From: Natrarchaeobius oligotrophus | GTDB lineage: Archaea; Halobacteriota; Halobacteria; Halobacteriales; Natrialbaceae | Assembly (NCBI RefSeq): GCF_003841465.1 | Contig: NZ_REFZ01000007.1 | Coordinates: 1-64,000 of the forward strand | Length of the DNA stretch: 64,000 nucleotides | Reading direction: 5' to 3' | Shown here: positions 1 through 64,000 of the stretch, in pieces | Layout: the number at the start of each line of letters is the position of its first letter | How positions within the stretch are numbered: position 1 is the stretch's first letter | Notes under the pieces: model-generated | Told to the model about the DNA's origin: nothing | The model's input: the letters and a program-made list of their open reading frames with translations, nothing else | The model's database searches: none | Made by a program: the position numbers and the translations under genes

Positions 1-114
1 TCGCCGCCACCGCTGCTCGACCGGTTGATCGACGACGCACAGAAGATCCACCAGCAACGGCCAGTGTTACAAGAGACGCTCGCTACCGCTACGCAACCGA
101 GGTGTGAGTCTTAG
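1..114 (+). CDS. C-terminal end of a truncated unidentified gene
   Basis: Frame 1 is open from the first base to a TAG at 112-114 and gives 37 residues ending in ATQPRCES. Third codon positions are GC-rich, as in the neighbouring genes. Of the other two forward frames, frame 2 stops early; frame 3 also stays open to a TGA near 110 but reads as low-quality Arg/Ala-rich sequence. The segment LLDRLIDDAQKIHQQ looks helical. It is too short to assign a family, and the start lies outside the window. Confidence 0.45.
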   Translation, partial: SPPPLLDRLIDDAQKIHQQRPVLQETLATATQPRCES

Positions 115-279
115 CTAAAGACGAATACTGAAACGATTTACCCACAGCCGTCGGCGATCACGTCCACTGGCAGTCTATAACTACGATGACCGGCAGGCGG
201 TCGATCGTTCCACTCGAACCCTGCGGCGAGAGCGCAAAACACAGGAAGGATTATTGGACTCGCGGCCACCGGTACAGCC

Positions 280-1401
280 ATGACCGACTTTGCGGAACGA
301 GTCGAACAGGTCTCGATCAGCGGCATTCGAGAGGTGTTCGAGGCCGCGAGCGAGGACGCGATCAACCTCGGTATCGGCCAGCCGGACTTCCCGACGCCCG
401 AACACGCCCGCCGGGGCGCGATGGAGGCCATCGAGAACGGCCAGACCGACGCCTACACGTCGAACAAGGGAACCCGAAGCCTGCGGGAGGCGATCGCCGC
501 GGCGTACGACCGCGAGTACGGCCTCGAGATCGATCCCGAAGACGCCATCGCCACGTCGGGCGGCAGCGAGGCGCTCCACCTCGTGCTCGAGGCCCACGTC
601 GATCCGGGCCAGGAGGTGATCTTCCCCGATCCGGGGTTCGTCTCCTACGACGCGCTGACGCGGATCGCCGGCGGGACGCCCAAGCCCGTCCCACTGCGGG
701 AGGATCTGACGCTCGATCCCGCGACGGTCGAGGAGACGATCACCGACGAGACGGCCGTCTTCGTCGTCAACAGTCCGGCCAACCCGACGGGTGCCGTCCA
801 GAGCGAGGACGATATGCGAGAGTTCGCCCGCATCGCCGACGAACACGACGTGCTCTGTCTCTCCGACGAGGTGTACGAGCACATCGTGTTCGACGGCGTC
901 CACCGCTCGCCCCTAGAGTTCGCCGAGACGGACAACGTCGTCGTCGTCAGCGCCTGCTCGAAGACGTACTCGATGACCGGCTGGCGACTCGGCTGGGTCG
1001 TCGGCTCCAACCGACGGATCGAACGGATGCTCCGCGTCCACCAGTACGCCCAGGCTTGCGCCTCCGCGCCCGCACAGTACGCCGCCGAAGCCGCGCTGAC
1101 GGGGCCACAGGAGCCGGTCGCCGAGATGGTCGAGGCCTTCGAGCGCCGCCGCGACGTCGTCCTCGACGGCCTCGAGGACGCCGGCCTCGAGGTGCCGACG
1201 CCCCAGGGCGCGTTCTACGTCATGCCGAAGGTCCCCGACGGCTGGTGCGACGCGGTGCTCGACCGCGACGTGATCGTCGTCCCCGGCGGAGCCTTCGGCG
1301 CGAACGGCGAGGGCTACGCCCGACTCTCGTACGCGACGGGGACGGAGGAGCTAAAAGAGGCGCTCGAGATCATCGACGAGGCGACGGCGGCGGTTCGATA
1401 G
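280..1401 (+). CDS. PLP-dependent class I/II aminotransferase
   Basis: A 373-residue fold-type I aminotransferase of the AspC family, expected to be cytosolic and to transfer an amino group between an amino acid and a 2-oxo acid. Visible landmarks are the N-terminal GIGQPDFPTP, NPTG around Asn168, SDEVY with Asp196 (pairs with the PLP pyridine nitrogen), and SKTYSMTGWRLGW with the PLP lysine at about residue 228. The length is normal for the family. The ATG at 280 follows the sequence acagcc and gives the expected N-terminus. Haloarchaea carry several paralogues of this family, so the substrate (aspartate, alanine or aromatic amino acids) cannot be told from sequence alone. It appears monocistronic, with about 390 nt of non-coding DNA downstream. 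Confidence 0.93.
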   Translation: MTDFAERVEQVSISGIREVFEAASEDAINLGIGQPDFPTPEHARRGAMEAIENGQTDAYTSNKGTRSLREAIAAAYDREYGLEIDPEDAIATSGGSEALHLVLEAHVDPGQEVIFPDPGFVSYDALTRIAGGTPKPVPLREDLTLDPATVEETITDETAVFVVNSPANPTGAVQSEDDMREFARIADEHDVLCLSDEVYEHIVFDGVHRSPLEFAETDNVVVVSACSKTYSMTGWRLGWVVGSNRRIERMLRVHQYAQACASAPAQYAAEAALTGPQEPVAEMVEAFERRRDVVLDGLEDAGLEVPTPQGAFYVMPKVPDGWCDAVLDRDVIVVPGGAFGANGEGYARLSYATGTEELKEALEIIDEATAAVR

Positions 1402-1793
1402 CGCTTCGGCCAGGTTCAGTCTCTTCTCGGCTCGATCGGCCCCGATCCGACTCGGTGCTGTCGCTGGGCCGCCTGATCGATCGACTCCCTGCTGACCGCA
1501 CTCGTCGAAGTTACCGACTCGCAACCGCGAACTTCGCGACGATCGTCTCGATCACCTCGAAGTCGTCGGTGACTCATAGGGAGAGCGTAGATCCTCAGAC
1601 TGTACGATATATAAATGACGGACATGTTGGGTTGAAGTCCAAGACGTAGGGCACGAGTTCAGCACGTCGACTTCGTTTGTTTCACGTTGAAACAAGCGAG
1701 CCGGACGTCCGGTAGATCTGCGTACAAATCGATACGTCGAGTGGCGCAAGAGCTTTGTATGTCAGTGAGGTAGTGGGTATTAGGTGGTTCAAA
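1402..1793. other. Intergenic stretch without a recognisable gene
   Basis: About 390 nt between the aminotransferase stop and the antitoxin start. No frame shows acidic, haloarchaeal-like protein sequence. Around 1608-1616 there is an AT-rich tatataaat run that could serve as a TATA element, but no gene sits at the right distance. The base composition falls from GC-rich to AT-richer toward the VapBC pair. Confidence 0.5.
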
Positions 1794-2063
1794 ATGGGAA
1801 AGATCGCATCTGAAGCGAACAACGGGGAGGAACTCACGCTCACAGTGGACGATAGAGGGCGGGTAACACTCCCAAAAGAGGTTCGAGACCGATTAGGAAT
1901 AGAATCGAACGATGAGATTCCTGCAACTCTCGTCGGATCGGTCCTCGAGGTCAACCCCAAACCGAGTTCGAAATTAGAGACAGCAACAGCCGGTCGGGAG
2001 AACTGGGAGAATACGACACCAACTGATGCCGGAGAAACGCTTTTCGGGCCAATGGACCAGTGA
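1794..2063 (+). CDS. AbrB/SpoVT-type antitoxin (VapB-like)
   Basis: An 89-residue DNA-binding antitoxin with a swapped-hairpin AbrB domain at about residues 14-55 (LTVDDRGRVTLPKEVRDRLGI). The C-terminal 35 residues should bind and neutralise the toxin. I chose the ATG at 1794 because ggtggttc lies just before it. An in-frame TTG at 1755 would add 13 residues that do not resemble the family. The stop codon overlaps the GTG start of the PIN gene (GTGA), so the two are translationally coupled as in VapBC modules. Such antitoxins usually repress their own operon as a toxin complex. The codons are visibly more AT-rich than in neighbouring housekeeping genes, which suggests acquisition by transfer. 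Confidence 0.85.
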   Translation: MGKIASEANNGEELTLTVDDRGRVTLPKEVRDRLGIESNDEIPATLVGSVLEVNPKPSSKLETATAGRENWENTTPTDAGETLFGPMDQ

Positions 2064-2548
2064 GCGACTCTCCGATGACTCTCCCGACTGAAGTGACGGT
2101 TCTCACTGACGTGAACGTGCTAGCAATCGCGCTCACCGATGATCATCCTGCGCACGACGATGTGTATCCGTGGATCGAGGACGCGATCGATGGACCAAAC
2201 GTCTTGCTCGTGTTCGATTACTATCCGTTACGAGCGCAGTATCTCATGACGAGCAATTTTGGCGTAGACGAAGTTGCTGCTCGAAATGCCATTCGATCAC
2301 TTATCAATAGCCCTGCACGAATCGTCAGCGCCACCGAGACAACGCTGCTCGAGGCGTACGAGATCAGCGCAGAGAAAAACCACGACGTGTACGATTCGTT
2401 CATCGTCGCGCTTACACGAGCATACGACACTGATTACTTGATTACGACTGACGGTGATTTTGACGACCTGTGTGACGATGAAGATGTAACATACGTCAAT
2501 CCAATCCCGGCTGAGAAACGTGAGAAATTGGCACTGATTGACGGATAG
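2060..2548 (+). CDS. PIN-domain toxin (VapC-like ribonuclease)
   Basis: A 162-residue PIN-domain protein, predicted to be a Mg2+-dependent endoribonuclease that acts on RNA (many VapCs cut tRNA or rRNA). Acidic residues match the PIN active site: Asp17 in LTDVNVLAIAL, Asp112 in YDSFIVALTRAY, and Asp131 in TTDGDFD. The start is GTG overlapping the antitoxin stop by 4 nt; an internal ATG at residue 6 is possible. In the second motif region the usual Glu is not obvious; the sequence reads VFDYYPLRAQ. The gene is AT-richer than its surroundings. The target RNA cannot be predicted. A typical toxin-antitoxin module is the best reading. Confidence 0.85.
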   Translation: MSDSPMTLPTEVTVLTDVNVLAIALTDDHPAHDDVYPWIEDAIDGPNVLLVFDYYPLRAQYLMTSNFGVDEVAARNAIRSLINSPARIVSATETTLLEAYEISAEKNHDVYDSFIVALTRAYDTDYLITTDGDFDDLCDDEDVTYVNPIPAEKREKLALIDG

Positions 2549-2696
2549 TGTGGTCTGAGATGTGTGTTTGGTCCGAACTGAGCGAGCATTTGTTTTGCAA
2601 ATCAAGCAGATCTCGTACCACATTCGCGCTTCGTATTCATCAGTCTCAATTTCTCAACTACTCGAGATGTGTGAGACAAAATTATGAGTCGCGTTG

Positions 2697-2985
2697 CTAA
2701 TCCCTGTTAGTATCGTTCCAAGCGTCGACTGCCGAGCGCAAGCGGCCCCACCGGATGAGTTCACTCAGCAGTTCGGGCTTGGAGTACTCGGGGCTGTTCC
2801 GGTTTCGCTGCCCAGCCGTCGACGGTCGGGCCGGCGCCGGCGACGACCCGATTCGGTTCGGTGAACTCGATCGCTTCGGTCCCGACCATCGCGTCCGCGA
2901 GTTCGTCGTCGTTCGGACCGGATCGCCGCGCGCACTCGACTCGAGCGGAGCATCCCCTCGAACTGCTCGGTTTCGAGGTGTATCC
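2697..2985 (-). pseudogene. Decayed gene with at least two frameshifts
   Basis: On the minus strand, protein-like sequence jumps between frames. One frame reads ETEQFEGMLRSSRVRAAIRS (about 2985-2925). A second then reads GPNDDELADAMVGTEAIEF, continuing TEPNRVVAGAGPTVDG (about 2925-2800). A third reads NSPEYSKPELLSELIRWGRL, ending in DAWNDTNRD with a TAG at 2697-2699. The joined product would be about 95 residues. No single frame carries all parts, so this looks like a broken gene (or a sequence with indel errors). I do not recognise the family. Confidence 0.4.
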
Positions 2986-3017
2986 TTATCCCGATCCCCT
3001 CCGTCCACTCGAACGGT

Positions 3018-3983
3018 ATGCGCGCTGTACGCCTTCACGACCACGGCGACGCGGACGTACTGCAGGTCGACGAGACCGATCGACCGGAGCCCGGAGCCGA
3101 CGAACTACTCGTCGAGGTGACCGCCGCGGGCGTCAACCCCGTCGACACCTACTTTCGCGACGGCTCGTACGAACCGGCCGCGATTCCGTTCACGCCCGGC
3201 GTCGACGTGGCAGGCGTCGTCGCGGAAGTCGGCGGAGACGTCACGGCGTTCGAGGCGGGCGACCGCGTCTACGGAACCGGTATCGGAAACGGCACGTTCC
3301 AGGGATCGTACGCCGAGTACGCGACGATTCCGACCGATCGAGTCGTTACTCTTCCCGACGGCGCTGACCTCCTCGAAGCCGGCGCGGCGGGCGTCGTCGC
3401 CGTCACCGCCTGGCGCGCGCTGATCGACCACGCCGACCTCGAGCCCGCCGAGTACTGTCTGGTCCACGGGGGGTCGGGCGGCGTCGGTCACGCGGCCGTG
3501 CAGATCGCACGCGCCGTGAACGCCCGGGTGATCACGACCGCCGCGCCGGAGTATCACGACGACCTCCGAAGCCTGGGTGCCGAGACCGTCCTCGACTACG
3601 GTCGGGACGACCTCGAGGAGGCGGTCCTCGAAGCGTCCGACGGCGGCGTCGACGTGATCCTGGATCACCGACTCGACGACTACCTGCAGTTCGACGCGAA
3701 CGTCGCGGCCGAGAACGCCCGCGTCGTCGGCATCGGCGAGAACAGTCCCGATCCCGGCTTCACCGACGACGGGGCCGCCCGATCGAAGGACGTCACCTAC
3801 ACGTTCATGAGCATGTTCAACACGCCCGATCTGCGGGTTCCGCTCCGGGGCGTCGCCCACCTCGTGGACGTCGGCGCGCTCTCGATCGCCGTCGCCCGCA
3901 GCTACGACCTCGAGGAGGCGGGCGAGGCCCAGCGGGCGGCGATGGAAGACAGCTTCCTCGGAAAGCTCGTCGTCGAGCCCTGA
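3018..3983 (+). CDS. Zinc-independent MDR oxidoreductase (NADPH:quinone reductase-like)
   Basis: A 321-residue medium-chain dehydrogenase/reductase. The GroES-like domain occupies about residues 1-125. The Rossmann domain has the coenzyme-binding loop HGGSGGVG at about 150-157. The cysteine and histidine ligands of zinc alcohol dehydrogenases are missing, and the N-terminal AAGVNPVDTYFRDG is typical of the QOR (quinone oxidoreductase) branch. It probably reduces quinones or related enones with NADPH in the cytosol. The ATG at 3018 follows cgaacggt and gives a canonical N-terminus (MRAVRLHDHG). It stands alone, about 150 nt before an FAD-linked oxidase on the same strand; co-transcription is possible but not shown. 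Confidence 0.9.
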   Translation: MRAVRLHDHGDADVLQVDETDRPEPGADELLVEVTAAGVNPVDTYFRDGSYEPAAIPFTPGVDVAGVVAEVGGDVTAFEAGDRVYGTGIGNGTFQGSYAEYATIPTDRVVTLPDGADLLEAGAAGVVAVTAWRALIDHADLEPAEYCLVHGGSGGVGHAAVQIARAVNARVITTAAPEYHDDLRSLGAETVLDYGRDDLEEAVLEASDGGVDVILDHRLDDYLQFDANVAAENARVVGIGENSPDPGFTDDGAARSKDVTYTFMSMFNTPDLRVPLRGVAHLVDVGALSIAVARSYDLEEAGEAQRAAMEDSFLGKLVVEP

Positions 3984-4132
3984 GCGGGAGCGCAGGGTCG
4001 AGACCGACCCGCGTTCTCGCCGGATTCGGGTTCGTCCCGTCCGGTTCCGTCGACGGGTCCGGACTCTTCCCGCGCCCTCGACAGGTCCCCGTCGGTAACA
4101 ACGTTGATGGCAGTCCTGACCGACCCACCGGT

Positions 4133-5527
4133 ATGGAACGCGACTGCTCGTTCCTCGAGGACCTCCCGCTCGGGGACGATCGATACTCGTTTGCGGCCGG
4201 GCGACGCGAGTCACACGCCACGGATTTCGGCACGGAACACCGGGGCGACGGCGTCACGCCCGACGCGGTGGTCTGGCCGGAGTCCACCGCGGACGTCTCT
4301 GCGGTGCTGGCGGCGGCGACCGACCGCGACGTCCCGGTCACGCCCTACGCCGCGGGGACGGGTCTCGAGGGGAGTGCGGTGGCGACCCGCGGCGGGATCA
4401 GCATGGATCTCACGCGAATGGACGCGGTCGTCGACTACCGCCCCGAGGACTTTCAGATCGACGTCGAACCCGGCGTCGTCGGGTCGTCCGTCGACGAGCA
4501 CGTCGCCCGCGACGGGCTCTTTTTTCCGCCGCTACCCTCGTCCGGCGACATCTCGACGATCGGCGGGATGATCGCGACCGACGCGAGCGGGATGCAGACG
4601 GTCAGATACGGAGAGGTCGCGGACTGGGTGCTCGGCCTCGAGGCCGTCCTCGCCGACGGGACGGTCGTCGAGACGGGCACGCGGGCGAGCAAGACCTCGA
4701 GCGGCTACAACCTCACCGAACTGCTCGTCGGTAGCGAGGGAACACTCGCCGTGGTGACGCGGGCGACGCTCGAACTCGCGGGTAGACCCGAGCAGATCCG
4801 CGGCGGCCGCGCGGTCTTCGAGTCGCTTTCTGACGCGACCGACGCCGTCTCCGAGGCGATTCGGACGGAGATCGACGTCGCACGAATCGAGCTTCTCGAC
4901 GCCCTCACCGTCCGGATGGCAAACGAGTACCTCGGCACCGACCTCCCCGACTCGCCGACGGTCTTTCTCGAGTTTCACGCCAACCACGGCATCGACGCGG
5001 AAATCTCGCTGTGTGAAGCGATCTTCGAGGAGTACGGTGCGGTCGGATTCGAGGTGAGCGGCGACGACGCGGAGATGGCCGACCTCTGGGAAGCCCGGCG
5101 GGAACTCGCTCACGCCGAGTTACACTACGAGTCGGATCTCGAGCCCTACCGCTACGGCGACGTGACGGTCCCGATCAGCGCCTACTCCGAGATCGTCCGC
5201 GAGACCAAGCGGATCGCCGAGACGTACGACCTCCTGATGCCCTGTTTCGGCCACGCGGGTGACGGAAACCTCCACTACACGGCGCTCGTCGATCCGGACG
5301 ATCCCGACTCCCTCGAGCGAGGAAAGCGAGCCTACGAGGCGGTCGTCGATCGGGCGATCGACCTCGGCGGGACGATCACCGGCGAACACGGTATCGGGAC
5401 GGGAAAACGAGCCTATCTCGAGGACGAACACGGGACCGCGGCGGTAGAGACGATGCGGACGATCAAGCGCGCGCTCGACCCGGCCGGCACGCTGAATCCG
5501 GGAACGATCTTCTTCGAGGGCGACTGA
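4133..5527 (+). CDS. FAD-binding oxidase (GlcD / D-lactate dehydrogenase family)
   Basis: A 464-residue flavoprotein of the GlcD/Dld family that oxidises a 2-hydroxy acid such as glycolate or D-lactate to the oxo acid. The N-terminal FAD-binding type 4 (PCMH) domain lies at about residues 40-220, with TPYAAGTGLEGSAV and the SSGDISTIGGMIATDASG segment that contacts FAD. The FAD-oxidase C-terminal domain carries GHAGDGNLHY and GEHGIGTGKR, the catalytic and FAD-contacting signatures. Length and order are normal. There is no iron-sulfur partner gene (GlcF-like) next to it, so the electron acceptor is unknown. The ATG at 4133 fits the family start. Confidence 0.92.
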   Translation: MERDCSFLEDLPLGDDRYSFAAGRRESHATDFGTEHRGDGVTPDAVVWPESTADVSAVLAAATDRDVPVTPYAAGTGLEGSAVATRGGISMDLTRMDAVVDYRPEDFQIDVEPGVVGSSVDEHVARDGLFFPPLPSSGDISTIGGMIATDASGMQTVRYGEVADWVLGLEAVLADGTVVETGTRASKTSSGYNLTELLVGSEGTLAVVTRATLELAGRPEQIRGGRAVFESLSDATDAVSEAIRTEIDVARIELLDALTVRMANEYLGTDLPDSPTVFLEFHANHGIDAEISLCEAIFEEYGAVGFEVSGDDAEMADLWEARRELAHAELHYESDLEPYRYGDVTVPISAYSEIVRETKRIAETYDLLMPCFGHAGDGNLHYTALVDPDDPDSLERGKRAYEAVVDRAIDLGGTITGEHGIGTGKRAYLEDEHGTAAVETMRTIKRALDPAGTLNPGTIFFEGD

Positions 5528-5583
5528 ACGGCGAGTGCGTCTCGAGGACGACCGACCGGCGACGCGTTCGCACGCGGGCGCGC

Positions 5584-6480
5584 CTAGAAGCAGGTCTCCG
5601 TCTCACACCGCGAGCCGTCCCGCCAGGTCGCGCCCGTGAGGTCGACGTCCGCGATCGTCGCTCCGCTCAACGACGCGTCCTCGAGCGTCGACTTCCGCAG
5701 ATCCGCGCCGGTGAAGTCGACGAGCCGAAGGTCCGCGTCCGACAGGTTCGCCTCCACGAGGGTCGTCTCCGAGAGGTCGCCGCGCGAGAGGTCGCTCCCC
5801 GAGAAGTCGGTGCTCGAGAGATCCGCTCCCGAGAGGTCGACCGCCGAGAGGTCGACGTTGCTCGCGGTCGCGCCCGTGAGCGTGACGTCCTCGATCGCCG
5901 CGTCGGTGAGGTCGGCGTCGGAGACGTCGGCGTCGGTGAGATTCGCGCCGGCGAGAGACGACTCGGACAGGTCGGCACCCGCGAGGTCCGCTCCCGTGAG
6001 GTTCGTCCCCGAGAGATCCGACTCGATGAGGGTGGCGTCGCGGAGGACGATTCCCGAGAGGTCGTCGCCCGAGAAGTCCCGTCCCGGCAGCTCGGTCCCG
6101 GAGTAATCCGTTTCCGAGAGGTCGGCGGCGGCGAGTTCGCTCACCAGGATGTCCGCACCACGAATGTCGGCGTCCGAGAGGTTCGCTCCCGAGAGATCCG
6201 CCAGAAAGAAGTTGGCGTCTCTGAGGTCAGAAGCCGAGAGATCCGCGTCGGTGAGGTCGGCCTCGGTGAGGTCGACGCCGCGGAGGTCGCACCCCGAGAG
6301 GTCCGCACCTGCGAGATCCGCCTCCGGTCCGACCTCGTGGCCGTTACACTCGACCGTCTCGTCGCCGCTCGCGAGACAGCCGGCGAGTCCGGCGACCGCT
6401 CCCGCGGTCGCGAGTCGACCGAGCAGTCGTCGTCTCGAGGGGCTCGATGCTGCGTTCGAGTCGGTTCGATCGTGTTGCAT
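5584..6480 (-). CDS. Exported pentapeptide-repeat lipoprotein
   Basis: A 298-residue protein made almost entirely of A(D/N)LSx-type pentapeptides from about residue 54 to 285, which should fold as a right-handed quadrilateral beta-helix. The N-terminus has SRRRLLGRLATAGAVAG, a twin-arginine signal (Arg16-18), followed by a lipobox ending LAGC with Cys35. It is therefore predicted to be exported folded by Tat and anchored to the outer face of the membrane. After Cys35 come Cys45, Cys65 and a Cys pair near the C-terminus (CETETCF). Function is unknown; pentapeptide proteins are usually cytosolic (for example gyrase-protecting Qnr), so surface export is unusual. It lies downstream of the TPP enzyme, separated by a palindromic repeat that may end transcription. 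Confidence 0.88.
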   Translation of the reverse strand: MQHDRTDSNAASSPSRRRLLGRLATAGAVAGLAGCLASGDETVECNGHEVGPEADLAGADLSGCDLRGVDLTEADLTDADLSASDLRDANFFLADLSGANLSDADIRGADILVSELAAADLSETDYSGTELPGRDFSGDDLSGIVLRDATLIESDLSGTNLTGADLAGADLSESSLAGANLTDADVSDADLTDAAIEDVTLTGATASNVDLSAVDLSGADLSSTDFSGSDLSRGDLSETTLVEANLSDADLRLVDFTGADLRKSTLEDASLSGATIADVDLTGATWRDGSRCETETCF

Positions 6481-6620
6481 GGGTCTGGAGGGCAGTCGCG
6501 TTCGATGAGAGAACGTGGGGCATCTCCCAAGTCAGTTGCGGTCGGCGTCGTCGCGGGTCGTCGTTGTGGACCCTCGCTCGAAGTTCGGCCCACCGGCGGC
6601 GATCCGCGGCTCGACGACTC

Positions 6621-6701
6621 GTACGGATTGCTGTACCGATTTACCGGCGCACCTGCGACCCGGACGGCGGGTGCGCCGATACTGACGTACAGTAAACCGT
6701 A
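6621..6701 (-). repeat. Dispersed palindromic element, copy A (abuts stop codon)
   Basis: Outer arms TACGGATTGCTGTAC and GTACAGTAAACCGTA pair imperfectly, and an inner stem pairs CGGCGCACC with GGTGCGCCG. The element begins exactly after the TGA (6702-6704) of the TPP enzyme, reading in that gene's direction. The same layout recurs after TGA codons at 15422, 14686 (degenerate) and 59233. A role as 3' end or terminator element is an inference. Confidence 0.75.
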
Positions 6702-8396
6702 TCACTCGCGGAGGCGGACGTCGACGACGTCGACGCCGTCTCTAGCCAGCGCGTCCGCGAGCGCGGCCTCGATTTCGTCAGCCGTCTCGACGCGTTCCCC
6801 GCGAGCGCCGTAACTGCGAGCGCTGCGGACCGGATCGACCGCCGGATCGATGTCCGTGCCGACGACGTCCGACCGGTTCGACCCCAGCAGGGAGTTCGCG
6901 TTCTCCTCGAGCGCCCGGTAGCGGCGGTTGTTCGCGACGACGACCGTGAGGTCGATCCGCCGGCGAACCGCGCTGTAGATCGCCTGCGGATAGTAGTAGT
7001 ACGAACCGTCGCCGACGAACGCGATCACGTCACTCGACTCCCCGCGATCGCTCTCTGCGAGGGCCGCGCCGACGGCCGCCGGGAGTCCGTACCCCAGCCC
7101 GCCGCCCTTGTTCGAGACGTACTGCGTCGGCTCGAGCGGAACGCGTGACAACAGCGCGTGTTTCGCCGTGACGCTCTCGTCGACGACGAACGCGTCGGCG
7201 GCGACGCGCTCTATCGCCTCGACGAGGTCGTCGACCGTCGCCCGCCGGTCGCCGGGCCGACCGTTTCCGCTCGACGAGCCGCCCGCAGCCAGTTTCGTGG
7301 CGACGGTATCCGCGGTAGCGACGGCGTCTTCGAGCCGGTCCCGACGCTCGTCTTCCGGGAGCCGGGTCCGAACTCGCGTCGCGAGTTCGTCGAGGACGAC
7401 GCCCGGATCGCCGAGGATCGCCGCGTCGGCGGGGCGGTTCTTGCCGAGTTGCCAGGCGTCGGCTCCGAGGTGGATGCAGACCGTCCCCCGGTCGACGATC
7501 GGTTTCTCGTGACCCGTCACCGTCGCGTTCGTCGAACAGCCCGCGAAGACGATCGTCTCCGCGTCGAAGAGTCGCCGAGCGAGCTTCCCGTCCGGCGGAA
7601 CGTGCGAGACCCACTGGTCGTGCTCGGTCGGAAAGGCGACCTCGCTCGAGAGGATCTCGCCGTGGACCCGCGCGCCGGTCGCCTCCGCGAATTCGACCGC
7701 AGCGGCGACCGCGTTCCGCCCCGCTCGAGCGACGCCGTCGCCCACGACGAGCACCGGCCGATCGGCGGCGACGAGCAGCGTCGCCGCGCGCTCTAGCTGT
7801 GCGGGGTCGCCGCCGCCCGCGGTCGGAACGGGACCGAGACGCTCCGGCTCGTCGTCCGTCTCCGCGAGCAGAACGTCGAGCGGGAGTCCGAGAAAGACGG
7901 GGCCGGTCGGGGGCGTCGTCGCGACCCGAAACGCCCGTCGGAGCATCGTCGGGAGGGCGGCGACGTCGAGCACTTCGTCGGACCACGTGCAGTGTGCCGC
8001 CGCCGTCCGCGCGAGGTCGCCCGAGAGGATCGGCTCCTGGTGGCGAACGCCAGTCCCGTGGTTACCCGCGGTGACGACCAGCGGCGCGCCGGCCGCCGCC
8101 GCGCCGTGGAGGTTACCGAGCCCGTGGGCCAGGCCGGGCGCGACGTGCAGGTTCACGACGCCGACCGGCCGGATCGATTCGTCTTCCTGGGCGTGATAGC
8201 GCCGGGTCTGGGCGTAGCCGGCTGCCATCCCGACCGCCACGTCCTCGTGCAGTGCGAGCACGTACTCGAGATCAGTTTGGTCGATCGCCTCGAGTATCGG
8301 TAGCTCCGTCGTGCCCGGATTGCCGAAGACGTACTCGACGCCGTAGCGTTCGAGCGCGTCGACGAAGAGAGCTGCTCCAGTGGTCGAGGTAGTCAC
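6702..8396 (-). CDS. Thiamine-diphosphate enzyme (acetolactate synthase / benzoylformate decarboxylase-like)
   Basis: A 564-residue three-domain TPP enzyme. In the N-terminal Pyr domain the catalytic glutamate is Glu51 in ALHEDVAVGMAAGYA. The middle TPP_enzyme_M domain lies at about residues 190-330. The C-terminal PP domain has GDGSYYYYPQAIYSA followed by a VVVANN motif, the metal-TPP binding signature. Overall resemblance is to benzoylformate decarboxylase and IlvB-like proteins of catabolic type rather than biosynthetic acetolactate synthase: no small regulatory subunit lies nearby. The substrate is probably a 2-oxo acid; identity is not decidable here. It is monocistronic, with a palindromic element immediately after its TGA. 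Confidence 0.9.
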   Translation of the reverse strand: MTTSTTGAALFVDALERYGVEYVFGNPGTTELPILEAIDQTDLEYVLALHEDVAVGMAAGYAQTRRYHAQEDESIRPVGVVNLHVAPGLAHGLGNLHGAAAAGAPLVVTAGNHGTGVRHQEPILSGDLARTAAAHCTWSDEVLDVAALPTMLRRAFRVATTPPTGPVFLGLPLDVLLAETDDEPERLGPVPTAGGGDPAQLERAATLLVAADRPVLVVGDGVARAGRNAVAAAVEFAEATGARVHGEILSSEVAFPTEHDQWVSHVPPDGKLARRLFDAETIVFAGCSTNATVTGHEKPIVDRGTVCIHLGADAWQLGKNRPADAAILGDPGVVLDELATRVRTRLPEDERRDRLEDAVATADTVATKLAAGGSSSGNGRPGDRRATVDDLVEAIERVAADAFVVDESVTAKHALLSRVPLEPTQYVSNKGGGLGYGLPAAVGAALAESDRGESSDVIAFVGDGSYYYYPQAIYSAVRRRIDLTVVVANNRRYRALEENANSLLGSNRSDVVGTDIDPAVDPVRSARSYGARGERVETADEIEAALADALARDGVDVVDVRLRE

Positions 8397-8508
8397 GGAC
8401 CACCGTCAGTCGTGACAGTGCGTCAACTTTTCGTTTCGAGCGACGGACGCGGTTCCGGACGACGGCCGCCGACGCTCGACGGACGACCGGGGTTGCCCCG
8501 TGGCGGGG

Positions 8509-8515
8509 ATATATA
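8509..8515 (+). promoter_or_regulatory. TATA element of the UbiA-type gene
   Basis: The run atatata (GGGGATATATACG) is centred about 27 nt before the ATG at 8540. This spacing predicts transcription starting at or next to the start codon (a leaderless mRNA). It also supports the ATG over the upstream GTG at 8525. Confidence 0.65.
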
Positions 8516-8539
8516 CGTCAGCTCGTGATCACACGGGAT

Positions 8540-9412
8540 ATGCCCCTCTCTCGACACGGGGCGGGCGTCGAGGCGACGGTCCGTGCGTTCTGGTCGCAGG
8601 TTCACCCCGTGTTTATGCTGCCGCCGCTCGCCGCGTCGCTGTTCGGCGCGATCCTCTCGGGTGAGGTCGCCCTCGAGCCAGCGGCGATTCACGTGCTCGC
8701 GATATTCGCGGCGGTGTACACGGCCCACGTCAAGGACGGGTACGTCGACTTCCACGTGCGGGGCGAAGACGACGACCATCCGCTCACGGCGACGGGGTGT
8801 CGGATCGGACTTACCCTCTCGACGATTGCGTTCGTCGCCTGCTGTCTCCTCCTGTGGGTGCTGGGCGCGCAGCTGGCGGTCGCGCTCACGCTGCCGACGT
8901 GGCTGATCGCCTACCACCACGCGCCTCAGCTGGATACGAACCCGCTGACGGCGACCACCGGCTACCCGCTCGGGATCGCACTCTCGATCCTCGGCGGCTT
9001 CGCGACCCAGGCCGGCACGGTAACGGCGCTCCCGCTCGGATTCGCCGCCGTTTTTCTCGTCCTGCTCTCGGGGATCAAAGTGATCGACGACGCACAGGAC
9101 TACGACTACGACCGATCGATCGCAAAGCGGACGGTCGCCGTCGTTCTCGGTCCGGAACGCGCCTACGACGTCGCGTACGGTCTGATGGCATTCGCGCTGG
9201 TCGCGGTCGTCGCCCTCGCGATCACTCGAGTGTTCCCGCCCGGCTCGGTGCTGGCGGTTCTCGCGTTCGCCGCGGTCGCCGCGGTCGCTCGCCGGGCGAA
9301 TCCCGAACTCGCGACGATGCTGCTGGTGAGGGGATCGTACGTGTTCCTCGCCGTCCTCGTCGCCGCCGTCTGGTTCGAACCGGTCGCCACGATCGGCGTT
9401 GCCACCGGCTGA
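8540..9412 (+). CDS. UbiA-family membrane prenyltransferase
   Basis: A 290-residue membrane protein with about eight to nine hydrophobic segments. Two aspartate-rich loops match the prenyl-diphosphate/Mg2+ sites of the UbiA superfamily: DGYVDFHVRGEDDDHP at about residues 58-73 and DDAQDYDYDRS at about 180-190. Members attach isoprenoid chains to aromatic or sugar-phosphate acceptors for quinone, heme or archaeal ether-lipid synthesis. Which acceptor this one uses is not clear. The start at 8540 is favoured by the TATA element at the leaderless distance. It is divergent from the TPP enzyme. The neighbours (a flavoprotein and a siderophore synthetase) do not define a pathway. Confidence 0.82.
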   Translation: MPLSRHGAGVEATVRAFWSQVHPVFMLPPLAASLFGAILSGEVALEPAAIHVLAIFAAVYTAHVKDGYVDFHVRGEDDDHPLTATGCRIGLTLSTIAFVACCLLLWVLGAQLAVALTLPTWLIAYHHAPQLDTNPLTATTGYPLGIALSILGGFATQAGTVTALPLGFAAVFLVLLSGIKVIDDAQDYDYDRSIAKRTVAVVLGPERAYDVAYGLMAFALVAVVALAITRVFPPGSVLAVLAFAAVAAVARRANPELATMLLVRGSYVFLAVLVAAVWFEPVATIGVATG

Positions 9413-9553
9413 TGCGGACCGCCGTCCGTCGTCGTCGTAACCGCGACCGTCCTGCGATCGCACCGGTACATCGAAACGGCACTCGTAGCGCGGAAAACCA
9501 CCCCGTCGAACGTTTTCGTCCAGTATATGTGTCCGCGGTACGCATCCCCGCGT

Positions 9554-10291
9554 ATGAAAGACGTTTGTATCGTCGGCGGAGGCGTCTCCGGACTCTCCGC
9601 GTCGATCTACACGGCCCGTGCTGGACTGAACACCCTCGTCGTCGACGGCGGCGAATCGATCCTCGCGCGTAACGCGAGTCTCGAGAACTATCCCGGCTTC
9701 CCGGACGGCGTCGACGCCCGCCGGTTCGTCCAGCTGGTTCGAGAACAGGCCAGAAACGCCGGCGCGACGTTCGAACTCGGCCGGGTGACGGCCGTCGAAG
9801 CGGTCGACGAGACCGACCTCGAGGCCGGCTTCGTCCTCGAGACCGAGGGCGGCGATCCGATCGAGGCCCGTCGGGTGATCGCGGCGTCGTGGTCCGACAG
9901 CGAGTACCTCGTGCCGCTCGACGTCGGGCGCATCCAGCGCGGGAGCAAACACTTCGTGGACGTCGACGAGGCCGGACGGACGGCGGTCGACGGCGTCTAC
10001 GCGGCCGGCCGGGTCGCGAACGAGCCCCACCAGGCGATCGTCGCGGCGGGCCACGGTGCGAAGGTCGCACTCGCCGCGATCCACGACGCCGACGTGAACT
10101 TCTATCACGACTGGGTCGTCCCCGAGGGCTACTTCACCGGACGGGGTCGCGAGGTGCCCCCCGGCTGCGAGGAGATCGACGACGACGAACGCCGACGGCG
10201 CGACGAGCGCGCGCGCGAACGGCTGCTCGAGGCGCTTTCGGAGCCGCTCGACGAACGGCCGACGATGCACCCGAGCGTCGATCTCGACTGA
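9554..10291 (+). CDS. Thioredoxin-reductase-like flavoprotein lacking the NADPH domain
   Basis: A 245-residue FAD protein. The N-terminus KDVCIVGGGVSGLSAS is the dinucleotide-binding loop, ASLENYPGFPDG is typical of thioredoxin reductases, and DGVYAAGRVANEPHQAIVAA is the C-terminal FAD motif. Between them the sequence runs directly from RRVIAASWSDSEY to the C-terminal FAD half. The central NADPH-binding domain with the redox CxxC, about 120 residues in normal TrxB, is absent. The last 80 residues form an acidic, arginine-rich tail. A TATA-like gtatatg at about 9523 fits leaderless initiation at the ATG at 9554. It is probably a flavin oxidoreductase that uses another electron donor (inference). 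The function is unknown. Confidence 0.8.
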   Translation: MKDVCIVGGGVSGLSASIYTARAGLNTLVVDGGESILARNASLENYPGFPDGVDARRFVQLVREQARNAGATFELGRVTAVEAVDETDLEAGFVLETEGGDPIEARRVIAASWSDSEYLVPLDVGRIQRGSKHFVDVDEAGRTAVDGVYAAGRVANEPHQAIVAAGHGAKVALAAIHDADVNFYHDWVVPEGYFTGRGREVPPGCEEIDDDERRRRDERARERLLEALSEPLDERPTMHPSVDLD

Positions 10292-10391
10292 GTCGTTTCC
10301 TCGCAGGAGGGGCACCTCGTCCGCTCCGTGAGGACCTCCCGGAACGTTATCACGGCTCCCGGTGGAGTGTCCGACGAGTTGTGACGGGAGC

Positions 10392-12662
10392 ATGACGAAA
10401 CGAAGACGATCCGGACCGATCTCCCTCCGGACGACGGCGGAACGGAACGCACTCGGCGCGGCGAGTCGGTACGCTCGAGCGAACGACCTCTCGTCGCCCG
10501 GCGAAACCGCGTACCTCGAGGCGCTCGCGGACGCCCGCAACGAAATTCTCTTTCGACTCGTCCGGGGTCTCCTTCGCGGTCGGCCGGCAGGACTCGCCGA
10601 TCCGGCGTTCGTCGCGATCGATCGGTCGGATTCGAACGACGGCGCTTCCGGTTCGGCCCGTGGCCCATTCGCCATCGGGGACCCGTCCGAACCGCCGAAC
10701 GCGGTCGACGATCCGTCGAGTCTTCGCGAGGCGCTATCGCCGGAGATCGACGTCAGCGTCGACCGACTTCGTTCGCTCTTCGATCCCCTTCGCGATCGGC
10801 ACCGCCGGTTCGCCCTCGTCCCGTTTCCCGGCTCCGAGACCCTGTTACTCGCGCCGCTCGCGGCGAGACACGGCTACGATCGGTTTCGGTTCGACGGTTC
10901 GATCCGTGGGTGGTCGCCGGCCGAGCGACCGGGCGATTCGAGTGCGGACGAAACTGCCGTCGAGTCGACGGCGAACGACGCGAACGCGCGGGAGACGGCG
11001 GAGAAACCGGCCCGTAGGACGACAAACGGCGGTCTCGAACGGATCGCACACCCGGTCGATCTCGTTCCCCTCCTCGAGCGCGAGGGCGCGTTCGTGGACG
11101 GGGCCCAGGCCGAGCGAATCCGATTCGAACTGTCCGACAGCGTCGCCAACCTCGCGCTTGCTCAGCTCGCGGGCGACGTTCACGCGAAAGCGGTCGACGC
11201 GATCGACGCCGGCTCGACGCTCGAGGCGATCGCGGCGGGCGTTCCGGCGGCCGACCCCGCGAGCGCGTTCGAGCGGATCGTCACCGACGGGCACCCGTTC
11301 CACCCGGCCGGGAAGCTCAGACGCGGGATGTCCGCCGCGGACGGGCTCGCCTACGCGCCGGAGTTCGCCGACCGGATCGACATCCGGTTCGTCGCGATCG
11401 ATCGGGCGTTCGCCCTCGAGAGCCACGCGTCCGGCTCCGATCGGCTGACAGAGCGGCTGTTCGAGACGTTCGACGGCCTCGAGCCGGCCGTGGAGCAGGA
11501 ACTTCCCTCGGACGCGGGCCGTGACGAGTACGCCGTCGTCCCCGTGCATCCGCTTCAGTACCACCGGACGGTTCCGGAGCGCTACGCTCGCCAGCGCGAC
11601 GACGGGCGAGTCGTTCCGATTCCGGAATTCGCACGCCCGGCGACGCCCCTCCTCAATCTCAGGACGGTCGTTCCGCACGAGGGCGAACGCACGGCCGACG
11701 GACCGATCTCACACCTCAAGCTCGCGATTCCGGTCCAGACGACGAACGTCGTTCGAACGCTGTCTCCGAACGCCGTCTCGAACGGGCCGCGACTGACCGA
11801 CGTCGTGCGTGCGATCGACGAGCGCGAATCCTTCGAGACGCTCGGAATACTCGCGGAGCCTGCGGCGACGTGTTACCACCCGCCGAGCGGCCCCGATCCG
11901 GGAGGCGAGGCGTTCGACGACGCCAGACACCTCTCGGCGCTGCTCCGGGCTGCGCCGTCGGCTCACCGGCTCGTCCCCGACGACGGGCTGGCGGTCGTCG
12001 CCTCGAGTCTGGTGGCCGACGCGCCGGGGACCGACCGCCCGCTCGTCTGCGAGCTGATCGACCGCTACGGTGGGAGTGTGGACGCTCGGACCGACGGGGA
12101 GGCGGCGCTCGCGTTCCTCGAGCGATACGTAGCGGTCGTCGTCCCCGACCAGCTTCGGCTGCTGTCCGCGTACGGGATCGCCCTCGAGAGCCACCTTCAG
12201 AACAGCCTGGTCGTCTTCGATCCCGACGACGCGCGTCCCGTCGCGACGCTGGTGCGCGACCTGGGCGGAATCCGCGCCCACCGCGGCCGCCTCGCGGATC
12301 GAGGGCTCTCGTTCGAGCCGTATCCGAACTCCGACCTCGACGCCGACGGCGAGCGAGACTGTTACCGGAAGCTGTACTACGCGCTCTTTCAGAACCACCT
12401 CGCGGAACTCGTGGCGACGATCGTCCGCGAGCGCGAGGTCGACGAAGCGGACTGCTGGCGGTTGATTCGAACGAGTTGCGAGCGGACGTTCGAGCGTCTG
12501 CGTGGCGACTCGTCGGTCCCCTCCGATCGGATCCGCCGAGACGAGCGCGCGCTGGTTTCGGATCCGACGGAACACAAGGCGCTGACCGCGATGCGCCTGC
12601 GCGGCAAGCGCCACGAGTACGTGACGAGCGAGGTGGCGAACCCGCTGGCTCGCTACGCTTAA
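10392..12662 (+). CDS. IucA/IucC-family NIS siderophore synthetase
   Basis: A 756-residue NRPS-independent siderophore (NIS) synthetase that condenses citrate or another carboxylate with an amine or alcohol using ATP. Family signatures are visible: DGHPFHPAGKLRRGMS (ATP/phosphate-binding region), YAVVPVHPLQYHRTVPERYA, SHLKLAIPVQTTNVVRTLSP, and ESHLQNSLVVFD in the C-terminal FhuF-like part. An acidic, low-complexity stretch at about residues 80-110 and another at about 180-210 look like haloarchaeal insertions. The start at the ATG at 10392 follows gacgggag. No monooxygenase, acetyltransferase, second synthetase or siderophore transporter lies in the neighbourhood. The product therefore cannot be predicted, and the gene may work with genes elsewhere. 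Downstream coaBC is 26 nt away. Confidence 0.88.
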   Translation: MTKRRRSGPISLRTTAERNALGAASRYARANDLSSPGETAYLEALADARNEILFRLVRGLLRGRPAGLADPAFVAIDRSDSNDGASGSARGPFAIGDPSEPPNAVDDPSSLREALSPEIDVSVDRLRSLFDPLRDRHRRFALVPFPGSETLLLAPLAARHGYDRFRFDGSIRGWSPAERPGDSSADETAVESTANDANARETAEKPARRTTNGGLERIAHPVDLVPLLEREGAFVDGAQAERIRFELSDSVANLALAQLAGDVHAKAVDAIDAGSTLEAIAAGVPAADPASAFERIVTDGHPFHPAGKLRRGMSAADGLAYAPEFADRIDIRFVAIDRAFALESHASGSDRLTERLFETFDGLEPAVEQELPSDAGRDEYAVVPVHPLQYHRTVPERYARQRDDGRVVPIPEFARPATPLLNLRTVVPHEGERTADGPISHLKLAIPVQTTNVVRTLSPNAVSNGPRLTDVVRAIDERESFETLGILAEPAATCYHPPSGPDPGGEAFDDARHLSALLRAAPSAHRLVPDDGLAVVASSLVADAPGTDRPLVCELIDRYGGSVDARTDGEAALAFLERYVAVVVPDQLRLLSAYGIALESHLQNSLVVFDPDDARPVATLVRDLGGIRAHRGRLADRGLSFEPYPNSDLDADGERDCYRKLYYALFQNHLAELVATIVREREVDEADCWRLIRTSCERTFERLRGDSSVPSDRIRRDERALVSDPTEHKALTAMRLRGKRHEYVTSEVANPLARYA

Positions 12663-12688
12663 CACGCCGGCGTGAGAAGATCGAACGA

Positions 12689-13864
12689 ATGCTCGAGGGA
12701 GTCAACGTCGCGCTCGGGGTAACGGGGTCGATCGCCGCGGTCAAGACGGTCGAGCTGGCCCACGAGCTGCGACGGCGAGGGGCGGCCGTTCGGGGGGTGA
12801 TGACCGACAGCGCGCGCGGAATCGTCCACCCCTGGGCGCTCGAGTTCGCGACGGACGCCGAGGTCGTCACGGAGATCACCGGCGGCGTCGAGCACGTCGA
12901 ACTCTGTGGCTACGACGGCTGGGCCGACGTCCTCCTGATCGCGCCGGCGACGGCCAACACCGTCGGGAAGATCGCGGGAGCCGTCGACGACACACCCGTG
13001 ACGACGTGTGCGACGACCGCGCTGGGCGCGGGCACGCCCGTCGTGATCGCACCCGCGATGCACGAGCCGATGTACGACCACCCGGGCGTCCTCGAGGCCA
13101 TCGAGACCGTCGAGGGATGGGGAGTCGAGTTCGTCTCCCCGCGCATCGAGGAGGGGAAAGCGAAGATCGCGAGCGAGGAGGCGATCGTCTGCGACGTGGC
13201 CCGGGCCGCGGGCGACCGGTCGCTCGAGGGACGCCGCGTCGTCGTCACCAGCGGCGCGACGAGCGAGCCGATCGATCCGGTTCGGGTTCTCACGAACCGA
13301 TCCTCGGGGAAGATGGGACGGGCCGTCGCGCGGGCCTGTTACGTCCGCGGAGCCGACGTGACCCTCGTCCACGACGGCGACTCCGTTCCCTACGCCGACG
13401 TCCGCGAGGTCGAACGCGCCGAGGAGATGCTCGCGGCGACGCGGGAGGCCTGCGACGACGCGGACGCGCTCGTTTCGGCCGCCGCGATCGGCGACTACAC
13501 GCTCGAAGAGAGCGAAGAGAAGATCCGCTCGGGACGGGAGCGGACGCTCGAGCTCGAGCCCGCGCCCAAACTGATCGACGAGATCCGCGCCGACCGCCCG
13601 ACGCTCCCGATCGTCGGGTTCAAGACCGAAACGTCGGGCGACGAGCGTGCGATGATAGAGAAGGCGAGGGAGACGCTCGAGCGCGCCGATCTCGCGTTCG
13701 TCGTGGCCAACGACGCGAGCGTGATGGGTGCCGATCGAACGCGAGCGCTGCTGGTTCACGCGGCCGACGTCGCGCGCTACGAGGGGTCGAAAGCCGGGCT
13801 GGCCGAGGAGATCGCCGCCTCGATCGCGACGATGCTGGCCGGCGGTCCGGATCGTCAGCACTAA
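12689..13864 (+). CDS. coaBC: Bifunctional phosphopantothenoylcysteine decarboxylase / phosphopantothenate-cysteine ligase
   Basis: A 391-residue fusion enzyme of coenzyme A synthesis. The N-terminal flavoprotein CoaC domain (about residues 1-185) carries VTGSIAAVKTVELAHEL, the catalytic-type His in GGVEHVEL, and the FMN-site region APATANTVGKIA. It ends with APAMHEPMYDHP. The CoaB ligase domain (about 190-385) begins GRRVVVTSGATSEPIDPVR and includes LTNRSSGKMGRAVA plus AAIGDYT. Both activities convert 4'-phosphopantothenate plus cysteine to 4'-phosphopantetheine in the cytosol. The length is normal. The ATG at 12689 follows gagaagatcgaacga and lies 26 nt after the IucA/IucC-type gene, so co-transcription is possible, though no functional link is known. 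Confidence 0.95.
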   Translation: MLEGVNVALGVTGSIAAVKTVELAHELRRRGAAVRGVMTDSARGIVHPWALEFATDAEVVTEITGGVEHVELCGYDGWADVLLIAPATANTVGKIAGAVDDTPVTTCATTALGAGTPVVIAPAMHEPMYDHPGVLEAIETVEGWGVEFVSPRIEEGKAKIASEEAIVCDVARAAGDRSLEGRRVVVTSGATSEPIDPVRVLTNRSSGKMGRAVARACYVRGADVTLVHDGDSVPYADVREVERAEEMLAATREACDDADALVSAAAIGDYTLEESEEKIRSGRERTLELEPAPKLIDEIRADRPTLPIVGFKTETSGDERAMIEKARETLERADLAFVVANDASVMGADRTRALLVHAADVARYEGSKAGLAEEIAASIATMLAGGPDRQH

Positions 13865-13971
13865 TCTCACACCTCACGTCCGCGTTCGGTTGCTGGCGTT
13901 ACGTTCTCTCCTCCGGACGTGAGTTAACTTTCGACGCCCGACGACCTGATTCGAGTCGCGGACAGGAGAAC

Positions 13972-13977
13972 TATATA
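13972..13977 (+). promoter_or_regulatory. TATA element upstream of a leaderless mini-ORF and the HTH gene
   Basis: TATATA at 13972-13977 sits about 26 nt before the ATG at 14001 and about 84 nt before the GTG of the HTH membrane protein. By the usual archaeal spacing, transcription would start at 14001 and place a 26-codon frame at the 5' end of the message. Confidence 0.5.
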
Positions 13978-14058
13978 GGTGGCGTTCCTGCCCCGGACTA
14001 ATGGGTGTACGATCGGTTACGCGGACGAGGGCGGTCGACTCGAGGGGGGTGAGCTGGT

Positions 14059-14685
14059 GTGGCACAGCAACACCGTACTGACGAGTCCCGGCGGGTCGAC
14101 CGCGGCGAGGAAACCGACGCCGTCGACGACGCGCTCGAGGAGGACCTCTCGAAAGGCGAGATCTTCGAAGTCCTCCGCAATCAGCGACGACGGTACGTGC
14201 TCCACTACCTGAAACAGGACGGTCGTCCCGTCGAGCTGGGTGATCTCGCCCAGCAGGTCGCCGCCTGGGAGTACGAGACGACACTCGAGGGCGTCACGCC
14301 GGAACAGCGCAAACGAGTCTACACGACGCTCCAGCAGACGCACCTGCCGAAGATGGACGAGGCGGGCATCCTCGCGTTCGACTCGGACGCCGGACGCATC
14401 GAGGCGACCGATCGAACGCGGGACATCACCGTCTACCTCGAGATCGTGCCGGGCCACGAGTTCGCCTGGCGGGAGCTCTATCTCTCGCTGGGAGCCGTCG
14501 GCTGTGCGCTGGTCGCCGCGCTCTGGCTCGAGATCTATCCGCTGACGCTGCTGTCGGATCTGACCTGGGCGGGGATCGTCTCCGTGACGGTGACGGCCAC
14601 GGCGGTCGCACACATCTACTACGAACGGCAGATGCGCCTCGGTCGCGGCGAGCAACCGCCCGAACTCAGCTTCGGCGACGACTGA
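14059..14685 (+). CDS. Haloarchaeal HTH domain protein with two membrane segments
   Basis: A 208-residue protein. Residues about 30-115 form a winged-helix-like domain of the haloarchaeal type ([37 protein letters not shown]). Two hydrophobic segments at about 140-185 anchor the C-terminal part, which ends in an acidic tail. It probably acts as a membrane-tethered transcriptional regulator or sensor; no target is evident. The start is GTG at 14059, preceded by the purine-rich ggggggtgag. An in-frame TGA lies just upstream, so no longer form exists. A 26-codon ATG frame (14001-14081) overlaps the start in another frame. A degenerate palindromic element follows directly after the TGA. Confidence 0.75.
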
Positions 14686-14750
14686 GACGGATCGCTGTCC
14701 CGATGTACCGATCCGGCCACGAACCGTCAGCGATCGCGCCGACAGCGACG
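14686..14750 (+). repeat. Degenerate copy D of the stop-abutting palindromic element
   Basis: Directly after the TGA at 14683-14685 the sequence GACGGATCGCTGTC matches the left arm of the element, followed by GATGTACCG. TCGCTGTC (14692-14699) can pair with GACAGCGA (14741-14748). The inner GC stem of other copies is poorly conserved, so this is an eroded member. Confidence 0.45.
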
Positions 14751-14851
14751 GACGTCGAACGCGCCTCGCTCGTTTTCACCGCGGAGACGACGGGTACCGG
14801 ACGTCCCGCCCGGATCGTCAGCTTTTACTCGGACACCGACCGACCCACGAC

Positions 14852-15421
14852 ATGGATCAGTTAGAACGGTCGCTTCTCGAGGCTCCGATCGTGGAGAAAA
14901 ACGGCTACCACTACTTCGTCCACCCGATCAGCGACGGCGTTCCGAAGCTCGATCCGACCCTGTTGCGCGAGATCGTCATCCGAATCATCCGGAAGGCGAA
15001 ACTCGAGGAGGTCGATCGGATCGTCACCCCCGCCGCGATGGGGATCCACATCTCGACCGCGGTGTCGCTGATGACGGACATCCCGCTGACGGTCATCCGC
15101 AAGCGACAGTACGGTCTCGAAGGCGAGGTCGCGATCTCCCAGGAGACCGGCTACTCGGAAAACGAGATGTACATCAACGACGTTCGCGAGGGCGAACGCG
15201 TGCTCGTCCTCGACGACGTGCTCTCGACGGGCGGCACGCTCGCGTCCGTTCTCGAGGCGCTCGACGAAATCGGCGCGGAGGTCGTCGACACGGTCGCGGT
15301 GATCAAGAAAGTCGGTGGCGAGAACAAAGTCGACGACGCCGGCTACGACGTCAAGACGCTGATCAACGTCGACGTCGTCGACGGCGAGGTCGTCATCGTC
15401 GACGAGAACGGCGATTCCTGA
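14852..15421 (+). CDS. hpt: Hypoxanthine/guanine-type purine phosphoribosyltransferase
   Basis: A 189-residue type I phosphoribosyltransferase that joins a purine base to PRPP in salvage. The PRPP-binding loop is [14 protein letters not shown] at about residues 117-130. [14 protein letters not shown] and [12 protein letters not shown] match archaeal Hpt/Apt-like proteins. The length is right for the archaeal HGPRTase group. Base preference (hypoxanthine/guanine versus adenine) is inferred from family resemblance only. The ATG at 14852 gives [19 protein letters not shown], a typical start. The TGA is followed directly by palindromic copy B, which separates it from the ABC transporter operon. 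Confidence 0.88.
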
Positions 15422-15502
15422 GACGGGGTACTGCACGTCAGTTCCGGCGCACCCGCGACACGGGCGGCGGGTGCACCGGTACGTCGGTGCAGTAATCCGT
15501 AC
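15422..15502 (+). repeat. Dispersed palindromic element, copy B (abuts stop codon)
   Basis: Immediately after the hpt TGA, GACGGGGTACTGCAC pairs with GTGCAGTAATCCGTAC, and the inner CCGGCGCACCC pairs with GGGTGCACCGG with one mismatch. The layout is the same as at 6621-6701 and 59153-59233. Confidence 0.72.
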
Positions 15503-15536
15503 GAGGTCCTAGCAAATTTCGGCCACTGCACAATGC

Positions 15537-15542
15537 CTATAT
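15537..15542 (+). promoter_or_regulatory. TATA element of the peptide-type ABC operon
   Basis: CTATAT at 15537-15542 is centred about 27 nt before the ATG at 15567, which predicts a leaderless operon mRNA beginning with the binding-protein gene. It lies downstream of palindromic element B, so this operon has its own promoter. Confidence 0.6.
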
Positions 15543-15566
15543 CGGCGGGCTAGCAACGACAGTGAT

Positions 15567-17216
15567 ATGGACTGTCGGGAGGGCAAGGACGAAGCCGTCG
15601 ATCGACGATCGGTTCTCGGCGGGTTCGCGACGGTGGGTTCGCTGGGGCTCGCTGGGTGTATCAGCGCCGAAGACGACGACCCCGTCGAAGCCGAAACTGA
15701 GGCCGAACGGTTGATTCTCCGTGGATTCGAGGACGAGGGGGTCGATGCTCCCGTCGAAACGACGATCTACGCGAACGCCGAAAACGACGAGCGATCGCGC
15801 TGGGCGCAACTGGTGCAACACGAGTTGAACGAGACGGAGCTGTTCGACGTCGGCTTCCAGCAACTCGAGTGGGGGAGCTACGAGCAGCTCTGTCTCAACA
15901 TGGCGGAAAACGAGGAAAACTGCCTCATCACGCTCGATATCAGCGGTGGCTGGGATCCACACTCGTACGTCAATCTTCTCTTTCACTCGGCTCACTGGGC
16001 TCCGAACGGGTTCAACTTCAATCACTTCGCGGACGACCGCGTCGACGAGCTGATCGACGCCGGACGATCCGAAAGCGACCGAACGGAGCGCGTCGAGATC
16101 TACGAGCAACTACAGGAACGGCTCCTCCAGCAGTTACCGATCTCGATCCTCCGGTACGGCGAGGAGGCGACGGTGTACCGCCGCGACTCGGTCGAGCGTT
16201 GGCGACAGTATCCGTTGCCCGGGATCGAGTACGACACCGTGTACGCGCCGTACGCGGGCGAGTACGTCGAACTGGCCGACGGCGGAGACGCGGAACTCGT
16301 CGGCGATGCCGTCGCCACGGTCTCGAATCCGGATCCGATCCGGATGCACGACACCACCTCGAACATGGTTACGAGCCTCATCTACGAGGGGCTGCTCGCG
16401 GTCGACTTCGAGGGGCGGCCACAGCCCCAGCTCGCGACCGACTGGGAGCAACTCGACGAGACGACCTACCGATTCGAGCTCCGGGAGGGAGTCACGTTTC
16501 ACAACGGCGAGTCGCTCACCGCCGATCACGTCCGCTTCTCGCTCGAGCGCTACGAGGGCTCGCCCCGGGCGAACGACGTGTACGACTGGTACGAAGGGGT
16601 GGACGTCGTCGACGACCACGAACTCGAGATCCGCCTCGTCGAGGAGTACGGCCCGTTCGAGACGAGCGTCGGGCTCCCGATCGTTCCGCTGGCCGCCGGT
16701 GACGACGGCGAGCCGGACCTCTCGGAACGCCCGGTGGGCACCGGCCCCTACGCGTTCGCCGGCCGCGACGAGGGGGAGTACTGGCGACTGAATCGGTTCG
16801 AGGACCACTGGTTCGACGGCGACGACGACGTTCCCGAGACGCCGCCGATCGAGACGATTACTCTCCGAATCGTCTCCGAGTCCGCGTCCAGGCAGGCCGC
16901 CCTCGAGGCCGGCGAACTCGACGTCGCGACCGGGCTGCCGGCCGAGAGCATTCCCGACTTCGACGAGGCCGAAGGGTACGGCGTCGAACGATCCGTCGCT
17001 GGCGCGATCGACTTCCTCGTCTATCCGCGCTACCTCGAGCCGTTCGGAAACGTCGACGTCAGGCGGGGAATCGACCGGTTGATTCCCCGAGAACGGATCG
17101 TCAACGAGGTGTACGCCGGTGCCGGCTCCGTCGGATACACGCCGATTCCCTCGCTGCTCGCGGAGTACGCCGACCCCGACTTCGAAGCCGCTATCGTCGA
17201 CGAATACCTCGGGTGA
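15567..17216 (+). CDS. Family-5 (peptide-type) ABC substrate-binding lipoprotein, apparently circularly permuted
   Basis: A 549-residue exported binding protein. Arg13-Arg14 of DRRSVLGGFATVGSL begin a Tat signal, and LAGC (28-31) is the lipobox. The module order is reversed relative to DppA/OppA proteins. Residues about 45-235 match the usual C-terminal half: AERLILRGFEDEG, TTIYANAENDERSRWAQLV, QLEWGSYEQL, LLFHSAHW, FNFNHFADDRVDELIDAGRS, and ERVEIYEQLQERLLQQLP. Residues about 245-540 match the usual N-terminal half: TSSNMVTSLIYEGLLAVD, PQLATDWEQLDETTYRFELR, VTFHNGESLTADHVRFSL, VGTGPYAFAGRDEGEYWRLN, and INEVYAGAG-like VNEVYAGAGSVGYTPIPSLL. The protein ends where the family's linker helix would begin. 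In these proteins both halves contribute to domain I and the termini are near each other, so a permuted fold is feasible. It is first in an operon with two permeases and two ATPases. The ligand is unknown; peptides are the family default. Confidence 0.85.
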   Translation: MDCREGKDEAVDRRSVLGGFATVGSLGLAGCISAEDDDPVEAETEAERLILRGFEDEGVDAPVETTIYANAENDERSRWAQLVQHELNETELFDVGFQQLEWGSYEQLCLNMAENEENCLITLDISGGWDPHSYVNLLFHSAHWAPNGFNFNHFADDRVDELIDAGRSESDRTERVEIYEQLQERLLQQLPISILRYGEEATVYRRDSVERWRQYPLPGIEYDTVYAPYAGEYVELADGGDAELVGDAVATVSNPDPIRMHDTTSNMVTSLIYEGLLAVDFEGRPQPQLATDWEQLDETTYRFELREGVTFHNGESLTADHVRFSLERYEGSPRANDVYDWYEGVDVVDDHELEIRLVEEYGPFETSVGLPIVPLAAGDDGEPDLSERPVGTGPYAFAGRDEGEYWRLNRFEDHWFDGDDDVPETPPIETITLRIVSESASRQAALEAGELDVATGLPAESIPDFDEAEGYGVERSVAGAIDFLVYPRYLEPFGNVDVRRGIDRLIPRERIVNEVYAGAGSVGYTPIPSLLAEYADPDFEAAIVDEYLG

Positions 17217-17243
17217 GCAAACGGACGGATTTCCATCGATCGC

Positions 17244-18197
17244 ATGTCGCTCGCAAAATACGCGCTCCGACGAGCACTGGTTTCGGTTCCGGTACTGCTC
17301 GGTGCGACGGCCATCACGTTCTCGTTCGTCTATCTCGCGCCCGGCGATCCGATCGATACGCTCGTCGGATTTGACGCGGTCGACCCCGCGGTCGAGGAGG
17401 CGCTTCGCGCCGAACACAACCTCGACCGTCCACTCTGGGAGCAGTACCTTCTGTGGCTCCGGGACGTCCTCGTTCTCGAGTTCGGCACGTCGCCGATCAC
17501 CGGACGCGACGTCGCGGCGACGATCGCCGGCCGACTTCCGGCAACGATTGCCCTCGGCGTCGCCGCGTGGGCGCTGTCGCTGCTGATCGGCGTTCCCGCC
17601 GGCATCGTCGCGGCGGTCAACTACGGCGAACTCGAGGACGAACTGAGTCGCGTCGCGGCGCTTGCGGGCATCGCGACGCCGAACTTCTGGCTCGGACTGG
17701 TGTTGCTGTTCGTCTTCGGCGTCCACCTGGGCTGGGTCCGGGTGACGCCGCCCGACGCACCGCTGGCGAGCCTCGAGATGCTGTGGTTTCTGGTTTTGCC
17801 CACGATCACCCTCGGGACGGCGTCGGCAGCGCTGGTGATGCGACTGATGCGGTCGTCGATGCGCCGCGAACTGAACGAGCCGTACGTCCGCACCGCGCGG
17901 GCGAAGGGACTCTCTGAACGGACGGTGATCTACAAGCACGTCCTGCGTAACTCGCTGATCGCGGTCGTCACCGTCGCCGGCCTCCAGGTCGCCTTTCTCG
18001 TCGACGGTGCGGTCGTCGTCGAACAGGTGTTCTCCTGGCCGGGGATGGGACGGCTCCTCGTCGAGGCGGTCGGCCGCCGGGACGTCCCCGTCGTACAGGG
18101 TGTCGTGCTGTTGATCGCCGTTTCGGTCGTTCTCGCGAACCTGCTCGTCGACCTCGCCTACGCCGTCCTCGACCCACGAATCCGATACGACCGATGA
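17244..18197 (+). CDS. ABC transporter permease, DppB type
   Basis: A 317-residue inner-membrane permease with six predicted helices. The N-terminal helix (RRALVSVPVLLGATAITFSF) and the conserved TM region PGDPIDTLVG are typical of DppB/OppB. The EAA loop that docks on the ATPase is LNEPYVRTARAKGLSERTVI, followed by YKHVLRNSL. With the next gene it forms the membrane channel of the peptide-type importer. It starts 27 nt after the binding-protein stop, with an ATG at 17244, and overlaps the next gene by 4 nt (ATGA), so the two are translationally coupled. Confidence 0.93.
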   Translation: MSLAKYALRRALVSVPVLLGATAITFSFVYLAPGDPIDTLVGFDAVDPAVEEALRAEHNLDRPLWEQYLLWLRDVLVLEFGTSPITGRDVAATIAGRLPATIALGVAAWALSLLIGVPAGIVAAVNYGELEDELSRVAALAGIATPNFWLGLVLLFVFGVHLGWVRVTPPDAPLASLEMLWFLVLPTITLGTASAALVMRLMRSSMRRELNEPYVRTARAKGLSERTVIYKHVLRNSLIAVVTVAGLQVAFLVDGAVVVEQVFSWPGMGRLLVEAVGRRDVPVVQGVVLLIAVSVVLANLLVDLAYAVLDPRIRYDR

Positions 18198-19285
18198 CAC
18201 GACCCGAACCGACCACCGAACGCGGCCGGATCCGAATCGAGGGCTTCGACGAGCCCGCCGCGGCGGCGTCGCTCGAGGGAACCGCTCGGCCGAACGTCGG
18301 CCCGTGGTCTCGCGACGGAGACGGTGAGGACGCCGCCCGTGTGAGCCGACCGGACGAGCGGACGCCGACGGTCGGTCGCCGCCGTCGACTCGCGGACGTC
18401 TGGCGCCGGTTTCGATCGAACCGGGCGGCGACCGTCGGCTTCGCGATCGTCGCCGGGCTGGTGCTGGTGTCGGTGTTCGCCCGCCCGATCGAGTTCTCCG
18501 CGGGCGGGTACGCGGTCACCGTCCAGCCGTTCTCGCTCGCGCCGTACGATCCGGCCCGGCCGGCGGTCGGACCGTCGAACGCCGGCCCGTCGCTCGCCCA
18601 CCCGTTCGGTACCGACTGGGCGGGACGGGACGTCTTCTCGCGCGTGCTCGTCGGCGGCCGATTCAGCCTGAGCATCGGCGCGATCGCCGTGGCGCTCGCG
18701 CTCTGCGTGGGCGTCCCGCTCGGCGCGATCGCGGGGTACGTCGGCGGCTGGGTCGACGAGGCGATCATGCGGACCGTCGACACCCTCTACGCGTTCCCGT
18801 TTCTCGTCCTCGCGATCGCGGTCGTCGCGATCCTCGGCCAGGGCTACTGGAACGTCGTCGCAGCGCTGGTCGCGACCGGCTGGCTCTCGTACGCCCGGCT
18901 GTTGCGCGGCGAAGTGCTCTCGATCGCGGAACGCGAGTACGTCGACGCGGCCGAGGCGCTCGGCATCCCGCACCGAACGATCCTGGCCCGACACGTCGTC
19001 CCCAACGCCGTCGCGCCGGTCGTCGTCCAGGCGACGCTGAACGTCGGCAACGTCGTCCTCGCGGCGGCGGCGCTTGGCTTTCTCGGCCTCGGCCTCGAGC
19101 CCGGAACGGCCGAGTGGGGGACGATGCTCGCCGGCGGCCGGTCGGCGCTCATGCAGGGTCACTGGCACGTCACGGTCTTTCCCGGGATCGCGATTTTCCT
19201 GTTCGTCCTCGGGATCAACCTCGTCGGCGACGGGCTCACCGACGCGCTCGATCCGCGAAGCGAGTTCGAACGGAGGGTTCGCTGA
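18194..19285 (+). CDS. ABC transporter permease, DppC type
   Basis: A 363-residue permease paired with the DppB-type protein. It begins with about 75 acidic and arginine-rich residues ahead of the first helix (RAATVGFAIVAGLVLVSVF), longer than bacterial DppC. HPFGTDWAGRDVFSRVLVGG is the hallmark of the family's first periplasmic-to-membrane region. The EAA loop reads EREYVDAAEALGIPHRTILA, then RHVVPNAVAP. It starts inside the stop of the preceding permease (4-nt overlap), and its own TGA shares one base with the next start (TGATG). Confidence 0.93.
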   Translation: MTRPEPTTERGRIRIEGFDEPAAAASLEGTARPNVGPWSRDGDGEDAARVSRPDERTPTVGRRRRLADVWRRFRSNRAATVGFAIVAGLVLVSVFARPIEFSAGGYAVTVQPFSLAPYDPARPAVGPSNAGPSLAHPFGTDWAGRDVFSRVLVGGRFSLSIGAIAVALALCVGVPLGAIAGYVGGWVDEAIMRTVDTLYAFPFLVLAIAVVAILGQGYWNVVAALVATGWLSYARLLRGEVLSIAEREYVDAAEALGIPHRTILARHVVPNAVAPVVVQATLNVGNVVLAAAALGFLGLGLEPGTAEWGTMLAGGRSALMQGHWHVTVFPGIAIFLFVLGINLVGDGLTDALDPRSEFERRVR

Positions 19286-20352
19286 TGGCGCTGCTCGAGG
19301 TCGAGAACCTCTCGGTTCAGTTCTACACCGAAGACGGCGTCGTCCGCGCCGTCGACGGTCTCAGCTACGAGATCGAACGCGGAGAAACCGTCGGCGTCGT
19401 CGGCGAAAGCGGCGCGGGAAAGAGCGTCGCCGCTCTCTCGCTGTTGCGCCTTATCGACGATCCCGGCGAGATCGTCGACGGCTCGATTCGGTTTCGCGGC
19501 CGGGACGTCCTCTCGTTCTCGAGCGACGAGCTTCGACGGTTCCGGGGGAACGACGTCGCGATCGCGTTTCAGGATCCGGAGGCGGCGCTCAATCCGGTCT
19601 ACACGGTCGGCGAGCAGGTGGCCGAGACGATCCGCGCACACGGCGTCGCGAGCGGCGACGCGGCCCGCGAGCGGGCGATTTCGCTGCTCGAGCGGGTCGG
19701 CATTCCCGACGCCGCCACCCGGTACTCGCACTATCCCCACGAGTTCTCGGGCGGTATGGTCCAGCGTGCCGTCCTCGCGATGGCGCTGTCGTGCGAGCCC
19801 GACCTGCTGGTGCTCGACGAGCCGACGACCGGTCTCGACGTGACGATCCAGGCGCAGGTGCTCGAGCTGCTCGAGGAGCTTTCGTCGTCGTTCGACACCG
19901 CCATCCAACTCGTGACGCACGACCTCGGCGTGGTCGCACGGCGGTGCGATCGCGTGGTGGTGATGTACGCCGGACGGGCCATCGAGCGAGCGACCGTCGA
20001 GGATCTGTTCTACGATCCGTCTCACCCGTACACCGCGGGACTCATGGCGTCGATCCCCCGTATCGGCGACGGGGCCGATCGGCTCCCGACGATACCCGGC
20101 CGGATGGCGGATCCCGTCGATCCGCCGACCGGCTGTCCGTTCCACCCGCGCTGTCCGTACGCCGAACCGGTGTGTGAAACGCACAGGCCCGGGCTCGTCG
20201 ACGTCGAAACCGGCGAGCCCGTTGCGGACGCGACCGCGCCCGATCACCTCGCCGCCTGCCACGAGCACACGGGCGACCTCGACGGCGGGCTCGAGTACGA
20301 GGTCCTGATCGACGACGAAACGACCGCGAGCGGAGGCGGGACCGATCCATGA
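19285..20352 (+). CDS. ABC transporter ATP-binding protein, DppD type
   Basis: A 355-residue ATPase of the peptide/nickel importer family. Walker A is GESGAGKS (about residues 39-46), the signature is SGGMVQR, and Walker B is LLVLDEPTTGLD. The C-terminal oligo_HPY region has GCPFHPRCPYAEPVCE with three of the four cysteines characteristic of DppD/OppD. The start is the ATG at 19285, which overlaps the previous TGA by one base. It works as a heterodimer with the DppF-type protein encoded next, which it overlaps by 4 nt. Confidence 0.93.
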   Translation: MALLEVENLSVQFYTEDGVVRAVDGLSYEIERGETVGVVGESGAGKSVAALSLLRLIDDPGEIVDGSIRFRGRDVLSFSSDELRRFRGNDVAIAFQDPEAALNPVYTVGEQVAETIRAHGVASGDAARERAISLLERVGIPDAATRYSHYPHEFSGGMVQRAVLAMALSCEPDLLVLDEPTTGLDVTIQAQVLELLEELSSSFDTAIQLVTHDLGVVARRCDRVVVMYAGRAIERATVEDLFYDPSHPYTAGLMASIPRIGDGADRLPTIPGRMADPVDPPTGCPFHPRCPYAEPVCETHRPGLVDVETGEPVADATAPDHLAACHEHTGDLDGGLEYEVLIDDETTASGGGTDP

Positions 20353-21713
20353 GCGGCGACGTCGTGCTTCGGGCCGAGGGCCTCGCGAAGGAGTACGACT
20401 CGGCCGACGGCCTGCTCGATCGGCTTCTGGGCTCCGGCGGCACGATCCGGGCCGTCGACGGCGTCGACCTCGAGCTTTCGGCGGGCGAGACGCTCGGCCT
20501 GGTCGGCGAGAGCGGCTGCGGCAAGACGACGCTCGCGAAGCTGCTGACCGGCCTCCTCGAACCCACCGACGGGACGGCGACCTACCGCGACGTCGACGTC
20601 GCCTCTCCCCCTCGGTCGGAACGACGAACGGTGCAGACGAACGTACAGTACGTCTTTCAGAATCCCTCGGCCAGCCTCGATCCGCGCCTGCCCGTCGGAG
20701 ACGCGGTCCGCGAGCCGCTTTCGGTCCACGACGTCGTCCCCGCTCGCGGACGAGACGAGCGCGTCGGGGACCTGCTCGAGGTCGTCGGTCTGACCCGCGA
20801 CCACGCCGGCCGCTACCCGCGGGAGTGTTCCGGCGGCCAGCGCCAGCGGATCGCCATCGCTCGCGCCCTCGCCGTCGAACCCGAGGTTCTCGTCCTGGAC
20901 GAACCCGTCTCGGCGCTCGACGCAGCCGAACAGGCCCGGCTACTCAACCTGCTGGCGGACCTCCAGGACGAGTTCGAGCTCTCCGTTCTCGTCGTCAGCC
21001 ACGACCTCGCGGTCGTCGACCACGTCGCCGACCGGCTGGCGGTGATGTACCTCGGACGGATCGTCGAGCGCGGCCCGACCCGAGCGCTCCTCGAGCGAGA
21101 CGTCCACCCGTACACCGAGGCCCTGCTGTCGGCGGTGCCGGAACCCGATCCGGGCTGGGAGGGCGACCGGATCGTCCTGCGCGGCGACGTCCCGTCTCCG
21201 GCGGATCCGCCGTCCGGCTGTCGGTTTCACACCCGCTGTCCGCGGATCGTTCCCCCCGCCGAGTACGACCTCCCGACCGAGCAGTTCCGCGGCGTGATGG
21301 ATCTCCGCGCGCGGATCGCAGCCGTCGCGGACGGCGACGCGTCGCTCGAGTCGGTCTTCGAATCCGCAGACGACCCCGCCGTCGCGATCCGCGACGCGCA
21401 CGACCTTCCGCGCCGGCTCGCGGATCCGACCGCCGAGCGAACGCTCTCGAACGCCCTCGAGGCGATCGTCGCGGGCGACGCCGGGACGGCCCGCGAGCGA
21501 CTCGAGTCGGGCTTCGAGACGCCGTGTGCGACGACCCGACCCGAACTGCGGTCGCCGAAAGCGGAATCCGGCCGCCGCCGGATCGCGTGCCACCGCTTCG
21601 ACGAGTCGGTCGTCGCCTCGACGGACGACGGGCCGGCGGACTCGACGCCCGACTCGAGCGACGAGCCACGCGCGGACGTCGAGCCGGCCGGCGAATCGGA
21701 GGTGTTCGAGTGA
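20349..21713 (+). CDS. ABC transporter ATP-binding protein, DppF type, with interrupted C-terminal domain
   Basis: A 454-residue ATPase, longer than the usual 320-350. Walker A is GESGCGKTT (about 53-61), the signature SGGQRQR is at about 161-167, and Walker B is LVLDEPVSALD at about 181-191. After the normal GCRFHTRCP (290-298), an acidic and helical stretch of nearly 90 residues (about 304-390) intervenes before the remaining cysteines (Cys393, Cys414 in RIACHRF). The oligo_HPY domain is therefore split by an insertion. An acidic tail of about 35 residues ends the protein. It overlaps both neighbours by 4 nt, a tightly coupled operon. The role of the insert is unknown. Confidence 0.9.
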   Translation: MSGDVVLRAEGLAKEYDSADGLLDRLLGSGGTIRAVDGVDLELSAGETLGLVGESGCGKTTLAKLLTGLLEPTDGTATYRDVDVASPPRSERRTVQTNVQYVFQNPSASLDPRLPVGDAVREPLSVHDVVPARGRDERVGDLLEVVGLTRDHAGRYPRECSGGQRQRIAIARALAVEPEVLVLDEPVSALDAAEQARLLNLLADLQDEFELSVLVVSHDLAVVDHVADRLAVMYLGRIVERGPTRALLERDVHPYTEALLSAVPEPDPGWEGDRIVLRGDVPSPADPPSGCRFHTRCPRIVPPAEYDLPTEQFRGVMDLRARIAAVADGDASLESVFESADDPAVAIRDAHDLPRRLADPTAERTLSNALEAIVAGDAGTARERLESGFETPCATTRPELRSPKAESGRRRIACHRFDESVVASTDDGPADSTPDSSDEPRADVEPAGESEVFE

Positions 21714-22240
21714 GACGGATCTACGACTCGGACGCGCTCGAGCGCGACGACGACGATCCGTTCCGTCCGTCCGGCCGCGACGAACCCGCCAGCCGATCGA
21801 TCGACTGGGCGGCGTTCAGCCACGCGTTCGTCCCCGTCGGACTCCGGACGCGGGCGATCGACGTCGGCGTCTCGACGAACCGGACCGTCTACGAGGTCGG
21901 CCAGCCGGTCCGGATCGAATTCGAGTTTCGTAATCGACTCCCGTTTCCGATCGCGATTCCGACCGACTCGCCGAACGTCTGGACCTGGGCCGTCGACGAC
22001 GCGTCCGAAGCCGACGCCGTCTCTCGAACCGTTCCGGATCGGTCCGCGGCGTTCTCGTTCGCCCGCGGCGAGCGCAAGCGGTTTCGACGCACCTGGTGCC
22101 AGCGGATCCGGGTCGACGACGACGAGTGGCAGCCGGTCGGACCCGGGACGTACGCGCTCGAGGTGCGAATCTCCCGCGAAGACGCTCACGAGCGCGGACT
22201 CGTCGATCGAACGACGATCGAGATCACGAACCGACGGTGA
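21710..22240 (+). CDS. BsuPI-like beta-sandwich protein, last gene of the ABC operon
   Basis: A 176-residue soluble protein starting with GTG inside the preceding stop (GTGA overlap), so it is translated with the transporter. Residues about 50-175 resemble the BsuPI (intracellular proteinase inhibitor-like) immunoglobulin-type fold: YEVGQPVRIEFEFRNRLPFP, VWTWAVDD, FARGERKRFRRTWCQRI, and VGPGTYALEVRIS. There is no signal peptide, so it should stay inside the cell. The family is best known from a Bacillus protease inhibitor, but the domain is widespread and often of unknown role. Its position suggests a part in peptide uptake, assembly or regulation of the transporter (inference). Confidence 0.7.
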   Translation: MRRIYDSDALERDDDDPFRPSGRDEPASRSIDWAAFSHAFVPVGLRTRAIDVGVSTNRTVYEVGQPVRIEFEFRNRLPFPIAIPTDSPNVWTWAVDDASEADAVSRTVPDRSAAFSFARGERKRFRRTWCQRIRVDDDEWQPVGPGTYALEVRISREDAHERGLVDRTTIEITNRR

Positions 22241-22320
22241 GGACCGGACGATCTCGAAACGCTGTGGCGGCCGGCGGCTCTCGACGCTCGGTGACGTTCA
22301 CGGGACCGGCAATCCGAGCG

Positions 22321-23304
22321 CTACCAGCGGTGGTGGACGTGCTCGTACACGTACTCCTCGTAGACGTCCCGGACCGCGCCGTGGACGCGGTTCGAGAGGG
22401 GATCGAGTTCCGACACGGCGGCGTTCGTCCGGACGTGCTCCGGAGTCGTCGTTCCGGGGATGACCGTCGACACCGCCTCGTGATCGAGGATCCACCGGAG
22501 GGTGAACTCCGCGAGCGACAGTTCCTCGGGGACGAACGGCTCGAGGGCGTCGACGGCGTCGTGGCCGGTCTCGTAGGGGACGCCGGCGAACGTTTCGCCG
22601 ACGTCGAACGCCTCGCCGTCGCGGTTGAAGTTTCGGTGGTCGTCTTCGGGGAACGTCTGGTCGCGCTCGAGCGCGCCGGTCAACAGCCCCGACGCGTACG
22701 GGACGCGGACGATCACGCCGACGTCTTCCCGGCGCGCCCGATCGAAAAACAGGTCGGCTGGTCGCTGTCGGAACGGGTTGAAGATGATCTGGACCGTCTC
22801 GACGACGTCGTACTCGATCGCTTTGAGCGCCTCTTCGACGCGCTCGACGCTGACGCCGGCGTGATCGATCTTCCCCTTCGCCTCGAGTCTCTCGAGCGCC
22901 TCGAACGTCGACGGCTGATAGTACGCCTCCGTGGGCGGACAGTGCAACTGGAGCAGATCGATCGTCTCCTGCCCGAGGTTCTCCCGACTCCGGTCGACGA
23001 ACGGGGCGAGCCGGTCGTACTCGTAGCCGTCGGCCTCGTGCGGATCGAGTCGACGTCCGGCTTTCGTCGCCACGAACGCGTCGTCGTCGCGTTCGTCGAG
23101 GACGTGGCCGATGTGGCGCTCGCTGCGGCCGTCGCCGTAGACGTCCGCGGTGTCGACGAACGTGACACCCGCCTCGAGGGCGGTACGGACGACCTCGCGA
23201 CCGGTTTCGTCCGACACGTCTCCCCAGTCGCCGCCGACGTTCCACGTACCCAGACCGACGTCCGAGACCTCGCGTCCGGTCGAACCGAGTCGACGATGAT
23301 TCAC
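22321..23304 (-). CDS. Aldo/keto reductase
   Basis: A 327-residue AKR with a (beta/alpha)8 barrel that reduces carbonyls with NADPH. The tetrad is visible: Asp and Tyr in FVDTADVYGDGRSE, Lys in FVATKAGRRLDP, and His in LLQLHCPP. The C-terminal coenzyme region includes TVIPGTTTPEHV. The start is a GTG at 23304 (VNHRRLGSTGREVSDVGLG). A TATA-like taaaacc about 28 nt before it fits leaderless initiation, and no in-frame ATG would give a full N-terminus. A perfect 14-bp palindrome lies between this gene and the divergent DUF5789 gene. Confidence 0.88.
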   Translation of the reverse strand: MNHRRLGSTGREVSDVGLGTWNVGGDWGDVSDETGREVVRTALEAGVTFVDTADVYGDGRSERHIGHVLDERDDDAFVATKAGRRLDPHEADGYEYDRLAPFVDRSRENLGQETIDLLQLHCPPTEAYYQPSTFEALERLEAKGKIDHAGVSVERVEEALKAIEYDVVETVQIIFNPFRQRPADLFFDRARREDVGVIVRVPYASGLLTGALERDQTFPEDDHRNFNRDGEAFDVGETFAGVPYETGHDAVDALEPFVPEELSLAEFTLRWILDHEAVSTVIPGTTTPEHVRTNAAVSELDPLSNRVHGAVRDVYEEYVYEHVHHRW

Positions 23305-23372
23305 ACCACGAGGTTTCTTCGAACGACCGTAGGTTTTACCATCGGTCGTGGAGAAATTATTTGCACGTCTGT

Positions 23373-23386
23373 ACGACTGCAGTCGT
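23373..23386. promoter_or_regulatory. 14-bp perfect palindrome in a divergent promoter region
   Basis: ACGACTGCAGTCGT is a perfect inverted repeat. It sits between the aldo/keto reductase (start 23304, minus) and the DUF5789 gene (start 23488, plus), upstream of both predicted TATA elements. It is a candidate operator; the binding protein is unknown. Confidence 0.35.
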
Positions 23387-23487
23387 CCGATCGACTGTGC
23401 AGAGAGTTTCGACAGGCCTCGTCTCCGGGCGGCGGTCGTCGTTTGCAGGCTGTAGTACTTTGCCAACCCCTGGGGTACGGGTTGTCG

Positions 23488-23814
23488 ATGAGTCACATCG
23501 ACGACCCCGACGACGTGAAATCCCTCGAGGTCGGTGCGGTCGGTCAGCTGTTCGAGGAGACGGCGTTTCCAGCGACGACCGACGAGATCCTCGCGGAGTT
23601 CGCAGACGTCGAGATCACCTACCCGCGCGAATCGGACTCGCTCGCGACGATCCTCGAGACGTCGGGACACGAGACGTACGAGACGCGGGACGAACTCGAA
23701 CTCGCGATCCTGAACGGCGTCCGCCGCGCCGCCGTCGGCCGGCCGCGCTACAGCGACCGCGGCGACAGTCCGAACGACCTCGACGAAGCCGTGCGGATGC
23801 AACAGTCGTTCTGA
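23488..23814 (+). CDS. DUF5789 family small protein
   Basis: A 108-residue acidic haloarchaeal protein of the DUF5789 type, recognised by KSLEVGAVGQLFEETAFPAT near the start and by RAAVGRPRYSDRGD near the end. No membrane segment, metal site or known catalytic motif is visible. It resembles proteins that are widespread in haloarchaea but uncharacterised. The ATG at 23488 follows a possible TATA (tagtact) at the leaderless distance. It precedes two DUF892 genes on the same strand. Confidence 0.75.
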   Translation: MSHIDDPDDVKSLEVGAVGQLFEETAFPATTDEILAEFADVEITYPRESDSLATILETSGHETYETRDELELAILNGVRRAAVGRPRYSDRGDSPNDLDEAVRMQQSF

Positions 23815-23845
23815 CCGAACCGTTCCGATCCCAAGTCGATCCGAT

Positions 23846-24436
23846 ATGAGTACGATAGACACGACACCGCACGACGCGCTCGCGGCCGAACTGGAACGAC
23901 TGTATTCGATCGAGCGGACGGTACACGCCCAGCTCGAGACGCTGTCGGACGACGTCGCGATCGATACGCTGGACGACATGCGCGTACTCGAGTGTCGCGA
24001 ACAGCTCCAGTACGCGATCGACGCCCACCGCGAGGAGAGCGAAGCGCACCTCGAACGCATCGAGCGAGCGTTCGACGCGCTCGGGGAGGAGCCGGCGACT
24101 CGGCCCGTCCCCGAAGTGGACGGGCTGATCGCCGACAAGGAGAAGTTCAACAACGTCGTCCTGAACGACGGCCTCCGGCCGCTGTACTACGTCGAGACCG
24201 CGTTGAAACTCGAGGCGATCGAGTGTACGGCCTACGAGCGGACGATGGCGCTCGCGAGCGCGCTCGAGGACGACGCCGCCGACGAGGTCGTCGACGCGCT
24301 GGGTGAGAACTACGACGACGAGCGAACGCTCAGAGACGACCTCGAGTCGATGACCGACGGCGAACCCATCGACGCGTTGCTCGCGGCGAGCCCGGTCGCC
24401 GACGCCGACCGTTCGTCGCTCGATCCGTCGATCTGA
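23846..24436 (+). CDS. DUF892 (YciE-like, ferritin-like helical bundle) protein 1
   Basis: A 196-residue helical protein of the DUF892/YciE family. LAAELERLYSIERTVHAQLE, AIDAHREESEAHLERIERA, and ETALKLEAIECTAYERTMAL correspond to helices of a ferritin-like bundle. Glutamate and histidine residues at the usual positions (E in SIERTV, E and H in EESEAH, E in ETALKLEAIE) could bind a diiron centre, although this is not proven for the family. The ATG at 23846 follows ccgatatg. The second DUF892 gene starts 22 nt after its stop, and the pair is probably one transcript. A link to stress response is inferred from bacterial YciE. Confidence 0.8.
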   Translation: MSTIDTTPHDALAAELERLYSIERTVHAQLETLSDDVAIDTLDDMRVLECREQLQYAIDAHREESEAHLERIERAFDALGEEPATRPVPEVDGLIADKEKFNNVVLNDGLRPLYYVETALKLEAIECTAYERTMALASALEDDAADEVVDALGENYDDERTLRDDLESMTDGEPIDALLAASPVADADRSSLDPSI

Positions 24437-24458
24437 GCGAGCACCCGACCCGATTGCC

Positions 24459-24962
24459 ATGAACATCGAGACACTCGAAGATCTGTTCGGATACCAGCTA
24501 CAGCACGCCTACTACGCCGAGCGAAGTCACGTCGAACTGCTCGCGGAGATGGCGGCCGACGCCTCGAGCGAGGACCTCCGGGATCGGTTCGACGACCACC
24601 GCGAACGGACGGAGCGACAGGTCGAACGCCTCGAGCGCGCCTTCGAGGGAATCGGCCGGCGGCCGCGAGCGAGTCGCGCCCGGACGGTCGACGGACTGGC
24701 CGACGCACGGTCCGTCCGCGAGAGGACGGGCGACGGCGACGCAGTCGTTCCCGGCGACCTCGAGGTCGCGCTGCTGGCCGAGCGACTCGAGATCAGGAGC
24801 TACGAATCGCTGCTCAGGCTCGCCGGTCGGCTCGCGTACGCGAACGACGTCGTCGAGCCACTGGAGTCGAACCTCGCGGAGGAGCGAGACGAACTGGCGT
24901 CGCTCGAAGACCTCGAGGCCGAACTGTCCGTCTTCGAAACCGCGGGAATCGCGGACCCCTGA
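24459..24962 (+). CDS. DUF892 (YciE-like, ferritin-like helical bundle) protein 2
   Basis: A 167-residue second member of the DUF892 family. TLEDLFGYQLQHAYYAERSH is the classic YciE N-terminal helix, and DHRERTERQVERLERAFEGI is the second helix with a possible metal ligand His. LEVALLAERLEIRSYESLLR forms the third. It differs clearly from the upstream copy, so this is an old duplication or paired subunits rather than a recent repeat. It lies 22 nt after the first gene, probably co-transcribed. The function is unproven. Confidence 0.8.
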   Translation: MNIETLEDLFGYQLQHAYYAERSHVELLAEMAADASSEDLRDRFDDHRERTERQVERLERAFEGIGRRPRASRARTVDGLADARSVRERTGDGDAVVPGDLEVALLAERLEIRSYESLLRLAGRLAYANDVVEPLESNLAEERDELASLEDLEAELSVFETAGIADP

Positions 24963-25010
24963 TGGCACGGGAGGGCGGTAACGACCGTCGGACGACGCCG
25001 GTGACGACCG

Positions 25011-25850
25011 TCAGACGACGCCGGTGATGAAGGCGAGCCCCATCCCCACCAGAACAACCGCAGTTATCGTGGGCAGGTAGGGCGTGAGCCGCTCGATCCG
25101 CTCGCGGTGGTGTTCGTAACCCGCGATCAGAAGGAGCGTCGGGAGCACGATGGCGACGATCACCGCGAGCGAGTAGATCACCATCAGTTCGAGACAGGCG
25201 TCCGTCCCGACGCAGATCGCGAGGATCTGGATCGGTTCCTCGTGGGCGAATCCGAGCAGGAGCGCGGTCGTCCCGAGCGCCATCAGCCCGCGTTCGGCGT
25301 GTTCCTCGTCGAGGTGACGGTGGCCACCGCCTCCCGGGAACCGCGCGCGGATTCGCCCGAGCAGTCCCCGGTCGGATTCGGTCGGACGTCCGACGTGTAC
25401 GTGTCCGCCGCGCTCGCGTTCGTGGTCGTGGCGATGATGGCTATCTCGGTCGTGGTGGTGGCCCGCCGCTGGGTCGTCGCTACCGTGGCGATCGCTCTCA
25501 CCGTGGTGATGGTGGTCGTGACCGTGAGCATCGCCGTCGTGATCGTGATGGCCGTGCCCGCCGTGTCGGTACTCGTGGACGCCGAGAGCGATCAACAGCG
25601 CGCCGGCGACGTAGCCGAGCCACGGTCCCTCGGCGAACGCGGCGAACGTGCTGAACCAGAAGTACGCGAGCACGAGCGCGACGCTGCTTACGAGGTGGCC
25701 GATCCCGAGGATCAGCGCCGCGAGGAGACCGTACAACAGCCGACGGTTGCGATTCAGCGCGTACGTCGCCGCGATCGGCCACCCGTGATCCGGCAACACG
25801 CCGTGGACGAAACCGATGACGACGACGCCGACGACGAGTCCGACGTCCAT
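25011..25850 (-). CDS. NicO/RcnA-type nickel-cobalt transporter with histidine-rich loop
   Basis: A 279-residue membrane protein with about six to seven helices. Near the N-terminus, VHGVLPDHGWP contains the H-x4-D signature (His16, Asp21) of NicO/RcnA-type Ni2+/Co2+ transporters. Between helices 3 and 4 is a loop of about 60 residues packed with histidine (about 92-152, with runs such as HDHHHH), a likely metal buffer or sensor. A second half has GFAHEEPIQILAICVG, also typical of the group. It could export or import; RcnA-like proteins export. A TATA-like element (ggtaatag) about 27 nt upstream of the ATG at 25850 supports leaderless initiation. Confidence 0.82.
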   Translation of the reverse strand: MDVGLVVGVVVIGFVHGVLPDHGWPIAATYALNRNRRLLYGLLAALILGIGHLVSSVALVLAYFWFSTFAAFAEGPWLGYVAGALLIALGVHEYRHGGHGHHDHDGDAHGHDHHHHGESDRHGSDDPAAGHHHDRDSHHRHDHERERGGHVHVGRPTESDRGLLGRIRARFPGGGGHRHLDEEHAERGLMALGTTALLLGFAHEEPIQILAICVGTDACLELMVIYSLAVIVAIVLPTLLLIAGYEHHRERIERLTPYLPTITAVVLVGMGLAFITGVV

Positions 25851-25991
25851 ACGGTCGCTCGTCGCTCGAGCCTATTACCGGTTTGGCCGAACGTCGGTCG
25901 CTCCGGTGCAAATCCGGTCGGAACCGGCCGACGGTCGCCGCGGACGTCTCGATGGGAAAACATATACGCTCGCCGCGAGGGGTGCAGGTAG

Positions 25992-27575
25992 ATGCGGTTC
26001 GCGAACGGAAGACGTCCGTCGGAGGCGGCCCGCACCGCCGTCGAGTTCCTGCGGGCGTGCGTTCGGATCGATACGCGATCGCTCGCGCTCTTTCGAATCG
26101 TCGTCGCGGGGCTCGTTCTCGCCGACGTGTTCCTCCGTGCGCGAAATTTCGCGCACTTCTACACGGACGCGGGCGTCGTTCCGCGCTCGCTGGCTCGTGA
26201 AGCGGCCCCGGTCGACGTGACCACGGTGTACCATCTCTCGAGCGATCCGACCGCGATCGCGGCGCTGTTCGTCCTCAACGCCCTGATCGCCCTCCAGTTG
26301 CTCGTGGGATATCGAACCCGGATCGCGACGATCCTCGCGTTCGTCTTCGTCGTCTCGCTCGACCTGCGCAACCCGCTCGTGTTGAGTTACGCGGACGTCC
26401 TCTTCGCGTGGCTGTTGCTGTGGGCGATCTTCCTCCCCCTCGGGGAACGATGGTCGATCGACGCCGTCCACGCCGACCGACCGCCGCGGCCGTCCGTCGT
26501 CTCGATCGGGTCGGCGCTGATACTGCTGCAGATGATCACGATGTACGTCGTCAACGGCTACCACAAGACGTCGTCGGAGCTGTGGCGAACCGGCGAGGCC
26601 GCTCCGCTGGTGCTCGGGCTGGACGACATGACGTTTTTGCTCGGGGACGTCGTCCGCACCGTCCCGTCGCTGCTTCGGTACGGCGGACTGGCGTGGTTCG
26701 TCATGCTGTTGTGCTCGTGGCTGCTCCTGCTCGCTCGAGGGCGAGTTCGAACCCTCCTGGTCGGCGCGTTCGTCGGTTCCCACCTTTCGTTCGCCGTGAC
26801 GGTTCGGATCGGCGCGTTCGCCTACGTCGCCATCGCCGGGTTGCTCCTGTTTTTGCGGGCACCGTTCTGGGACGATCTTCGGGCCCTCGCCCGTCGACTC
26901 GAGATCGAGTCCGTCGTGGAGACGACCGTGCGTCCGACGCTGATCGCGGTCGCGTCGTCGGTCCCGCGGTCGGACCCGGGCCTCGAGACGCCCGGCTGGT
27001 TCCCGGAGAACCCGTCCCGGAGCGCCCGTTCGGTCGTCGTCGTCGCGTTCGTCGCGATCGCGCTCGTCTCGACGCTGTCCGCCGGCGGCCTCGTCGGCGA
27101 CGACGTCCGCGGCGTCGAGGAGGTGGAGTCGGCGACCGCGGCGTTCGTCGACCACCAGACCGAGTGGAGCATCTTCGCGCCCCACCCGCGGACGACCGAC
27201 CGGTACCACGTCTTCGCCGCGAAGACCGAAGGCGGGGAGCTGGTCGACGTCTACAACGATCGCGAACTGACCTACGAGCGCCCGTCCGATCAGTTACAGA
27301 CCCAGTACGAGACGTACCGGGAGCGGTTCTACATGACCAACGTGGCGGCGAGTGAACCGCCGGACGCGCCGGTCCTGCTGGCGGAACACCACTGCCGGAC
27401 GTGGCGCTCGGACGACGGCGACCGGATCACCCACGTCGAACTCTATCAGATCCGAGAGGACGTGACCCTCGAGACGATCGACGCGCCGGACGAGCGCGAG
27501 CGGGAATCCGTCCTGATCCACCGCCACGGCTGTGGCGACCGAGAGCCGACCGAAGTCGATTCGCCGCCGTTTTGA
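25992..27575 (+). CDS. HTTM-domain membrane protein
   Basis: A 527-residue membrane protein of the HTTM (horizontally transferred transmembrane) family, distantly related to vitamin K-dependent gamma-carboxylase. LALFRIVVAGLVLADVFLRA opens the domain. FAHFYTDAGVVPRS, RNPLVLSYADVLFAW, and VVNGYHKTSSELWR are family hallmarks, with about ten hydrophobic segments up to residue 370. The C-terminal 160 residues (SIFAPHPRTTDRYHV, FYMTNVAASE, WRSDDGDRITHVELYQI) form a soluble domain. TATA-like catatac at 25961 is about 27 nt before the ATG at 25992. The biochemical activity of archaeal members is unknown; lack of the gamma-carboxylase domain argues against that activity. Confidence 0.83.
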   Translation: MRFANGRRPSEAARTAVEFLRACVRIDTRSLALFRIVVAGLVLADVFLRARNFAHFYTDAGVVPRSLAREAAPVDVTTVYHLSSDPTAIAALFVLNALIALQLLVGYRTRIATILAFVFVVSLDLRNPLVLSYADVLFAWLLLWAIFLPLGERWSIDAVHADRPPRPSVVSIGSALILLQMITMYVVNGYHKTSSELWRTGEAAPLVLGLDDMTFLLGDVVRTVPSLLRYGGLAWFVMLLCSWLLLLARGRVRTLLVGAFVGSHLSFAVTVRIGAFAYVAIAGLLLFLRAPFWDDLRALARRLEIESVVETTVRPTLIAVASSVPRSDPGLETPGWFPENPSRSARSVVVVAFVAIALVSTLSAGGLVGDDVRGVEEVESATAAFVDHQTEWSIFAPHPRTTDRYHVFAAKTEGGELVDVYNDRELTYERPSDQLQTQYETYRERFYMTNVAASEPPDAPVLLAEHHCRTWRSDDGDRITHVELYQIREDVTLETIDAPDERERESVLIHRHGCGDREPTEVDSPPF

Positions 27576-27671
27576 TCGCCGGCCGGTCGTCCGACGGATC
27601 GGTCGAACGCGGTCCGACCGTTCTCGTCGAACCGATCGGGCGAGGAGCCGACGACGGTCGTCGCGACCGCG

Positions 27672-28469
27672 TCAGTCGGTCCGGAGCGCCTCGGACTCGA
27701 GCGGCGTCGCTCGGGTTCGATACTCGCGAACCGTCTCCTCGGCCCACGACCGCACGGCGTCGTCGTCGACGTCGACCGCCGCGCGAAGAACGCCGTCGGC
27801 GTCGCGAAGCAACAACGCGACGGCCTCGTCCGCCCCAACGACCGCGAGCGGAACGTCCTCGTCGACGATCCAGATCCGCGCGCCGTCGGCCTCGAGCAGC
27901 GACTCGAGGCGCGCCCGCAATCCAGCGTCCTCCGCGAGCGCGTCGATGGCGCTCTCGGAGAAGACGCCGTCGAACGTCAACTCGCCGGCTGTCACCCGCT
28001 CGCGGACGATCGAAAGCGTCTGTTCGTTGAACGCGTGCGACGCCGTTCGAACCTCGCTTGCGTCCTCGAGCAGCTCGAGCAGCCGCTGTACCGGCGCGTT
28101 CGGTCGCGTCTGACTGGGTGCGGTGATCCTCGCTTCCGAGAGGCGACGGAGATCGAACGAGAGCGACTCCGTCGGCATGTACTCGACGACGTCGCGGAGC
28201 TTCCGTTCGGTCTCGACGATCTCGCGGAGGTCGGAAACACCGCCGGAGACGAGCCGTCCGGTCGCGGTCGCGACGTACCGACTGTCCTCGCGTCTGATCC
28301 AGGATCGCTCGTCGAAGTCGCCGAGGATTCGACCCAGCGTCGCCTGCGACGCTCCCGTCGCCTCGGCGAGCTCCCGGCGGGTGTACCGACCGTCCGAGAG
28401 CAACTCGAGCACGTCGACGCGATTCGGCGAGAGCGCCAGAAACTCGATCTCCTCGAGCGGCGATTCCAT
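27672..28469 (-). CDS. HTH transcriptional regulator
   Basis: A 265-residue regulator. The N-terminal winged helix (about residues 8-75) is EIEFLALSPNRVDVLELLSD, then RYTRRELAEATGASQATLGR. The C-terminal 180 residues resemble the effector part of FilR1/DUF1724-type archaeal regulators (SEVRTASHAFNEQTLSIVRE, ADGARIWIVDEDVPLAVVG, DDDAVRSWAEETVREYR). It starts 145 nt from the divergent EamA transporter gene and could control it (inference). The ATG at 28469 fits the family. No ligand can be inferred. Confidence 0.82.
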   Translation of the reverse strand: MESPLEEIEFLALSPNRVDVLELLSDGRYTRRELAEATGASQATLGRILGDFDERSWIRREDSRYVATATGRLVSGGVSDLREIVETERKLRDVVEYMPTESLSFDLRRLSEARITAPSQTRPNAPVQRLLELLEDASEVRTASHAFNEQTLSIVRERVTAGELTFDGVFSESAIDALAEDAGLRARLESLLEADGARIWIVDEDVPLAVVGADEAVALLLRDADGVLRAAVDVDDDAVRSWAEETVREYRTRATPLESEALRTD

Positions 28470-28614
28470 ACCCCGTTTCGTTTCCGGGCCGGCATACGAT
28501 TTTCGACCCTCGTTCGAATTTCACGCCGCGGGTCGATTCGGAACCTCGGCGGACGTTTCTTCCCGTGAAAAATTTACTGAACGGAATTAAGCCGATCCGC
28601 CGCCTCTCGTCGGT

Positions 28615-29601
28615 ATGGACCGTCGTACGCTCGCGCTGTTTGCGATCTCGAGTCTGCTGTTTGGCGGCACGTTCGTCGCCGCGAAAGCCGGCCTCGAGTA
28701 CGTGCCACCGCTGTTGTTCGTCGCGCTCCGGTTCGACGTCGCGGCCGTCGTCGTGCTCGGCTACGTCCTCGCGACGACGGCGCGAGCGGAGCTGGTGCCG
28801 AAGACGAGCGGCGACGTCGCCGCCGTGTTCGCGACGGGCGTGCTCGTGATCGGGCTGACGAACGCCTTCCTGTTCGTCGGCCAGCAGTACGCGACGAGCG
28901 CCGTCGCCGCGATCGTCTTCAGCCTGAATCCGGTGTTGACGCCGGCGTTCGCGGCGGTAATTCTCGCCGACGAGCGCCTGTCGATTCGGGGTGCGACGGG
29001 GATCGCGCTCGGTCTCGTCGGCGTCGCGCTCGTCGTCGGTCCGGATTCGACCGCGCTCCTCGGCGGCGACGCGATCGGGACGCTCGTGTTGTTCGCGGGC
29101 GCGACGAGCGCCGCGCTGGGGGTCGTCGCGATCCGTCGCGTCGAGACGACCCTCTCGAGTACGGTTCGTCTCGCCTGGGGGCTTCCCCTCGCCGCGGCGC
29201 TGTCACACGCCCTGTCGCTTTCGGCCGGCGAGTCGATCGCGTCGGTAACGTGGACGGCGGAGGCGGTGATCGCGATCGGCTATCTCGCGCTGTTTGCCGG
29301 CGCTATCGCGTACGTCGCGTACTTCGCGCTGCTCGAGGCGGCGGGTGCGATCCGAACGAATCTGGTCTTCTACGTCGTCCCCGTCGTCTCCGCACTCGGC
29401 GGCTGGGCGCTGCTGGGGGAAGCCATCGAACCGCTCGCGCTCGTCGGCTTCGCGTTCGTCTTCGTCGGCTTCGCGGTTCTCGAGAGCGACTCGATCGGGA
29501 AACTGTCCCCGCATTCGGGCGTCGAATCGGCGTTCCGTCGTTCGACGGAACACGACCGCCCGCGAGCGGACGAGGAGCCGCGAGGATATCGGGCGGATTG
29601 A
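28615..29601 (+). CDS. EamA/DMT-family transporter
   Basis: A 328-residue drug/metabolite transporter with ten predicted helices in two EamA repeats. LFAISSLLFGGTFVAAKAGL and YATSAVAAIVFSLNPVLTPA mark the first repeat; GYLALFAGAIAYVAYFALLE and FYVVPVVSALGGWALLGEA mark the second. A charged tail of about 40 residues follows. It probably exports amino acids or metabolites; the substrate is unknown. AATTAAG about 27 nt before the ATG at 28615 could be its TATA element. Its TGA ends at 29601, and the convergent HAD gene stop begins at 29602, so the two genes meet with no spacer. Confidence 0.9.
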   Translation: MDRRTLALFAISSLLFGGTFVAAKAGLEYVPPLLFVALRFDVAAVVVLGYVLATTARAELVPKTSGDVAAVFATGVLVIGLTNAFLFVGQQYATSAVAAIVFSLNPVLTPAFAAVILADERLSIRGATGIALGLVGVALVVGPDSTALLGGDAIGTLVLFAGATSAALGVVAIRRVETTLSSTVRLAWGLPLAAALSHALSLSAGESIASVTWTAEAVIAIGYLALFAGAIAYVAYFALLEAAGAIRTNLVFYVVPVVSALGGWALLGEAIEPLALVGFAFVFVGFAVLESDSIGKLSPHSGVESAFRRSTEHDRPRADEEPRGYRAD

Positions 29602-30231
29602 TCAGCCGAGTTCGTCGAACGACTGCACCCGGTAGTCGCCGAGGACGCACTGGCCGCGGCGTTCGTGGCCGACGCGTTCGACGTGGATCGCGTCGAGGCC
29701 GGCGTTCCAGGCCGCACCGACGTCGTTCGCGCCGTCGCCCGCCAGCACGCCGCGGTGGCCGTTGCTCGCGACCTCGAGGTCGTGCATGACGCGCTCGACG
29801 GGCGCCGGATCGGGTTTCCATCCCGTCTCTTCGGTACAGCACAGGCGCACGTCGAACCAGTCGCCGATGCCGACGTTCTCGAGGACCGGCTCGCAGAGAA
29901 ACTCCTGACAGTGGGTGACCAGTCCCACCGGCGCGTCGAGGTCGGCGACGAACGCCGCGTCGTCGTGGAGGTAGGTCTGTTCGGCCCGCACAAGCGGATC
30001 CTCCTCGTCGTGAAAGGCCGTCCAGAACTCGGTCGGATCGATCCCCCACGCCTCGAGCTGTCGATCCCGCGAGCCGGTCAGTCCGTTCCAGAGGACGTCG
30101 GCCTCCCGATCGGTGAACGACCGGCCCAGCCGATCGCCGACCCGATCGAACACCTCCCGCGTGTACGACCACTCGACGTCGACGAGCGTCCCGTCGAGAT
30201 CGAGCAGCCAGAAGTCGTACTCCGGAACCAT
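29602..30231 (-). CDS. HAD-superfamily hydrolase
   Basis: A 209-residue HAD phosphatase-type enzyme. Motif I is FWLLDLDGTLVDVEW with both aspartates, motif II is in LVTHCQEF, motif III is GWKPDPAPVERVM, and motif IV is AGDGANDVGAAWNAG. A helical cap at about residues 20-85 places it in subfamily I. The ATG at 30231 is preferred over a GTG at 30243 because motif I then lies at the usual distance. It probably dephosphorylates a small phosphate ester. The gene abuts the convergent transporter gene with zero spacing. Confidence 0.85.
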   Translation of the reverse strand: MVPEYDFWLLDLDGTLVDVEWSYTREVFDRVGDRLGRSFTDREADVLWNGLTGSRDRQLEAWGIDPTEFWTAFHDEEDPLVRAEQTYLHDDAAFVADLDAPVGLVTHCQEFLCEPVLENVGIGDWFDVRLCCTEETGWKPDPAPVERVMHDLEVASNGHRGVLAGDGANDVGAAWNAGLDAIHVERVGHERRGQCVLGDYRVQSFDELG

Positions 30232-30414
30232 TGAGGACACCAACCTACGGCCGTCTCGAGTAAATGCTTATCGGTCGTCGCGGTCCGTCTACGGCTTCGT
30301 TCCCCGATTTCGCGAGATGGAGGGCGTCCGATGTGTGACGGGACGGCGGCGCGAACCGATTCTCGTCCGGTCGGACCGCTTCCGCCCAGCCGGCGGGCCG
30401 GTCGGCGTCATCGA

Positions 30415-30807
30415 CTAGTTCCGGCTCGAACCGTCCACGACCCTGATGCTCGAGCCGAGATACTTCGAGAGCACCTCCGAGACGTCGTCGGCGTTGAACG
30501 CCGCCAGATCGTCGGCGATCTCGGCTTTCAACGCCTCGAAGTACGCCTCGTCGGCCCGCAGTTCGCGAAAGGAGACCGATTCGACGGGGAGATCGAGCCA
30601 CCCCTCGGCGAGCCGGCGGGCGTACTCCTGGTCGCCGACCTCGCCGCGCCAGAGCGTATCTCGAAAGAACAGCCACCCTTCGGTTCCCGGCTCCGGTGCC
30701 TCGCGAAAGAGGGTGACCGCCGTCTCGGCGCTTCCCGGCTCGAGGCGGACGCCCTCGCCCGCCGGCTCGAGTCGAACCCGCACGCGAAACGCGTACTCGC
30801 CGTCCAT
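30415..30807 (-). CDS. LWR-salt protein
   Basis: A 130-residue protein of the haloarchaea-specific LWR-salt family, named for the Leu-Trp-Arg motif seen here in FFRDTLWRGEVGDQEYARRL. The N-terminus (YAFRVRVRLEPAGEGVRLEP) is beta-rich and the C-terminus (ADDLAAFNADDVSEVLSKYL, GSSIRVVD) is typical. It is soluble; function is unknown. It starts 9 nt after the stop of the pterin dehydratase gene on the same strand and is probably co-transcribed with it. Confidence 0.85.
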   Translation of the reverse strand: MDGEYAFRVRVRLEPAGEGVRLEPGSAETAVTLFREAPEPGTEGWLFFRDTLWRGEVGDQEYARRLAEGWLDLPVESVSFRELRADEAYFEALKAEIADDLAAFNADDVSEVLSKYLGSSIRVVDGSSRN

Positions 30808-30816
30808 CCGTCTCGA

Positions 30817-31098
30817 TCAGGCGTTTCGTTCGGATTCGATGAGCTCCGCCATCTCGACGTCGTCGTCCGTGATGCCGCCTTCCTCGTGTGAGGTGAGTCG
30901 GATCTCGACTTCCTTGTACCGGACGACGATCTCGGGATGGTGGAACTGGGATTCGGCGATCTCTCCCACCATCTGGGCGAAGTTGACGCCGTGGAGGTAG
31001 TCGTCGAACTCGTAGGTTCGAACGATCTCGTCGCCGTCGCGGTCCCAGCTGTCGGGGAGCTGTTCTTCGATCTCGTCGTCCGAAAGTAGACTGCCCAT
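30817..31098 (-). CDS. Pterin-4a-carbinolamine dehydratase
   Basis: A 93-residue PhhB/DCoH-family enzyme that dehydrates 4a-hydroxytetrahydropterin. The signature is complete: ESQFHHPEIVVRYKEVEI, then RLTSHEEGGITDDD, with the His-His-Pro pair and the downstream His and Asp. The ATG at 31098 gives MGSLLSDDEIEEQLPDSW, the normal length. In haloarchaea, which lack obvious phenylalanine hydroxylase in many species, the physiological pterin is uncertain; a molybdopterin-related role has been discussed for such homologues. The LWR-salt gene follows 9 nt downstream. Confidence 0.92.
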   Translation of the reverse strand: MGSLLSDDEIEEQLPDSWDRDGDEIVRTYEFDDYLHGVNFAQMVGEIAESQFHHPEIVVRYKEVEIRLTSHEEGGITDDDVEMAELIESERNA

Positions 31099-31237
31099 GT
31101 TTTCGACAACGGAATCCGCTGTGATAATGGTTGTGTCTCCCTCACCCGTTCTGCCAGCCCGTCGGGTCGGTACGGCCGGTGCGTCGGTCGGTTTCGGTGC
31201 TGCGTGTCGGCGTCGCGTCGACGAAACCGTCGCGCGA

Positions 31238-32026
31238 TCAGAGGTGCGACGAGACGTCACCAAGGTCGTCGAGAACGACGTCGGGTCGGATCGTCGACTC
31301 GCGCAGGTCCTCCCGGTCGGTGACGCCCGAGAGGACGAGCGCCGTTTGCATACCGGACTGAACGCCCATGCGGACGTCCGTCTCGATTCGATCGCCGACC
31401 ACGAGACAGCGACTCGACTCGACGCCCAGCCGTTCGGAGGCCGCCTCGACCGTGATCGGCGACGGTTTGCCGATCACGCGATCGATCTCGCGACCGGTCG
31501 CCGCCTCGATCGCCGCCACGGTCGTTCCCGCGTCCGGAATCTCGCCGTCTTCGACCGGACAGGTCGCGTCCGGATTCGTCGCGAGGATCGTCGTCTCGTC
31601 GTCGATCGACTGCAGCGCCGTCGTCAGCGCCTCGTAATCGAGCGAGCGATCCATCGAGATCAACACAACGTCGACCCGATCGGGATCGTCGGTTAGTTCG
31701 AGCCCCGCTGCCTCGAGTTCGCCCTCGAGGTGTGATTCACCGATGACGTAGATACCGTCGTCGTCGTGCTCGCGGACGAGGTAATCAACCGAGACGACGG
31801 TCGAGTTCAGGATGTCGTCGGGCTCGGCGCGAAGACCCATTCCGGTGAGCTTGCGCGCGTACGCCGATCGGCTTTTGAGCGGATTGTTCGAGAGAAAGAG
31901 CACCGGAACGCCGCGGGTCCGCAGCGCCTCGATTCCGTCGGCGGCACCCGGAATGAGCGTCTCGCCGCGGTAGACCGTCCCGTCCAGGTCGACGAGTGCC
32001 CCCTCGACGGAGCCGAGTCCGGTCAT
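31238..32026 (-). CDS. NagD-type HAD-IIA phosphatase
   Basis: A 262-residue HAD subfamily IIA hydrolase. Motif I is GALVDLDGTVYRGETLIPG (Asp13, Asp15), motif II is FLSNNPLKSRS, the lysine is in GKPSPITVEAA, and motif IV is VVGDRIETDVRMGVQSGMQ. Members act on phosphorylated sugars, glycerol 3-phosphate, phosphoglycolate or p-nitrophenyl phosphate. Its ATG overlaps the stop of the metallophosphoesterase by 4 nt, so the two hydrolases are coupled. Their divergence from an ABC importer suggests joint use of a phosphorylated nutrient (inference). Confidence 0.9.
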   Translation of the reverse strand: MTGLGSVEGALVDLDGTVYRGETLIPGAADGIEALRTRGVPVLFLSNNPLKSRSAYARKLTGMGLRAEPDDILNSTVVSVDYLVREHDDDGIYVIGESHLEGELEAAGLELTDDPDRVDVVLISMDRSLDYEALTTALQSIDDETTILATNPDATCPVEDGEIPDAGTTVAAIEAATGREIDRVIGKPSPITVEAASERLGVESSRCLVVGDRIETDVRMGVQSGMQTALVLSGVTDREDLRESTIRPDVVLDDLGDVSSHL

Positions 32027-33012
32027 CGTCTCTCCTCACAGTTCGGTCGCTCGTCGTCGGCTCGCTCGTCGACCAGCGGCAGACGCTCGAGTCTCGAGGA
32101 CGCCATCTCGAGAACGCCCCGTCCGAGGGGGTCGCCCGTTGCGGCGTGCCAGTACGCTTCGACCGTCTCCTCCGGCGTGGCAAGCGGAACCAGCCGCGCC
32201 GTGGTTCCTCGCTCGTCGATCTCGAGAACGCAGTACGCCTGCGGAAACGAACACACCGGCGGCACGATCAGCTCGCGGAGGTCGTCGCGAACGGTCGCCG
32301 CGGGTAGGTGGTGGTGCGCCGAGACGACGAGTGGGACGTCGTGGTTCGACAGCACCGCCTCGAGCGCCGCGGGACGATCGAGCGAAAACCACTCCCACGG
32401 CTCGGCTTCCGGCTGTTCGGCGAGCGGATACAGATTGTGATGACAGCAGACGATCGGATTCTCGAGCGACGACAGCCGATCGTCGAGTGCCGCGAGTTGC
32501 TCGTCGGAGACGTCGCCGCCCCAGCCCGACAGCCGGTCGTCGGGAGTCGAGGCGGTGTTCAGCCCGACGACGTCCACGCCGCCGAACCGGGCGACGGTCG
32601 GAAACGATCCGTCCGCGTAGGCGGCCGCGAACTCGTCTCGCGTGAGCGAACCGTCCGGATTACGGCCGTCCCAGGGCGGGACGTCGTGGTTCCCCGGGAT
32701 CGCGACCCACGGCACCTCGAGCGGTTCGACCAGCTCGTCGAACGACTCGAACTCCCGGTGTGAACCGCTCCGGGTTAGATCGCCGGCGAAGATGATCCCG
32801 TCGAGATCGTCCAATTCGCAGTCCGCGATGACGGTTGAGAGCCGCCGTTCGGTGCGATGAAGTACTTTCCACGTCCCGTGCGTATCGATCGAAAGGTGAA
32901 TATCTCCGACGACGGCAATTCGAGTCCTGGTCGACGCCGACGGCTCGAGAAATCGCCCGATAGTGGGCCCAACGGTGGACTCACGTCCACGATCGGCGGT
33001 TCCTGTTCCCAT
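32023..33012 (-). CDS. Calcineurin-like metallophosphoesterase
   Basis: A 329-residue phosphoesterase of the CpdA/Icc-like group. The dimetal site motifs are all visible: VVGDIHLS, FAGDLTRSG, IPGNHDVPPW, CCHHNLYP, and VVSAHHHLP. No signal peptide precedes the domain; an N-terminal extension of about 30 residues is probably disordered, and a later start is possible. It hydrolyses phosphodiesters or monoesters; the substrate is unknown. It is first in a two-gene operon with the NagD-type phosphatase and is divergent from the ABC importer across a 350-nt AT-rich region. Confidence 0.88.
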   Translation of the reverse strand: MGTGTADRGRESTVGPTIGRFLEPSASTRTRIAVVGDIHLSIDTHGTWKVLHRTERRLSTVIADCELDDLDGIIFAGDLTRSGSHREFESFDELVEPLEVPWVAIPGNHDVPPWDGRNPDGSLTRDEFAAAYADGSFPTVARFGGVDVVGLNTASTPDDRLSGWGGDVSDEQLAALDDRLSSLENPIVCCHHNLYPLAEQPEAEPWEWFSLDRPAALEAVLSNHDVPLVVSAHHHLPAATVRDDLRELIVPPVCSFPQAYCVLEIDERGTTARLVPLATPEETVEAYWHAATGDPLGRGVLEMASSRLERLPLVDERADDERPNCEERR

Positions 33013-33361
33013 TATTTATCCCTGGTTACCTGGGTTTGCGTAACTAACCATGAATCTTTTTGTCCAGCACCAATGCCACTGTTTCGCATATATAGATTGG
33101 ACAGAATAGATAACATAAAAATCTCGTCAATACGCGGCGTTTTTTATTGATGGTTAATCGTCGAACTCCATGCGAATATTCCGACATAAGTATGTGGATA
33201 TAGGACTATAATCCTGAATAGTGGCAGTTTATTGCATGTCATTTGAGAACCGCCGTCTTAGTTATATCTATGTAGACATAGTTTAAAAGTTGAATTACCC
33301 TGGAAACGGTCAGTTACTTAGGAAAAATTTTAAATTATCTTTGTTCATCTGTTTGCCCGAG
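33013..33361. promoter_or_regulatory. AT-rich divergent control region
   Basis: About 350 nt without a gene and conspicuously AT-rich against the GC-rich background. It separates the phosphoesterase operon (minus) from the ABC importer operon (plus). It contains inverted repeats CTATGTAGACATAG (about 33268-33281) and ACTAT-N8-ATAGT (about 33208), a GTTAC-N10-GTAAC pair near 33027-33046, several TATA-like runs (atatata near 33090, tttaaaa near 33282) and a run of six or seven T near 33140. The repeats are candidate operators; the T-run could end a short transcript. None is proven. Confidence 0.5.
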
Positions 33362-34417
33362 ATGCGACCTACAACCACACGACGGTCGTTTGTGAAAGGT
33401 GCTGGGGGGGCTGCAGTAGGAATGACCGCCGGACTCGCGGGATGTCTGTTCGGCGACGACGATGAAGACCTGGTTATCCAGTACAACGCGGTCGACGGCT
33501 GGGCGAACTACAGTACGGTCCGCGAGACGTTCACGGAGGAAACCGGGATCGACTTCCCCGAGGACACGAAAAACAGCGGACAGACGTTGAACGCGTTGAC
33601 GAACGAAGCCGACAACCCACAGGCTGACGTCGCGTACATGGGAATTTCGGACGCGATCGTCGCCGAACAGGAAGGGTTAACTCAGCCGTACGAACCCGAA
33701 AACTGGGACCAGATTCCGGACGACCTCAAACATCCGGACGGCGAGTGGTTCTGTAACCACTACGGGACGGTCGGCTGGGCGGTCAACACGGACGAGATCG
33801 AAGAGCCGCCGGAAACGTGGGAGGATCTCCTCGACGAACGATTCGAGGATACGATCGCGCTGTACAACCCCGAATCGGCGTACAACGGGTTCATCAACTA
33901 CGTGAACGCGAACCTCGCTATGGGCGGGTCGCTGACGGACTTCGAGCCCGGCATCGAGTTCTTCCAGGAGCTTCAGGACAGAGGAAACATCGCCGCCATG
34001 CCCGACCAGGGCGTGACGACGAGTTTCTTCCAGGGCGAAGTGCCGATGCTGATGGCCTACGACTTCAACGCTTATGAGGCGAAGTACCTGAGCGACATGG
34101 ACGAAGACAGCGTCGAGGTCGTCGTTCCGGACGACAGCGCGCTCGTCATCCCGTACACGCTGAACGTCGTCAACGACGCGCCGCGCCAGGAAAACGGCGA
34201 ACAGTTGTGTGACTTCCAGCTCAGCGAACAGGGACAGCAACTGTTCGCGGAGTCGTTCGTCACGCCCGCGCGTGACGACGTCGACATTCCGGACGAAATC
34301 GCCGACATGATGCTTCCCGAGGACGAGTACGGCGGCTCGCAAGCGATCGATTACGAGGAGCTCGTCGAACACCAGAGCGACATTCGTAGCGAGTTCTCCG
34401 AGGAAATCGCTTCGTAA
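33362..34417 (+). CDS. Extracellular solute-binding lipoprotein (PotD/PhnS/Fe3+-type class)
   Basis: A 351-residue binding protein with a Tat signal (TRRSFVKGAGGAAVGM) and lipobox LAGC, so exported folded and lipid-anchored. DGWANYSTVRETFTEETGID and DNPQADVAYMGISDAIVAEQ match the ligand-cleft region of family-1/13-type binding proteins that serve PotBC-type permeases (iron, thiamine, polyamine, 2-aminoethylphosphonate). The start at 33362 (MRPTTTRRSF) is chosen because the signal peptide begins there; an upstream in-frame start would place a basic-hydrophobic extension ahead of it. The substrate is not evident. The divergent phosphoesterase and HAD phosphatase suggest an organophosphate or phosphonate (inference). 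Confidence 0.88.
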   Translation: MRPTTTRRSFVKGAGGAAVGMTAGLAGCLFGDDDEDLVIQYNAVDGWANYSTVRETFTEETGIDFPEDTKNSGQTLNALTNEADNPQADVAYMGISDAIVAEQEGLTQPYEPENWDQIPDDLKHPDGEWFCNHYGTVGWAVNTDEIEEPPETWEDLLDERFEDTIALYNPESAYNGFINYVNANLAMGGSLTDFEPGIEFFQELQDRGNIAAMPDQGVTTSFFQGEVPMLMAYDFNAYEAKYLSDMDEDSVEVVVPDDSALVIPYTLNVVNDAPRQENGEQLCDFQLSEQGQQLFAESFVTPARDDVDIPDEIADMMLPEDEYGGSQAIDYEELVEHQSDIRSEFSEEIAS

Positions 34418-34437
34418 ACAGCGGACGTTTGATCTCC

Positions 34438-35310
34438 ATGATAGAACGGGTTATTTCGATACCGGAGCGGGTGACGGTTCGGGGGAAACGGGTGGACGAC
34501 CTGCTACCGTGGCTGTTGAGCCTACCGTTTGCCCTGTTGTTCCTGCTGTTTCTGGGATTGCCGCTGTACCGACTCTTCGAACTGAGCTTCCAGTCCGAGA
34601 CGTTCCTGGGACACTACGTCAACATCTTCGCCGTTGGCAGGTACCGAAACGCGCTGTTCATGAGCTTCGCGATTTCGATTCTGGTCACCGGCGTCTCGAT
34701 CGTTCTCGGGCTGTTCATGGCGTACTTCATCGCCCGCCGCGAGTTCGTCGGCAAGCGACTCGTCGTCGCGATCATCTCGTTCCCGATCAGCTTCCCGGGC
34801 GTGCTGGTCGCCTGGGCGATGATCGTCGTCCTCGGACGCACCGGCGTCCTGCCGCAGTTCCTCGCGTTCCTCTCTGGTGAAAGCGCGTCGACGTTCGCGA
34901 TCGTCTTCAGCTTCTGGGGACTGGTCGCCGGCTACACCTACTTCACGCTGCCTCGAGTGACGATGTCGATGGTTTCGTCGATCGAGAAGGTAGATCAGAG
35001 CGTCGAGGAGGCCGCCCGAAGTCTCGGTGCCACTCGTCTGCAGACGTTCCGCTACGTCACGCTGCCCGTCATCGCGCCGGCGATCGCGTCGGCGGTGACG
35101 CTCGCGTTCAGCGTCTGTATGGCGGCGTTCGGGACCGCGTTACTCATCGCCAGCGGCGTCGTGGACATCCTGCCGCTGATGATCTTCAACGTCATCATGG
35201 GCCAGCAGGATTACGCAGCCGGCGCGGCGATGGCGGTCGTCCTGACGATAATCACGGTCAGCGTCATCTACGGCTACCGACGAAAGTTCGGGGGGAGCGT
35301 CTATGCCTGA
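34438..35310 (+). CDS. ABC transporter permease, PotB/UgpA/CysU type
   Basis: A 290-residue permease with about six helices. The first helix is LLPWLLSLPFALLFLLFLGL. The EAA loop is VDQSVEEAARSLGATRLQTF, then RYVTLPVIAP. It follows the binding-protein gene by 20 nt and overlaps the next permease by 8 nt. I chose the ATG at 34438; a TTG nine bases upstream is in frame. It forms the channel with the next gene product. Confidence 0.92.
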   Translation: MIERVISIPERVTVRGKRVDDLLPWLLSLPFALLFLLFLGLPLYRLFELSFQSETFLGHYVNIFAVGRYRNALFMSFAISILVTGVSIVLGLFMAYFIARREFVGKRLVVAIISFPISFPGVLVAWAMIVVLGRTGVLPQFLAFLSGESASTFAIVFSFWGLVAGYTYFTLPRVTMSMVSSIEKVDQSVEEAARSLGATRLQTFRYVTLPVIAPAIASAVTLAFSVCMAAFGTALLIASGVVDILPLMIFNVIMGQQDYAAGAAMAVVLTIITVSVIYGYRRKFGGSVYA

Positions 35311-36136
35311 ATCGGCGAACCGGTCGCGCTTTCGCGACCTCGATTTCGGCCTGATCGGTTTCTACCTGGTCTGCGCAGCGGTGCTGACGTTCATCATGCT
35401 TCCGGTGTTCGTCGTCTTCTTCTACTCGTTTTTCGGCTCGGCCGTGGGCGGACTGGGGAGTCCGACCCTCGAGTTCTACGAGGGGGCGATCTCGAACAAC
35501 CTGGATGCGATCATCCTGAGTATCCAGATCGCCGTGATCACCGTGATCGTCGACATCATCATCGGCGTTCCGGCGGCGTACACGCTCGTACGCTACGACT
35601 TCCCGTTCAAGCGACTCGCGATGGAGCTGACGATCCTGCCGATGGCGATCCCCGGGATCGTGATCGGCGTCGCGATCGTTCGGAGCTGGGGTGCACCGCG
35701 GTTCGGGATCGACATCGGCGGTACCGTCGAAATCATCATCATCGGTCACATCCTGTTTACGATACCGTTCGTCATCCAGGTGACCATGGCGACGCTCGAG
35801 TCGGTCAACTACCGTCGTCTCGAAGAGAGCGCACGGAGCCTCGGAGCTGGCTGGCTCCGAACGTTCCTCTACGTGATCGTTCCGAACATCTACAACGGTA
35901 TCATCGCCGGCGCGATCATGGCGTTCGCGCTCTCGCTGGGCGAGTTCAACATCAGCTTCTTCGTCTACACGCCACAGAACACGACGTTGCCGATCGCGCT
36001 CTTCGGCGGCTTCCGAACGGCGACGGTCGGCGAAGCGAGCGCACTCGCGTCGATCTTCATCCTGTTGATCGTCGGCTTGCTGCTCATCGTCCAGCTCATC
36101 AGCGACGAAGGAGTGAAACTCGGAGGGAACGTATAA
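35303..36136 (+). CDS. ABC transporter permease, PotC type
   Basis: A 277-residue permease, partner of the PotB-type protein. The N-terminal cytosolic stretch is followed by LIGFYLVCAAVLTFIMLPVF. PAAYTLVRYDFPFKRLAMEL and the EAA loop ESVNYRRLEESARSLGAGWL are typical of PotC/PhnV-like subunits. It overlaps the upstream gene by 8 nt, and the ATPase gene begins 2 nt after its stop, so all are one operon. Confidence 0.92.
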   Translation: MPESANRSRFRDLDFGLIGFYLVCAAVLTFIMLPVFVVFFYSFFGSAVGGLGSPTLEFYEGAISNNLDAIILSIQIAVITVIVDIIIGVPAAYTLVRYDFPFKRLAMELTILPMAIPGIVIGVAIVRSWGAPRFGIDIGGTVEIIIIGHILFTIPFVIQVTMATLESVNYRRLEESARSLGAGWLRTFLYVIVPNIYNGIIAGAIMAFALSLGEFNISFFVYTPQNTTLPIALFGGFRTATVGEASALASIFILLIVGLLLIVQLISDEGVKLGGNV

Positions 36137-36138
36137 CG

Positions 36139-37170
36139 ATGACTGAAGTTACACTCGATGGAATCACGAAGCGGTTTGGCACGGAAACGGCGATCGAAGA
36201 CATCTCACTCACCGTCCGTGAGGGCGAAGTCCTCTCGATAGTCGGCCCGTCCGGCTGCGGTAAGTCCACGACGCTTCGGACGATAGCCGGCTTCGAGGAG
36301 CCGACGGAGGGTCGAATTCACTTCGACGACAGGGACGTCACCGACGTGCGCGCGGAGGAGCGAAACGTCGGCCTCGTCTTCCAGAACTACGCACTGTTCA
36401 AGAACATGACCGTCCTGGAGAACGTCACCTTCGGCCCGCGAATGCAGGGCGTCCCGAAAGAGGAGCGACGAGCGAAAGCGATGGAACTGCTCGAGCTGGT
36501 CGGCATCGACGACCTCGCAGACCGAGATCCCTCGAGTCTCTCGGGCGGCCAGCAACAGCGGGTCGGGCTCGTCCGCGCGCTCGCGATCGAACCCGAAATC
36601 CTGCTTCTCGACGAACCGATGACGGGGCTCGACGCGAAGCTGAAAAAGCGCCTGCGACGGGAGATCGGAAAGCTCCTCACCGACATCGGCGTGACGACGC
36701 TGTACGTCACCCACGATCAGACGCAGGCGATGGCGATGGCCGATCGGGTCGCGGTGTTGAACGACGGCCACATCGAGCAGATCGGCACGCCGGAGACCGT
36801 CTACGAGCAGCCGGCCAACCAGTTCGTCGCGAACTTCATCGGCACGTCCAACCTCCTCCCGGCAACCGCGAACGGAAGCACCGTCGACCTCGGCTTCACG
36901 ACGATCGAGGCGGGCGGACTCTCTCCGACCAACGGGGAGGTGACCGTCGTCACCCGTCCCGACGACTTTACGCTCAACGGCGGTCCGATCGAGGCGTCCG
37001 TCCTCGATACGTTCTACATCGGCGGCACCGTCCAGATGGTCGTCGAACTCCCGGACGAAAACCAGATATCGTTGAACGTCAGCCCGAAAGAGGTAGACGT
37101 CAGCGACCTCGAACCCGGCGACAGGATCAACCTCTCGCTCGACGCCTCGAACGTCCACGTCGTCAACTGA
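36139..37170 (+). CDS. ABC transporter ATP-binding protein, PotA type
   Basis: A 343-residue ATPase. Walker A is GPSGCGKSTT (about 36-45), the signature SGGQQQR is at about 135, and Walker B is LLLDEPMTGLDAKLKKRLRR. The C-terminal third is a TOBE-type domain (ANGSTVDLGFTTIEAGG, GEVTVVTRPDDFTL, ISLNVSPKEVDV). It is the last gene of the importer operon. The convergent XRE-CBS regulator gene ends about 150 nt downstream. Confidence 0.94.
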   Translation: MTEVTLDGITKRFGTETAIEDISLTVREGEVLSIVGPSGCGKSTTLRTIAGFEEPTEGRIHFDDRDVTDVRAEERNVGLVFQNYALFKNMTVLENVTFGPRMQGVPKEERRAKAMELLELVGIDDLADRDPSSLSGGQQQRVGLVRALAIEPEILLLDEPMTGLDAKLKKRLRREIGKLLTDIGVTTLYVTHDQTQAMAMADRVAVLNDGHIEQIGTPETVYEQPANQFVANFIGTSNLLPATANGSTVDLGFTTIEAGGLSPTNGEVTVVTRPDDFTLNGGPIEASVLDTFYIGGTVQMVVELPDENQISLNVSPKEVDVSDLEPGDRINLSLDASNVHVVN

Positions 37171-37318
37171 ACGAGACGTTTTCGTTCCGGACCGTTTCGT
37201 CCAGCGGCGTGATAGGACCTGTTGTCCGTCGTCGCCGATAGGACCGCGAACCGTCCGCGCTTGCACCGCCACGTCGAGACGGCGATCCGTACGAGTCGTC
37301 GGACGTCGCAACGACCGA

Positions 37319-37858
37319 CTACGAGAGTCGGCGTGCGACGTCCGCTTCGGTGATGATCCCCACCGTCTCGCCGGCTTCCGTGATCATCACGGCCTTGTAG
37401 TGTTCGAGGAGATTGCTGATCTCGTCCAGCGTCGCGTCCTTCGAGACGGTCGGAAAGCTCTCGCTCATGTGCTCTTCGACCGGTTCGTCGCGGGCTTCGG
37501 AGTCGAGGTGGACGAGGTCACCCTGGCTGATCGAGCCAACCGGGATCCCGTCCTGGATGATCGCCAGCTGGGAGTAGGCCTCCTCTTCCATCTTGCGGGC
37601 CGCCTCGCTCACCGGATCGTCCGGCGCGACGCTCACCACGGCTTCGTTCATCAGGTCGGCCGCGCGAACGACGTTGCTCTCTGCTTTCTCGAGGGCGTTG
37701 ACGATCCGACGCAGCGTCGAGAGGCGCGGATCGACGTCACCGCCTTCGATCCGAGCGATCAACGGCTGGGAGACGTCGGCTTTGTCCGCCAGTTCGCTCT
37801 GAGTCAACCCGAGTTCGGTGCGACGCTGTCGCAAATCCGCGGGGGTCGGCAGTTCCAT
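37319..37858 (-). CDS. XRE-family HTH regulator with a CBS-domain pair
   Basis: A 179-residue regulator. Residues about 5-60 form a Cro/C1-type HTH (LRQRRTELGLTQSELADKAD, VSQPLIARIEGG). Residues about 70-179 hold two CBS motifs (AVVSVAPDDPVSEAARKMEE, and GETVGIITEADVARRL), which bind adenosyl compounds in other proteins. The ATG at 37858 has TATA-like tctataa about 25 nt upstream, so the mRNA is probably leaderless. Two direct repeats (ACCCGTA in the gene's direction) lie around the start and could be an autoregulatory site. It lies next to the importer operon and may control it (inference). Confidence 0.88.
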   Translation of the reverse strand: MELPTPADLRQRRTELGLTQSELADKADVSQPLIARIEGGDVDPRLSTLRRIVNALEKAESNVVRAADLMNEAVVSVAPDDPVSEAARKMEEEAYSQLAIIQDGIPVGSISQGDLVHLDSEARDEPVEEHMSESFPTVSKDATLDEISNLLEHYKAVMITEAGETVGIITEADVARRLS

Positions 37859-37878
37859 ACGGGTAGATAACTACGGGT
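37858..37878 (-). promoter_or_regulatory. Direct repeats at the start of the XRE-CBS gene
   Basis: On the plus strand TACGGGT occurs at 37858-37864 and again at 37872-37878, 14 nt apart and on the same helical side after about 1.3 turns. They cover the start codon and the region just downstream of the probable TATA element. They are a candidate binding site for the XRE-CBS protein itself. Confidence 0.35.
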
Positions 37879-37939
37879 TATAGAAAGTACTTTGGGTCGC
37901 CGCCGGTTTCGGTCACCGTCGCGGATCCGGTTCGGTCCG

Positions 37940-38293
37940 TCAGGAGTCGTCCGGCACCTCGACGACCTCGACGACCGTCAGCGGAACGTCCCGTAGCGCG
38001 CCGCCGACTTCGCTCTTTGCGATCCGAGAGGCGTGTTCTTCGCCGTCGGCGTTGAACACCTCCATCTCGAGGCCCAGCCCGACGAGCGCAGTGTCGGCGG
38101 CGATAAACGCCGAGTCGAACGGCTCGCCGCAGGCGGGACAGCCCGTTGCACCCACTTCGACCTCGACGTAGTCGAGCCCCTCGCTGTTCAACCGTTTCCC
38201 CGCTTCGCTGACGGCGACGCCGATCGCGTCGTCGATCTCCTCGACGTCACGAACGAGCCACGCGGCTTCCATCGCGACGAGATAGTTGCCCAT
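37940..38293 (-). CDS. DUF555 (UPF0212) protein
   Basis: A 117-residue protein of the archaeal DUF555/UPF0212 family. The start [20 protein letters not shown] and the motif [20 protein letters not shown], including a CPACG half zinc-knuckle, are typical. The C-terminus ([15 protein letters not shown]) is beta-rich. Function is unknown though it is conserved in Euryarchaeota. The ATG at 38293 gives the family's usual length. Confidence 0.88.
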
Positions 38294-38679
38294 ACGTCGT
38301 GGTCGTTCCGGGGGGTTTCTTGCTTTGCGGTTCGCGACGGCGGTCGCGGACCGAACGACCGGCCGACGAGTGGACCGACCGATCAATGGAACGGACGAAT
38401 CCGGGTACGGACCGCCCGTCGAGTGCGCGCAATTCGCACGCTAGCGGCGCTCGAGCGCGCACGAGAGCAGGATGATGCTCATAAGTTACGAAAATTGTGC
38501 CGGTCGATTTCGGTCTGCTTACCCGGATTTCGTTTCGAGTACAGCCGCGCTTGGGCACAGGACAACTCGATTTGAATCGCACGACTGCGCCGACTTCAAA
38601 AGTAATCAACGAACATTATAGTCTCTGTAAATCAAGAAGGCTTATATACTCCCTGCATCTCAACCTCGCCTGAACGCTG
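38294..38679. other. Intergenic stretch with a promoter at its right end
   Basis: About 385 nt between the DUF555 start and the 56-aa membrane protein. No frame gives convincing protein. The last 45 nt are AT-rich and hold a strong TATA element (38641-38648). The remainder shows nothing I can identify. Confidence 0.45.
38641..38648 (+). promoter_or_regulatory. TATA element of the 56-aa membrane protein gene
   Basis: CTTATATA at 38641-38648 lies about 35 nt before the ATG at 38680, predicting a 5' leader of only a few bases. This is among the clearest haloarchaeal TATA boxes in the window. Confidence 0.6.
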
Positions 38680-38850
38680 ATGATAACCCGCGTGTACCAC
38701 GCGACCCTGTTCGCACTGTACCAGCTGTGCATCGTGATCGGTATCGTCGCGATGCCACTCGCACTCGCCGCCCGGCAGGCCGGAGTCACGCTGCCGGTCC
38801 ACCGCCTCCTCGCGAACGTCGAGCGAGCGTACGACGCCTCCCGACCGTAA
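38680..38850 (+). CDS. Small membrane protein, 56 aa
   Basis: A short gene of 56 codons with GC-rich third positions. ALYQLCIVIGIVAMPLALAA forms one clear membrane helix, flanked by basic residues in the N-terminus (MITRVYHATLF) and by a C-terminal amphipathic segment ending in ERAYDASRP. It has its own TATA element and a TAA stop, and sits 122 nt upstream of psmB. It resembles small uncharacterised haloarchaeal membrane proteins. Expression is inferred from the promoter and coding character only. Confidence 0.65.
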   Translation: MITRVYHATLFALYQLCIVIGIVAMPLALAARQAGVTLPVHRLLANVERAYDASRP

Positions 38851-38940
38851 TGACCTGTTAATCGAGCCGTTCTCCAGCCGTATCGCCCCGACGACTGCAC
38901 GGTGAGACCGAAGCGGAAACGACCGTTGTGAACGCCGGTG

Positions 38941-38947
38941 TTTTATA
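38941..38947 (+). promoter_or_regulatory. TATA element of psmB
   Basis: TTTTATA at 38941-38947 is about 28 nt before the ATG at 38973, so the psmB transcript should start within a few bases of its start codon. This supports the 38973 ATG against a farther upstream in-frame start. Confidence 0.6.
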
Positions 38948-38972
38948 CCGTGCCGGCCGTAACAGTTCGTCA

Positions 38973-39704
38973 ATGCGAACGCCCATGCACGACTCGGAGT
39001 TCTCCCGAACGATCGATCAGCTCGCAAGCGACCCCAACCCGTACGAGCCGGAGATCGGATCGATGCCTCAGAACGACCTCTCGCGCGCGGACCTCGACAC
39101 CGTGAACAAGACCGGAACGACGACGATCGGTATCACGACGGCCGACGGCGTCGTCATCGCGACGGACATGCGCGCCAGCCTCGGCGGCCGGTTCGTCTCG
39201 AACAAGAACGTCCAGAAGGTCGAACAGATCCACCCCACGGGCGCGCTCACGATGGTCGGCAGCGTCGGCGGCGCTCAGTCGTTCATCGCGAGTCTCCGCG
39301 CCGAAGTCAACCTCTTCGAGGCCCGACGCGGCGAGGACATGAGCATCGACGCGCTCGCGACGCTCGCCGGCAACTTCGCTCGCGGCGGTCCCTTCTTCGC
39401 GATCCATCCGATCCTCGGCGGCGTCGACGAGGAGGGAAGCCACGTCTACAGCATCGATCCTGCCGGTGGCGTGATGGAAGACGACTACACGGTCACCGGC
39501 TCCGGAATGCAACTGGCCTACGGTCACCTGGAGCAGGCCTACGAGGACGGCCTCTCGAACGACGAGGCGACGACCATCGCAGCCCGCGGAATCAAATCCG
39601 CCGCCGAGCGCGACACTGGCTCGGGCAACGGCGTGTTCCTCTGTGAGATCACCGACGAGGGCGTCGACATCCACGGCCATCACGACTTCGACGACGTGAT
39701 CTAG
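38973..39704 (+). CDS. psmB: 20S proteasome beta subunit
   Basis: A 243-residue N-terminal-nucleophile hydrolase precursor. A propeptide of 48 residues ends at KTG, and the mature subunit would begin with Thr49 in TTTIGITTADGVVIATDMRA. Asp and Lys of the catalytic triad are in that segment and at VSNKNVQKVEQI. The SVGGAQSF and GSGMQLAYGHLE motifs are typical. It assembles into the alpha7-beta7-beta7-alpha7 archaeal proteasome, degrading proteins unfolded by PAN ATPases. The long acidic propeptide is normal for haloarchaea. The alpha subunit gene is not in the window. Confidence 0.96.
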   Translation: MRTPMHDSEFSRTIDQLASDPNPYEPEIGSMPQNDLSRADLDTVNKTGTTTIGITTADGVVIATDMRASLGGRFVSNKNVQKVEQIHPTGALTMVGSVGGAQSFIASLRAEVNLFEARRGEDMSIDALATLAGNFARGGPFFAIHPILGGVDEEGSHVYSIDPAGGVMEDDYTVTGSGMQLAYGHLEQAYEDGLSNDEATTIAARGIKSAAERDTGSGNGVFLCEITDEGVDIHGHHDFDDVI

Positions 39705-39969
39705 CGCCGCGGTATCGAAGCACGTCGTCGCTCCCGCCGTGATCTCAGCGGCGTTCTGTCGTCGATTTCATCACCGTAGCCACAGCGACCGAAACGACGT
39801 CGCGTACCCGACCACGACGTCTCTGCGGCCGTCAACGGCGGCTCACAGGCGGTTCCCGCGTCAATCGAATCGTTGGCAGCCACGACGAGTTTCCGACCCG
39901 AGCCGTCCTCGTTCGACGCGATCGGTCGTCGTCCGTCGAGCGGTCACGTCACGGCGTTCGGCGTCGATC

Positions 39970-40362
39970 TCACTCCTCGAGGAACTCGAGGAAGACGTCG
40001 TTCGTCTCGCCCGAATACTCGAGTTCGACGTGAAACGACAGCCGCGAGACGACGTCCGGACACAGGTCGTCAGTCCGGACCGGCCGTAGCCGAACGACGT
40101 CGCCGAACTCGGTCGCCTCGATGCCAACGACCTCCGCCTCGTAACAGGGCCGTGGCACGGTCGTCGAGCCCGTGACCTCGACCGTTCCTTCGCCGACGTA
40201 CTCGACGGCGTACTCGTTACCCTCACCGGAGCCGCCGGCGTCGGTTTCGGACTCGAGTGAGACGAGTCGGGGACCGTCTTCGTCGGCCGACGTCGTGCCG
40301 GTCAGTGCGGTTCCTGCGACGATCGATGCGCCGATCGCTCCGAGTGCAGTTCTGCGTTTCAT
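39970..40362 (-). CDS. Secreted protein with Tat-type signal, unknown function
   Basis: A 130-residue protein whose N-terminus MKRRTALGAIGASIVAG has a twin arginine, a hydrophobic core and a likely cleavage after TSA. There is no lipobox, so release or another anchor is expected. The mature part is acidic and beta-rich (SFHVELEYSGETNDVFLEFL at the end) with two cysteines (RPCYEAE, DLCPDVV) that could form a disulfide. I do not recognise the family. An AT-rich tract about 25-40 nt upstream (attatatt) may hold the promoter. Confidence 0.72.
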   Translation of the reverse strand: MKRRTALGAIGASIVAGTALTGTTSADEDGPRLVSLESETDAGGSGEGNEYAVEYVGEGTVEVTGSTTVPRPCYEAEVVGIEATEFGDVVRLRPVRTDDLCPDVVSRLSFHVELEYSGETNDVFLEFLEE

Positions 40363-40500
40363 GCCAGTCTGATCGACGACGATAGAGAATATAATATTTC
40401 TGCATAAACAGTTTGAGTTAACGAATGAAACTATTTTCCTGAACGGTGCGTTCGCACACCGATCGGCTCCGATAGCCACGAACGGCGACGGTTCCGTCGA

Positions 40501-41628
40501 CTACGAGGAACGGTAGTTGGTGCGTGCCGTCAGCTCGGGCTCGAGGGGAACCTCTTCGAGCCGGACCGATCGGCCCGCCTCGCTCGATCGGTAGATGGCG
40601 TCGATCACGCGCTGGACGAGCAGGGCCTGTTCGATCGTGTTCGTCTCGGGGACCGTTCCCGAGGCGATCGTCGAGAGGAACTGTTGGTCCTGGGTTTCGT
40701 GGCCCGTCACCGTCGGATCGCCGGTGAGCTGGGCGTCCGCGTAGTGGTCGCAGCCGGTCGTTCCGGCCTCGAGGATCGTCAGATCCGTGCTCCCGATGTC
40801 GAACTGGGCTCCGGCCCTGGTGCCGCGGATCCGGAAATCCATGCTCTGTTCGCGGTTCGTCGCCCAGGCCGCCTCGAGCGAGATCGTTTGCCCGTCAGCA
40901 CACCGGATGAACGCGCTGACCGAGTCGTCGACCTCGTACGTCTCGGCCTCGGCGTTCCAGTTGTCGCCGAAGCCGTCGGGATCGGCGTAGCTCTCGCGCG
41001 TTCCGAACGTCGTCCTGGTGACGCCGGAGACCTCGGTGATCTCGGGAAAGTCGAGCGCGTACAGCGCGAGGTCGAGGGCGTGAACGCCGATGTCGAGCAG
41101 CGCTCCGCCGCCGGCGAGGTCGGGGTCGGTGAACCACGATCCCGGTCCGGGGACCCCGCGTCGGCGAACGTAGTTCGCCTCGACGTGCGTGAGATCGCCG
41201 AACCGGCCGCGAGCGTCGTACTCGTCGAACATCGCCATCGATCCGGCGTGGCGGTTGTGAAAGCCGACCATACAGATGCCCTCGGCCTTCGCGGCCGCCT
41301 CGGCGATCCGCACCGCGCTCTCTAAGGTGTGAGCGAGGGGCTTCTCGACGAGGACGTCACAGCCCGCCTCGAGGGCGGCGACCGTGATGGGTTCGTGAAA
41401 TCGGTTGGGCGTCGTGACGACGACGGCGTCGACGTTATCGTCGACGACGAGCCCTTCGTGTGTCTCGTACGTCTCGGCTCCGAACTCGCCTGCGAACTGG
41501 CGGCGCTTGGCTTCGACCAGATCCGCGCCGGCGACGACGTCCGCGCCGAGTTCGTCGATGCGTCGCGCGTGGAGCGTCCCCATTCCGCCGAGACCGACGA
41601 TTCCGACGCCGATCCCGTCGCCGATCAT
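40501..41628 (-). CDS. Gfo/Idh/MocA-family oxidoreductase
   Basis: A 375-residue NAD(P)-dependent sugar dehydrogenase-type protein. The Rossmann loop is VGIVGLGGMGTLHARRI, the conserved VEKPLAHTLESAV follows at about residue 95, and GGGALLDIGVHALDLALYAL contains the catalytic-type histidine. The start at 41628 (MIGDGIGVGIVG) is preferred over one 21 nt upstream. It is divergent from a ThuA-like gene. In rhizobia, ThuB of the same family acts with ThuA on trehalose, so a sugar-oxidation role is plausible (inference). Confidence 0.9.
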   Translation of the reverse strand: MIGDGIGVGIVGLGGMGTLHARRIDELGADVVAGADLVEAKRRQFAGEFGAETYETHEGLVVDDNVDAVVVTTPNRFHEPITVAALEAGCDVLVEKPLAHTLESAVRIAEAAAKAEGICMVGFHNRHAGSMAMFDEYDARGRFGDLTHVEANYVRRRGVPGPGSWFTDPDLAGGGALLDIGVHALDLALYALDFPEITEVSGVTRTTFGTRESYADPDGFGDNWNAEAETYEVDDSVSAFIRCADGQTISLEAAWATNREQSMDFRIRGTRAGAQFDIGSTDLTILEAGTTGCDHYADAQLTGDPTVTGHETQDQQFLSTIASGTVPETNTIEQALLVQRVIDAIYRSSEAGRSVRLEEVPLEPELTARTNYRSS

Positions 41629-41909
41629 GGAGAAACCCCCGATTTCCACGTTTCGAGCGGACAGAGAGCGTGAGAAATGCGCCGTTTCGTCGTCGTTTGT
41701 CTGTGAAGCCAGGATTCCATGTAGGTACGCGGTCAGCGATCGAAATAAGAGTTGTGACTACTTTCTCGGTTAGAATTATCTGACTGTCTCTATAAACAAT
41801 ATATTTTAACTAACCCGTTTGTCTATCCTCGAGAGAAATAAACGATTGTGAATCCGGTTTCCGGGCTGCAACCACCTCAGCTATGGGCGCTCGCGTGGAC
41901 GCCCGCCGC
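41629..41909. promoter_or_regulatory. Divergent promoter region of the Gfo/Idh/MocA and ThuA genes
   Basis: About 280 nt, AT-rich at 41750-41850. GGTTAG (41768-41773) and CTAACC (41810-41815) form an inverted repeat that brackets a TATA-like run (tataaacaatatatttt, about 41791-41807). A control site for both divergent genes is plausible but unproven. Confidence 0.4.
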
Positions 41910-42602
41910 ATGGCCGATGTCACGATCTGGAACGAGTTTCGACACGAACGCGAGCGCGACGAGGTCGCAACCGTGTATCCCGACGGAATCCACGCGACGC
42001 TCGCCGACGCGCTGGACGATCACGAGGTGACGACGGCGACGCTGGACGAACCCGACCACGGACTGCCGCCCGAAGTGCTCGAGACGACGGACGTTCTGCT
42101 GTGGTGGGGACACACGGCCCACGAGGAGGTTTCGGACGCGGTCGTCGATCGGGTTCGGTCGCGCGTGCTCGAGGGAATGGGACTGATCGTCCTCCACTCC
42201 GGCCACTACTCGACGGTGTTCAAACGACTGATGGGGACCACCTGTAGCCTCCAGTGGCGCGAGGACGGACGAGCGGAACGGCTGTGGGTCGTCGACCCCG
42301 GTCATCCGATCGCCGACGGTCTCGAAGAATCGATCGAGCTACCCGAGACGGAGATGTACGGCGAACCGTTCGACGTTCCCGAACCGGATCGGCTCGTCTT
42401 CGTGAGCTGGTTCGAGGGCGGCGAGGTGTTTCGAAGCGGCTGCTGTTACCGCCGTGGCAGCGGGCGGATCTTCTACTTCAGGCCGGGACACGAGACGTAC
42501 CCGATCTACGAGGACGACGCGGTTCGGCGGGTGCTTCGAAACGCCGTCGACTGGGCGGCGCCGACGGATGGGTCCCCCCGGACGTTCGGCGAGCGACCGT
42601 GA
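41910..42602 (+). CDS. ThuA-like (trehalose utilisation type) protein
   Basis: A 230-residue protein with a class I glutamine amidotransferase-like fold of the ThuA family. [58 protein letters not shown], and [15 protein letters not shown] are all family features. I chose the ATG at 41910 ([10 protein letters not shown]); an in-frame ATG at 41883 would add nine residues. ThuA is needed for 3-ketotrehalose metabolism in Sinorhizobium; the substrate here is unknown. The divergent Gfo/Idh/MocA oxidoreductase supports a shared sugar pathway. Confidence 0.85.
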
Positions 42603-42635
42603 TCGTCGCTCCGCCGAGACGCTTCATCGACCCGG

Positions 42636-43922
42636 TCAGCCGCTGCGCCGGGTGTCGACCAGTTCGATCGCGACCTCGAGTTGGATTCCGGCGGCCGTCT
42701 CGAGACGTTCTCGTACGTCGTCGGCGAAGTCGGACGGTTCCGTCTGCCCGGGTGGCCGCTCGACGAGCACGGTGACCTGCGGCCGGTTTCCCGCGTAGAC
42801 GTCGACGAGTTCGTACTCGACGCGTTCCTCCCGAAACTCGAGGCCGCCGTACGCCGGATCGTCGCTCATCGCCTCGAGTTCCGTCTTCACGTCGTGTTCG
42901 ACGGCGGCGGTCTGGTACGTTCCGTAGGTGACGCCGCCCAGAACGACCGAGAGGACGGCGATGGCGACGACGAGAACGACGACGCGCGATCGCAGCCGTC
43001 CGTAGACGTGCTCGACCTTCGAGCCGCGGTGTGGACGGTAGCCCGAGAGCCACAGCACGATCAGGGCGGTGAGGTTGATCGAGAGGAGGTTGACGAGGAC
43101 GAGCGTCCCCGCCGTGACGACGACCGTCGGATGTCCCCAGGCGACGCCGAGGCCGACCGTCGCCGCCGGCGGGACGAGGGCGACCGCGATCGCGACGCCG
43201 ACGAGCACCGATCCGACGTTTCGGACGAGGCTGACGACGCCCGCGACGCCCGATCCGAGCGCGAGAAACAGCGCGAGCAAGTCGGGCGTGATTCGCTCTC
43301 GAATCTGCGGGACCGTGGTGATGTCGAACCCCGGTGCCAACAGTATCGTCCCCCGGAGGAGCCAGCCGATCAGCGCCGCGGTCGCGACGGCGGCGACGAG
43401 ACCGGCGACCTGCAGGAACACGCCGCGAGCCGCGAGTTCGTCGTCGTCGACCACGACGCCGACGCTCGCGGCGAGTGCCGGCCCCATCAGCGGTGCGACG
43501 ACCATCGCGCCGATGATCGTCGCCGCGGAATCGAGCAACAACCCGGCCGTGGCGATAGCCGTACTCACCACGAGGAGGACGAAGTACGTCGACGCGGCGG
43601 GCGCGAGGTCGGCCGCTCGCGCCCTGAGTTCCTCGCGCGAGATTCGCGTCCCGGAGAATCGCCCAGCGAGCGCTTCCGCTCGGCTCGAGACGATGGTTTC
43701 CGCCGCCGTCACGACCGTGTACGAGTCCTCGTCGAAGCCGGCGTCGCGAAGTCCCGCGAGCAACGGCTCGACGGCGGCCGGCGGGACGGGGATCGACACG
43801 ATCGCCTCGAACTCGCCGCGGCTCGTCTCCTCGGAGACCGCGTAGTCGACGCCCGTTCGATCGGCCGTCTCGAGGACGAGTTCCAGATCGCCCTGCGGGA
43901 CGAACACCTGCACCAGACGCAT
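42636..43922 (-). CDS. TIGR00341 / DUF389 membrane protein
   Basis: A 428-residue protein. The N-terminal 75 residues form an ACT-like cytosolic domain (MRLVQVFVPQGDLELVLETA). The membrane part (about 105-330, seven to eight helices) carries the DUF389 motifs LDSAATIIGAMVVAPLMGPA, SVLVGVAIAVALVPPAATVG, and LLSINLTALIVLWLSGYRP. The C-terminal 100 residues are soluble. The family is widespread in haloarchaea with no established function. It lies 52 nt downstream of the eIF-2B-like gene on the same strand. Confidence 0.87.
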   Translation of the reverse strand: MRLVQVFVPQGDLELVLETADRTGVDYAVSEETSRGEFEAIVSIPVPPAAVEPLLAGLRDAGFDEDSYTVVTAAETIVSSRAEALAGRFSGTRISREELRARAADLAPAASTYFVLLVVSTAIATAGLLLDSAATIIGAMVVAPLMGPALAASVGVVVDDDELAARGVFLQVAGLVAAVATAALIGWLLRGTILLAPGFDITTVPQIRERITPDLLALFLALGSGVAGVVSLVRNVGSVLVGVAIAVALVPPAATVGLGVAWGHPTVVVTAGTLVLVNLLSINLTALIVLWLSGYRPHRGSKVEHVYGRLRSRVVVLVVAIAVLSVVLGGVTYGTYQTAAVEHDVKTELEAMSDDPAYGGLEFREERVEYELVDVYAGNRPQVTVLVERPPGQTEPSDFADDVRERLETAAGIQLEVAIELVDTRRSG

Positions 43923-43974
43923 ACGCCCCGTTCACCGCGAGCGACGATATGCTGTGGCCATCGCAGGCCGACTG

Positions 43975-44826
43975 TCAGAACGGTTGACGTCCGTCGTCGG
44001 TGATCACGCTCTCGAGCAGCGAGACCGGCGTCGCGTCGTAGGCCGGATTCTCGACGGCGAACCCGTCGGCGGGCTCGGACATGACCTCGACGCTCGAGCG
44101 AAAGTCGTTCTCGAAGACGAACCCCTCGGCGACGATCTTCGACGCCGATCCCAGCACGGTAACGGGAACGTCGAGTTGATCCGCGGTCGCGGCGATCGGC
44201 AGCGTTCCGACGCGGTTGTACAGGGTGTCCTCGACGATGCAGTCCATCCCGACGACCACGCGGTCGCACTCCTCGAGGTAGACGCCGTGGGCGCTGTCGG
44301 TGATCAGCGTGGCGTCGACGTCGTCGACGGTTGCGAGCCGCCGCGCCGTCTTGCGGCCGATGTACCGCGGTCTGGCTTCCGTGACGTAGACGTCGAAGGA
44401 CTTTCCGGCGTCGGTCGCCCGTTCGAGGGCTTCGATCACCGTCGAGGAGAAGTCGTGAGTCAGAAGCGTCGCGCCGTCTTCGAGGATCTCGGCCGCGTTC
44501 TCGGCGGCGAGTCGCTTTCCCGACTCGACCGTATCGACCACCCAGGCGATCCGCTCTCGCGTCAACCGTTTGGCCTCCTCGACCGTCTCCGGATCCTCGT
44601 CCGCGACGTTTTCGACGACCGATCGGATCGCGTTCTGGAGCGAGGCGTGAGAGGGGTTGGCCCGCCGAAGCGCGTCGCCGTTTTGTTCGAGCGAGCGGAG
44701 ATACTCCTCGACGGTGGCGAACTCCCGTTCGGTCAGCTCCTCGAGGGCGCGCGCCGCGCGGATGGCGACCACCGAGGAGCTGTGCGTCTGCATCGCCTGA
44801 ATCTCCTCGACCGTCTCGTCGATCAT
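43975..44826 (-). CDS. eIF-2B alpha/beta/delta-like protein (ribose-1,5-bisphosphate isomerase family)
   Basis: A 283-residue protein of the eIF-2B/MtnA/R15P isomerase superfamily. An N-terminal helical domain (about 1-115) precedes the Rossmann-like domain with VYVTEARPRYIGRKTARRL, ITDSAHGVYLEECDRVVVGM, and VTVLGSASKIVAEGFVFEND. It is shorter than typical e2b2 ribose-1,5-bisphosphate isomerases, so either a nucleotide-salvage isomerase or an uncharacterised homologue is possible. Archaea do not use eIF2B as bacteria lack it and eukaryotes do, so the name reflects homology only. The ATG at 44826 (MIDETVEEIQAM) is preferred over an upstream start. Confidence 0.82.
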   Translation of the reverse strand: MIDETVEEIQAMQTHSSSVVAIRAARALEELTEREFATVEEYLRSLEQNGDALRRANPSHASLQNAIRSVVENVADEDPETVEEAKRLTRERIAWVVDTVESGKRLAAENAAEILEDGATLLTHDFSSTVIEALERATDAGKSFDVYVTEARPRYIGRKTARRLATVDDVDATLITDSAHGVYLEECDRVVVGMDCIVEDTLYNRVGTLPIAATADQLDVPVTVLGSASKIVAEGFVFENDFRSSVEVMSEPADGFAVENPAYDATPVSLLESVITDDGRQPF

Positions 44827-44967
44827 ACCAGAGAGGATTTCGGTCAGCGTCAAAGGTGTTCCGGGTGATCCACGCGACGACGGAGAGACGCCGTCGGGGT
44901 CGACGACGTAGCGGTTGCAGGCCGAACCGTCATCGGTTTTGCACTCGCCCGCGCGCGTACGTGAAGC

Positions 44968-44974
44968 TTTATAT
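44968..44974 (+). promoter_or_regulatory. TATA element of the gyrBA operon
   Basis: TTTATAT at 44968-44974, about 36 nt before the gyrB ATG at 45007, predicts a 5' leader of about ten bases. Confidence 0.6.
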
Positions 44975-45006
44975 GTGACCGTCCACTACCCGAAAGCAGG
45001 TTTCTC

Positions 45007-46941
45007 ATGTCCCAGGATAGCGAGTACGGCGCCGGACAGATCCAGGTTCTGGAAGGCCTGGAGGCCGTGCGAAAGCGACCGGCGATGTACATCGGTTCTA
45101 CCGACTCTCGAGGGCTCCACCATCTCGTCTACGAAGTGGTGGACAACTCGATCGACGAGGCACTGGCGGGCTACTGCGACGACATCACCGTCACGATCCA
45201 CGACGACGGTTCGGTGAGCGTCGCGGACGACGGGCGAGGCATCCCCGTCGACACTCACGAAGAGTACGACCGTCCCGCACTCGAGGTGATTCTCACCGTC
45301 CTCCACGCGGGCGGTAAGTTCGACAACAAATCCTACCAGGTCTCGGGCGGGCTCCACGGCGTCGGCGTGAGCGTCGTCAACGCCCTCTCGGCGCGACTCG
45401 CGGTCGAGGTCAAACGCGACGGCGGCGTCTACCGTCACTCCTTCGAGGCGGGCGAACCCGTCGGCGACATGGAGCTGGTCCGGGAGATGGACGCCGACGA
45501 GGAGACCGGAACCGAGATCCGGTTCTGGCCCGACGACGACATCTTCGAGACCGACGAGTTCGCTTTCTCGACGCTGTCGAACCGACTCCGAGAGCTCGCC
45601 TTCCTCAACTCGGGCGTCCGGATCACGCTTTGCGACGAGCGCGCGGACGCCGACGACGCCTCGACTCCCGTCGAGGAGACCTACGAGTACCAGGGCGGCA
45701 TCCGCGAGTTCGTCGAGTACCTGAACGAGACGCGCTCGGTGATGCACGACGACGTCATCTACTTCGAAGACGAGGCCCAGAACATCCACGTCGAGGTGGC
45801 GATGCAGGCCACGGAAGATCTCCAGGGCTCGATCCACGCCTTCGCGAACAACATCAACACGCGCGAGGGCGGCTCGCACCTCACGGGCTTCAAGACCGCG
45901 CTGACCCGGACGGTCAACGACTACGCCAACGAAAACGACCTCCTCTCGGACCTCGAGAACAACCTCAAAGGCGAGGACATCCGCGAGGGGCTGACGGCGG
46001 TCATCTCGGTCAAACACCCCGACCCGCAGTTCGAGGGCCAGACCAAGACCAAACTCGGTAACTCGGAAGTTCGCGGCATCGTCGAGAGCGCGATGCACGA
46101 GGGGCTCGGCACCTACTTCGAGGAGCACCCCGACACCGCCCAGGCGATCGTGATGAAAGCCGTCGAGGCTGCGAAAGCCAGGATGGCGGCCCAGAAGGCA
46201 GAGGAGCTGACGCGGCGCAAGTCGGCGCTCGAGTCGACGTCGCTGCCGGGCAAGCTCGCGGACTGTCAGACCAAAGATCCCGAGGAGGCGGAGCTGTTCA
46301 TCGCGGAGGGTGACTCCGCGGGCGGCAGCGCCAAGCAGGCTCGCGATCCGGAGTTCCAGGCGGTCCTCCCGATCAAGGGGAAGATCCTCAACGTCGAGAA
46401 ACACCGCCTCGACCGGATCCTCGAGAACGACGAGATCCGGAACATGATCACCGCTATCGGGGCGGGGATCGGCGACGAGTTCGACGTCGAGAACGTCCGC
46501 TACAAGAAGATCATCATGGCGACGGACGCCGACGTCGACGGTGCCCACATCCGGACGCTCATGCTGACGTTCTTCTACCGGCACATGCGGCCGTTGCTCG
46601 AGGGCGGCTACGTCTACGCGACCCAGCCGCCGCTGTATCGCATCCGCTATCGCGGCGAGACCTACGACGCGATGACCGACGTCGAACGCGACGAGATCGT
46701 CGAGGAGAAGTGCGACGGCAACCCCTCTCAGGTCCAGCGGTTCAAGGGCCTCGGCGAGATGAATCCCGAGCAGCTGTGGGAGACGACGATGAATCCGGAA
46801 AATCGCATCCTCAAACAGATCACGGTCGAGGACGCCGCCGCGGCGGACAAGATGTTCTCCGTGCTGATGGGCGACGCCGTCGAACCGCGCAAGCAGTTCA
46901 TCAAAGACCACGCTCCGGAGGCGGAATGGATCGACATCTGA
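45007..46941 (+). CDS. gyrB: DNA gyrase subunit B
   Basis: A 644-residue ATPase subunit of the bacterial-type gyrase that haloarchaea acquired, which introduces negative supercoils. The GHKL ATPase domain has [33 protein letters not shown] with the catalytic Glu, and [15 protein letters not shown]. The transducer domain follows. The TOPRIM domain has [20 protein letters not shown] and [13 protein letters not shown], with the metal site in [16 protein letters not shown]. Length is normal for type without the E. coli insertion. gyrA follows after 22 nt that include a strong GAGGTGAGG ribosome binding site. Haloarchaeal GyrB is the target of novobiocin. Confidence 0.98.
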
Positions 46942-46963
46942 GAGGCGAGGTGAGGTAACAACA

Positions 46964-49471
46964 ATGAGTTCAGACGTACCCGATCCGACAGACGTAGAGG
47001 CTCGAGCGGTCGAGAACGTCCGTATCGAGGACGAGATGGAACAGAGCTACATCGACTACGCGATGTCCGTCATCGCGGGTCGCGCCCTCCCGGACGTCCG
47101 GGACGGGCTGAAACCCGTCCACCGGCGCATCCTGTACGCGATGCACGAGATGGGCGTCACGAGCGGCTCGAGTCACCGCAAGTCCTCCTCGATCGTCGGG
47201 GAGACGATGGGTGACTACCACCCGCACGGCGACAGCGCGATCTACGACACGCTCGTGCGGATGGCCCAGGACTTCTCGATGCGGTATCCGCTGGTCGACG
47301 GCCAGGGTAACTTCGGCTCGATGGACGGCGACCCGGCCGCGGCACCCCGGTACACCGAGGCCAGGATGGCCCCCGTCTCGGAGGAGCTGCTCGAGGACAT
47401 CGAGAAGGACACCGTCGACTTTCAGTCGAACTACGACGACCGACTGCAGGAGCCGGTCGTCCTGCCGTCGGCGTTTCCGAACCTCCTCGTGAACGGCTCC
47501 TCGGGAATCGCGGTCGGCATGTCGACGAACATCCCGCCGCACAACCTGGGCGAAGTGGTCGACGCGACGATCGAGTTGATCGACGATCCGGACGCGACGG
47601 TCGAGGACCTGATGGACCACGTCAAGGGACCGGACTTTCCGACGGGTGCGAACATCGTCGGCCGCGACGCCATCTACTCGGCGTACAAGACCGGCCGCGG
47701 ACGCATCCGCGTGCGCGCCGAGTTCGAGGTCGAGGAGTGGAAAAACGGCCGCGAACGAATCGTCATCACGGAACTGCCATACCAGGCGAACAAAGCCCGG
47801 ATGGTCGAGCGAATCGCAGAGGACGTCAACGAGGGCGAGATCGAGGGTATCTCGGACCTCCGGGACGAGTCCGACCGCGACGGCGTTCGGATCGTCGTCG
47901 AGTGCAACCGCGGCGCGAACGTCGAGGTCGTCAAGAACAAACTGCTCGAGAACCACCTCGAGAAGACCTTCGGCGTCATCAACCTCGCACTGGTCGACGG
48001 CCAGCCACAGGTGCTCTCGCTCAAAGAGACCCTGGAGGAGTACATCGCTCACCGCCGTGAGGTCGTCCGTCGGCGCAGCGAGTACGACCTCTCCGAAGCG
48101 AAAGAGCGCGCGCACATCCTCGAGGGACGGCTCAAGGCGGTCGAAAACGCCGAGGAGGTCGTCGACCTGATCAGAAACAGCGAGGATCGGACCGAGGCGA
48201 AAGCGGGATTATCCGACGAGTTCGGCTTCTCGGAAGCCCAGGCGGAACACATCGTTCGCATGCAACTCGGCAGCCTCACCTCGATGGAGGCGGCCGAGAT
48301 CGAAGACGAGTACGAGGACGTCACCGCGGAGATCGAACGCCTGACGGAGATCCTCGAAAGCGAACGGGAACTGCTCTCGGTGATCAAAGACGAACTGCGG
48401 GAGATCAAAGCCGAGTACGCCGACGACCGACGAACCTCGATCGTCGAGGATCAGGGAACGGTCACCCACGAGGACCTCATCCCGGAGGAGGAGGTGTTCG
48501 TCGTCATGACCGAAGACGACTACGTCAAGCGGATGCCGATCGAGCAGTTCGATCCGCAGGGACGGGGCGGCAAGGGTATCATCGGCGCGGACGTCAAAGA
48601 CGGTGACCGCATCTCGACGGTCTTCCGTGCGAACACCCACGACTACCTGCTGTGCTTTACCAACCGGGGGAAAGTCTACCGGCTCAAGACCTACGAGATC
48701 CCGGAGATGGGACGGACCGCACGCGGTAAGTCCGCGGTCAACATTCTCGACCTCGAGGCCGACGAGGACATCACCGCGATCGTCGACACGGACGCCTTCG
48801 GCGACGGCGAGTACGTGACGATGGCAACTCGACACGGCTACGTCAAGCGCACCGCTGGCGGGGAGTTCGACAACATCCGCTCGACCGGGATCATCGCGGC
48901 CGACCTGGAGGAAGGCGACGAACTCGTCGACGTCGAGGTGACCGACGGCTCGCAGGATCTGGTCATCGCGACCGAACACGGGATGACGATCCGATTCGAC
49001 GAGGACGAGGTCCGGGCGATGGGCCGCAACGCCCGCGGCGTCAACGGCATCGACCTCGAGGGCGACGACGCGGTCGCCGGTCTCGTTGCGACCGACGAGG
49101 ACGACGAGCGGGCGCTGTTGACGGTCACGCGCAACGGGTACGGAAAGCGAACGCTCCTCTCGGAGTATCGCACCCAGTCGCGCTACGGGAAAGGACTGAT
49201 CGACATCAAGACGGGCGACCGAAACGGCTCGGTCACGGCGGCGAAGGCGGTGGCGGCCGACGACCAGCTCGTGGTGATGAGCGAACGCGGACAGATCGTT
49301 CGCACGCGCGTCGACGAGATCTCGACGGTCGGGCGCAACACGATGGGCGTCATCGTGATGGACGTCGAGGACGGCGACGCCGTCGCGAGCGTCGACGTGA
49401 TTTCGGCGGAATCGATCGCGGCCGATTCCGAAGGCGATCCGGCGGACGAGTCGACGGACGAGAGCCCGTAA
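46964..49471 (+). CDS. gyrA: DNA gyrase subunit A
   Basis: An 835-residue cleavage/wrapping subunit. The winged-helix active site includes [20 protein letters not shown] and the catalytic Tyr in [12 protein letters not shown]. The coiled-coil tower is seen at about residues 370-490. The GyrA-box QGRGGKG, needed for DNA wrapping, is present at about residue 530, and six beta-pinwheel blades ([20 protein letters not shown] and similar repeats) follow. The last 20 residues are acidic. The ATG at 46964 follows a purine-rich ribosome binding site. It works with GyrB as a heterotetramer. Confidence 0.98.
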
Positions 49472-49619
49472 AAGAGCGTGCGTCGTCCCGTTGCGATCGG
49501 TACCGGACCGAACGGTTGCGGTCGGTCGAACCGCGATTCGGATACTCTTCCGGCGGAAACGAGTTCGGAGATCGAGAGCGAAAAGAGAGAGCGACCGTTT
49601 TCGAGGCGCGTCGGTCGCG

Positions 49620-50153
49620 TCAGTGTTCGGGTTCCTCGGCGGGCGCGATCATGTCGTCGATGCGGAGGATGAGAATGTTGTTGGTGTCGTCTTTTCCGTC
49701 GACGCGTCCCTCGACGACGAGTTTCGACAGCGGCGTCGGACCGACGGTGACCGAGTCGTCCTCGGAGATGTCGCCGATCGTCCCCTGCATGTGGATCTCG
49801 GCCCGACAGAGCTCCGGGTGGTGGACGCTCGAGAGATCGATCTCTTCGACGATGACGTCCTCGACGGGTTCGCCTTCGTGCTCGAGCGGAACCGAGGCGG
49901 GATCGTCCATCTGCTGGATTTCGAGGGCTTCGTAGGCCGCGGCGGTCGGCTTGTAGCCACCTTTCGGGCCGGGTACGCCCTCTACCAGCTGGAGGGCTTT
50001 GAGACTCTGCATCTGGTTACGAATCGTTCCCGGATTGCGGTCGACCTGTTCTGCGATGTCTTCGCCTTTGATCGCGTCCTCGGACTCCTTGTGGAGGTTC
50101 GTCAGGGCGCGAAGGATTTTCTTCTGGCTCGGAGTCAGTTCGATGGATGACAT
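49620..50153 (-). CDS. HTH transcriptional regulator (Rrf2/ArsR-like winged helix)
   Basis: A 177-residue regulator. The N-terminal winged helix (about 1-75) reads SIELTPSQKKILRALTNLHK, then GEDIAEQVDRNPGTIRNQMQ and GPKGGYKPTAAAYEAL. The C-terminal 100 residues are a small-molecule or dimerisation domain (EIHMQGTIGDISEDDSVTVG, NILILRIDDMIAP) with a beta-rich pattern reminiscent of CBS-like folds. It lies convergent to gyrA, and no target is evident. The ATG at 50153 gives the expected start. Confidence 0.82.
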   Translation of the reverse strand: MSSIELTPSQKKILRALTNLHKESEDAIKGEDIAEQVDRNPGTIRNQMQSLKALQLVEGVPGPKGGYKPTAAAYEALEIQQMDDPASVPLEHEGEPVEDVIVEEIDLSSVHHPELCRAEIHMQGTIGDISEDDSVTVGPTPLSKLVVEGRVDGKDDTNNILILRIDDMIAPAEEPEH

Positions 50154-50244
50154 AGCGAATGGTTCGTAATTGGCTTCCTTAAACCCGACGGGTCGCCAGG
50201 GTTGGTTTTCGGAATTAGCCCCATCGAATCGATCGCGATCGCGC

Positions 50245-51177
50245 CTAAACGGGAACGAGCCAGCCTTCGAGCAGGAGATCGCCGAGGACGTCCTCGAGCA
50301 GGAACATGAGGACGAATCCGTTGGCGAACGCCGCGGCGTTGATTCGCGTCAGCACCGCCTCGGCGTCGAAGCGGATCAGTTCCGCGACCTCGATGAGCAC
50401 CTGCAGGATCGCACCGACGGCGATCGCAAAGAAGAACACGGCGAGCAGGTCCGACTGGGCGAAGCTGCCGATCCACCCGCCCAGGATAACCGGTCCGCCG
50501 GCGATGAGCCCCATCGCGGCGAAGTGATACAGCGGCGGCGTCTCCCTGTCTCTGGCGACGGCGGCGACGACGGTGGGCCCTTCCATCACGTTGTGCAACA
50601 CGAACGCGAGGACGAGCAACATCACCAGCGTCGCATCGCCCTGGACGTAGGCGACGCCGATGCCGAGGCCTTCGCCGATGCTGTGTAGACCGAGCGCGAG
50701 CGCGACGAGGTAGGCGATTTCGAGGCCGCTCTTTTCCGTCGAGGCCATCTTCCGCCCGCGCCACTCGCTCGCGACGTACATGACGGCGAACGTTCCCGCG
50801 ACGCCGACGACGGCGAGCACGACGGCGGCCGACGTGTTTTCGGCCGCACCGGCGTAGTCGGCGATGTCTTCGGTCATCTCGATGGCGATGAACACCAGCA
50901 CGCCGGCCGCCAGCGCGAGAAAGGCGTGGAGGTATCGGGGGTCGAGATCCCGGATGAACGGGAACCAGAGCATCCCGATCGCGACGGGAACGACGCCTGC
51001 GAGCGCGCCGATCACGGTCAGCATCCAGAGAATCTCGAGCGTGCTCGCCTCGTCGACCGACGCGAGATCACCGAACGGCGACGTCAGATACAACAGCCCG
51101 AAGATCGAGAGGAGTATCACCACCGGTCCGAGCGCGAGAACGCTCCTGGGAAGATCGTAGAGAGACCGGCCGCTCAT
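50245..51177 (-). CDS. ZIP-family metal transporter
   Basis: A 310-residue transporter with eight predicted helices. Helix 4 contains ALGLHSIGEGLGIGVAYVQG with the His-x3-Glu metal ligands, and helix 5 contains FVLHNVMEGPTVVA, the second HNxxEG-type motif. These form the binuclear Zn2+/Mn2+/Fe2+ site of ZIPs. The start ATG is at 51177. A TTAGA-N4-TCTAA box lies 50 nt upstream, next to a TATA run (atatatg), the same box found before the DtxR/SirR-type regulator gene, so metal-dependent repression is likely. Confidence 0.92.
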   Translation of the reverse strand: MSGRSLYDLPRSVLALGPVVILLSIFGLLYLTSPFGDLASVDEASTLEILWMLTVIGALAGVVPVAIGMLWFPFIRDLDPRYLHAFLALAAGVLVFIAIEMTEDIADYAGAAENTSAAVVLAVVGVAGTFAVMYVASEWRGRKMASTEKSGLEIAYLVALALGLHSIGEGLGIGVAYVQGDATLVMLLVLAFVLHNVMEGPTVVAAVARDRETPPLYHFAAMGLIAGGPVILGGWIGSFAQSDLLAVFFFAIAVGAILQVLIEVAELIRFDAEAVLTRINAAAFANGFVLMFLLEDVLGDLLLEGWLVPV

Positions 51178-51227
51178 CGGTCCGGCACACCCCCGAGGCT
51201 CTCGAATCGTCGACTCATTACGTATTA

Positions 51228-51241
51228 TTAGACGCCTCTAA
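51228..51241 (-). promoter_or_regulatory. SirR/DtxR-type operator before the ZIP transporter gene
   Basis: TTAGACGCCTCTAA is a TTAGA-N4-TCTAA inverted repeat with perfect 5-bp arms. It sits immediately downstream (in the ZIP gene's direction) of the TATA run atatatgtt. A repressor bound there would block initiation. The identical arms recur at 52018-52031. Confidence 0.72.
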
Positions 51242-51325
51242 ACATATATCTCTTTGGATGATGGAACAGTTCGATCGAATCTAATTCTGGAGGGGGCTGA
51301 TCGTCGCAGTCGCCGGTTTCGTCCC

Positions 51326-52006
51326 CTACTGCTCGAGCTCCGCCGGCTGTGTGACGCGGACGTGACGCGCGACGTCTTCGGGAAGCGAGACGGGGTCGTC
51401 GCGTCCGCTCGCTCTCGCGGTGATCATGCCGAACGGCGCGACCTCGAGAATGTCGAGTTCGACGCCGGGTTCGACGCCGTGGTCGGAGAGATACGAGAGG
51501 ATGTCCGGATCGTGATCGGCGACCTCCTCGACGACGACGACGTCGCCTTCCGTGAACTCCACGACCGACTTGCCGTCCGGGCGTTCCGGCGGCTCGAGGT
51601 CCGCACTCGGGATCGGTGAACCGTGTGGATCGACTTCGGGTTGATCGAGCGCGTCCGCGACTCTGGCCTCGAAGTCCTCGCTGATGTGGTGTTCGAGGCG
51701 ATCCGCTTCCGCGTGGACTTCGGACCAGTCGTAATCGAGGTGTTCGGTGAGATACGCCTCGAGCAGCCGGTGGTGACGGACGATCTCGAGTGCGACGGTC
51801 TCGCCCTCGTCGGTCAGCGTCACCCCGCGGTACTTCTCGCGGTCGATGAGCCCCCGCTCTTCGAGTTTCTCGAGCATACTGGTGACCGTCGGCGACGTGA
51901 CGTCCAGCTCGTCGGCGATCTCGGACGTTTTGATCCGGTCGTCGGTTTCCTGCTGGAGCTGGTAGATCACTTTGAGGTAGTCTTCCATCACGTCGCTCAA
52001 CATCAT
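51326..52006 (-). CDS. DtxR/SirR-family metal-dependent transcriptional regulator
   Basis: A 226-residue repressor. The winged-helix domain (about 1-65) includes LSDVMEDYLKVIYQLQQETD and ELDVTSPTVTSMLEKLEERG. The metal-binding and dimerisation domain (about 66-140) has HHRLLEAYLTEHLDYDWSEV and the His pair in LEHHISEDFE. A C-terminal FeoA/SH3-like domain follows (SVVEFTEGDVVVVEEVADHD, FGMITARASGRDDPV). It should sense Fe2+ or Mn2+ and repress uptake genes. The gene has its own TTAGA-N4-TCTAA box, indicating autoregulation, and the ZIP transporter gene next to it has another. ATG at 52006, with a second ATG immediately following. Confidence 0.93.
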   Translation of the reverse strand: MMLSDVMEDYLKVIYQLQQETDDRIKTSEIADELDVTSPTVTSMLEKLEERGLIDREKYRGVTLTDEGETVALEIVRHHRLLEAYLTEHLDYDWSEVHAEADRLEHHISEDFEARVADALDQPEVDPHGSPIPSADLEPPERPDGKSVVEFTEGDVVVVEEVADHDPDILSYLSDHGVEPGVELDILEVAPFGMITARASGRDDPVSLPEDVARHVRVTQPAELEQ

Positions 52007-52017
52007 CGTACGCGAAT

Positions 52018-52031
52018 TTAGAGCGGTCTAA
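52018..52031 (-). promoter_or_regulatory. SirR/DtxR-type operator before its own regulator gene
   Basis: TTAGAGCGGTCTAA is a perfect TTAGA-N4-TCTAA inverted repeat ending 12 nt before the regulator's ATG. A TATA-like gatttagg lies on its far side, so the site overlaps the start of transcription. Same arms as 51228-51241. Confidence 0.72.
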
Positions 52032-52102
52032 CCCTAAATCTGTCGCCGACCGACGAACGAGTGAGTCGTCACGACAAAGCACCTGGCGGGCGTAGGTCGC
52101 GT

Positions 52103-53023
52103 ATGGATTCGACCGTTCGAATCATCGGCGTGCCGATGGACTACGGAGCCGATCGCCGCGGCGTCGACATGGGCCCGTCGGCGATCCGCTACGGCGGCCT
52201 CGCGAGCGAACTCGAGGACGCGGGCGTCGAACCGGTCGACGCCGGCGATCTGCTCGTCCCTCGAGCCGAAGAGCGCGATCCGGACGCCGATCCGCCGACG
52301 CGCGGAACCGCGAAGTTCCTCCGCGAGATCGAGGACGTCTGTTCGCGCCTCGCCGATCAGGTCGCGGACGCGCTCGCGAACGACGCGTTTCCGCTCGTGC
52401 TGGGCGGCGACCACTCGGTCGCGATCGGGTCGATGAACGGCTCGTCGCGGCAAGCGCAACTCGGCGCGATCTGGTTCGACGCTCACGCCGACCTGAACAC
52501 GCCGGAGACGTCCCCCAGCGGGAACGTTCACGGGATGCCGCTGGGCGCGATCCTCGGCCGGGACGTCTTCGGCGAGATGGGGTGGGCTCACGCGCCGAAC
52601 GTCCGCGAGGACGCGATCGCGTACGTCGGCCTTCGGAGTATCGACGAACGGGAGCGCGATCTCGTACGCGACAGCGAGATGACGGCCTTTACGATGGCCG
52701 ATATCGACGAACGGGGGATGACGGCGGTCGTCGAGGACGCCCTCTCGGTCGCCACGAACGACACCGACGGCGTCCACGTCAGCCTCGACCTCGACTGGCT
52801 CGATCCGACGACGGCCCCCGGCGTCGGCACGCCGGTCCGCGGCGGCGTCACCTACCGGGAGGCTCACTCCGCGCTCGAGACCGTCTCGCGCCGCCACGAG
52901 GAGGAGGGCGCGCTCCGCTCGATGGACGTCGTCGAGGTGAACCCGATCCTCGACGAGCGAAACGAGACGGCGACGCTCGCGGCCGAACTCACCGCCAGCG
53001 CGTTCGGCAAGCGAATTCTGTGA
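52103..53023 (+). CDS. rocF: Arginase
   Basis: A 306-residue ureohydrolase that splits arginine into ornithine and urea. The Mn2+ ligands are all visible: GGDHSVAIGS, IWFDAHADLNTPETSPSGNV, and SLDLDWLDPTTAPGVGTP. The SGNVHGMPL segment is the arginase (rather than agmatinase) signature. MDVVEVNPILD is also conserved. The length equals bacterial arginases. The ATG at 52103 gives the usual start (MDSTVRIIGVPMDYG). No other arginine genes are nearby. Confidence 0.92.
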   Translation: MDSTVRIIGVPMDYGADRRGVDMGPSAIRYGGLASELEDAGVEPVDAGDLLVPRAEERDPDADPPTRGTAKFLREIEDVCSRLADQVADALANDAFPLVLGGDHSVAIGSMNGSSRQAQLGAIWFDAHADLNTPETSPSGNVHGMPLGAILGRDVFGEMGWAHAPNVREDAIAYVGLRSIDERERDLVRDSEMTAFTMADIDERGMTAVVEDALSVATNDTDGVHVSLDLDWLDPTTAPGVGTPVRGGVTYREAHSALETVSRRHEEEGALRSMDVVEVNPILDERNETATLAAELTASAFGKRIL

Positions 53024-53230
53024 ACGACACCCTCCACTCGCCGACGTGCGAGCGGGTGACGTGATCGCCGCAGCCACGGCGGTCGACGTACTCGAGTCGA
53101 CGCTCCTCGAACGCCTCCTCGAGTTCGTCCCAGCGGCACCGTTCGGGACAGCCGTGGTCGCCGTGGGTGACCGAGTTGACGTGCGTTCCGCTCGCGCCCG
53201 AACGACGTGGCGGTTGAGCCGAATACGTTC
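52989..53230 (-). pseudogene. Possible gene remnant or gene with non-standard start
   Basis: One minus-strand frame reads THVNSVTHGDHGCPERCRWD, then ELEEAFEERRLEYVDRRGCG and DHVTRSHVGEWRVSF, with strong haloarchaeal codon character. It has no ATG, GTG or TTG upstream before an in-frame TGA near 53230. It ends with TGA at 52989-52991, overlapping the end of the arginase gene. Cys residues and His (CPERCRW, RRGCGDH) suggest a metal site. It is probably a decayed or frameshifted small gene. I do not recognise the family. Confidence 0.35.
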
Positions 53231-53313
53231 ACCCGAAACGTTCGCTCGGATCGCGATCGACGCGACTCGATGCGGTCTGCGACCCGCCGGGCGACCGACC
53301 GCGAACCCGCCGC

Positions 53314-53718
53314 TCAGCAACAGAACATGAACGGATAGATCAGGGCGACGCGGTCGCCGTCCTCGAGCACCGTCTCGAAGCCGTCGGCGTGTTCGTTGAA
53401 CCGACCGTTGACGCAGACGCGGGCGTAGGTGCGCGTCTGTTCGCCCGGCGGGTTCTTTCGCCACGTGCCCGGAAGCGACTCCGGCGGGTCGGCCCAGCCC
53501 CGGGCCGTCGCGTCGGCCTCCGTCTCCGCGACGAGCAGGTCCGCGACGTCGTACTCCTCGAAGAACGCCTCGAGGAACTCGCGCAGTCGACGTCCCTCGA
53601 ACGTGAACTCGAGTTCGTGCGCGCCGACGGCCTCGCGGACGTGGCCGGTACACCGGACCGTCACCGTCGTCCGGGGTCGTTCTCGATCCGGCTCGCACTC
53701 CGTGGATTCTGTCGACAT
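53314..53718 (-). CDS. MoaD/ThiS-like beta-grasp protein ending in Cys-Cys
   Basis: A 134-residue protein. After a short acidic stretch it shows a beta-grasp domain like MoaD/ThiS: TTVTVRCTGHVREAVGAHEL, RRLREFLEAFFEEYDVADLL, YARVCVNGRFNEHADGFETV, and LEDGDRVALIYPFMFCC. The family normally ends in Gly-Gly, which is adenylated and thiolated for sulfur transfer or protein conjugation. Here the terminus is Phe-Cys-Cys. This could be a distinct chemistry or a protein that no longer acts as a sulfur carrier. It is divergent from an NnrS-like membrane protein gene. Start at the ATG at 53718. Confidence 0.78.
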   Translation of the reverse strand: MSTESTECEPDRERPRTTVTVRCTGHVREAVGAHELEFTFEGRRLREFLEAFFEEYDVADLLVAETEADATARGWADPPESLPGTWRKNPPGEQTRTYARVCVNGRFNEHADGFETVLEDGDRVALIYPFMFCC

Positions 53719-53806
53719 ACTCGATGCTCCGTCGCCGCCGAGCGAAAGCCCGACTCCGAACACGTTCGGATACAACGGGACGGCGGTCGAACGCGAACGG
53801 GATCGT

Positions 53807-55201
53807 ATGAACCGGTTACCCGGGGAACTCAGGACGGACCAGCAGCCGCCGATGGCGATCCCGCTGCGCCACTTCGTCGTGGCGCTCGGGTTCCTGTTCG
53901 CGACGGTCGTCGGCGGATTCGCGCTCGCGCTACCCGGGGGTTCCGGACTCTCGGCCGTCGCGCACGTCCACGTCGCATTGCTCGGCTGGATCGGGATCAC
54001 GATCATGGGCGCGATGACGCAGTTCGTCCCCGTCTGGTCGGGCGTGGCGATCCACTCTCGCCGCCTCGCGGTCGTCCAGCTGTGGCTCGTGACCGTCGGT
54101 GCGATCGGGTTCGTCGTCGCTTTGCTCGCGGGTGAGGTGACCTGGCTCCCGTACGTCGCGGCACCGATTCTGCTCGGGCTGTGGACGTTCGTCTACACCG
54201 TCGGCCGGACCCTGCTCCGGGCGCGTCCGTTGGACTTCACCGAACGCCATTTCGCGCTCGCGCTGGCCTGTTTCGCCGTCCTCGCGCCGCTCGGCTACCT
54301 GCTGGCCGTCGACTTCTCGAGGCCGATTTTCGACGCGACGCCGCTGGCCCGCGGAGACGCGTTGGTCGTCCACGCGACGCTCGCGCTGTACGGAGCCGTC
54401 CTCGTCACGATCGTGGGCGCGCTCCGTCAGCTGACGGCGATGTTCGCCCAGTCGGAGCCGGACGCCCTCGACGACGCGCTCTTTCGTCTCGAGACGGTAG
54501 CCGTTCCGCTCGGTCTCGTCGCGTTCGCGGCGGGTCGCGGCCTCGGACTCGAGTCGGTGGCTCGCGCGGGCGGGCTCGCGTTCCTCCTCGGGCTGGCCGC
54601 GTTCACCGTCGTCGTCGCTCGTCTGCTCGGGCGCGCGACGGCCGATCGATCCCCGATGACGGATCGGTACTGGGTCGTCGTCGCGTCGCTTTCCGCCTGG
54701 ATCGCGCTCGCCGTCCCGGCCTGGTGGCTCGATCCGCTCGGCCACGGTGGACTGTTCGGTCACCCGGACGCGGCGATCCTGCTGGTCGTGGGCGTCTTCG
54801 CGTTCGTCGTCGTCGGTTCGCTCTATCACGTCGTCCCCTTCATCGTCTGGCTCGAGCGCTACAGCGACCGTATCGGTTTCGAGCCGGTTCCGACGGTCGA
54901 CGACCTCTACGACGGCCGACTCGAGCGAGCCGACTTCGGACTCACGGTCGTCGGATTCGCCGGCCTGGCTGCGGAACCGTTCGTCGCCGCCCCCGGCGTC
55001 GTGACGGCGGGTTTCGCCGCCATCCTGGGGATCGGATTCTGTCTGTTCGTCCTGAACGTGCTCCGTTCGATCCACCGTCACGCGCCCGGGGGCGTCGCCG
55101 GCGTCCTCGCGGGCTCGAGCCCCACCGACGGAGAGGGCAACGAGGCGGGTTCGAGCGCCGACGTCCGGGCCGCGGAGACGACCGGCGATCCCAACCGATG
55201 A
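53807..55201 (+). CDS. NnrS / heme-copper oxidase subunit I-like membrane protein 1
   Basis: A 464-residue membrane protein with about twelve helices. AHVHVALLGWIGITIMGAMT (about residue 50), ALVVHATLALYGAVLVTIVG, and GSLYHVVPFIVWLERYS each hold histidines at helix positions like those that bind heme or copper in NnrS and cytochrome oxidase subunit I. The C-terminal 30 residues are a disordered acidic tail. It probably belongs to nitric-oxide or respiratory metabolism (inference from family resemblance). The start ATG is at 53807. Another NnrS-like gene lies convergent just downstream. Confidence 0.72.
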   Translation: MNRLPGELRTDQQPPMAIPLRHFVVALGFLFATVVGGFALALPGGSGLSAVAHVHVALLGWIGITIMGAMTQFVPVWSGVAIHSRRLAVVQLWLVTVGAIGFVVALLAGEVTWLPYVAAPILLGLWTFVYTVGRTLLRARPLDFTERHFALALACFAVLAPLGYLLAVDFSRPIFDATPLARGDALVVHATLALYGAVLVTIVGALRQLTAMFAQSEPDALDDALFRLETVAVPLGLVAFAAGRGLGLESVARAGGLAFLLGLAAFTVVVARLLGRATADRSPMTDRYWVVVASLSAWIALAVPAWWLDPLGHGGLFGHPDAAILLVVGVFAFVVVGSLYHVVPFIVWLERYSDRIGFEPVPTVDDLYDGRLERADFGLTVVGFAGLAAEPFVAAPGVVTAGFAAILGIGFCLFVLNVLRSIHRHAPGGVAGVLAGSSPTDGEGNEAGSSADVRAAETTGDPNR

Positions 55202-55243
55202 CGGGCGCGCGGGTGACCCGAACCAGCCGACGCTCGACCGGCC

Positions 55244-56434
55244 TCAGACGGGACGGGCGCGAAACACCGATCCGAGTACCACGGCGTAGAGCACCGCACC
55301 CAGTACCGAGAGCGACCGTCCCGCGGTCGCGACGGCCGAACCGAGAGCCACCAGTCCGACCCCCTCGAGCGCCAGGCCGACGATCAGCGCCAGCGCGGCC
55401 GCCGCCGCGGTCCGATCGTCGACGCGCGCGCTCGAGGCCACCGCCGGCGGATAGAAGTGATAGGTGACGCCGACGATCGTCAGACCGAGGAAGCCGCCGA
55501 TCGCGATCCGGTAGTGGGTCTCGACGACTCCGGCGCTCCCGGCGGCGACCACGACGGTGCCGCCGAGCGCGGCGAGCAAAACGGCGAAGCCCGAGGCGGC
55601 GAGGATCGTCCAGCCCCCGACGCGACGGCGCTCGCTGCGGCGGTAGACGTCGGCGTACGCGACCGCGAAGCCGACGAGTGCGATCATCTGCAGCGCCGCG
55701 CCGATCCGGAACGCGCTCTCGCTCCGAAAGCCGAGCGCGAGCAGCGCCGGTCCGACGGCACCGGTCGGCAAAACGACGGCCACGAGACTCCCATGTGGCG
55801 CGACGGCGAGCAGCCGGGGGAGGAGCCGAAATCCGATCGCGAAGACGAGCAGGGCCGCCGCGCCGGCCGCGAGCAGGTGGGTCGTCGCCTGCGCCGGGAG
55901 CGCCGCCGATCCCGCGCCGATCCGATCGACCGCGGCCAGACTCGAGCCGACGAGCAGGTACGCGAAGACGAACGGAATCGCGGCGTTTGCGATCCGATCG
56001 ACGCGCGTCCGGTGGGCGTCGACCGAGCCGGTTCCGGTCTCGCGTCCCGTCCAGTTACTCCGGACGGTCCAGCCGACGCTCCCGACGAAGACGAGACAGC
56101 CGGCGAGCCAGGACGCGGCCGCGACGGTACCGACGATCGGCGGCGCGAGTTCGGCGGCGTTCGCGAAGAACCCGACCGCGCCCACGGCCGCGAGCGGCAG
56201 ATGGATGGTCGGCGCGCGCGGGACGGCGAGCTCGCGGGCGAAGTACGAAGGAACGAGCCCGTAGGCCTTTCCGAACACGACGTGAAAGACGAAGCCGTAC
56301 AGCCCGAGCGCGACGGTCGCCGGACGCGGATAGCCGGCGAGGACGGCGAGGTGCCAGGCGAGAAAGAACGCGACGCCGGTCGCGACGAACGCCCGCGACC
56401 AGCGACTGACCGTCGCCGCCGTACTCGGTGCCAT
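55244..56434 (-). CDS. NnrS / heme-copper oxidase subunit I-like membrane protein 2
   Basis: A 396-residue protein with about twelve helices, paralogous in style to the neighbouring gene. FFLAWHLAVLAGYPRPATVA, LYGFVFHVVFGKAYGLVPSY, and HYRIAIGGFLGLTIVGVTYH with the following HFYPP have histidines at spaced helix positions suggesting heme or metal binding. The ATG at 56434 is preferred; it lies 6 nt after the stop of the upstream gene, so these two are co-transcribed. Confidence 0.72.
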   Translation of the reverse strand: MAPSTAATVSRWSRAFVATGVAFFLAWHLAVLAGYPRPATVALGLYGFVFHVVFGKAYGLVPSYFARELAVPRAPTIHLPLAAVGAVGFFANAAELAPPIVGTVAAASWLAGCLVFVGSVGWTVRSNWTGRETGTGSVDAHRTRVDRIANAAIPFVFAYLLVGSSLAAVDRIGAGSAALPAQATTHLLAAGAAALLVFAIGFRLLPRLLAVAPHGSLVAVVLPTGAVGPALLALGFRSESAFRIGAALQMIALVGFAVAYADVYRRSERRRVGGWTILAASGFAVLLAALGGTVVVAAGSAGVVETHYRIAIGGFLGLTIVGVTYHFYPPAVASSARVDDRTAAAAALALIVGLALEGVGLVALGSAVATAGRSLSVLGAVLYAVVLGSVFRARPV

Positions 56435-56440
56435 CGCCAC

Positions 56441-57148
56441 TCAGAACGGCGCGGCGTCCTCCGGTTCGCTCGAGACGTCGACGGACGAGGATGGGGTCGA
56501 CTCGACAGCCGCGTTGCTCGACGCGGACGTGCCGGCGTTCGAGCCCCCTTCATCCTCCCCGGGAACCCGTCCGGTCTCGCGCAGCCCGCGCTCGAGGCCG
56601 GCCAGCGAGTCGTTGAGAAGCGTCGCCTGGTGGTGTGAGGGATGAATTCTGACGAGGACGACCTCGTACTCGTGGCGGTCGGAGAGGCCGTTCCAGGCGC
56701 GAAACGAGCCCGTAACGAGGGCGTCGGCCTGCGGACAGAACTCGGTCGTTGGCGTAAACTCCGCCCGGAGGACGTCCGGATCGTCGGCGTCGATCGCGTA
56801 CCGAAACCCCGCGCCCGGGTGGCGGCGATCCAGGTTCAGCGTCGCGAGGTTGTACCCGAACGTCGCGTCGTAGACGCCCCGCCGTTCGAACAGTCCTCGC
56901 GTCAGCCGGTGGAACCCGACGTGGGCGTCGTCGACCAGCACGCGGTGGTCCGCGAGGAACGGCCCCGGCTCCGGCAGGGTGTCGGAAACGAACTCGTCCC
57001 AGGGATCGAAGCCGGTGCTATCGTCGTTCGCGGATCGACTGCGGGAGAACGGATTCATCTCGAGCGACAGTTCGGACCGAGACGCCCAGTAGGCCGTCCC
57101 GAACGTGTGCGGTGTCGTCTGCGACGGTTTCTCGTCCGGACCGCTCAC
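56441..57148 (-). CDS. Hypothetical protein co-transcribed with an NnrS-like gene
   Basis: A 235-residue soluble protein. Residues about 50-190 look folded: FDPWDEFVSDTLPEPGPFLA, RGVYDATFGYNLATLNLDRR, TPTTEFCPQADALVTGSFRA, and YEVVLVRIHPSHHQATLLND. The Cys and the Pro-Ser-His-His are eye-catching and might bind a metal. The last 45 residues are low-complexity Ser/Glu. No signal peptide or membrane helix is present. I do not recognise the family. It is the first gene of a two-gene unit with NnrS-like protein 2. Confidence 0.72.
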   Translation of the reverse strand: MSGPDEKPSQTTPHTFGTAYWASRSELSLEMNPFSRSRSANDDSTGFDPWDEFVSDTLPEPGPFLADHRVLVDDAHVGFHRLTRGLFERRGVYDATFGYNLATLNLDRRHPGAGFRYAIDADDPDVLRAEFTPTTEFCPQADALVTGSFRAWNGLSDRHEYEVVLVRIHPSHHQATLLNDSLAGLERGLRETGRVPGEDEGGSNAGTSASSNAAVESTPSSSVDVSSEPEDAAPF

Positions 57149-57175
57149 GTCAGTACGTCGGTCCGACAGACGGTA

Positions 57176-57796
57176 TCACTCGCCGTTCTCGAGCCGCGTC
57201 TCGCCCGAGGCGGCGTCGACGGTGACGCGGACGATTCCAGCCTCAGTCTCGAACAGGACGATCCAGGTAGCGCTGATCCGGTGGGGACCGTCTGCGATCG
57301 GCGCGTCCGGATCGTACTCCGTTCGTGCGTCCGAGAGCGCCTCCCGCGCGAGTCGCTCGGCTTCCGCCGACTCCTCGATCCGGACGTCGTCGATCAGCCG
57401 GACGGTCACGACCGGCACGTCGGCCATCCGGACGACGCGCTCGGTGACGCTACCGACCAGCACCCGATCGAGACCGGTTCGTCCCTGGGTCCCCATGACG
57501 ATCACGTCGATCGACTCCGCCTCGGCGTACGCGAGGATCTCCTCGTGTGGCACCCCGTGGTCGACCGCGGTGGCGACCTCGAGGCCCGCCCGCCTCGCCT
57601 CGCTCTCGACGTGTTCGACCGCCCGGTGGGCGGCGGGCGTCGCCTCCTCGCTCTCGAGCGTTCCCAGCGGTCCCTCCGGAACGACCGATAGCGCGTGGAC
57701 GCGGGCGCCGAATCGTTCCGCGATCGTCAGTCCGTGGACGATCGACCGTCGGGTGCCGTCGCTCCCGTCCGTCGGAATGAGCACGTTCTGATACAT
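57176..57796 (-). CDS. Universal stress protein with C-terminal extension
   Basis: A 206-residue protein. The UspA domain (about 1-140) has NVLIPTDGSDGTRRSIVHGL and the ATP-loop signature GTQGRTGLDRVLVGSVTERV. The C-terminal 60 residues (RISATWIVLFETEAGIVRVT, VDAASGETRLENGE) resemble a small PepSY-like beta unit, an arrangement not found in E. coli UspA. The start is the ATG at 57796 (MYQNVLIPTDG); longer in-frame forms add a basic stretch without family character. Likely role: response to stress or energy state; the added domain is of unknown role. Confidence 0.88.
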   Translation of the reverse strand: MYQNVLIPTDGSDGTRRSIVHGLTIAERFGARVHALSVVPEGPLGTLESEEATPAAHRAVEHVESEARRAGLEVATAVDHGVPHEEILAYAEAESIDVIVMGTQGRTGLDRVLVGSVTERVVRMADVPVVTVRLIDDVRIEESAEAERLAREALSDARTEYDPDAPIADGPHRISATWIVLFETEAGIVRVTVDAASGETRLENGE

Positions 57797-57934
57797 CGAC
57801 ACCACGACGTTCGGAAGCCGCAGGTAAATACTGTCGCGGTGAACTCTCGGCCGCGTCCGTCGGCCCGCGATCGCGGGAGCGGACGGCCGCAACCGGATAT
57901 CGTCGTCTTCGGCGAACGAGTCGGTGCACAGCCG

Positions 57935-58072
57935 TTATCCCGTCGCGACGCCGACGCGATCGACCGACGCCCCACAGAGCGGACAGCCGTGTTCCACCGT
58001 CGCCTCGAGCGATTCGACGGGAAGGTCGATCGTTCCCGTACAGTCCGGGCAGGTGTACTCGTGGGTGGTCAT
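57935..58072 (-). CDS. Small zinc-ribbon protein, 45 aa
   Basis: A 45-residue protein with two CxxC knuckles (YTCPDCTGTIDLPVES and HGCPLCGASVDR), a complete four-cysteine zinc ribbon. Start ATG at 58072 (MTTHEYTC). It resembles the small zinc-finger proteins common in haloarchaea, for which roles in RNA or protein binding have been suggested. It is transcribed in the same direction as its neighbours but 138 nt from the universal stress protein gene. Confidence 0.78.
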   Translation of the reverse strand: MTTHEYTCPDCTGTIDLPVESLEATVEHGCPLCGASVDRVGVATG

Positions 58073-58196
58073 ACTCGGTACGAGGCGATCCGAGCGGATA
58101 CGTAACGCACCTCGATACCGGGGTGGTTTATATGGTCCGACGCTCGCTCGCCCGATTCGCCGGACAGGATGGCGCTCTCGCCGCCCGACCTGCCGG

Positions 58197-58994
58197 TTAG
58201 GGGAGTCGATCGGCGGCCCACGCGGCGCGCTCGCGAACCGTCGGATCGGGATCGTCAGTTGCGAGCGCCGACAGCAGTTCGTCGACGCGTCCGAGTCCAC
58301 CACACGCGCTCGAATCCGTCAGTTCGCCGCCGTCGCGGCGAACTTCGGCACCGTCGCACGCGACGACCGACGGTTCGGCGTCGATCCCGTCGACGACCCG
58401 TCCGACCGCGTCCGCGGCGGCCGCCCGCGCGGCCGGCTCGTCGGCTTCGAGTCCCGCGACGAGCGTCGATCCGGTAGCGGCGACGGCCGCCGGCTCGAGC
58501 GCGTCGAGTTCGGCACTCGAGAGGCGAGCCAGCGTTTCGATCCCCCGAACGTCGTATCCGTCGCGCTCCTCGAGTGCGGCCGCGATCGTCTCGGCGTGGT
58601 CGACCAGCGCGGCCGGCCGGTCCGCCGCGACGGTCGCGAGACAGCGAAGCAGTTCTGACGTCGCGGCGTGGGTCGGATCGTCCGCGAGGAACGCGACGAT
58701 CCCGTCGATCGACGGGGCGACGTCGTCGACCGACTCGTCGGCGAGTTCCGCGAGACAGTAAGCGATCTCCTCGTGACAGTCCGTCGCGGACTCGCCGAGA
58801 AGCTGACGGAGTTTCGGAACGGTCGGGACGACTCGTTCGGGCCGTTCGTCGACGTGGCGGCGAACGCGTTGGACGGCGTCGCGGCGCGCGCCTTCGCTCG
58901 GATCGTCGAGCCGAGCGAGCACGGACGGCAGGTCGAATTCGTCTGAACCGTCGCGGTGCTCGTCGGACTCGTGGCTCTCCCCATCCCCATCCAT
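58197..58994 (-). CDS. HEAT-repeat protein
   Basis: A 265-residue acidic, helix-rich protein with about five HEAT-like units (DLPSVLARLDDPSEGARRDA, VVPTVPKLRQLLGESATDCH, EEIAYCLAELADESVDDVAP, and LSALATDDPDPTVRERAAWA). No catalytic motif, signal or membrane segment. HEAT solenoids bind proteins; the partner here is unknown. It lies downstream of the spoVR gene on the same strand, but a pair of palindromic repeats intervenes and may separate the transcripts. Confidence 0.8.
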   Translation of the reverse strand: MDGDGESHESDEHRDGSDEFDLPSVLARLDDPSEGARRDAVQRVRRHVDERPERVVPTVPKLRQLLGESATDCHEEIAYCLAELADESVDDVAPSIDGIVAFLADDPTHAATSELLRCLATVAADRPAALVDHAETIAAALEERDGYDVRGIETLARLSSAELDALEPAAVAATGSTLVAGLEADEPAARAAAADAVGRVVDGIDAEPSVVACDGAEVRRDGGELTDSSACGGLGRVDELLSALATDDPDPTVRERAAWAADRLP

Positions 58995-59071
58995 CGTACC
59001 CCTGCATGATTGATAGAACCCAAAAGCCTTCCGGCAGTTTAATTCGGAACGTTCAGGAAGAAACGACAGTC

Positions 59072-59150
59072 AGACGGTCCGTTGTGCGCCAGGACCGGCG
59101 CAATCGCGACAGTCCGGGATTGCACCGGCAAATCGTCACAGCAGACCGTC
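59072..59150 (-). repeat. Palindromic element copy C1, head-to-head with C2
   Basis: Read on the minus strand, this copy shows GACGGTCTGCTGTG, then ACGATTTGCCGG, then an inner stem CCGGTGCAATC / GATTGCGCCGG with one mismatch, matching the left half and the inner stem of C2. It lies next to and opposite copy C2. Confidence 0.6.
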
Positions 59151-59152
59151 TC

Positions 59153-59233
59153 ATACGGATTGCTGTAACGATTTACCGGCGCAACCGCCGCATGGATCGC
59201 GGTTGCGCCGGAAATGACTTACAGTAAACCGTC
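59153..59233 (-). repeat. Palindromic element copy C2 (abuts spoVR stop codon)
   Basis: ATACGGATTGCTGTAA and TTACAGTAAACCGT form the outer arms, and the inner stem CCGGCGCAACCGC / GCGGTTGCGCCGG is a perfect 13-bp inverted repeat around a short loop. The element runs up to the TGA (59234-59236) of the SpoVR-type gene. It is the best-conserved copy in the window. Confidence 0.78.
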
Positions 59234-61261
59234 TCAGGCCAGCCACTCGTCGGGTTTCGTGTCGTAATCGACGTCGTCGGCGGCGAGGTGGTCGACCTCC
59301 TCCCACGGAACGTCCGTGATACTGACCTCCTCACCGTCGTAGCGGATCAGCTTCCCTCGTTCTTTCGCTTCGGGTTCGCGGTTGCGCCGCTTTGCGACCT
59401 CGACGTCGTGTTCGTCGACTTCCTTGACGATCGTCAGCAGGTTGACCGGTCGCCCCCAGAGTTCGAAGATTCGCTTCAACGTTTCTCGAGCCTGGCCCAG
59501 ATCGAGGACGACGCCGTTGTACTGGTGGCCAAGCAGCAGTTCGTTCGCGTTGTTGTAGTTGCCGTCGTACACCGCGATCGTCGGCTTGCCGAAGTTGGTG
59601 AACTGCAACAGCAGCTTCTTTTTGACGTCCTCGGCGGCGTCGCTCGCGACGTGGAACTGGCCGGTCGCCTTCGAGTGTTCGTAGGTGAAGTAGTTGTTCT
59701 CCGTGATGAACTCCTGGGTGAGAAACTCGTCCAGGAACGTCACGTCGTTGTGGCTCTCTCTGACGTCGAACATCCGATCCCATCCCGCGGTGACGTCGAC
59801 GTCCGAGAGCGCCTCCTCGACCGAGGAGTACCGGGCGTCGTCGAAGAGATACCGACCGATTCGCTCGAGTTCGCTCTGGCTCACCCGCGCGAGGAAGCCG
59901 CGGTTCTGGCGCTTGACGAGCGAGTAGTGTCGCCGGGCCAGCCCCTCGTAGGTGAGCACCTTCCAGGGGTATCGATCGACGTCGATCTCGCCGTTGCGGG
60001 CCGCTTCGAGCGCCTCTCTATCGACCCATTCGTTCGGAACCTCCTCGAGTTCGTCGAGCGTTTCGGCGGTGACCGCGGCGATGGCCTCCGGCGGCTCGAG
60101 CGTCTCGAGCACCTCGTCGAAGTCGACGACGTCGGTGAGGTTGCGCCAGGAGATCCCCTCCACGCGGAGCAATCGCTCGAGGACCTCGCGGCGGTTCGTG
60201 GTGTTCTCGGCGTACTCCCACAGCTCGAAGCCGAGGCTGTAGGGGTTGAGGCCGGGCGATCCGAGCACCCGTGCCATGTGATCGGCGTAGTCGATGACCT
60301 CGTCGGATTCGGCGAACCCCTCGTCGGTCATCATCTTCGACTCCCAGTAGGCGGCCCAGCCTTCGTTCATCACCTTCGTCATCTTCTGGGCGGCGAAGTA
60401 GTACGCCTCCGCTCGCATCATATCGAGGACGTCCCGTTGCCACTCCGTCATCTCGACGGCGCGCTCGGACTCCCCGTCGTACCGCTTGCCGTGTTCGCGG
60501 ACGAACGCGAGGAGGTCCTTCTGTGGCTCCTCCGGGAACGTCACCGCCGCGTCTTCGGCCTCGAGTTTTTCGAGCCACTCGTCGTCGAACACCTCCCCTT
60601 TGATCTCGTCGGAAAGTTCGAGCTCGTCCAGTTTGTCGGCGAGATCCTCGTCGATCTCGCCGTCCGGGCCCTCGACCTCGAGGCGGCGCTGGAACACCCG
60701 GTGCTGGTCGATGTTGTCCTCGAGCGAGAGGCAGTGGTCGATCCACTTTTCGACCTCGGCGCGGTCGATCTCCGGGTCGGACATGTACTCGTCGATCGCC
60801 CGGGCGTGGCGCTCGAGCATGGCGGCGGCGTTGACCTGGTCGTCGTCCGTGCGTCCGCTCGTGAAGAGGCCGAACCACTCGTTGTTCGCGAAGAAATCGG
60901 AGTGGGCCTCGACGTGGGTGATCACCGCCTTCTGGTCGGCGAGCGTGTTCGACTCCTGGAGGAAGGCGTGGGCCGGGTTGTCGTTGTTGACGATCTCGAA
61001 CGCTTTCCCGCCGCCGTACTGGCCCTGTTTCTGCTGGCGGTCGTACTGCATTCCCCACCGCCAGTGGGGATAGCGCGACTGGAATCCGCCGTAGGCGATG
61101 AGTTCGTTCATCTCGTCGTAGTCGATGATCCAGTATTTGACCGGGTACGGCTCGAGGCCGAGCTTTTCGGCCAGATTGCGAGCTTCGGAGACCGGCTCTT
61201 CCAGTTCGCTGGCGATCGCTTGCTTGCGGTATCGGTCGGCGTTGGAGTTCGTCTTGCTCAT
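59234..61261 (-). CDS. spoVR: SpoVR-family protein
   Basis: A 675-residue protein, full length for the SpoVR/YcgB family. Highlights are YWIIDYDEMNELIAYGGFQS, YPHWRWGMQYDRQQKQ, HVEAHSDFFANNEWF, NEGWAAYWESKMM, and PYSLGFELWEYAENTTNRRE. The function is unknown; in bacteria it is co-regulated with PrkA and YeaH during starvation. The ATG at 61261 is preferred over a GTG nine bases upstream. It follows the YhbH-type gene by 45 nt, in a prkA-yhbH-spoVR order seen in many bacteria and haloarchaea. Confidence 0.95.
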   Translation of the reverse strand: MSKTNSNADRYRKQAIASELEEPVSEARNLAEKLGLEPYPVKYWIIDYDEMNELIAYGGFQSRYPHWRWGMQYDRQQKQGQYGGGKAFEIVNNDNPAHAFLQESNTLADQKAVITHVEAHSDFFANNEWFGLFTSGRTDDDQVNAAAMLERHARAIDEYMSDPEIDRAEVEKWIDHCLSLEDNIDQHRVFQRRLEVEGPDGEIDEDLADKLDELELSDEIKGEVFDDEWLEKLEAEDAAVTFPEEPQKDLLAFVREHGKRYDGESERAVEMTEWQRDVLDMMRAEAYYFAAQKMTKVMNEGWAAYWESKMMTDEGFAESDEVIDYADHMARVLGSPGLNPYSLGFELWEYAENTTNRREVLERLLRVEGISWRNLTDVVDFDEVLETLEPPEAIAAVTAETLDELEEVPNEWVDREALEAARNGEIDVDRYPWKVLTYEGLARRHYSLVKRQNRGFLARVSQSELERIGRYLFDDARYSSVEEALSDVDVTAGWDRMFDVRESHNDVTFLDEFLTQEFITENNYFTYEHSKATGQFHVASDAAEDVKKKLLLQFTNFGKPTIAVYDGNYNNANELLLGHQYNGVVLDLGQARETLKRIFELWGRPVNLLTIVKEVDEHDVEVAKRRNREPEAKERGKLIRYDGEEVSITDVPWEEVDHLAADDVDYDTKPDEWLA

Positions 61262-61306
61262 GGGAACCACCGGGGTTCGCGGGTCGCGCGGGAACCGCTG
61301 GCGCGG

Positions 61307-62629
61307 TCACTCATCGTCGTCACCCTCCGTGCTGAGGATCTCGTAGATTGCGTCGGTGACGTCGTCCTCGCCGTTGACGTAGGCGACCGCGACCTCGTCG
61401 TCGTCCGTGCCGAAGTGGCGCTCGAGCTCCTCGGCGTGGGTCGCGTTGATCGCGTTCCCCGACGGTTGCGTCTCGACGTAGGCGTGGAGGTTGGCGTCGA
61501 TCTCCTCCATCATCGGGATCACGCGCTCTTCGGTGTCGTTCGAGGAGTTCTCGGAGTCGCCCGCGGCGAAGACGTAGCGGTTCCAGTCGCTCCAGGGATA
61601 CTCCTCGAGCAACTCGGCGGCGAGTTCGTACGCGCTCGAGATCTTCGTCCCGCCGCCCGAGCGGATGCCGAAGAACTCCTCGCGCTCTACCTCCCAGGCG
61701 TCGGCGTCGTGGGCGATGTAGATGAACTGGGCGTTGTCGTACTTGCCGGTGAGATACCAGTCGAGCGGCGTGAACGTCCGCTCGACGAGTTCGCGTTTCT
61801 TCTCGCGCATCGAGCCCGAGACGTCGCGGATGTTGACGACGACGACGTTCTTCTCTTTCTCCTCGATGATCTCGGGGTAGCGGTAGCGTTCGTCCTCGCG
61901 ACGGAAGGGAACGTGTTTGATCCCCTCGCGGCGGATCTTCTGCTGGACGCTCTGGCGTTCGACGTTCGCCTCGACCTCCTCGATCGACGACCACGCGCCG
62001 CGTTGGTCCGCGACCTCGTCGTGGGTCTCTTCGATCCAGGCCATCGAAACGGGCAGGTTCTCGCCGCGAGCCCACTCGAACACCTCGCGCGCGGAGATTC
62101 CTTCGACCTTGCACACCTCGCGCAGAAACTCCTCGTCGAAGTCCATCGCGAGCTTTCGCTTGAGCCCCTCCTTGAACATCCGCTCGAAGTCGAGCGTGCT
62201 GTCGGGACCCGTCCGCGTGAGGTCCGTGAACGGTCCCTCCTTCTCCTCGATGACCTTCTTGCCCTTCGGATCGAGGTCCAGCCCGAGTTCCTCGTCCAGC
62301 TCCTGGGCGAACTCCTCGGGGTCCATCTCGTAGTACTCGTGTTCGCCGCCCTCCTCGCCGGGTTCGCCGTCCTCGTCGCCGTCTCCCGGCTGGGGCTGGG
62401 GCTGTCCCACCGGCTGGCCGACGTCGGGGGTGTCGCCGTCGCCCTGTCCGACGCCGCCTTTGTCCCGCTGGTCGTACTCGAACTCCGGCAACGAGACGAT
62501 CTTGACCGGGATCTTGATCTCGCCCGGTCGGCTCGAGCCCAGATCGCCGTACTGGATGAAGTCGGCCAGATCCTCTCGGCGCTCCTCGCCGACTTCGCGA
62601 AATCGCTCGAGGTCGTCTCTCAGTCCCAT
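61307..62629 (-). CDS. YhbH/YeaH (DUF444) protein with vWA-like domain
   Basis: A 440-residue protein of the DUF444 family. The C-terminal two-thirds is a von Willebrand A-like domain with the metal-site variant [20 protein letters not shown]. An acidic, proline/glycine-rich stretch at about 55-110 is a haloarchaeal-type insertion. It sits between prkA (stop 16 nt upstream) and spoVR, suggesting one operon. In E. coli its homologue YeaH is expressed with the kinase YeaG under starvation. Confidence 0.95.
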
Positions 62630-62645
62630 GTTCGCACCTCGCTAG

Positions 62646-64000
62646 TCAGTCCCATCGGTAGCTCACCTGTCCCATGACGTGTCTGCTGGTCAGTTCGGCC
62701 GACGCCTCCGAGTAGTCGAAGCGGTCGACCATCGTCCCGATCGTGTTCTCCTTGACGGTCTCCGTCTCGGTCCCGCTCGGCGGATCGTCCCACTGGCGCG
62801 GGTCGAAGTCCTCGAAGGTCCGGCTGACGTCGTCCCAGTCGTGGCTCTCGAGGACGCTTTTTATCACCGGGATCGCCGTGAGGTCGACGTCCTCGACGGA
62901 GAAGTCCTCGTCGCGGTGTTCCCAGGCGTGGCGGTTCAACGACGTGATCACCTTCTCGCGACGGAAGTTCCGGACGCTCTCTCTGGGGAGGTTGCCCTGG
63001 TACTCCTCTTCGGAGAACCGGCCGAGGTGTTCGATCTCGAACAGCTTCATCTTCAGCGGATCCGGTTCGACGCGCTCGCCGCGGTCGTTGTACAGCGGCT
63101 CGTCGGTCTCCCAGGCGTAGACGTGTTCGACGTACTCCGCGACGGTCTCCTCGTCGACGCGTTTTTCGTGCATGATCGCCTCGATGACGTCCGACTCCTG
63201 CTGGTCGAAGACGTAGTTTTTCACCGGCACGACCCGGTTTTCGAACTCCGAGCGCTCGCCCGTCGAGAACACCGGCGCGTCGGCCATCCCCTCGGCCATC
63301 GCGTTCAGCACGTCGCGGGGCATGACGACGTCTTCGACCGGCAGTTCGGTGTGGTGACGGTCGCGGTCGGTCTGGAGCAACTCCGCGAGCGTATCCCGCG
63401 TGTAGGTGACGGGGATGCCGTGTTCGCCGTCGTGTCCGTCGTCGTCGAAGTCGAACTCGTCTTTCTCTCGCCTCGTGTCGCCTTCCTGCAGGTATCCCTG
63501 ATCGTAGATTAACGCCTTGTCGACTAGGTCGAGGCCGTTCGGCAGGTTCTCCTCGTCGAGGCGGGTGGCGACGGCGTACAGCGCCGCCGCCTCGATCGCG
63601 TGCGGAGCGAACTCCTGCGTTCGCGTCTCGCCGACCTGATCTTTGACCGTCGCCGTGACGGGTCCTCTGATCCGCTGTGCGAGTTCGTCGTAGCTGTCGG
63701 CCTCCCAGACGGCGGTCTCGTTCGTCAGCTCCCGACGGATCAGCTCGCACTCGAGGCTCAGGTTCGTCAGGTAGCCAAAACGGTGCTTGTCCAGCCGGCG
63801 CTTGAGCGCCTTCAGCGGGTCCATCCCGTTGCGATCGGCGTGCTGGTTGAGCTGGGCCTCGAGGTCGGGGTTCGAGATGATCAACAGCTGCGTGTCGACG
63901 TCCATTCCGATCCCCTTGTCGAGCTTGACCGACTGTTCGTCGGGAACGTTCAGCAGCTTTTGCAGGAGGTCCGCGTGCTGGGCGGCGTCCTCGACGATCG
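62646..64000 (-). CDS. prkA: PrkA-type serine protein kinase (5' end outside the window)
   Basis: The open frame runs from the window's right edge to a stop at 62646, giving about 450 residues of the C-terminal part. It reads LLQKLLNVPDEQSVKLDKGI, then MDVDTQLLIISNPDLEAQLN, followed by the PrkA C-terminal kinase-type domain (RDVLNAMAEGMADAPVFSTG, LFEIEHLGRFSEEEYQGNLP). The AAA+ part lies beyond the window. It is first in the cluster prkA-yhbH-spoVR. PrkA is an AAA-type kinase or Lon-like protease in bacteria; its target here is unknown. Confidence 0.93.
   Translation of the reverse strand, partial: IVEDAAQHADLLQKLLNVPDEQSVKLDKGIGMDVDTQLLIISNPDLEAQLNQHADRNGMDPLKALKRRLDKHRFGYLTNLSLECELIRRELTNETAVWEADSYDELAQRIRGPVTATVKDQVGETRTQEFAPHAIEAAALYAVATRLDEENLPNGLDLVDKALIYDQGYLQEGDTRREKDEFDFDDDGHDGEHGIPVTYTRDTLAELLQTDRDRHHTELPVEDVVMPRDVLNAMAEGMADAPVFSTGERSEFENRVVPVKNYVFDQQESDVIEAIMHEKRVDEETVAEYVEHVYAWETDEPLYNDRGERVEPDPLKMKLFEIEHLGRFSEEEYQGNLPRESVRNFRREKVITSLNRHAWEHRDEDFSVEDVDLTAIPVIKSVLESHDWDDVSRTFEDFDPRQWDDPPSGTETETVKENTIGTMVDRFDYSEASAELTSRHVMGQVSYRWD

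Follow-up and report, generated by a model that had tools for sequence, protein, structure and literature searches.

Do the palindromic sequences that recur directly after TGA stop codons in this part of the Natrarchaeobius oligotrophus genome serve the 3' ends of the genes they follow, or do they mark the preferred target of something that inserts there? The initial annotation of the window, i.e., the whole stretch of 64,000 nucleotides analyzed here, had proposed both readings for four copies (6621–6701, 14686–14750, 15422–15502, and 59153–59233) lying directly after the TGA of unrelated genes. This position was confirmed on the gene strand for all four copies, and the genes concerned, encoding a TPP enzyme, a DUF7344 protein, a phosphoribosyltransferase, and a SpoVR-like protein, respectively, are indeed unrelated.

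The copy at 6622–6701 (+ strand; 95.2 bits with a covariance model that was built from 36 copies and used to scan genomes) shows K-ACGG..CCGT-M ends and follows the TPP-enzyme gene, which is on the minus strand; the TGA stop of this gene (6702–6704, − strand) is the gene-side copy of the target duplication, and the far flank at 6619–6621, TCG, was read as a decayed TCA. Likewise, the copy at 15422–15501 (− strand, 95.7 bits), located after the TGA (15419–15421) of the phosphoribosyltransferase gene, has a distal CGA that was read as a decayed TGA. The duplication is intact around the copy at 59154–59233 (+ strand, 100.2 bits), found after the minus-strand SpoVR-like gene (stop at 59234–59236), with TCA at both 59151–59153 and 59234–59236. 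The degraded copy after the TGA (14683–14685) of the DUF7344 gene spans 14686–14763 (+ strand, 28.8 bits). Three older copies were missing from the initial list: a tandem copy at 59073–59150 (− strand, 52.1 bits), which shares the TCA spacer at 59151–59153 with its neighbor and is bounded by an outer duplication TCA at 59070–59072; a degraded one at 9413–9487 (− strand, 33.7 bits), directly after the TGA (9410–9412) of a UbiA-like gene (8540–9412); and another degraded one at 37213–37291 (− strand, 24.5 bits), at an intergenic TGA (37210–37212) that is not the stop of any called gene. Nothing in the window scored above the gathering score of a family in Rfam 15.

Copies were also seen at the stops of two of these genes in other genera. 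The phosphoribosyltransferase gene of Natronolimnohabitans innermongolicus is followed by a copy whose stop and orientation agree with those in the window (L051:3559–3640), and which may derive either from shared descent or from repeated insertion. In another genus (L283, genome G015), a copy likewise abuts the TGA of the orthologue of the TPP-enzyme gene (6702–8396 in the window), and this gene has no copy after its stop in genomes G020 and G007.

The element is a non-coding, imperfect palindrome of about 80 bp with inverted ends KACGG...CCGTM and the consensus TACGGATTGCTGTACCGATGTACCGGCGCACCCGCCGCCCGGGTCGCGGGTGCGCCGGAACTGACGTACAGTAAACCGTA. Among 82 distinct copies, positions 6/75 (A.A) and 16–19/62–65 (C.C, G.A, A.G, T.T) are unpaired in nearly all, and pair 22/59 (A.A) is mostly unpaired; owing to these conserved mismatches, the two ends of the palindrome remain distinguishable. 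Both orientations of the 10-nt apex are frequent in the family. In G015, for instance, the copies L139:1501–1580 and L156:1501–1580 are identical over the 70 nt of their arms and have exactly inverted apices, an inversion that could be explained by template switching or by a cruciform state. Covariation is present in the stem among copies; it does not by itself demonstrate an RNA function, since template switching or hairpin transposition would also keep the arms complementary. Some copies contain an extra repeat of 15–21 bp of one arm, e.g., TACGGTTTACTGTCA-TACGGTTTACTGT... (L231:232–360, L239:553–650, L242:513–607, and L245:249–369), and the L242 copy has an outer duplication TTA/TTA. One-ended events or arm slippage are possible sources of these extra repeats.

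The flanks of the copies were then compared. Among 189 distinct copies, TGA/TGA was found 69 times, TCA/TCA 55 times, TAA/TAA twice, and TTA/TTA once, and mixed TGA/TCA flanks were seen in only six. Identical flanks were present in 130 of the 189 copies, compared with at most 83 in 10,000 shuffles. The flanking repeat is exactly 3 bp long in 116 of the 148 full-length copies and never reaches 4 bp or more; intact duplications are restricted to TGA, TCA, TAA, and TTA, the exceptions being decayed flanks. The repeats have a direct, not an inverted, orientation, which identifies them as a target duplication and not as a part of the palindrome.

Filled and empty sites gave the same picture. The end of the SpoVR gene reads TGA-element-TGA-element-TGA-CTGTCGTTTC in the host and TGA-CTCTCGTTTC or similar in genomes of the same genus, with no element in any of the seven relatives compared, and deleting a copy together with one TGA restores the ancestral site. 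In addition, four copies were found inside other copies in genome G016 (L240:604–683, L246:218–297, L247:303–382, and L233:5504–5583), at the internal TGTCA|GTC of an arm, so that the element carries its own target; when the inner copy and one TCA are removed, the outer copy becomes a contiguous match again. Insertions were found in both orientations. The insertion preference suggested by the initial annotation is thus borne out by the 3-bp TGA duplication, the filled and empty orthologous sites, the nested copies, and the TGA-containing motif. Its wording of the target as TGA-ACGG-like was right as regards TGA, but ACGG belongs to the end of the element itself, even if newer copies are sometimes inserted next to older ones. 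We therefore conclude, with a probability of about 0.88, that the repeats belong to a non-autonomous, MITE-like family of mobile elements with a TNA target, mobilized in trans by a candidate transposase.

The family is large, and its recurrence far exceeds what chance would give. The host genome (Natrialbaceae, as judged from its relatives; 4.61 Mb, 69 contigs) contains about 95 distinct copies and its relatives from tens to at least 150 per genome; in G015, at least 150 places were counted, a palindromic copy being able to count on both strands. Runs of identical copies in this genome indicate recent bursts of transposition. Matches (E ≤ 1e-6) were obtained in 33 of the 117 genomes sampled from the order; these genomes belong to 20 of the 49 sampled genera and cover at least eight families of Halobacteriales. 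Similar sequences occur on plasmids of Natrinema, Natrialba magadii, Natronorubrum, Natronococcus, Halococcus, Halostella, Salinibaculum, and Haloarcula sinaiiensis, and no copy was found in viral contigs (exact-pattern search) or phage collections. Divergent subfamilies with TACGGAYTGTTGTARC.. ends, of equal overall size and flanked by TCA/TGA, were observed in G015, Salinibaculum, and Haloarcula (L228:327–405, L243:73–144, L225:2505–2582, and L223:3005–3084). The literature searched, i.e., the main texts of papers available without subscription, held no description of these arms or of a haloarchaeal repeat targeted to stop codons, and this abundant family of palindromes of about 80 bp is apparently undescribed there.

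How does a mobile element come to lie so often at stop codons? Reconstructed empty sites have a consensus of approximately CGAC-TGA-GWCG, nearly palindromic as CGACTSAGTCG, and its 5' half, CGAC-TGA, is also found at copies away from stops. Stops were assigned from gene calls, which cover 87% of the window. Placement exactly after TGA, as described in the initial annotation, held for the four copies listed there but for only about half genome-wide: 47 of 95 copies in the host genome and 38 of 94 in the relatives are exactly at a stop codon, the others being at an intergenic TGA or TCA. When only copies with intact duplications were considered, 61 of 127 (48%) were at a gene's own stop, compared with 7.8% expected for random intergenic TGA/TCA and 32.9% expected from a motif learned from non-stop copies only. 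The excess over the motif prediction (48% vs. 33%, p = 3e-4) is modest; selection could contribute to it, as could genes missed by the calls or insertion next to older copies that themselves follow a stop. Random placement over intergenic and coding DNA was not observed, given this excess at stops and a single copy of 189 inside a gene. Since the motif would place 51% of insertions in genes, insertions there are purged or avoided.

The choice among stop codons was also informative. Stop-adjacent copies follow TGA in 84 cases, TAA in one, and TAG in none, with a control stop usage of 205 TGA vs. 79 TAA, which points to recognition of the DNA sequence and not of translation. An insertion coupled to translation termination, through the ribosome or a release factor, would account for the frequency of stops (48% against 8% for random intergenic TGA/TCA), but it is extremely unlikely, as TAG is never used and TAA almost never, the CGAC-TGA half-motif also occurs at non-stop copies, and copies enter other copies at the same motif. 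With a mobile element that recognizes DNA, three circumstances would favor stop codons: TGA forms the core of the target and is also the stop used most often here, many genes have GAC just ahead of the stop (acidic C-termini), and insertions elsewhere in genes would be removed by purging. As the TGA is duplicated upon insertion, the gene keeps its own TGA stop, so that insertion there is close to harmless.

A different explanation of the same positions is that selection keeps the element after stops because it works as a 3'-end signal, either as a terminator or as an mRNA-stabilizing hairpin, and that mobility is only the mode of spread. The hairpins of the four well-preserved copies of the window have predicted folding energies of −42 to −50 kcal/mol (z about −5), and such strong structures directly after stops, the excess of stops beyond the motif prediction, and the two genes whose stop is also followed by a copy in another genus would agree with this explanation; these same-stop copies could equally result from a good target having been used more than once or from shared descent. 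However, half of the copies are away from stops, the element is missing from orthologous genes, no copy follows a TAG stop, and many copies decay, such as those at 14686 and 9413 in the window. The arm adjoining the stop was the A-arm in 52 cases and the T-arm in 33 (p = 0.05), which is a near-random orientation, and the share of convergent gene pairs equals that of the controls (28/83 vs. 70/236, p = 0.49). The consensus also lacks the conserved T-tract expected of an archaeal intrinsic terminator. The tests of orientation, convergent pairs, and stop usage thus gave no sign of a selected 3'-end role, and the 3'-end function put forward in the initial annotation is very unlikely to be the cause of the placement. 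In a transcript, a copy would fold into a strong hairpin just downstream of the stop, which is probably a side effect, and a secondary effect of this predicted hairpin on mRNA 3' ends is possible.

For the trans-mobilized element preferred here, a candidate transposase would cut TNA (TGA/TCA in almost all cases) with a stagger of 3 nt, inside the roughly palindromic CGAC-TGA-GWCG target. Because of the TNA rule combined with an exclusively 3-bp repeat, this enzyme may be of the DDE type, perhaps of the IS1031/IS5 type, since TNA targets and 3-bp repeats also characterize the IS1031 group within the IS5 family (PMC12016507). No autonomous partner was detected among the lone arms that do not continue as the short element. 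Inspection of PF01609, PF13586, and PF13359 transposase loci revealed neither KACGG ends nor matching TNA-flanked inverted repeats, and among the genes recurring near copies, the most recurrent "ORF" appears to be a translation of the element itself. The element was not assigned to IS5/IS1031, since no matching transposase with its terminal repeats was present among the inspected PF01609, PF13586, and PF13359 loci.

Two features are surprising in an ordinary MITE, namely the strict conservation of the mismatches and the flipping of the apex. They might belong to a new archaeal class of mobile hairpins, in which a stand-alone enzyme would read the folded palindrome through the C.C/G.A/A.G/T.T mismatches, a cruciform or hairpin state would flip the apex, and insertion would take place at GAC|TGA, also within the element's own copies, with stops as safe harbors; we put this forward as a tentative and rather doubtful proposal. 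The same two features suggest that a folded form is recognized or passed through, as would be the case if an HUH enzyme (Y1, IS200/IS605 or REP/RAYT-like) mobilized the hairpin in the form of a folded single strand. This is unlikely, given that IS605-type elements and PATEs have no target duplication (PMC3119063), whereas the present element has one of 3 bp.

A trans-mobilized element that targets TGA within a gene-end motif and duplicates the stop would have found a simple route for living in a gene-dense genome. The enzyme that would move a folded 80-bp palindrome is, in our opinion, the most interesting part, and the recent identical copies, the self-nesting, and the flipping apex mean that culturable haloarchaea could be used to test both the transposase and the way in which it deals with a folded substrate. 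As for genome annotation, many genes are followed by about 80 nt of such a hairpin, which should not be taken for a terminator by default.

Several known systems share part of these properties. The MIRUs of mycobacteria are short repeats that, like the present element, insert at a gene's TGA and duplicate the stop region; they differ from it in that they sit at coupled operon junctions and are not known to be palindromic. REP elements are, like the family described here, extragenic palindromes with many copies, but they are 20–40 bp long with GTAG or CGTC tags (PMC3733652), whereas the element is 80 bp long and has a TGA duplication. PATEs and IS605-type elements resemble it in being palindromic and haloarchaeal; PATEs, however, have neither inverted ends nor a target duplication (PMC3119063), and the PATE, IS200/IS605, and REP/RAYT systems lack such a duplication and insert beside a fixed tetra- or pentanucleotide, in contrast to the 3-bp duplication seen here. 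The small mobile repeats (SMRs) of Haloquadratum walsbyi, e.g., the 80-bp HqIRS41, are likewise haloarchaeal, 80–110 bp long, with inverted ends and no known transposase, and insert into other mobile repeats; they are reported to lack a target duplication (PMC3119063), and it is on this published description that the element, which has one of 3 bp, is set apart from the SMRs (HqIRS40–43/55). MITEs are the nearest kind. The element differs from usual MITEs in that the whole of it is one quasi-palindrome with conserved mismatches, in its strong stop-codon bias, and in having no autonomous partner with the same ends among the transposase families searched. It is MITE-like in being short and non-coding, with inverted ends, many copies, and a fixed 3-bp target duplication, and it shares the 3-bp TNA duplication with elements that target TNA, such as IS5-family elements of the IS1031 group (PMC12016507).

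Follow-up and report, generated by a model that had tools for sequence, protein, structure and literature searches.

A conserved operator pair at the sirR and zip genes of Natrialbaceae and a minicistron predicted to deliver ribosomes to the ZIP transporter gene

The window analysed here, a stretch of 64,000 nucleotides from Natrarchaeobius oligotrophus, a haloarchaeon of the family Natrialbaceae (contig NZ_REFZ01000007.1, positions 1 to 64,000), harbors a gene for a ZIP-fold transporter, zip, and a gene for a DtxR-family metalloregulator, sirR, both read from the reverse strand and each preceded by a palindromic operator, with a short predicted frame lying between the zip operator and zip. 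The features of the locus are the following.

50245-51177, reverse strand: zip, encoding a ZIP-fold transporter of 310 aa
51174-51218, reverse strand: minicistron, a predicted frame of 14 codons, MSRRFESLGGVPDR, whose TGA overlaps the zip ATG as ATGA
51188-51194, reverse strand: Shine-Dalgarno-like (SD-like) element GGGGGTG inside the minicistron, 10 bases ahead of the zip ATG
51228-51241, no strand assigned: operator before zip, TTAGACGCCTCTAA, an exact match, which reads TTAGAGGCGTCTAA along zip
51244-51257, reverse strand: predicted basal promoter of zip, with a BRE-like CCAAAG (51252-51257) and a TATA-like ATATAT (51244-51249), putative in function
51326-52006, reverse strand: sirR, encoding a DtxR-family metalloregulator of 226 aa with a FeoA domain and three Pfam domains above cut-off
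52018-52031, no strand assigned: operator before sirR, TTAGAGCGGTCTAA, an exact match
52032-52038, reverse strand: predicted TATA-like box of sirR, TTTAGGG, present in the consensus of 56 sirR promoters and putative in function
52103-53023, forward strand: divergent arginase gene, a neighbour (TIGR01229 above cut-off)

The arms of the two operators, TTAGA-N4-TCTAA, are identical and 5 bp each, and exact matching confirmed the two palindromes reported in an earlier note on this DNA. That note had also placed each beside a TATA run, which is correct for the zip site, next to ATATAT, but not for the sirR site, which adjoins TTTAGGG. Both operators lie directly 3' of the TATA-like box and end approximately 10 bases ahead of an ATG, which at sirR is the gene's own start codon, an arrangement that fits the leaderless transcript expected in haloarchaea. 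This TATA-operator-ATG geometry is common to zip and sirR and is conserved in 56 sirR promoters (consensus TTTAGGGTTAGACGnnTCTAAA) and 47 ZIP promoters (consensus AAAGnTATAnGTTTAGACnCnTCTAA-n9-AATGA), the conserved columns over the zip basal promoter being AAAGnTATAnGT. Since each operator is flanked by the TATA-like box on one side and the predicted start on the other, its position would be that of a repressor site, at which metal-loaded SirR may block the start region and the assembly of the transcription machinery there.

Both operators are conserved across Natrialbaceae. The best site in 71 non-identical sirR upstream regions had no mismatch in 30, one in 22, and two in 4, and in the other 15 it lay at 3 to 5 mismatches, with none within 2; among control windows of equal width, 0 of 426 held a site at up to 2 mismatches. 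The zip operator, with up to 2 mismatches allowed, is conserved in 47 non-identical ZIP loci and missing from three, and in Natrinema loci the ZIP gene and its operator are both absent while the sirR operator is mostly kept. Beyond the family, among 20 homologues of sirR from elsewhere in the order, 5 have an exact and 2 a one-mismatch site no more than 30 bases from the start, the remaining 13 having no site with at most one mismatch within that distance. The autoregulation proposed earlier is supported at the level of promoter architecture, with the box lying at the start of sirR itself and kept in relatives. The divergent arginase gene occupies the same position in 45 of 72 loci, and arginase is a manganese enzyme; it was considered as a SirR target and set aside, as the interval between the two genes holds no box besides the sirR operator, which lies ~70 bases away from the start of the arginase gene.

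At zip, the ATG following the operator, at +9, opens the 14-codon minicistron, which the earlier reading of this DNA missed. For comparison, 47 loci were retained from 113 sources (44 were dropped for lack of a ZIP gene, 17 as duplicates, 3 for lack of an operator, and 2 for an incomplete ZIP), and an ATG lies at +8 to +13 after the operator in all 47. In 46 of the 47, the frame that it opens reaches its stop codon close to the start of ZIP, as against 0 and 8 for the two shifted frames, with the zip start of each locus set by rule as the first in-frame ATG or GTG at +40 to +130, so that some may be wrong. These loci come from related genomes and are not independent, and with the ZIPs merged at 80% identity, the near stop is found in 24 of 25 clusters. 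An SD-like element, defined by a loose pattern, is found in 45 of the 47 loci. Two other explanations of the interval were examined. That ZIP is extended at its N terminus, starting at the upstream ATG, is ruled out, as that frame is closed by a stop codon within 38 codons in every one of the 47 loci, and a search of Rfam for an RNA element before ZIP returned no match up to an E value of 1.

The distance from the minicistron ATG to zip ranges from 31 to 113 bases, yet in 46 of 47 loci the stop remains fixed at the start of zip, so the minicistron frame itself appears to have been selected, and this layout suggests that translation of ZIP is probably coupled to it, with the minicistron beginning where the predicted leaderless zip transcript begins. 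It is possible, if rather doubtful, that the ATG after the operator is instead a feature of the promoter or start site, the frame remaining untranslated and zip being read from a leadered transcript. Consistent with this, the peptide is not conserved apart from the residues encoded by the SD-like element, and the AATGA of the consensus could reflect a preference of the initiator. However, an untranslated frame fits poorly with a stop held in place over so variable a spacing, and SD motifs in haloarchaeal 5'-UTRs are reported to be inactive (PMC3986360). The predicted coupling of zip has parallels elsewhere. Overlapping gene pairs in Haloferax are described as strictly coupled, and the pairs subject to termination-reinitiation there likewise have an ATGA overlap with an intragenic SD (PMC6728339). 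Leaderless small open reading frames of mycobacteria likewise start at the transcript end and have RTGA overlaps and have been proposed as ribosome deliverers (PMC4633059, PMC12548453). What sets the present case apart from the mycobacterial and Haloferax pairs is the conservation of the minicistron, across many genera, at a single gene that follows a metal operator, with a transcription start and a translation that are both predicted. A search of the literature on leaderless upstream frames and coupling in archaea found no title naming this locus.

The transporter itself is filed as ZIP-like on the basis of its modelled fold. Against Pfam Zip it scores 25.8 bits, under the cut-off of 35.1, and of 19 homologues that were aligned, the protein itself among them, 18 match that family at E values up to 0.01. 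The AlphaFold model has a mean pLDDT of 83, and ranks 1 to 10 of a Foldseek search of the PDB are all BbZIP chains (E values of 1e-6 to 3e-5), with a TM score of up to 0.79 on the target, although identity to BbZIP is ~22%. The two central metal-site helices carry the motifs HSIGE and HNVME, and a scan of 18 homologues found both HSIGE and HN[VI][ML]E in 17, with the first motif alone in the remaining one. The fold match, the homologues that match Zip, and these His/Glu motifs all support the identification as a ZIP transporter made from the sequence at the outset. Two loci of one genus (L142, L143) have mere short ZIP fragments beside sirR, which suggests decay of ZIP in that genus, and Natronorubrum bangense has near-identical sirR/ZIP loci on a chromosome record and a plasmid record (L034, L079).

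The assignment of the regulator to the DtxR/SirR group is likewise upheld, both by its three Pfam domains, the N-terminal winged helix (PF01325, 72.5 bits against a cut-off of 26), the metal-binding and dimerisation domain (PF02742, 98.5 against 27), and the C-terminal FeoA/SH3-like domain of the SirR/IdeR subtype (PF04023, 47.2 against 23), and by its solved relatives DR2539, SloR, and IdeR. Comparative genomics has reportedly been used by Leyn and Rodionov (2015) to describe the regulons of this same protein family, DtxR, in Archaea. In alignment with IdeR, SirR keeps His79, Glu83, His98, Glu105, and His106, but it has Asp9 where IdeR has Met10 and Asp102 where IdeR has Cys102, and both Asp residues are present in 72 of 72 SirR homologues. 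Met10 and Cys102 are described as marking the Fe site and Asp8 and Glu99 the Mn site (PMC4805248), and the acidic residues of SirR at both positions point to a Mn-type primary site. SirR was not filed as an MntR equivalog, as its best NCBIfam model of that kind, NF047407, scores 207.6 bits against a cut-off of 350. Position 102 is Asp, whereas MntR has Glu there.

The best solved match to SirR is DR2539 (MntR) of Deinococcus radiodurans (5zr4, E value of 4e-43), which shares with it the FeoA/SH3 domain, an Asp at the Met10 position, and a Lys at the position of MntR Glu11, but has Glu where SirR has Asp102. DR2539 is reported to respond to both Mn(II) and Fe(II), and its reported target is mntH, as opposed to ZIP here (PMC3327659). 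A review presents SirR of Halobacterium sp. NRC-1, likewise of the DtxR family, as an autorepressor that depends on Mn(II) and acts on Mn uptake genes, its reported targets being the ABC genes zurM/zurA/ycdH, whereas the adjacent target here is a ZIP gene with a minicistron (PMC3600143), and deletion of Halobacterium sirR has been linked to Mn and iron homeostasis and to peroxide stress (PMC5605881). Given the Asp residues, DR2539, and the reports on Halobacterium SirR, we favour Mn(II), or a dual response to Mn and Fe, over Fe(II) alone as the metal sensed by SirR, Mn sensing being argued by homology.

The same genome encodes a second DtxR-type protein (G000:C1:60444-60797; L193), adjoining a gene that appears by eye to be ferritin/Dps-like, which makes it a candidate iron regulator. 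That Fe(II) is the main metal of SirR, in the manner of DtxR/IdeR and of haloarchaeal Idr, with ZIP serving iron uptake, seems to us unlikely. The DtxR-family domains and the five conserved His and Glu residues would accommodate it, DR2539 answers to Fe(II) as well, and Haloferax SirR has been listed among possible regulators of iron homeostasis (PMC11349517). Against it, the two residues of the Fe site are replaced by Asp in every homologue, the SirR and TroR proteins of Haloferax are reported to stay unchanged under iron starvation, and the neighbour of the ferritin/Dps-like gene is the likelier iron regulator. Still less probable is binding of the boxes by that second protein, which has an Fe_dep_repr_C domain, or by the winged-helix regulator beside zip (49620-50153), whose gene is retained downstream in 53 of 72 loci, as the motif tracks sirR and, in other families of the order included, lies directly at its start, the pattern expected of an autoregulator. 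Autoregulation by SirR is well supported on these sequence grounds, as is the SirR/ZIP circuit as a whole.

The box is also specific. The exact motif occurs twice in the window, at the two operators, with none of 100 dinucleotide shuffles yielding any, and a scan of the whole genome (4,614,480 bases), a check proposed in the earlier note, returned the same two sites and none in a backward-read control, so the motif is not frequent at unrelated promoters, which the note had named as a refuting outcome. Given these counts and the conservation of both footprints, an origin of the palindromes by chance, conceivable as each arm is merely 5 bp, was dropped as exceedingly improbable. Sites with one mismatch number 9 more in the genome, compared with 30 in the backward control, and across 101 genomes of the family there are 202 exact sites against 53 in the control. 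Among the 75 of these 202 that were listed, 20 lie before sirR, 7 before ZIP, 19 before ArsP_2, and 14 before ZnuA genes, and 15 before none of these, so that 60 of the 75 matches listed are at metal genes (sirR, ZIP, ZnuA, and 10TM ArsP_2), although the ZnuA and ArsP_2 queries were chosen post hoc from five loci, four of them among the 75, which makes the classes partly a matter of construction, and 2 of the 60 sites are >200 bp from the gene (L126, L130). Four of the 15 unclassed sites precede a multicopper-oxidase-like gene (L121 by Pfam; L169, L182, and L187 by similar N-termini), and the genomes concerned have a ZIP paralogue of ~45% identity within a few kb.

In the source genome itself, a site with one mismatch, TTAGACGAGCCTAA (G000:C4:191240-191253; L113, L192), stands 52 bp ahead of a gene of the znuA type. 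This gene heads an ABC-transporter operon that continues with genes for an ABC ATPase and a membrane protein, the latter two identified by eye from their translations. With this site, and with the motif at ArsP_2 and ZnuA genes of relatives, the description of the circuit as self-contained is not supported, and the earlier interpretation, mostly right about the circuit, is to this extent only partly supported. In promoters of ArsP_2 genes the box is found at the predicted start or below it, but at ZnuA genes it precedes a TATA-like stretch, and with this difference in position, its effect at ZnuA may differ.

The distribution of ZIP and ArsP_2 suggests that the two replace one another. Of the 101 genomes, 56 have ZIP and 40 ArsP_2, with 8 having both and 13 neither (Fisher p of 5e-9, which is overstated, as related genomes are not independent), presence being defined by E values below 1e-100 and 1e-140, respectively, cut-offs chosen after viewing the lists, which leave out one ArsP_2 genome (G019) and the weaker paralogues of ZIP. 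In a single genus (g27), ZIP alone is present in four genomes and ArsP_2 alone in three. A search for ArsP_2 in the source genome found none, while as a control the query matched in 41 of the 101 genomes. The box precedes 10TM ArsP_2 genes labelled as arsenic efflux or heavy-metal exporter genes at L124, L128, L136, L144, L145, L147, and other loci. This largely mutual exclusion appears to fit poorly with the exporter label of ArsP_2, although it might also have arisen by common descent together with loss of genes. Given this exclusion across genomes while both genes keep the box, we tentatively raise the possibility that in Natrialbaceae the SirR box controls either of two unrelated metal importers able to stand in for each other, the minicistron-led ZIP or ArsP_2, in which case ArsP_2 would serve uptake of Mn, or of Mn and Fe, in haloarchaea. 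A literature search under the ArsP_2 family names found no title assigning a metal-uptake role.

Building on the sites, their specificity and conservation, and the layout of the minicistron, we consider a metal-uptake switch with a minicistron as ribosome loader to be quite probably the best explanation of the locus, in which the binding of SirR, the metal sensed, the direction in which the genes are controlled, the transcription start, and the translational coupling are predicted elements. SirR, expected to act as a dimer, would bind TTAGA-N4-TCTAA when loaded with metal, most likely Mn(II) and perhaps also Fe(II), and at both operators would block assembly of the transcription machinery at zip and sirR. 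When metal is scarce, SirR would release the DNA, ZIP would be made, and metal would be taken up, upon which SirR would be refilled and both genes shut off again. The zip transcript is predicted to start at the AUG of the minicistron, whose leaderless end ribosomes would enter, terminating at its stop and reinitiating on zip with the aid of the internal SD-like element, so that the minicistron would load ribosomes for zip.

At its core, the circuit is an autoregulated metal switch of the usual kind, with the precise box now serving to predict its regulon. A locus in which a conserved, predicted leaderless minicistron precedes a gene with an SD-like element would allow termination-reinitiation to be tested cleanly, and in a natural setting, as a means of delivering ribosomes in archaea. 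The way in which ZIP and ArsP_2 largely exclude each other behind a shared box suggests that proteins whose family name denotes export may import metal.
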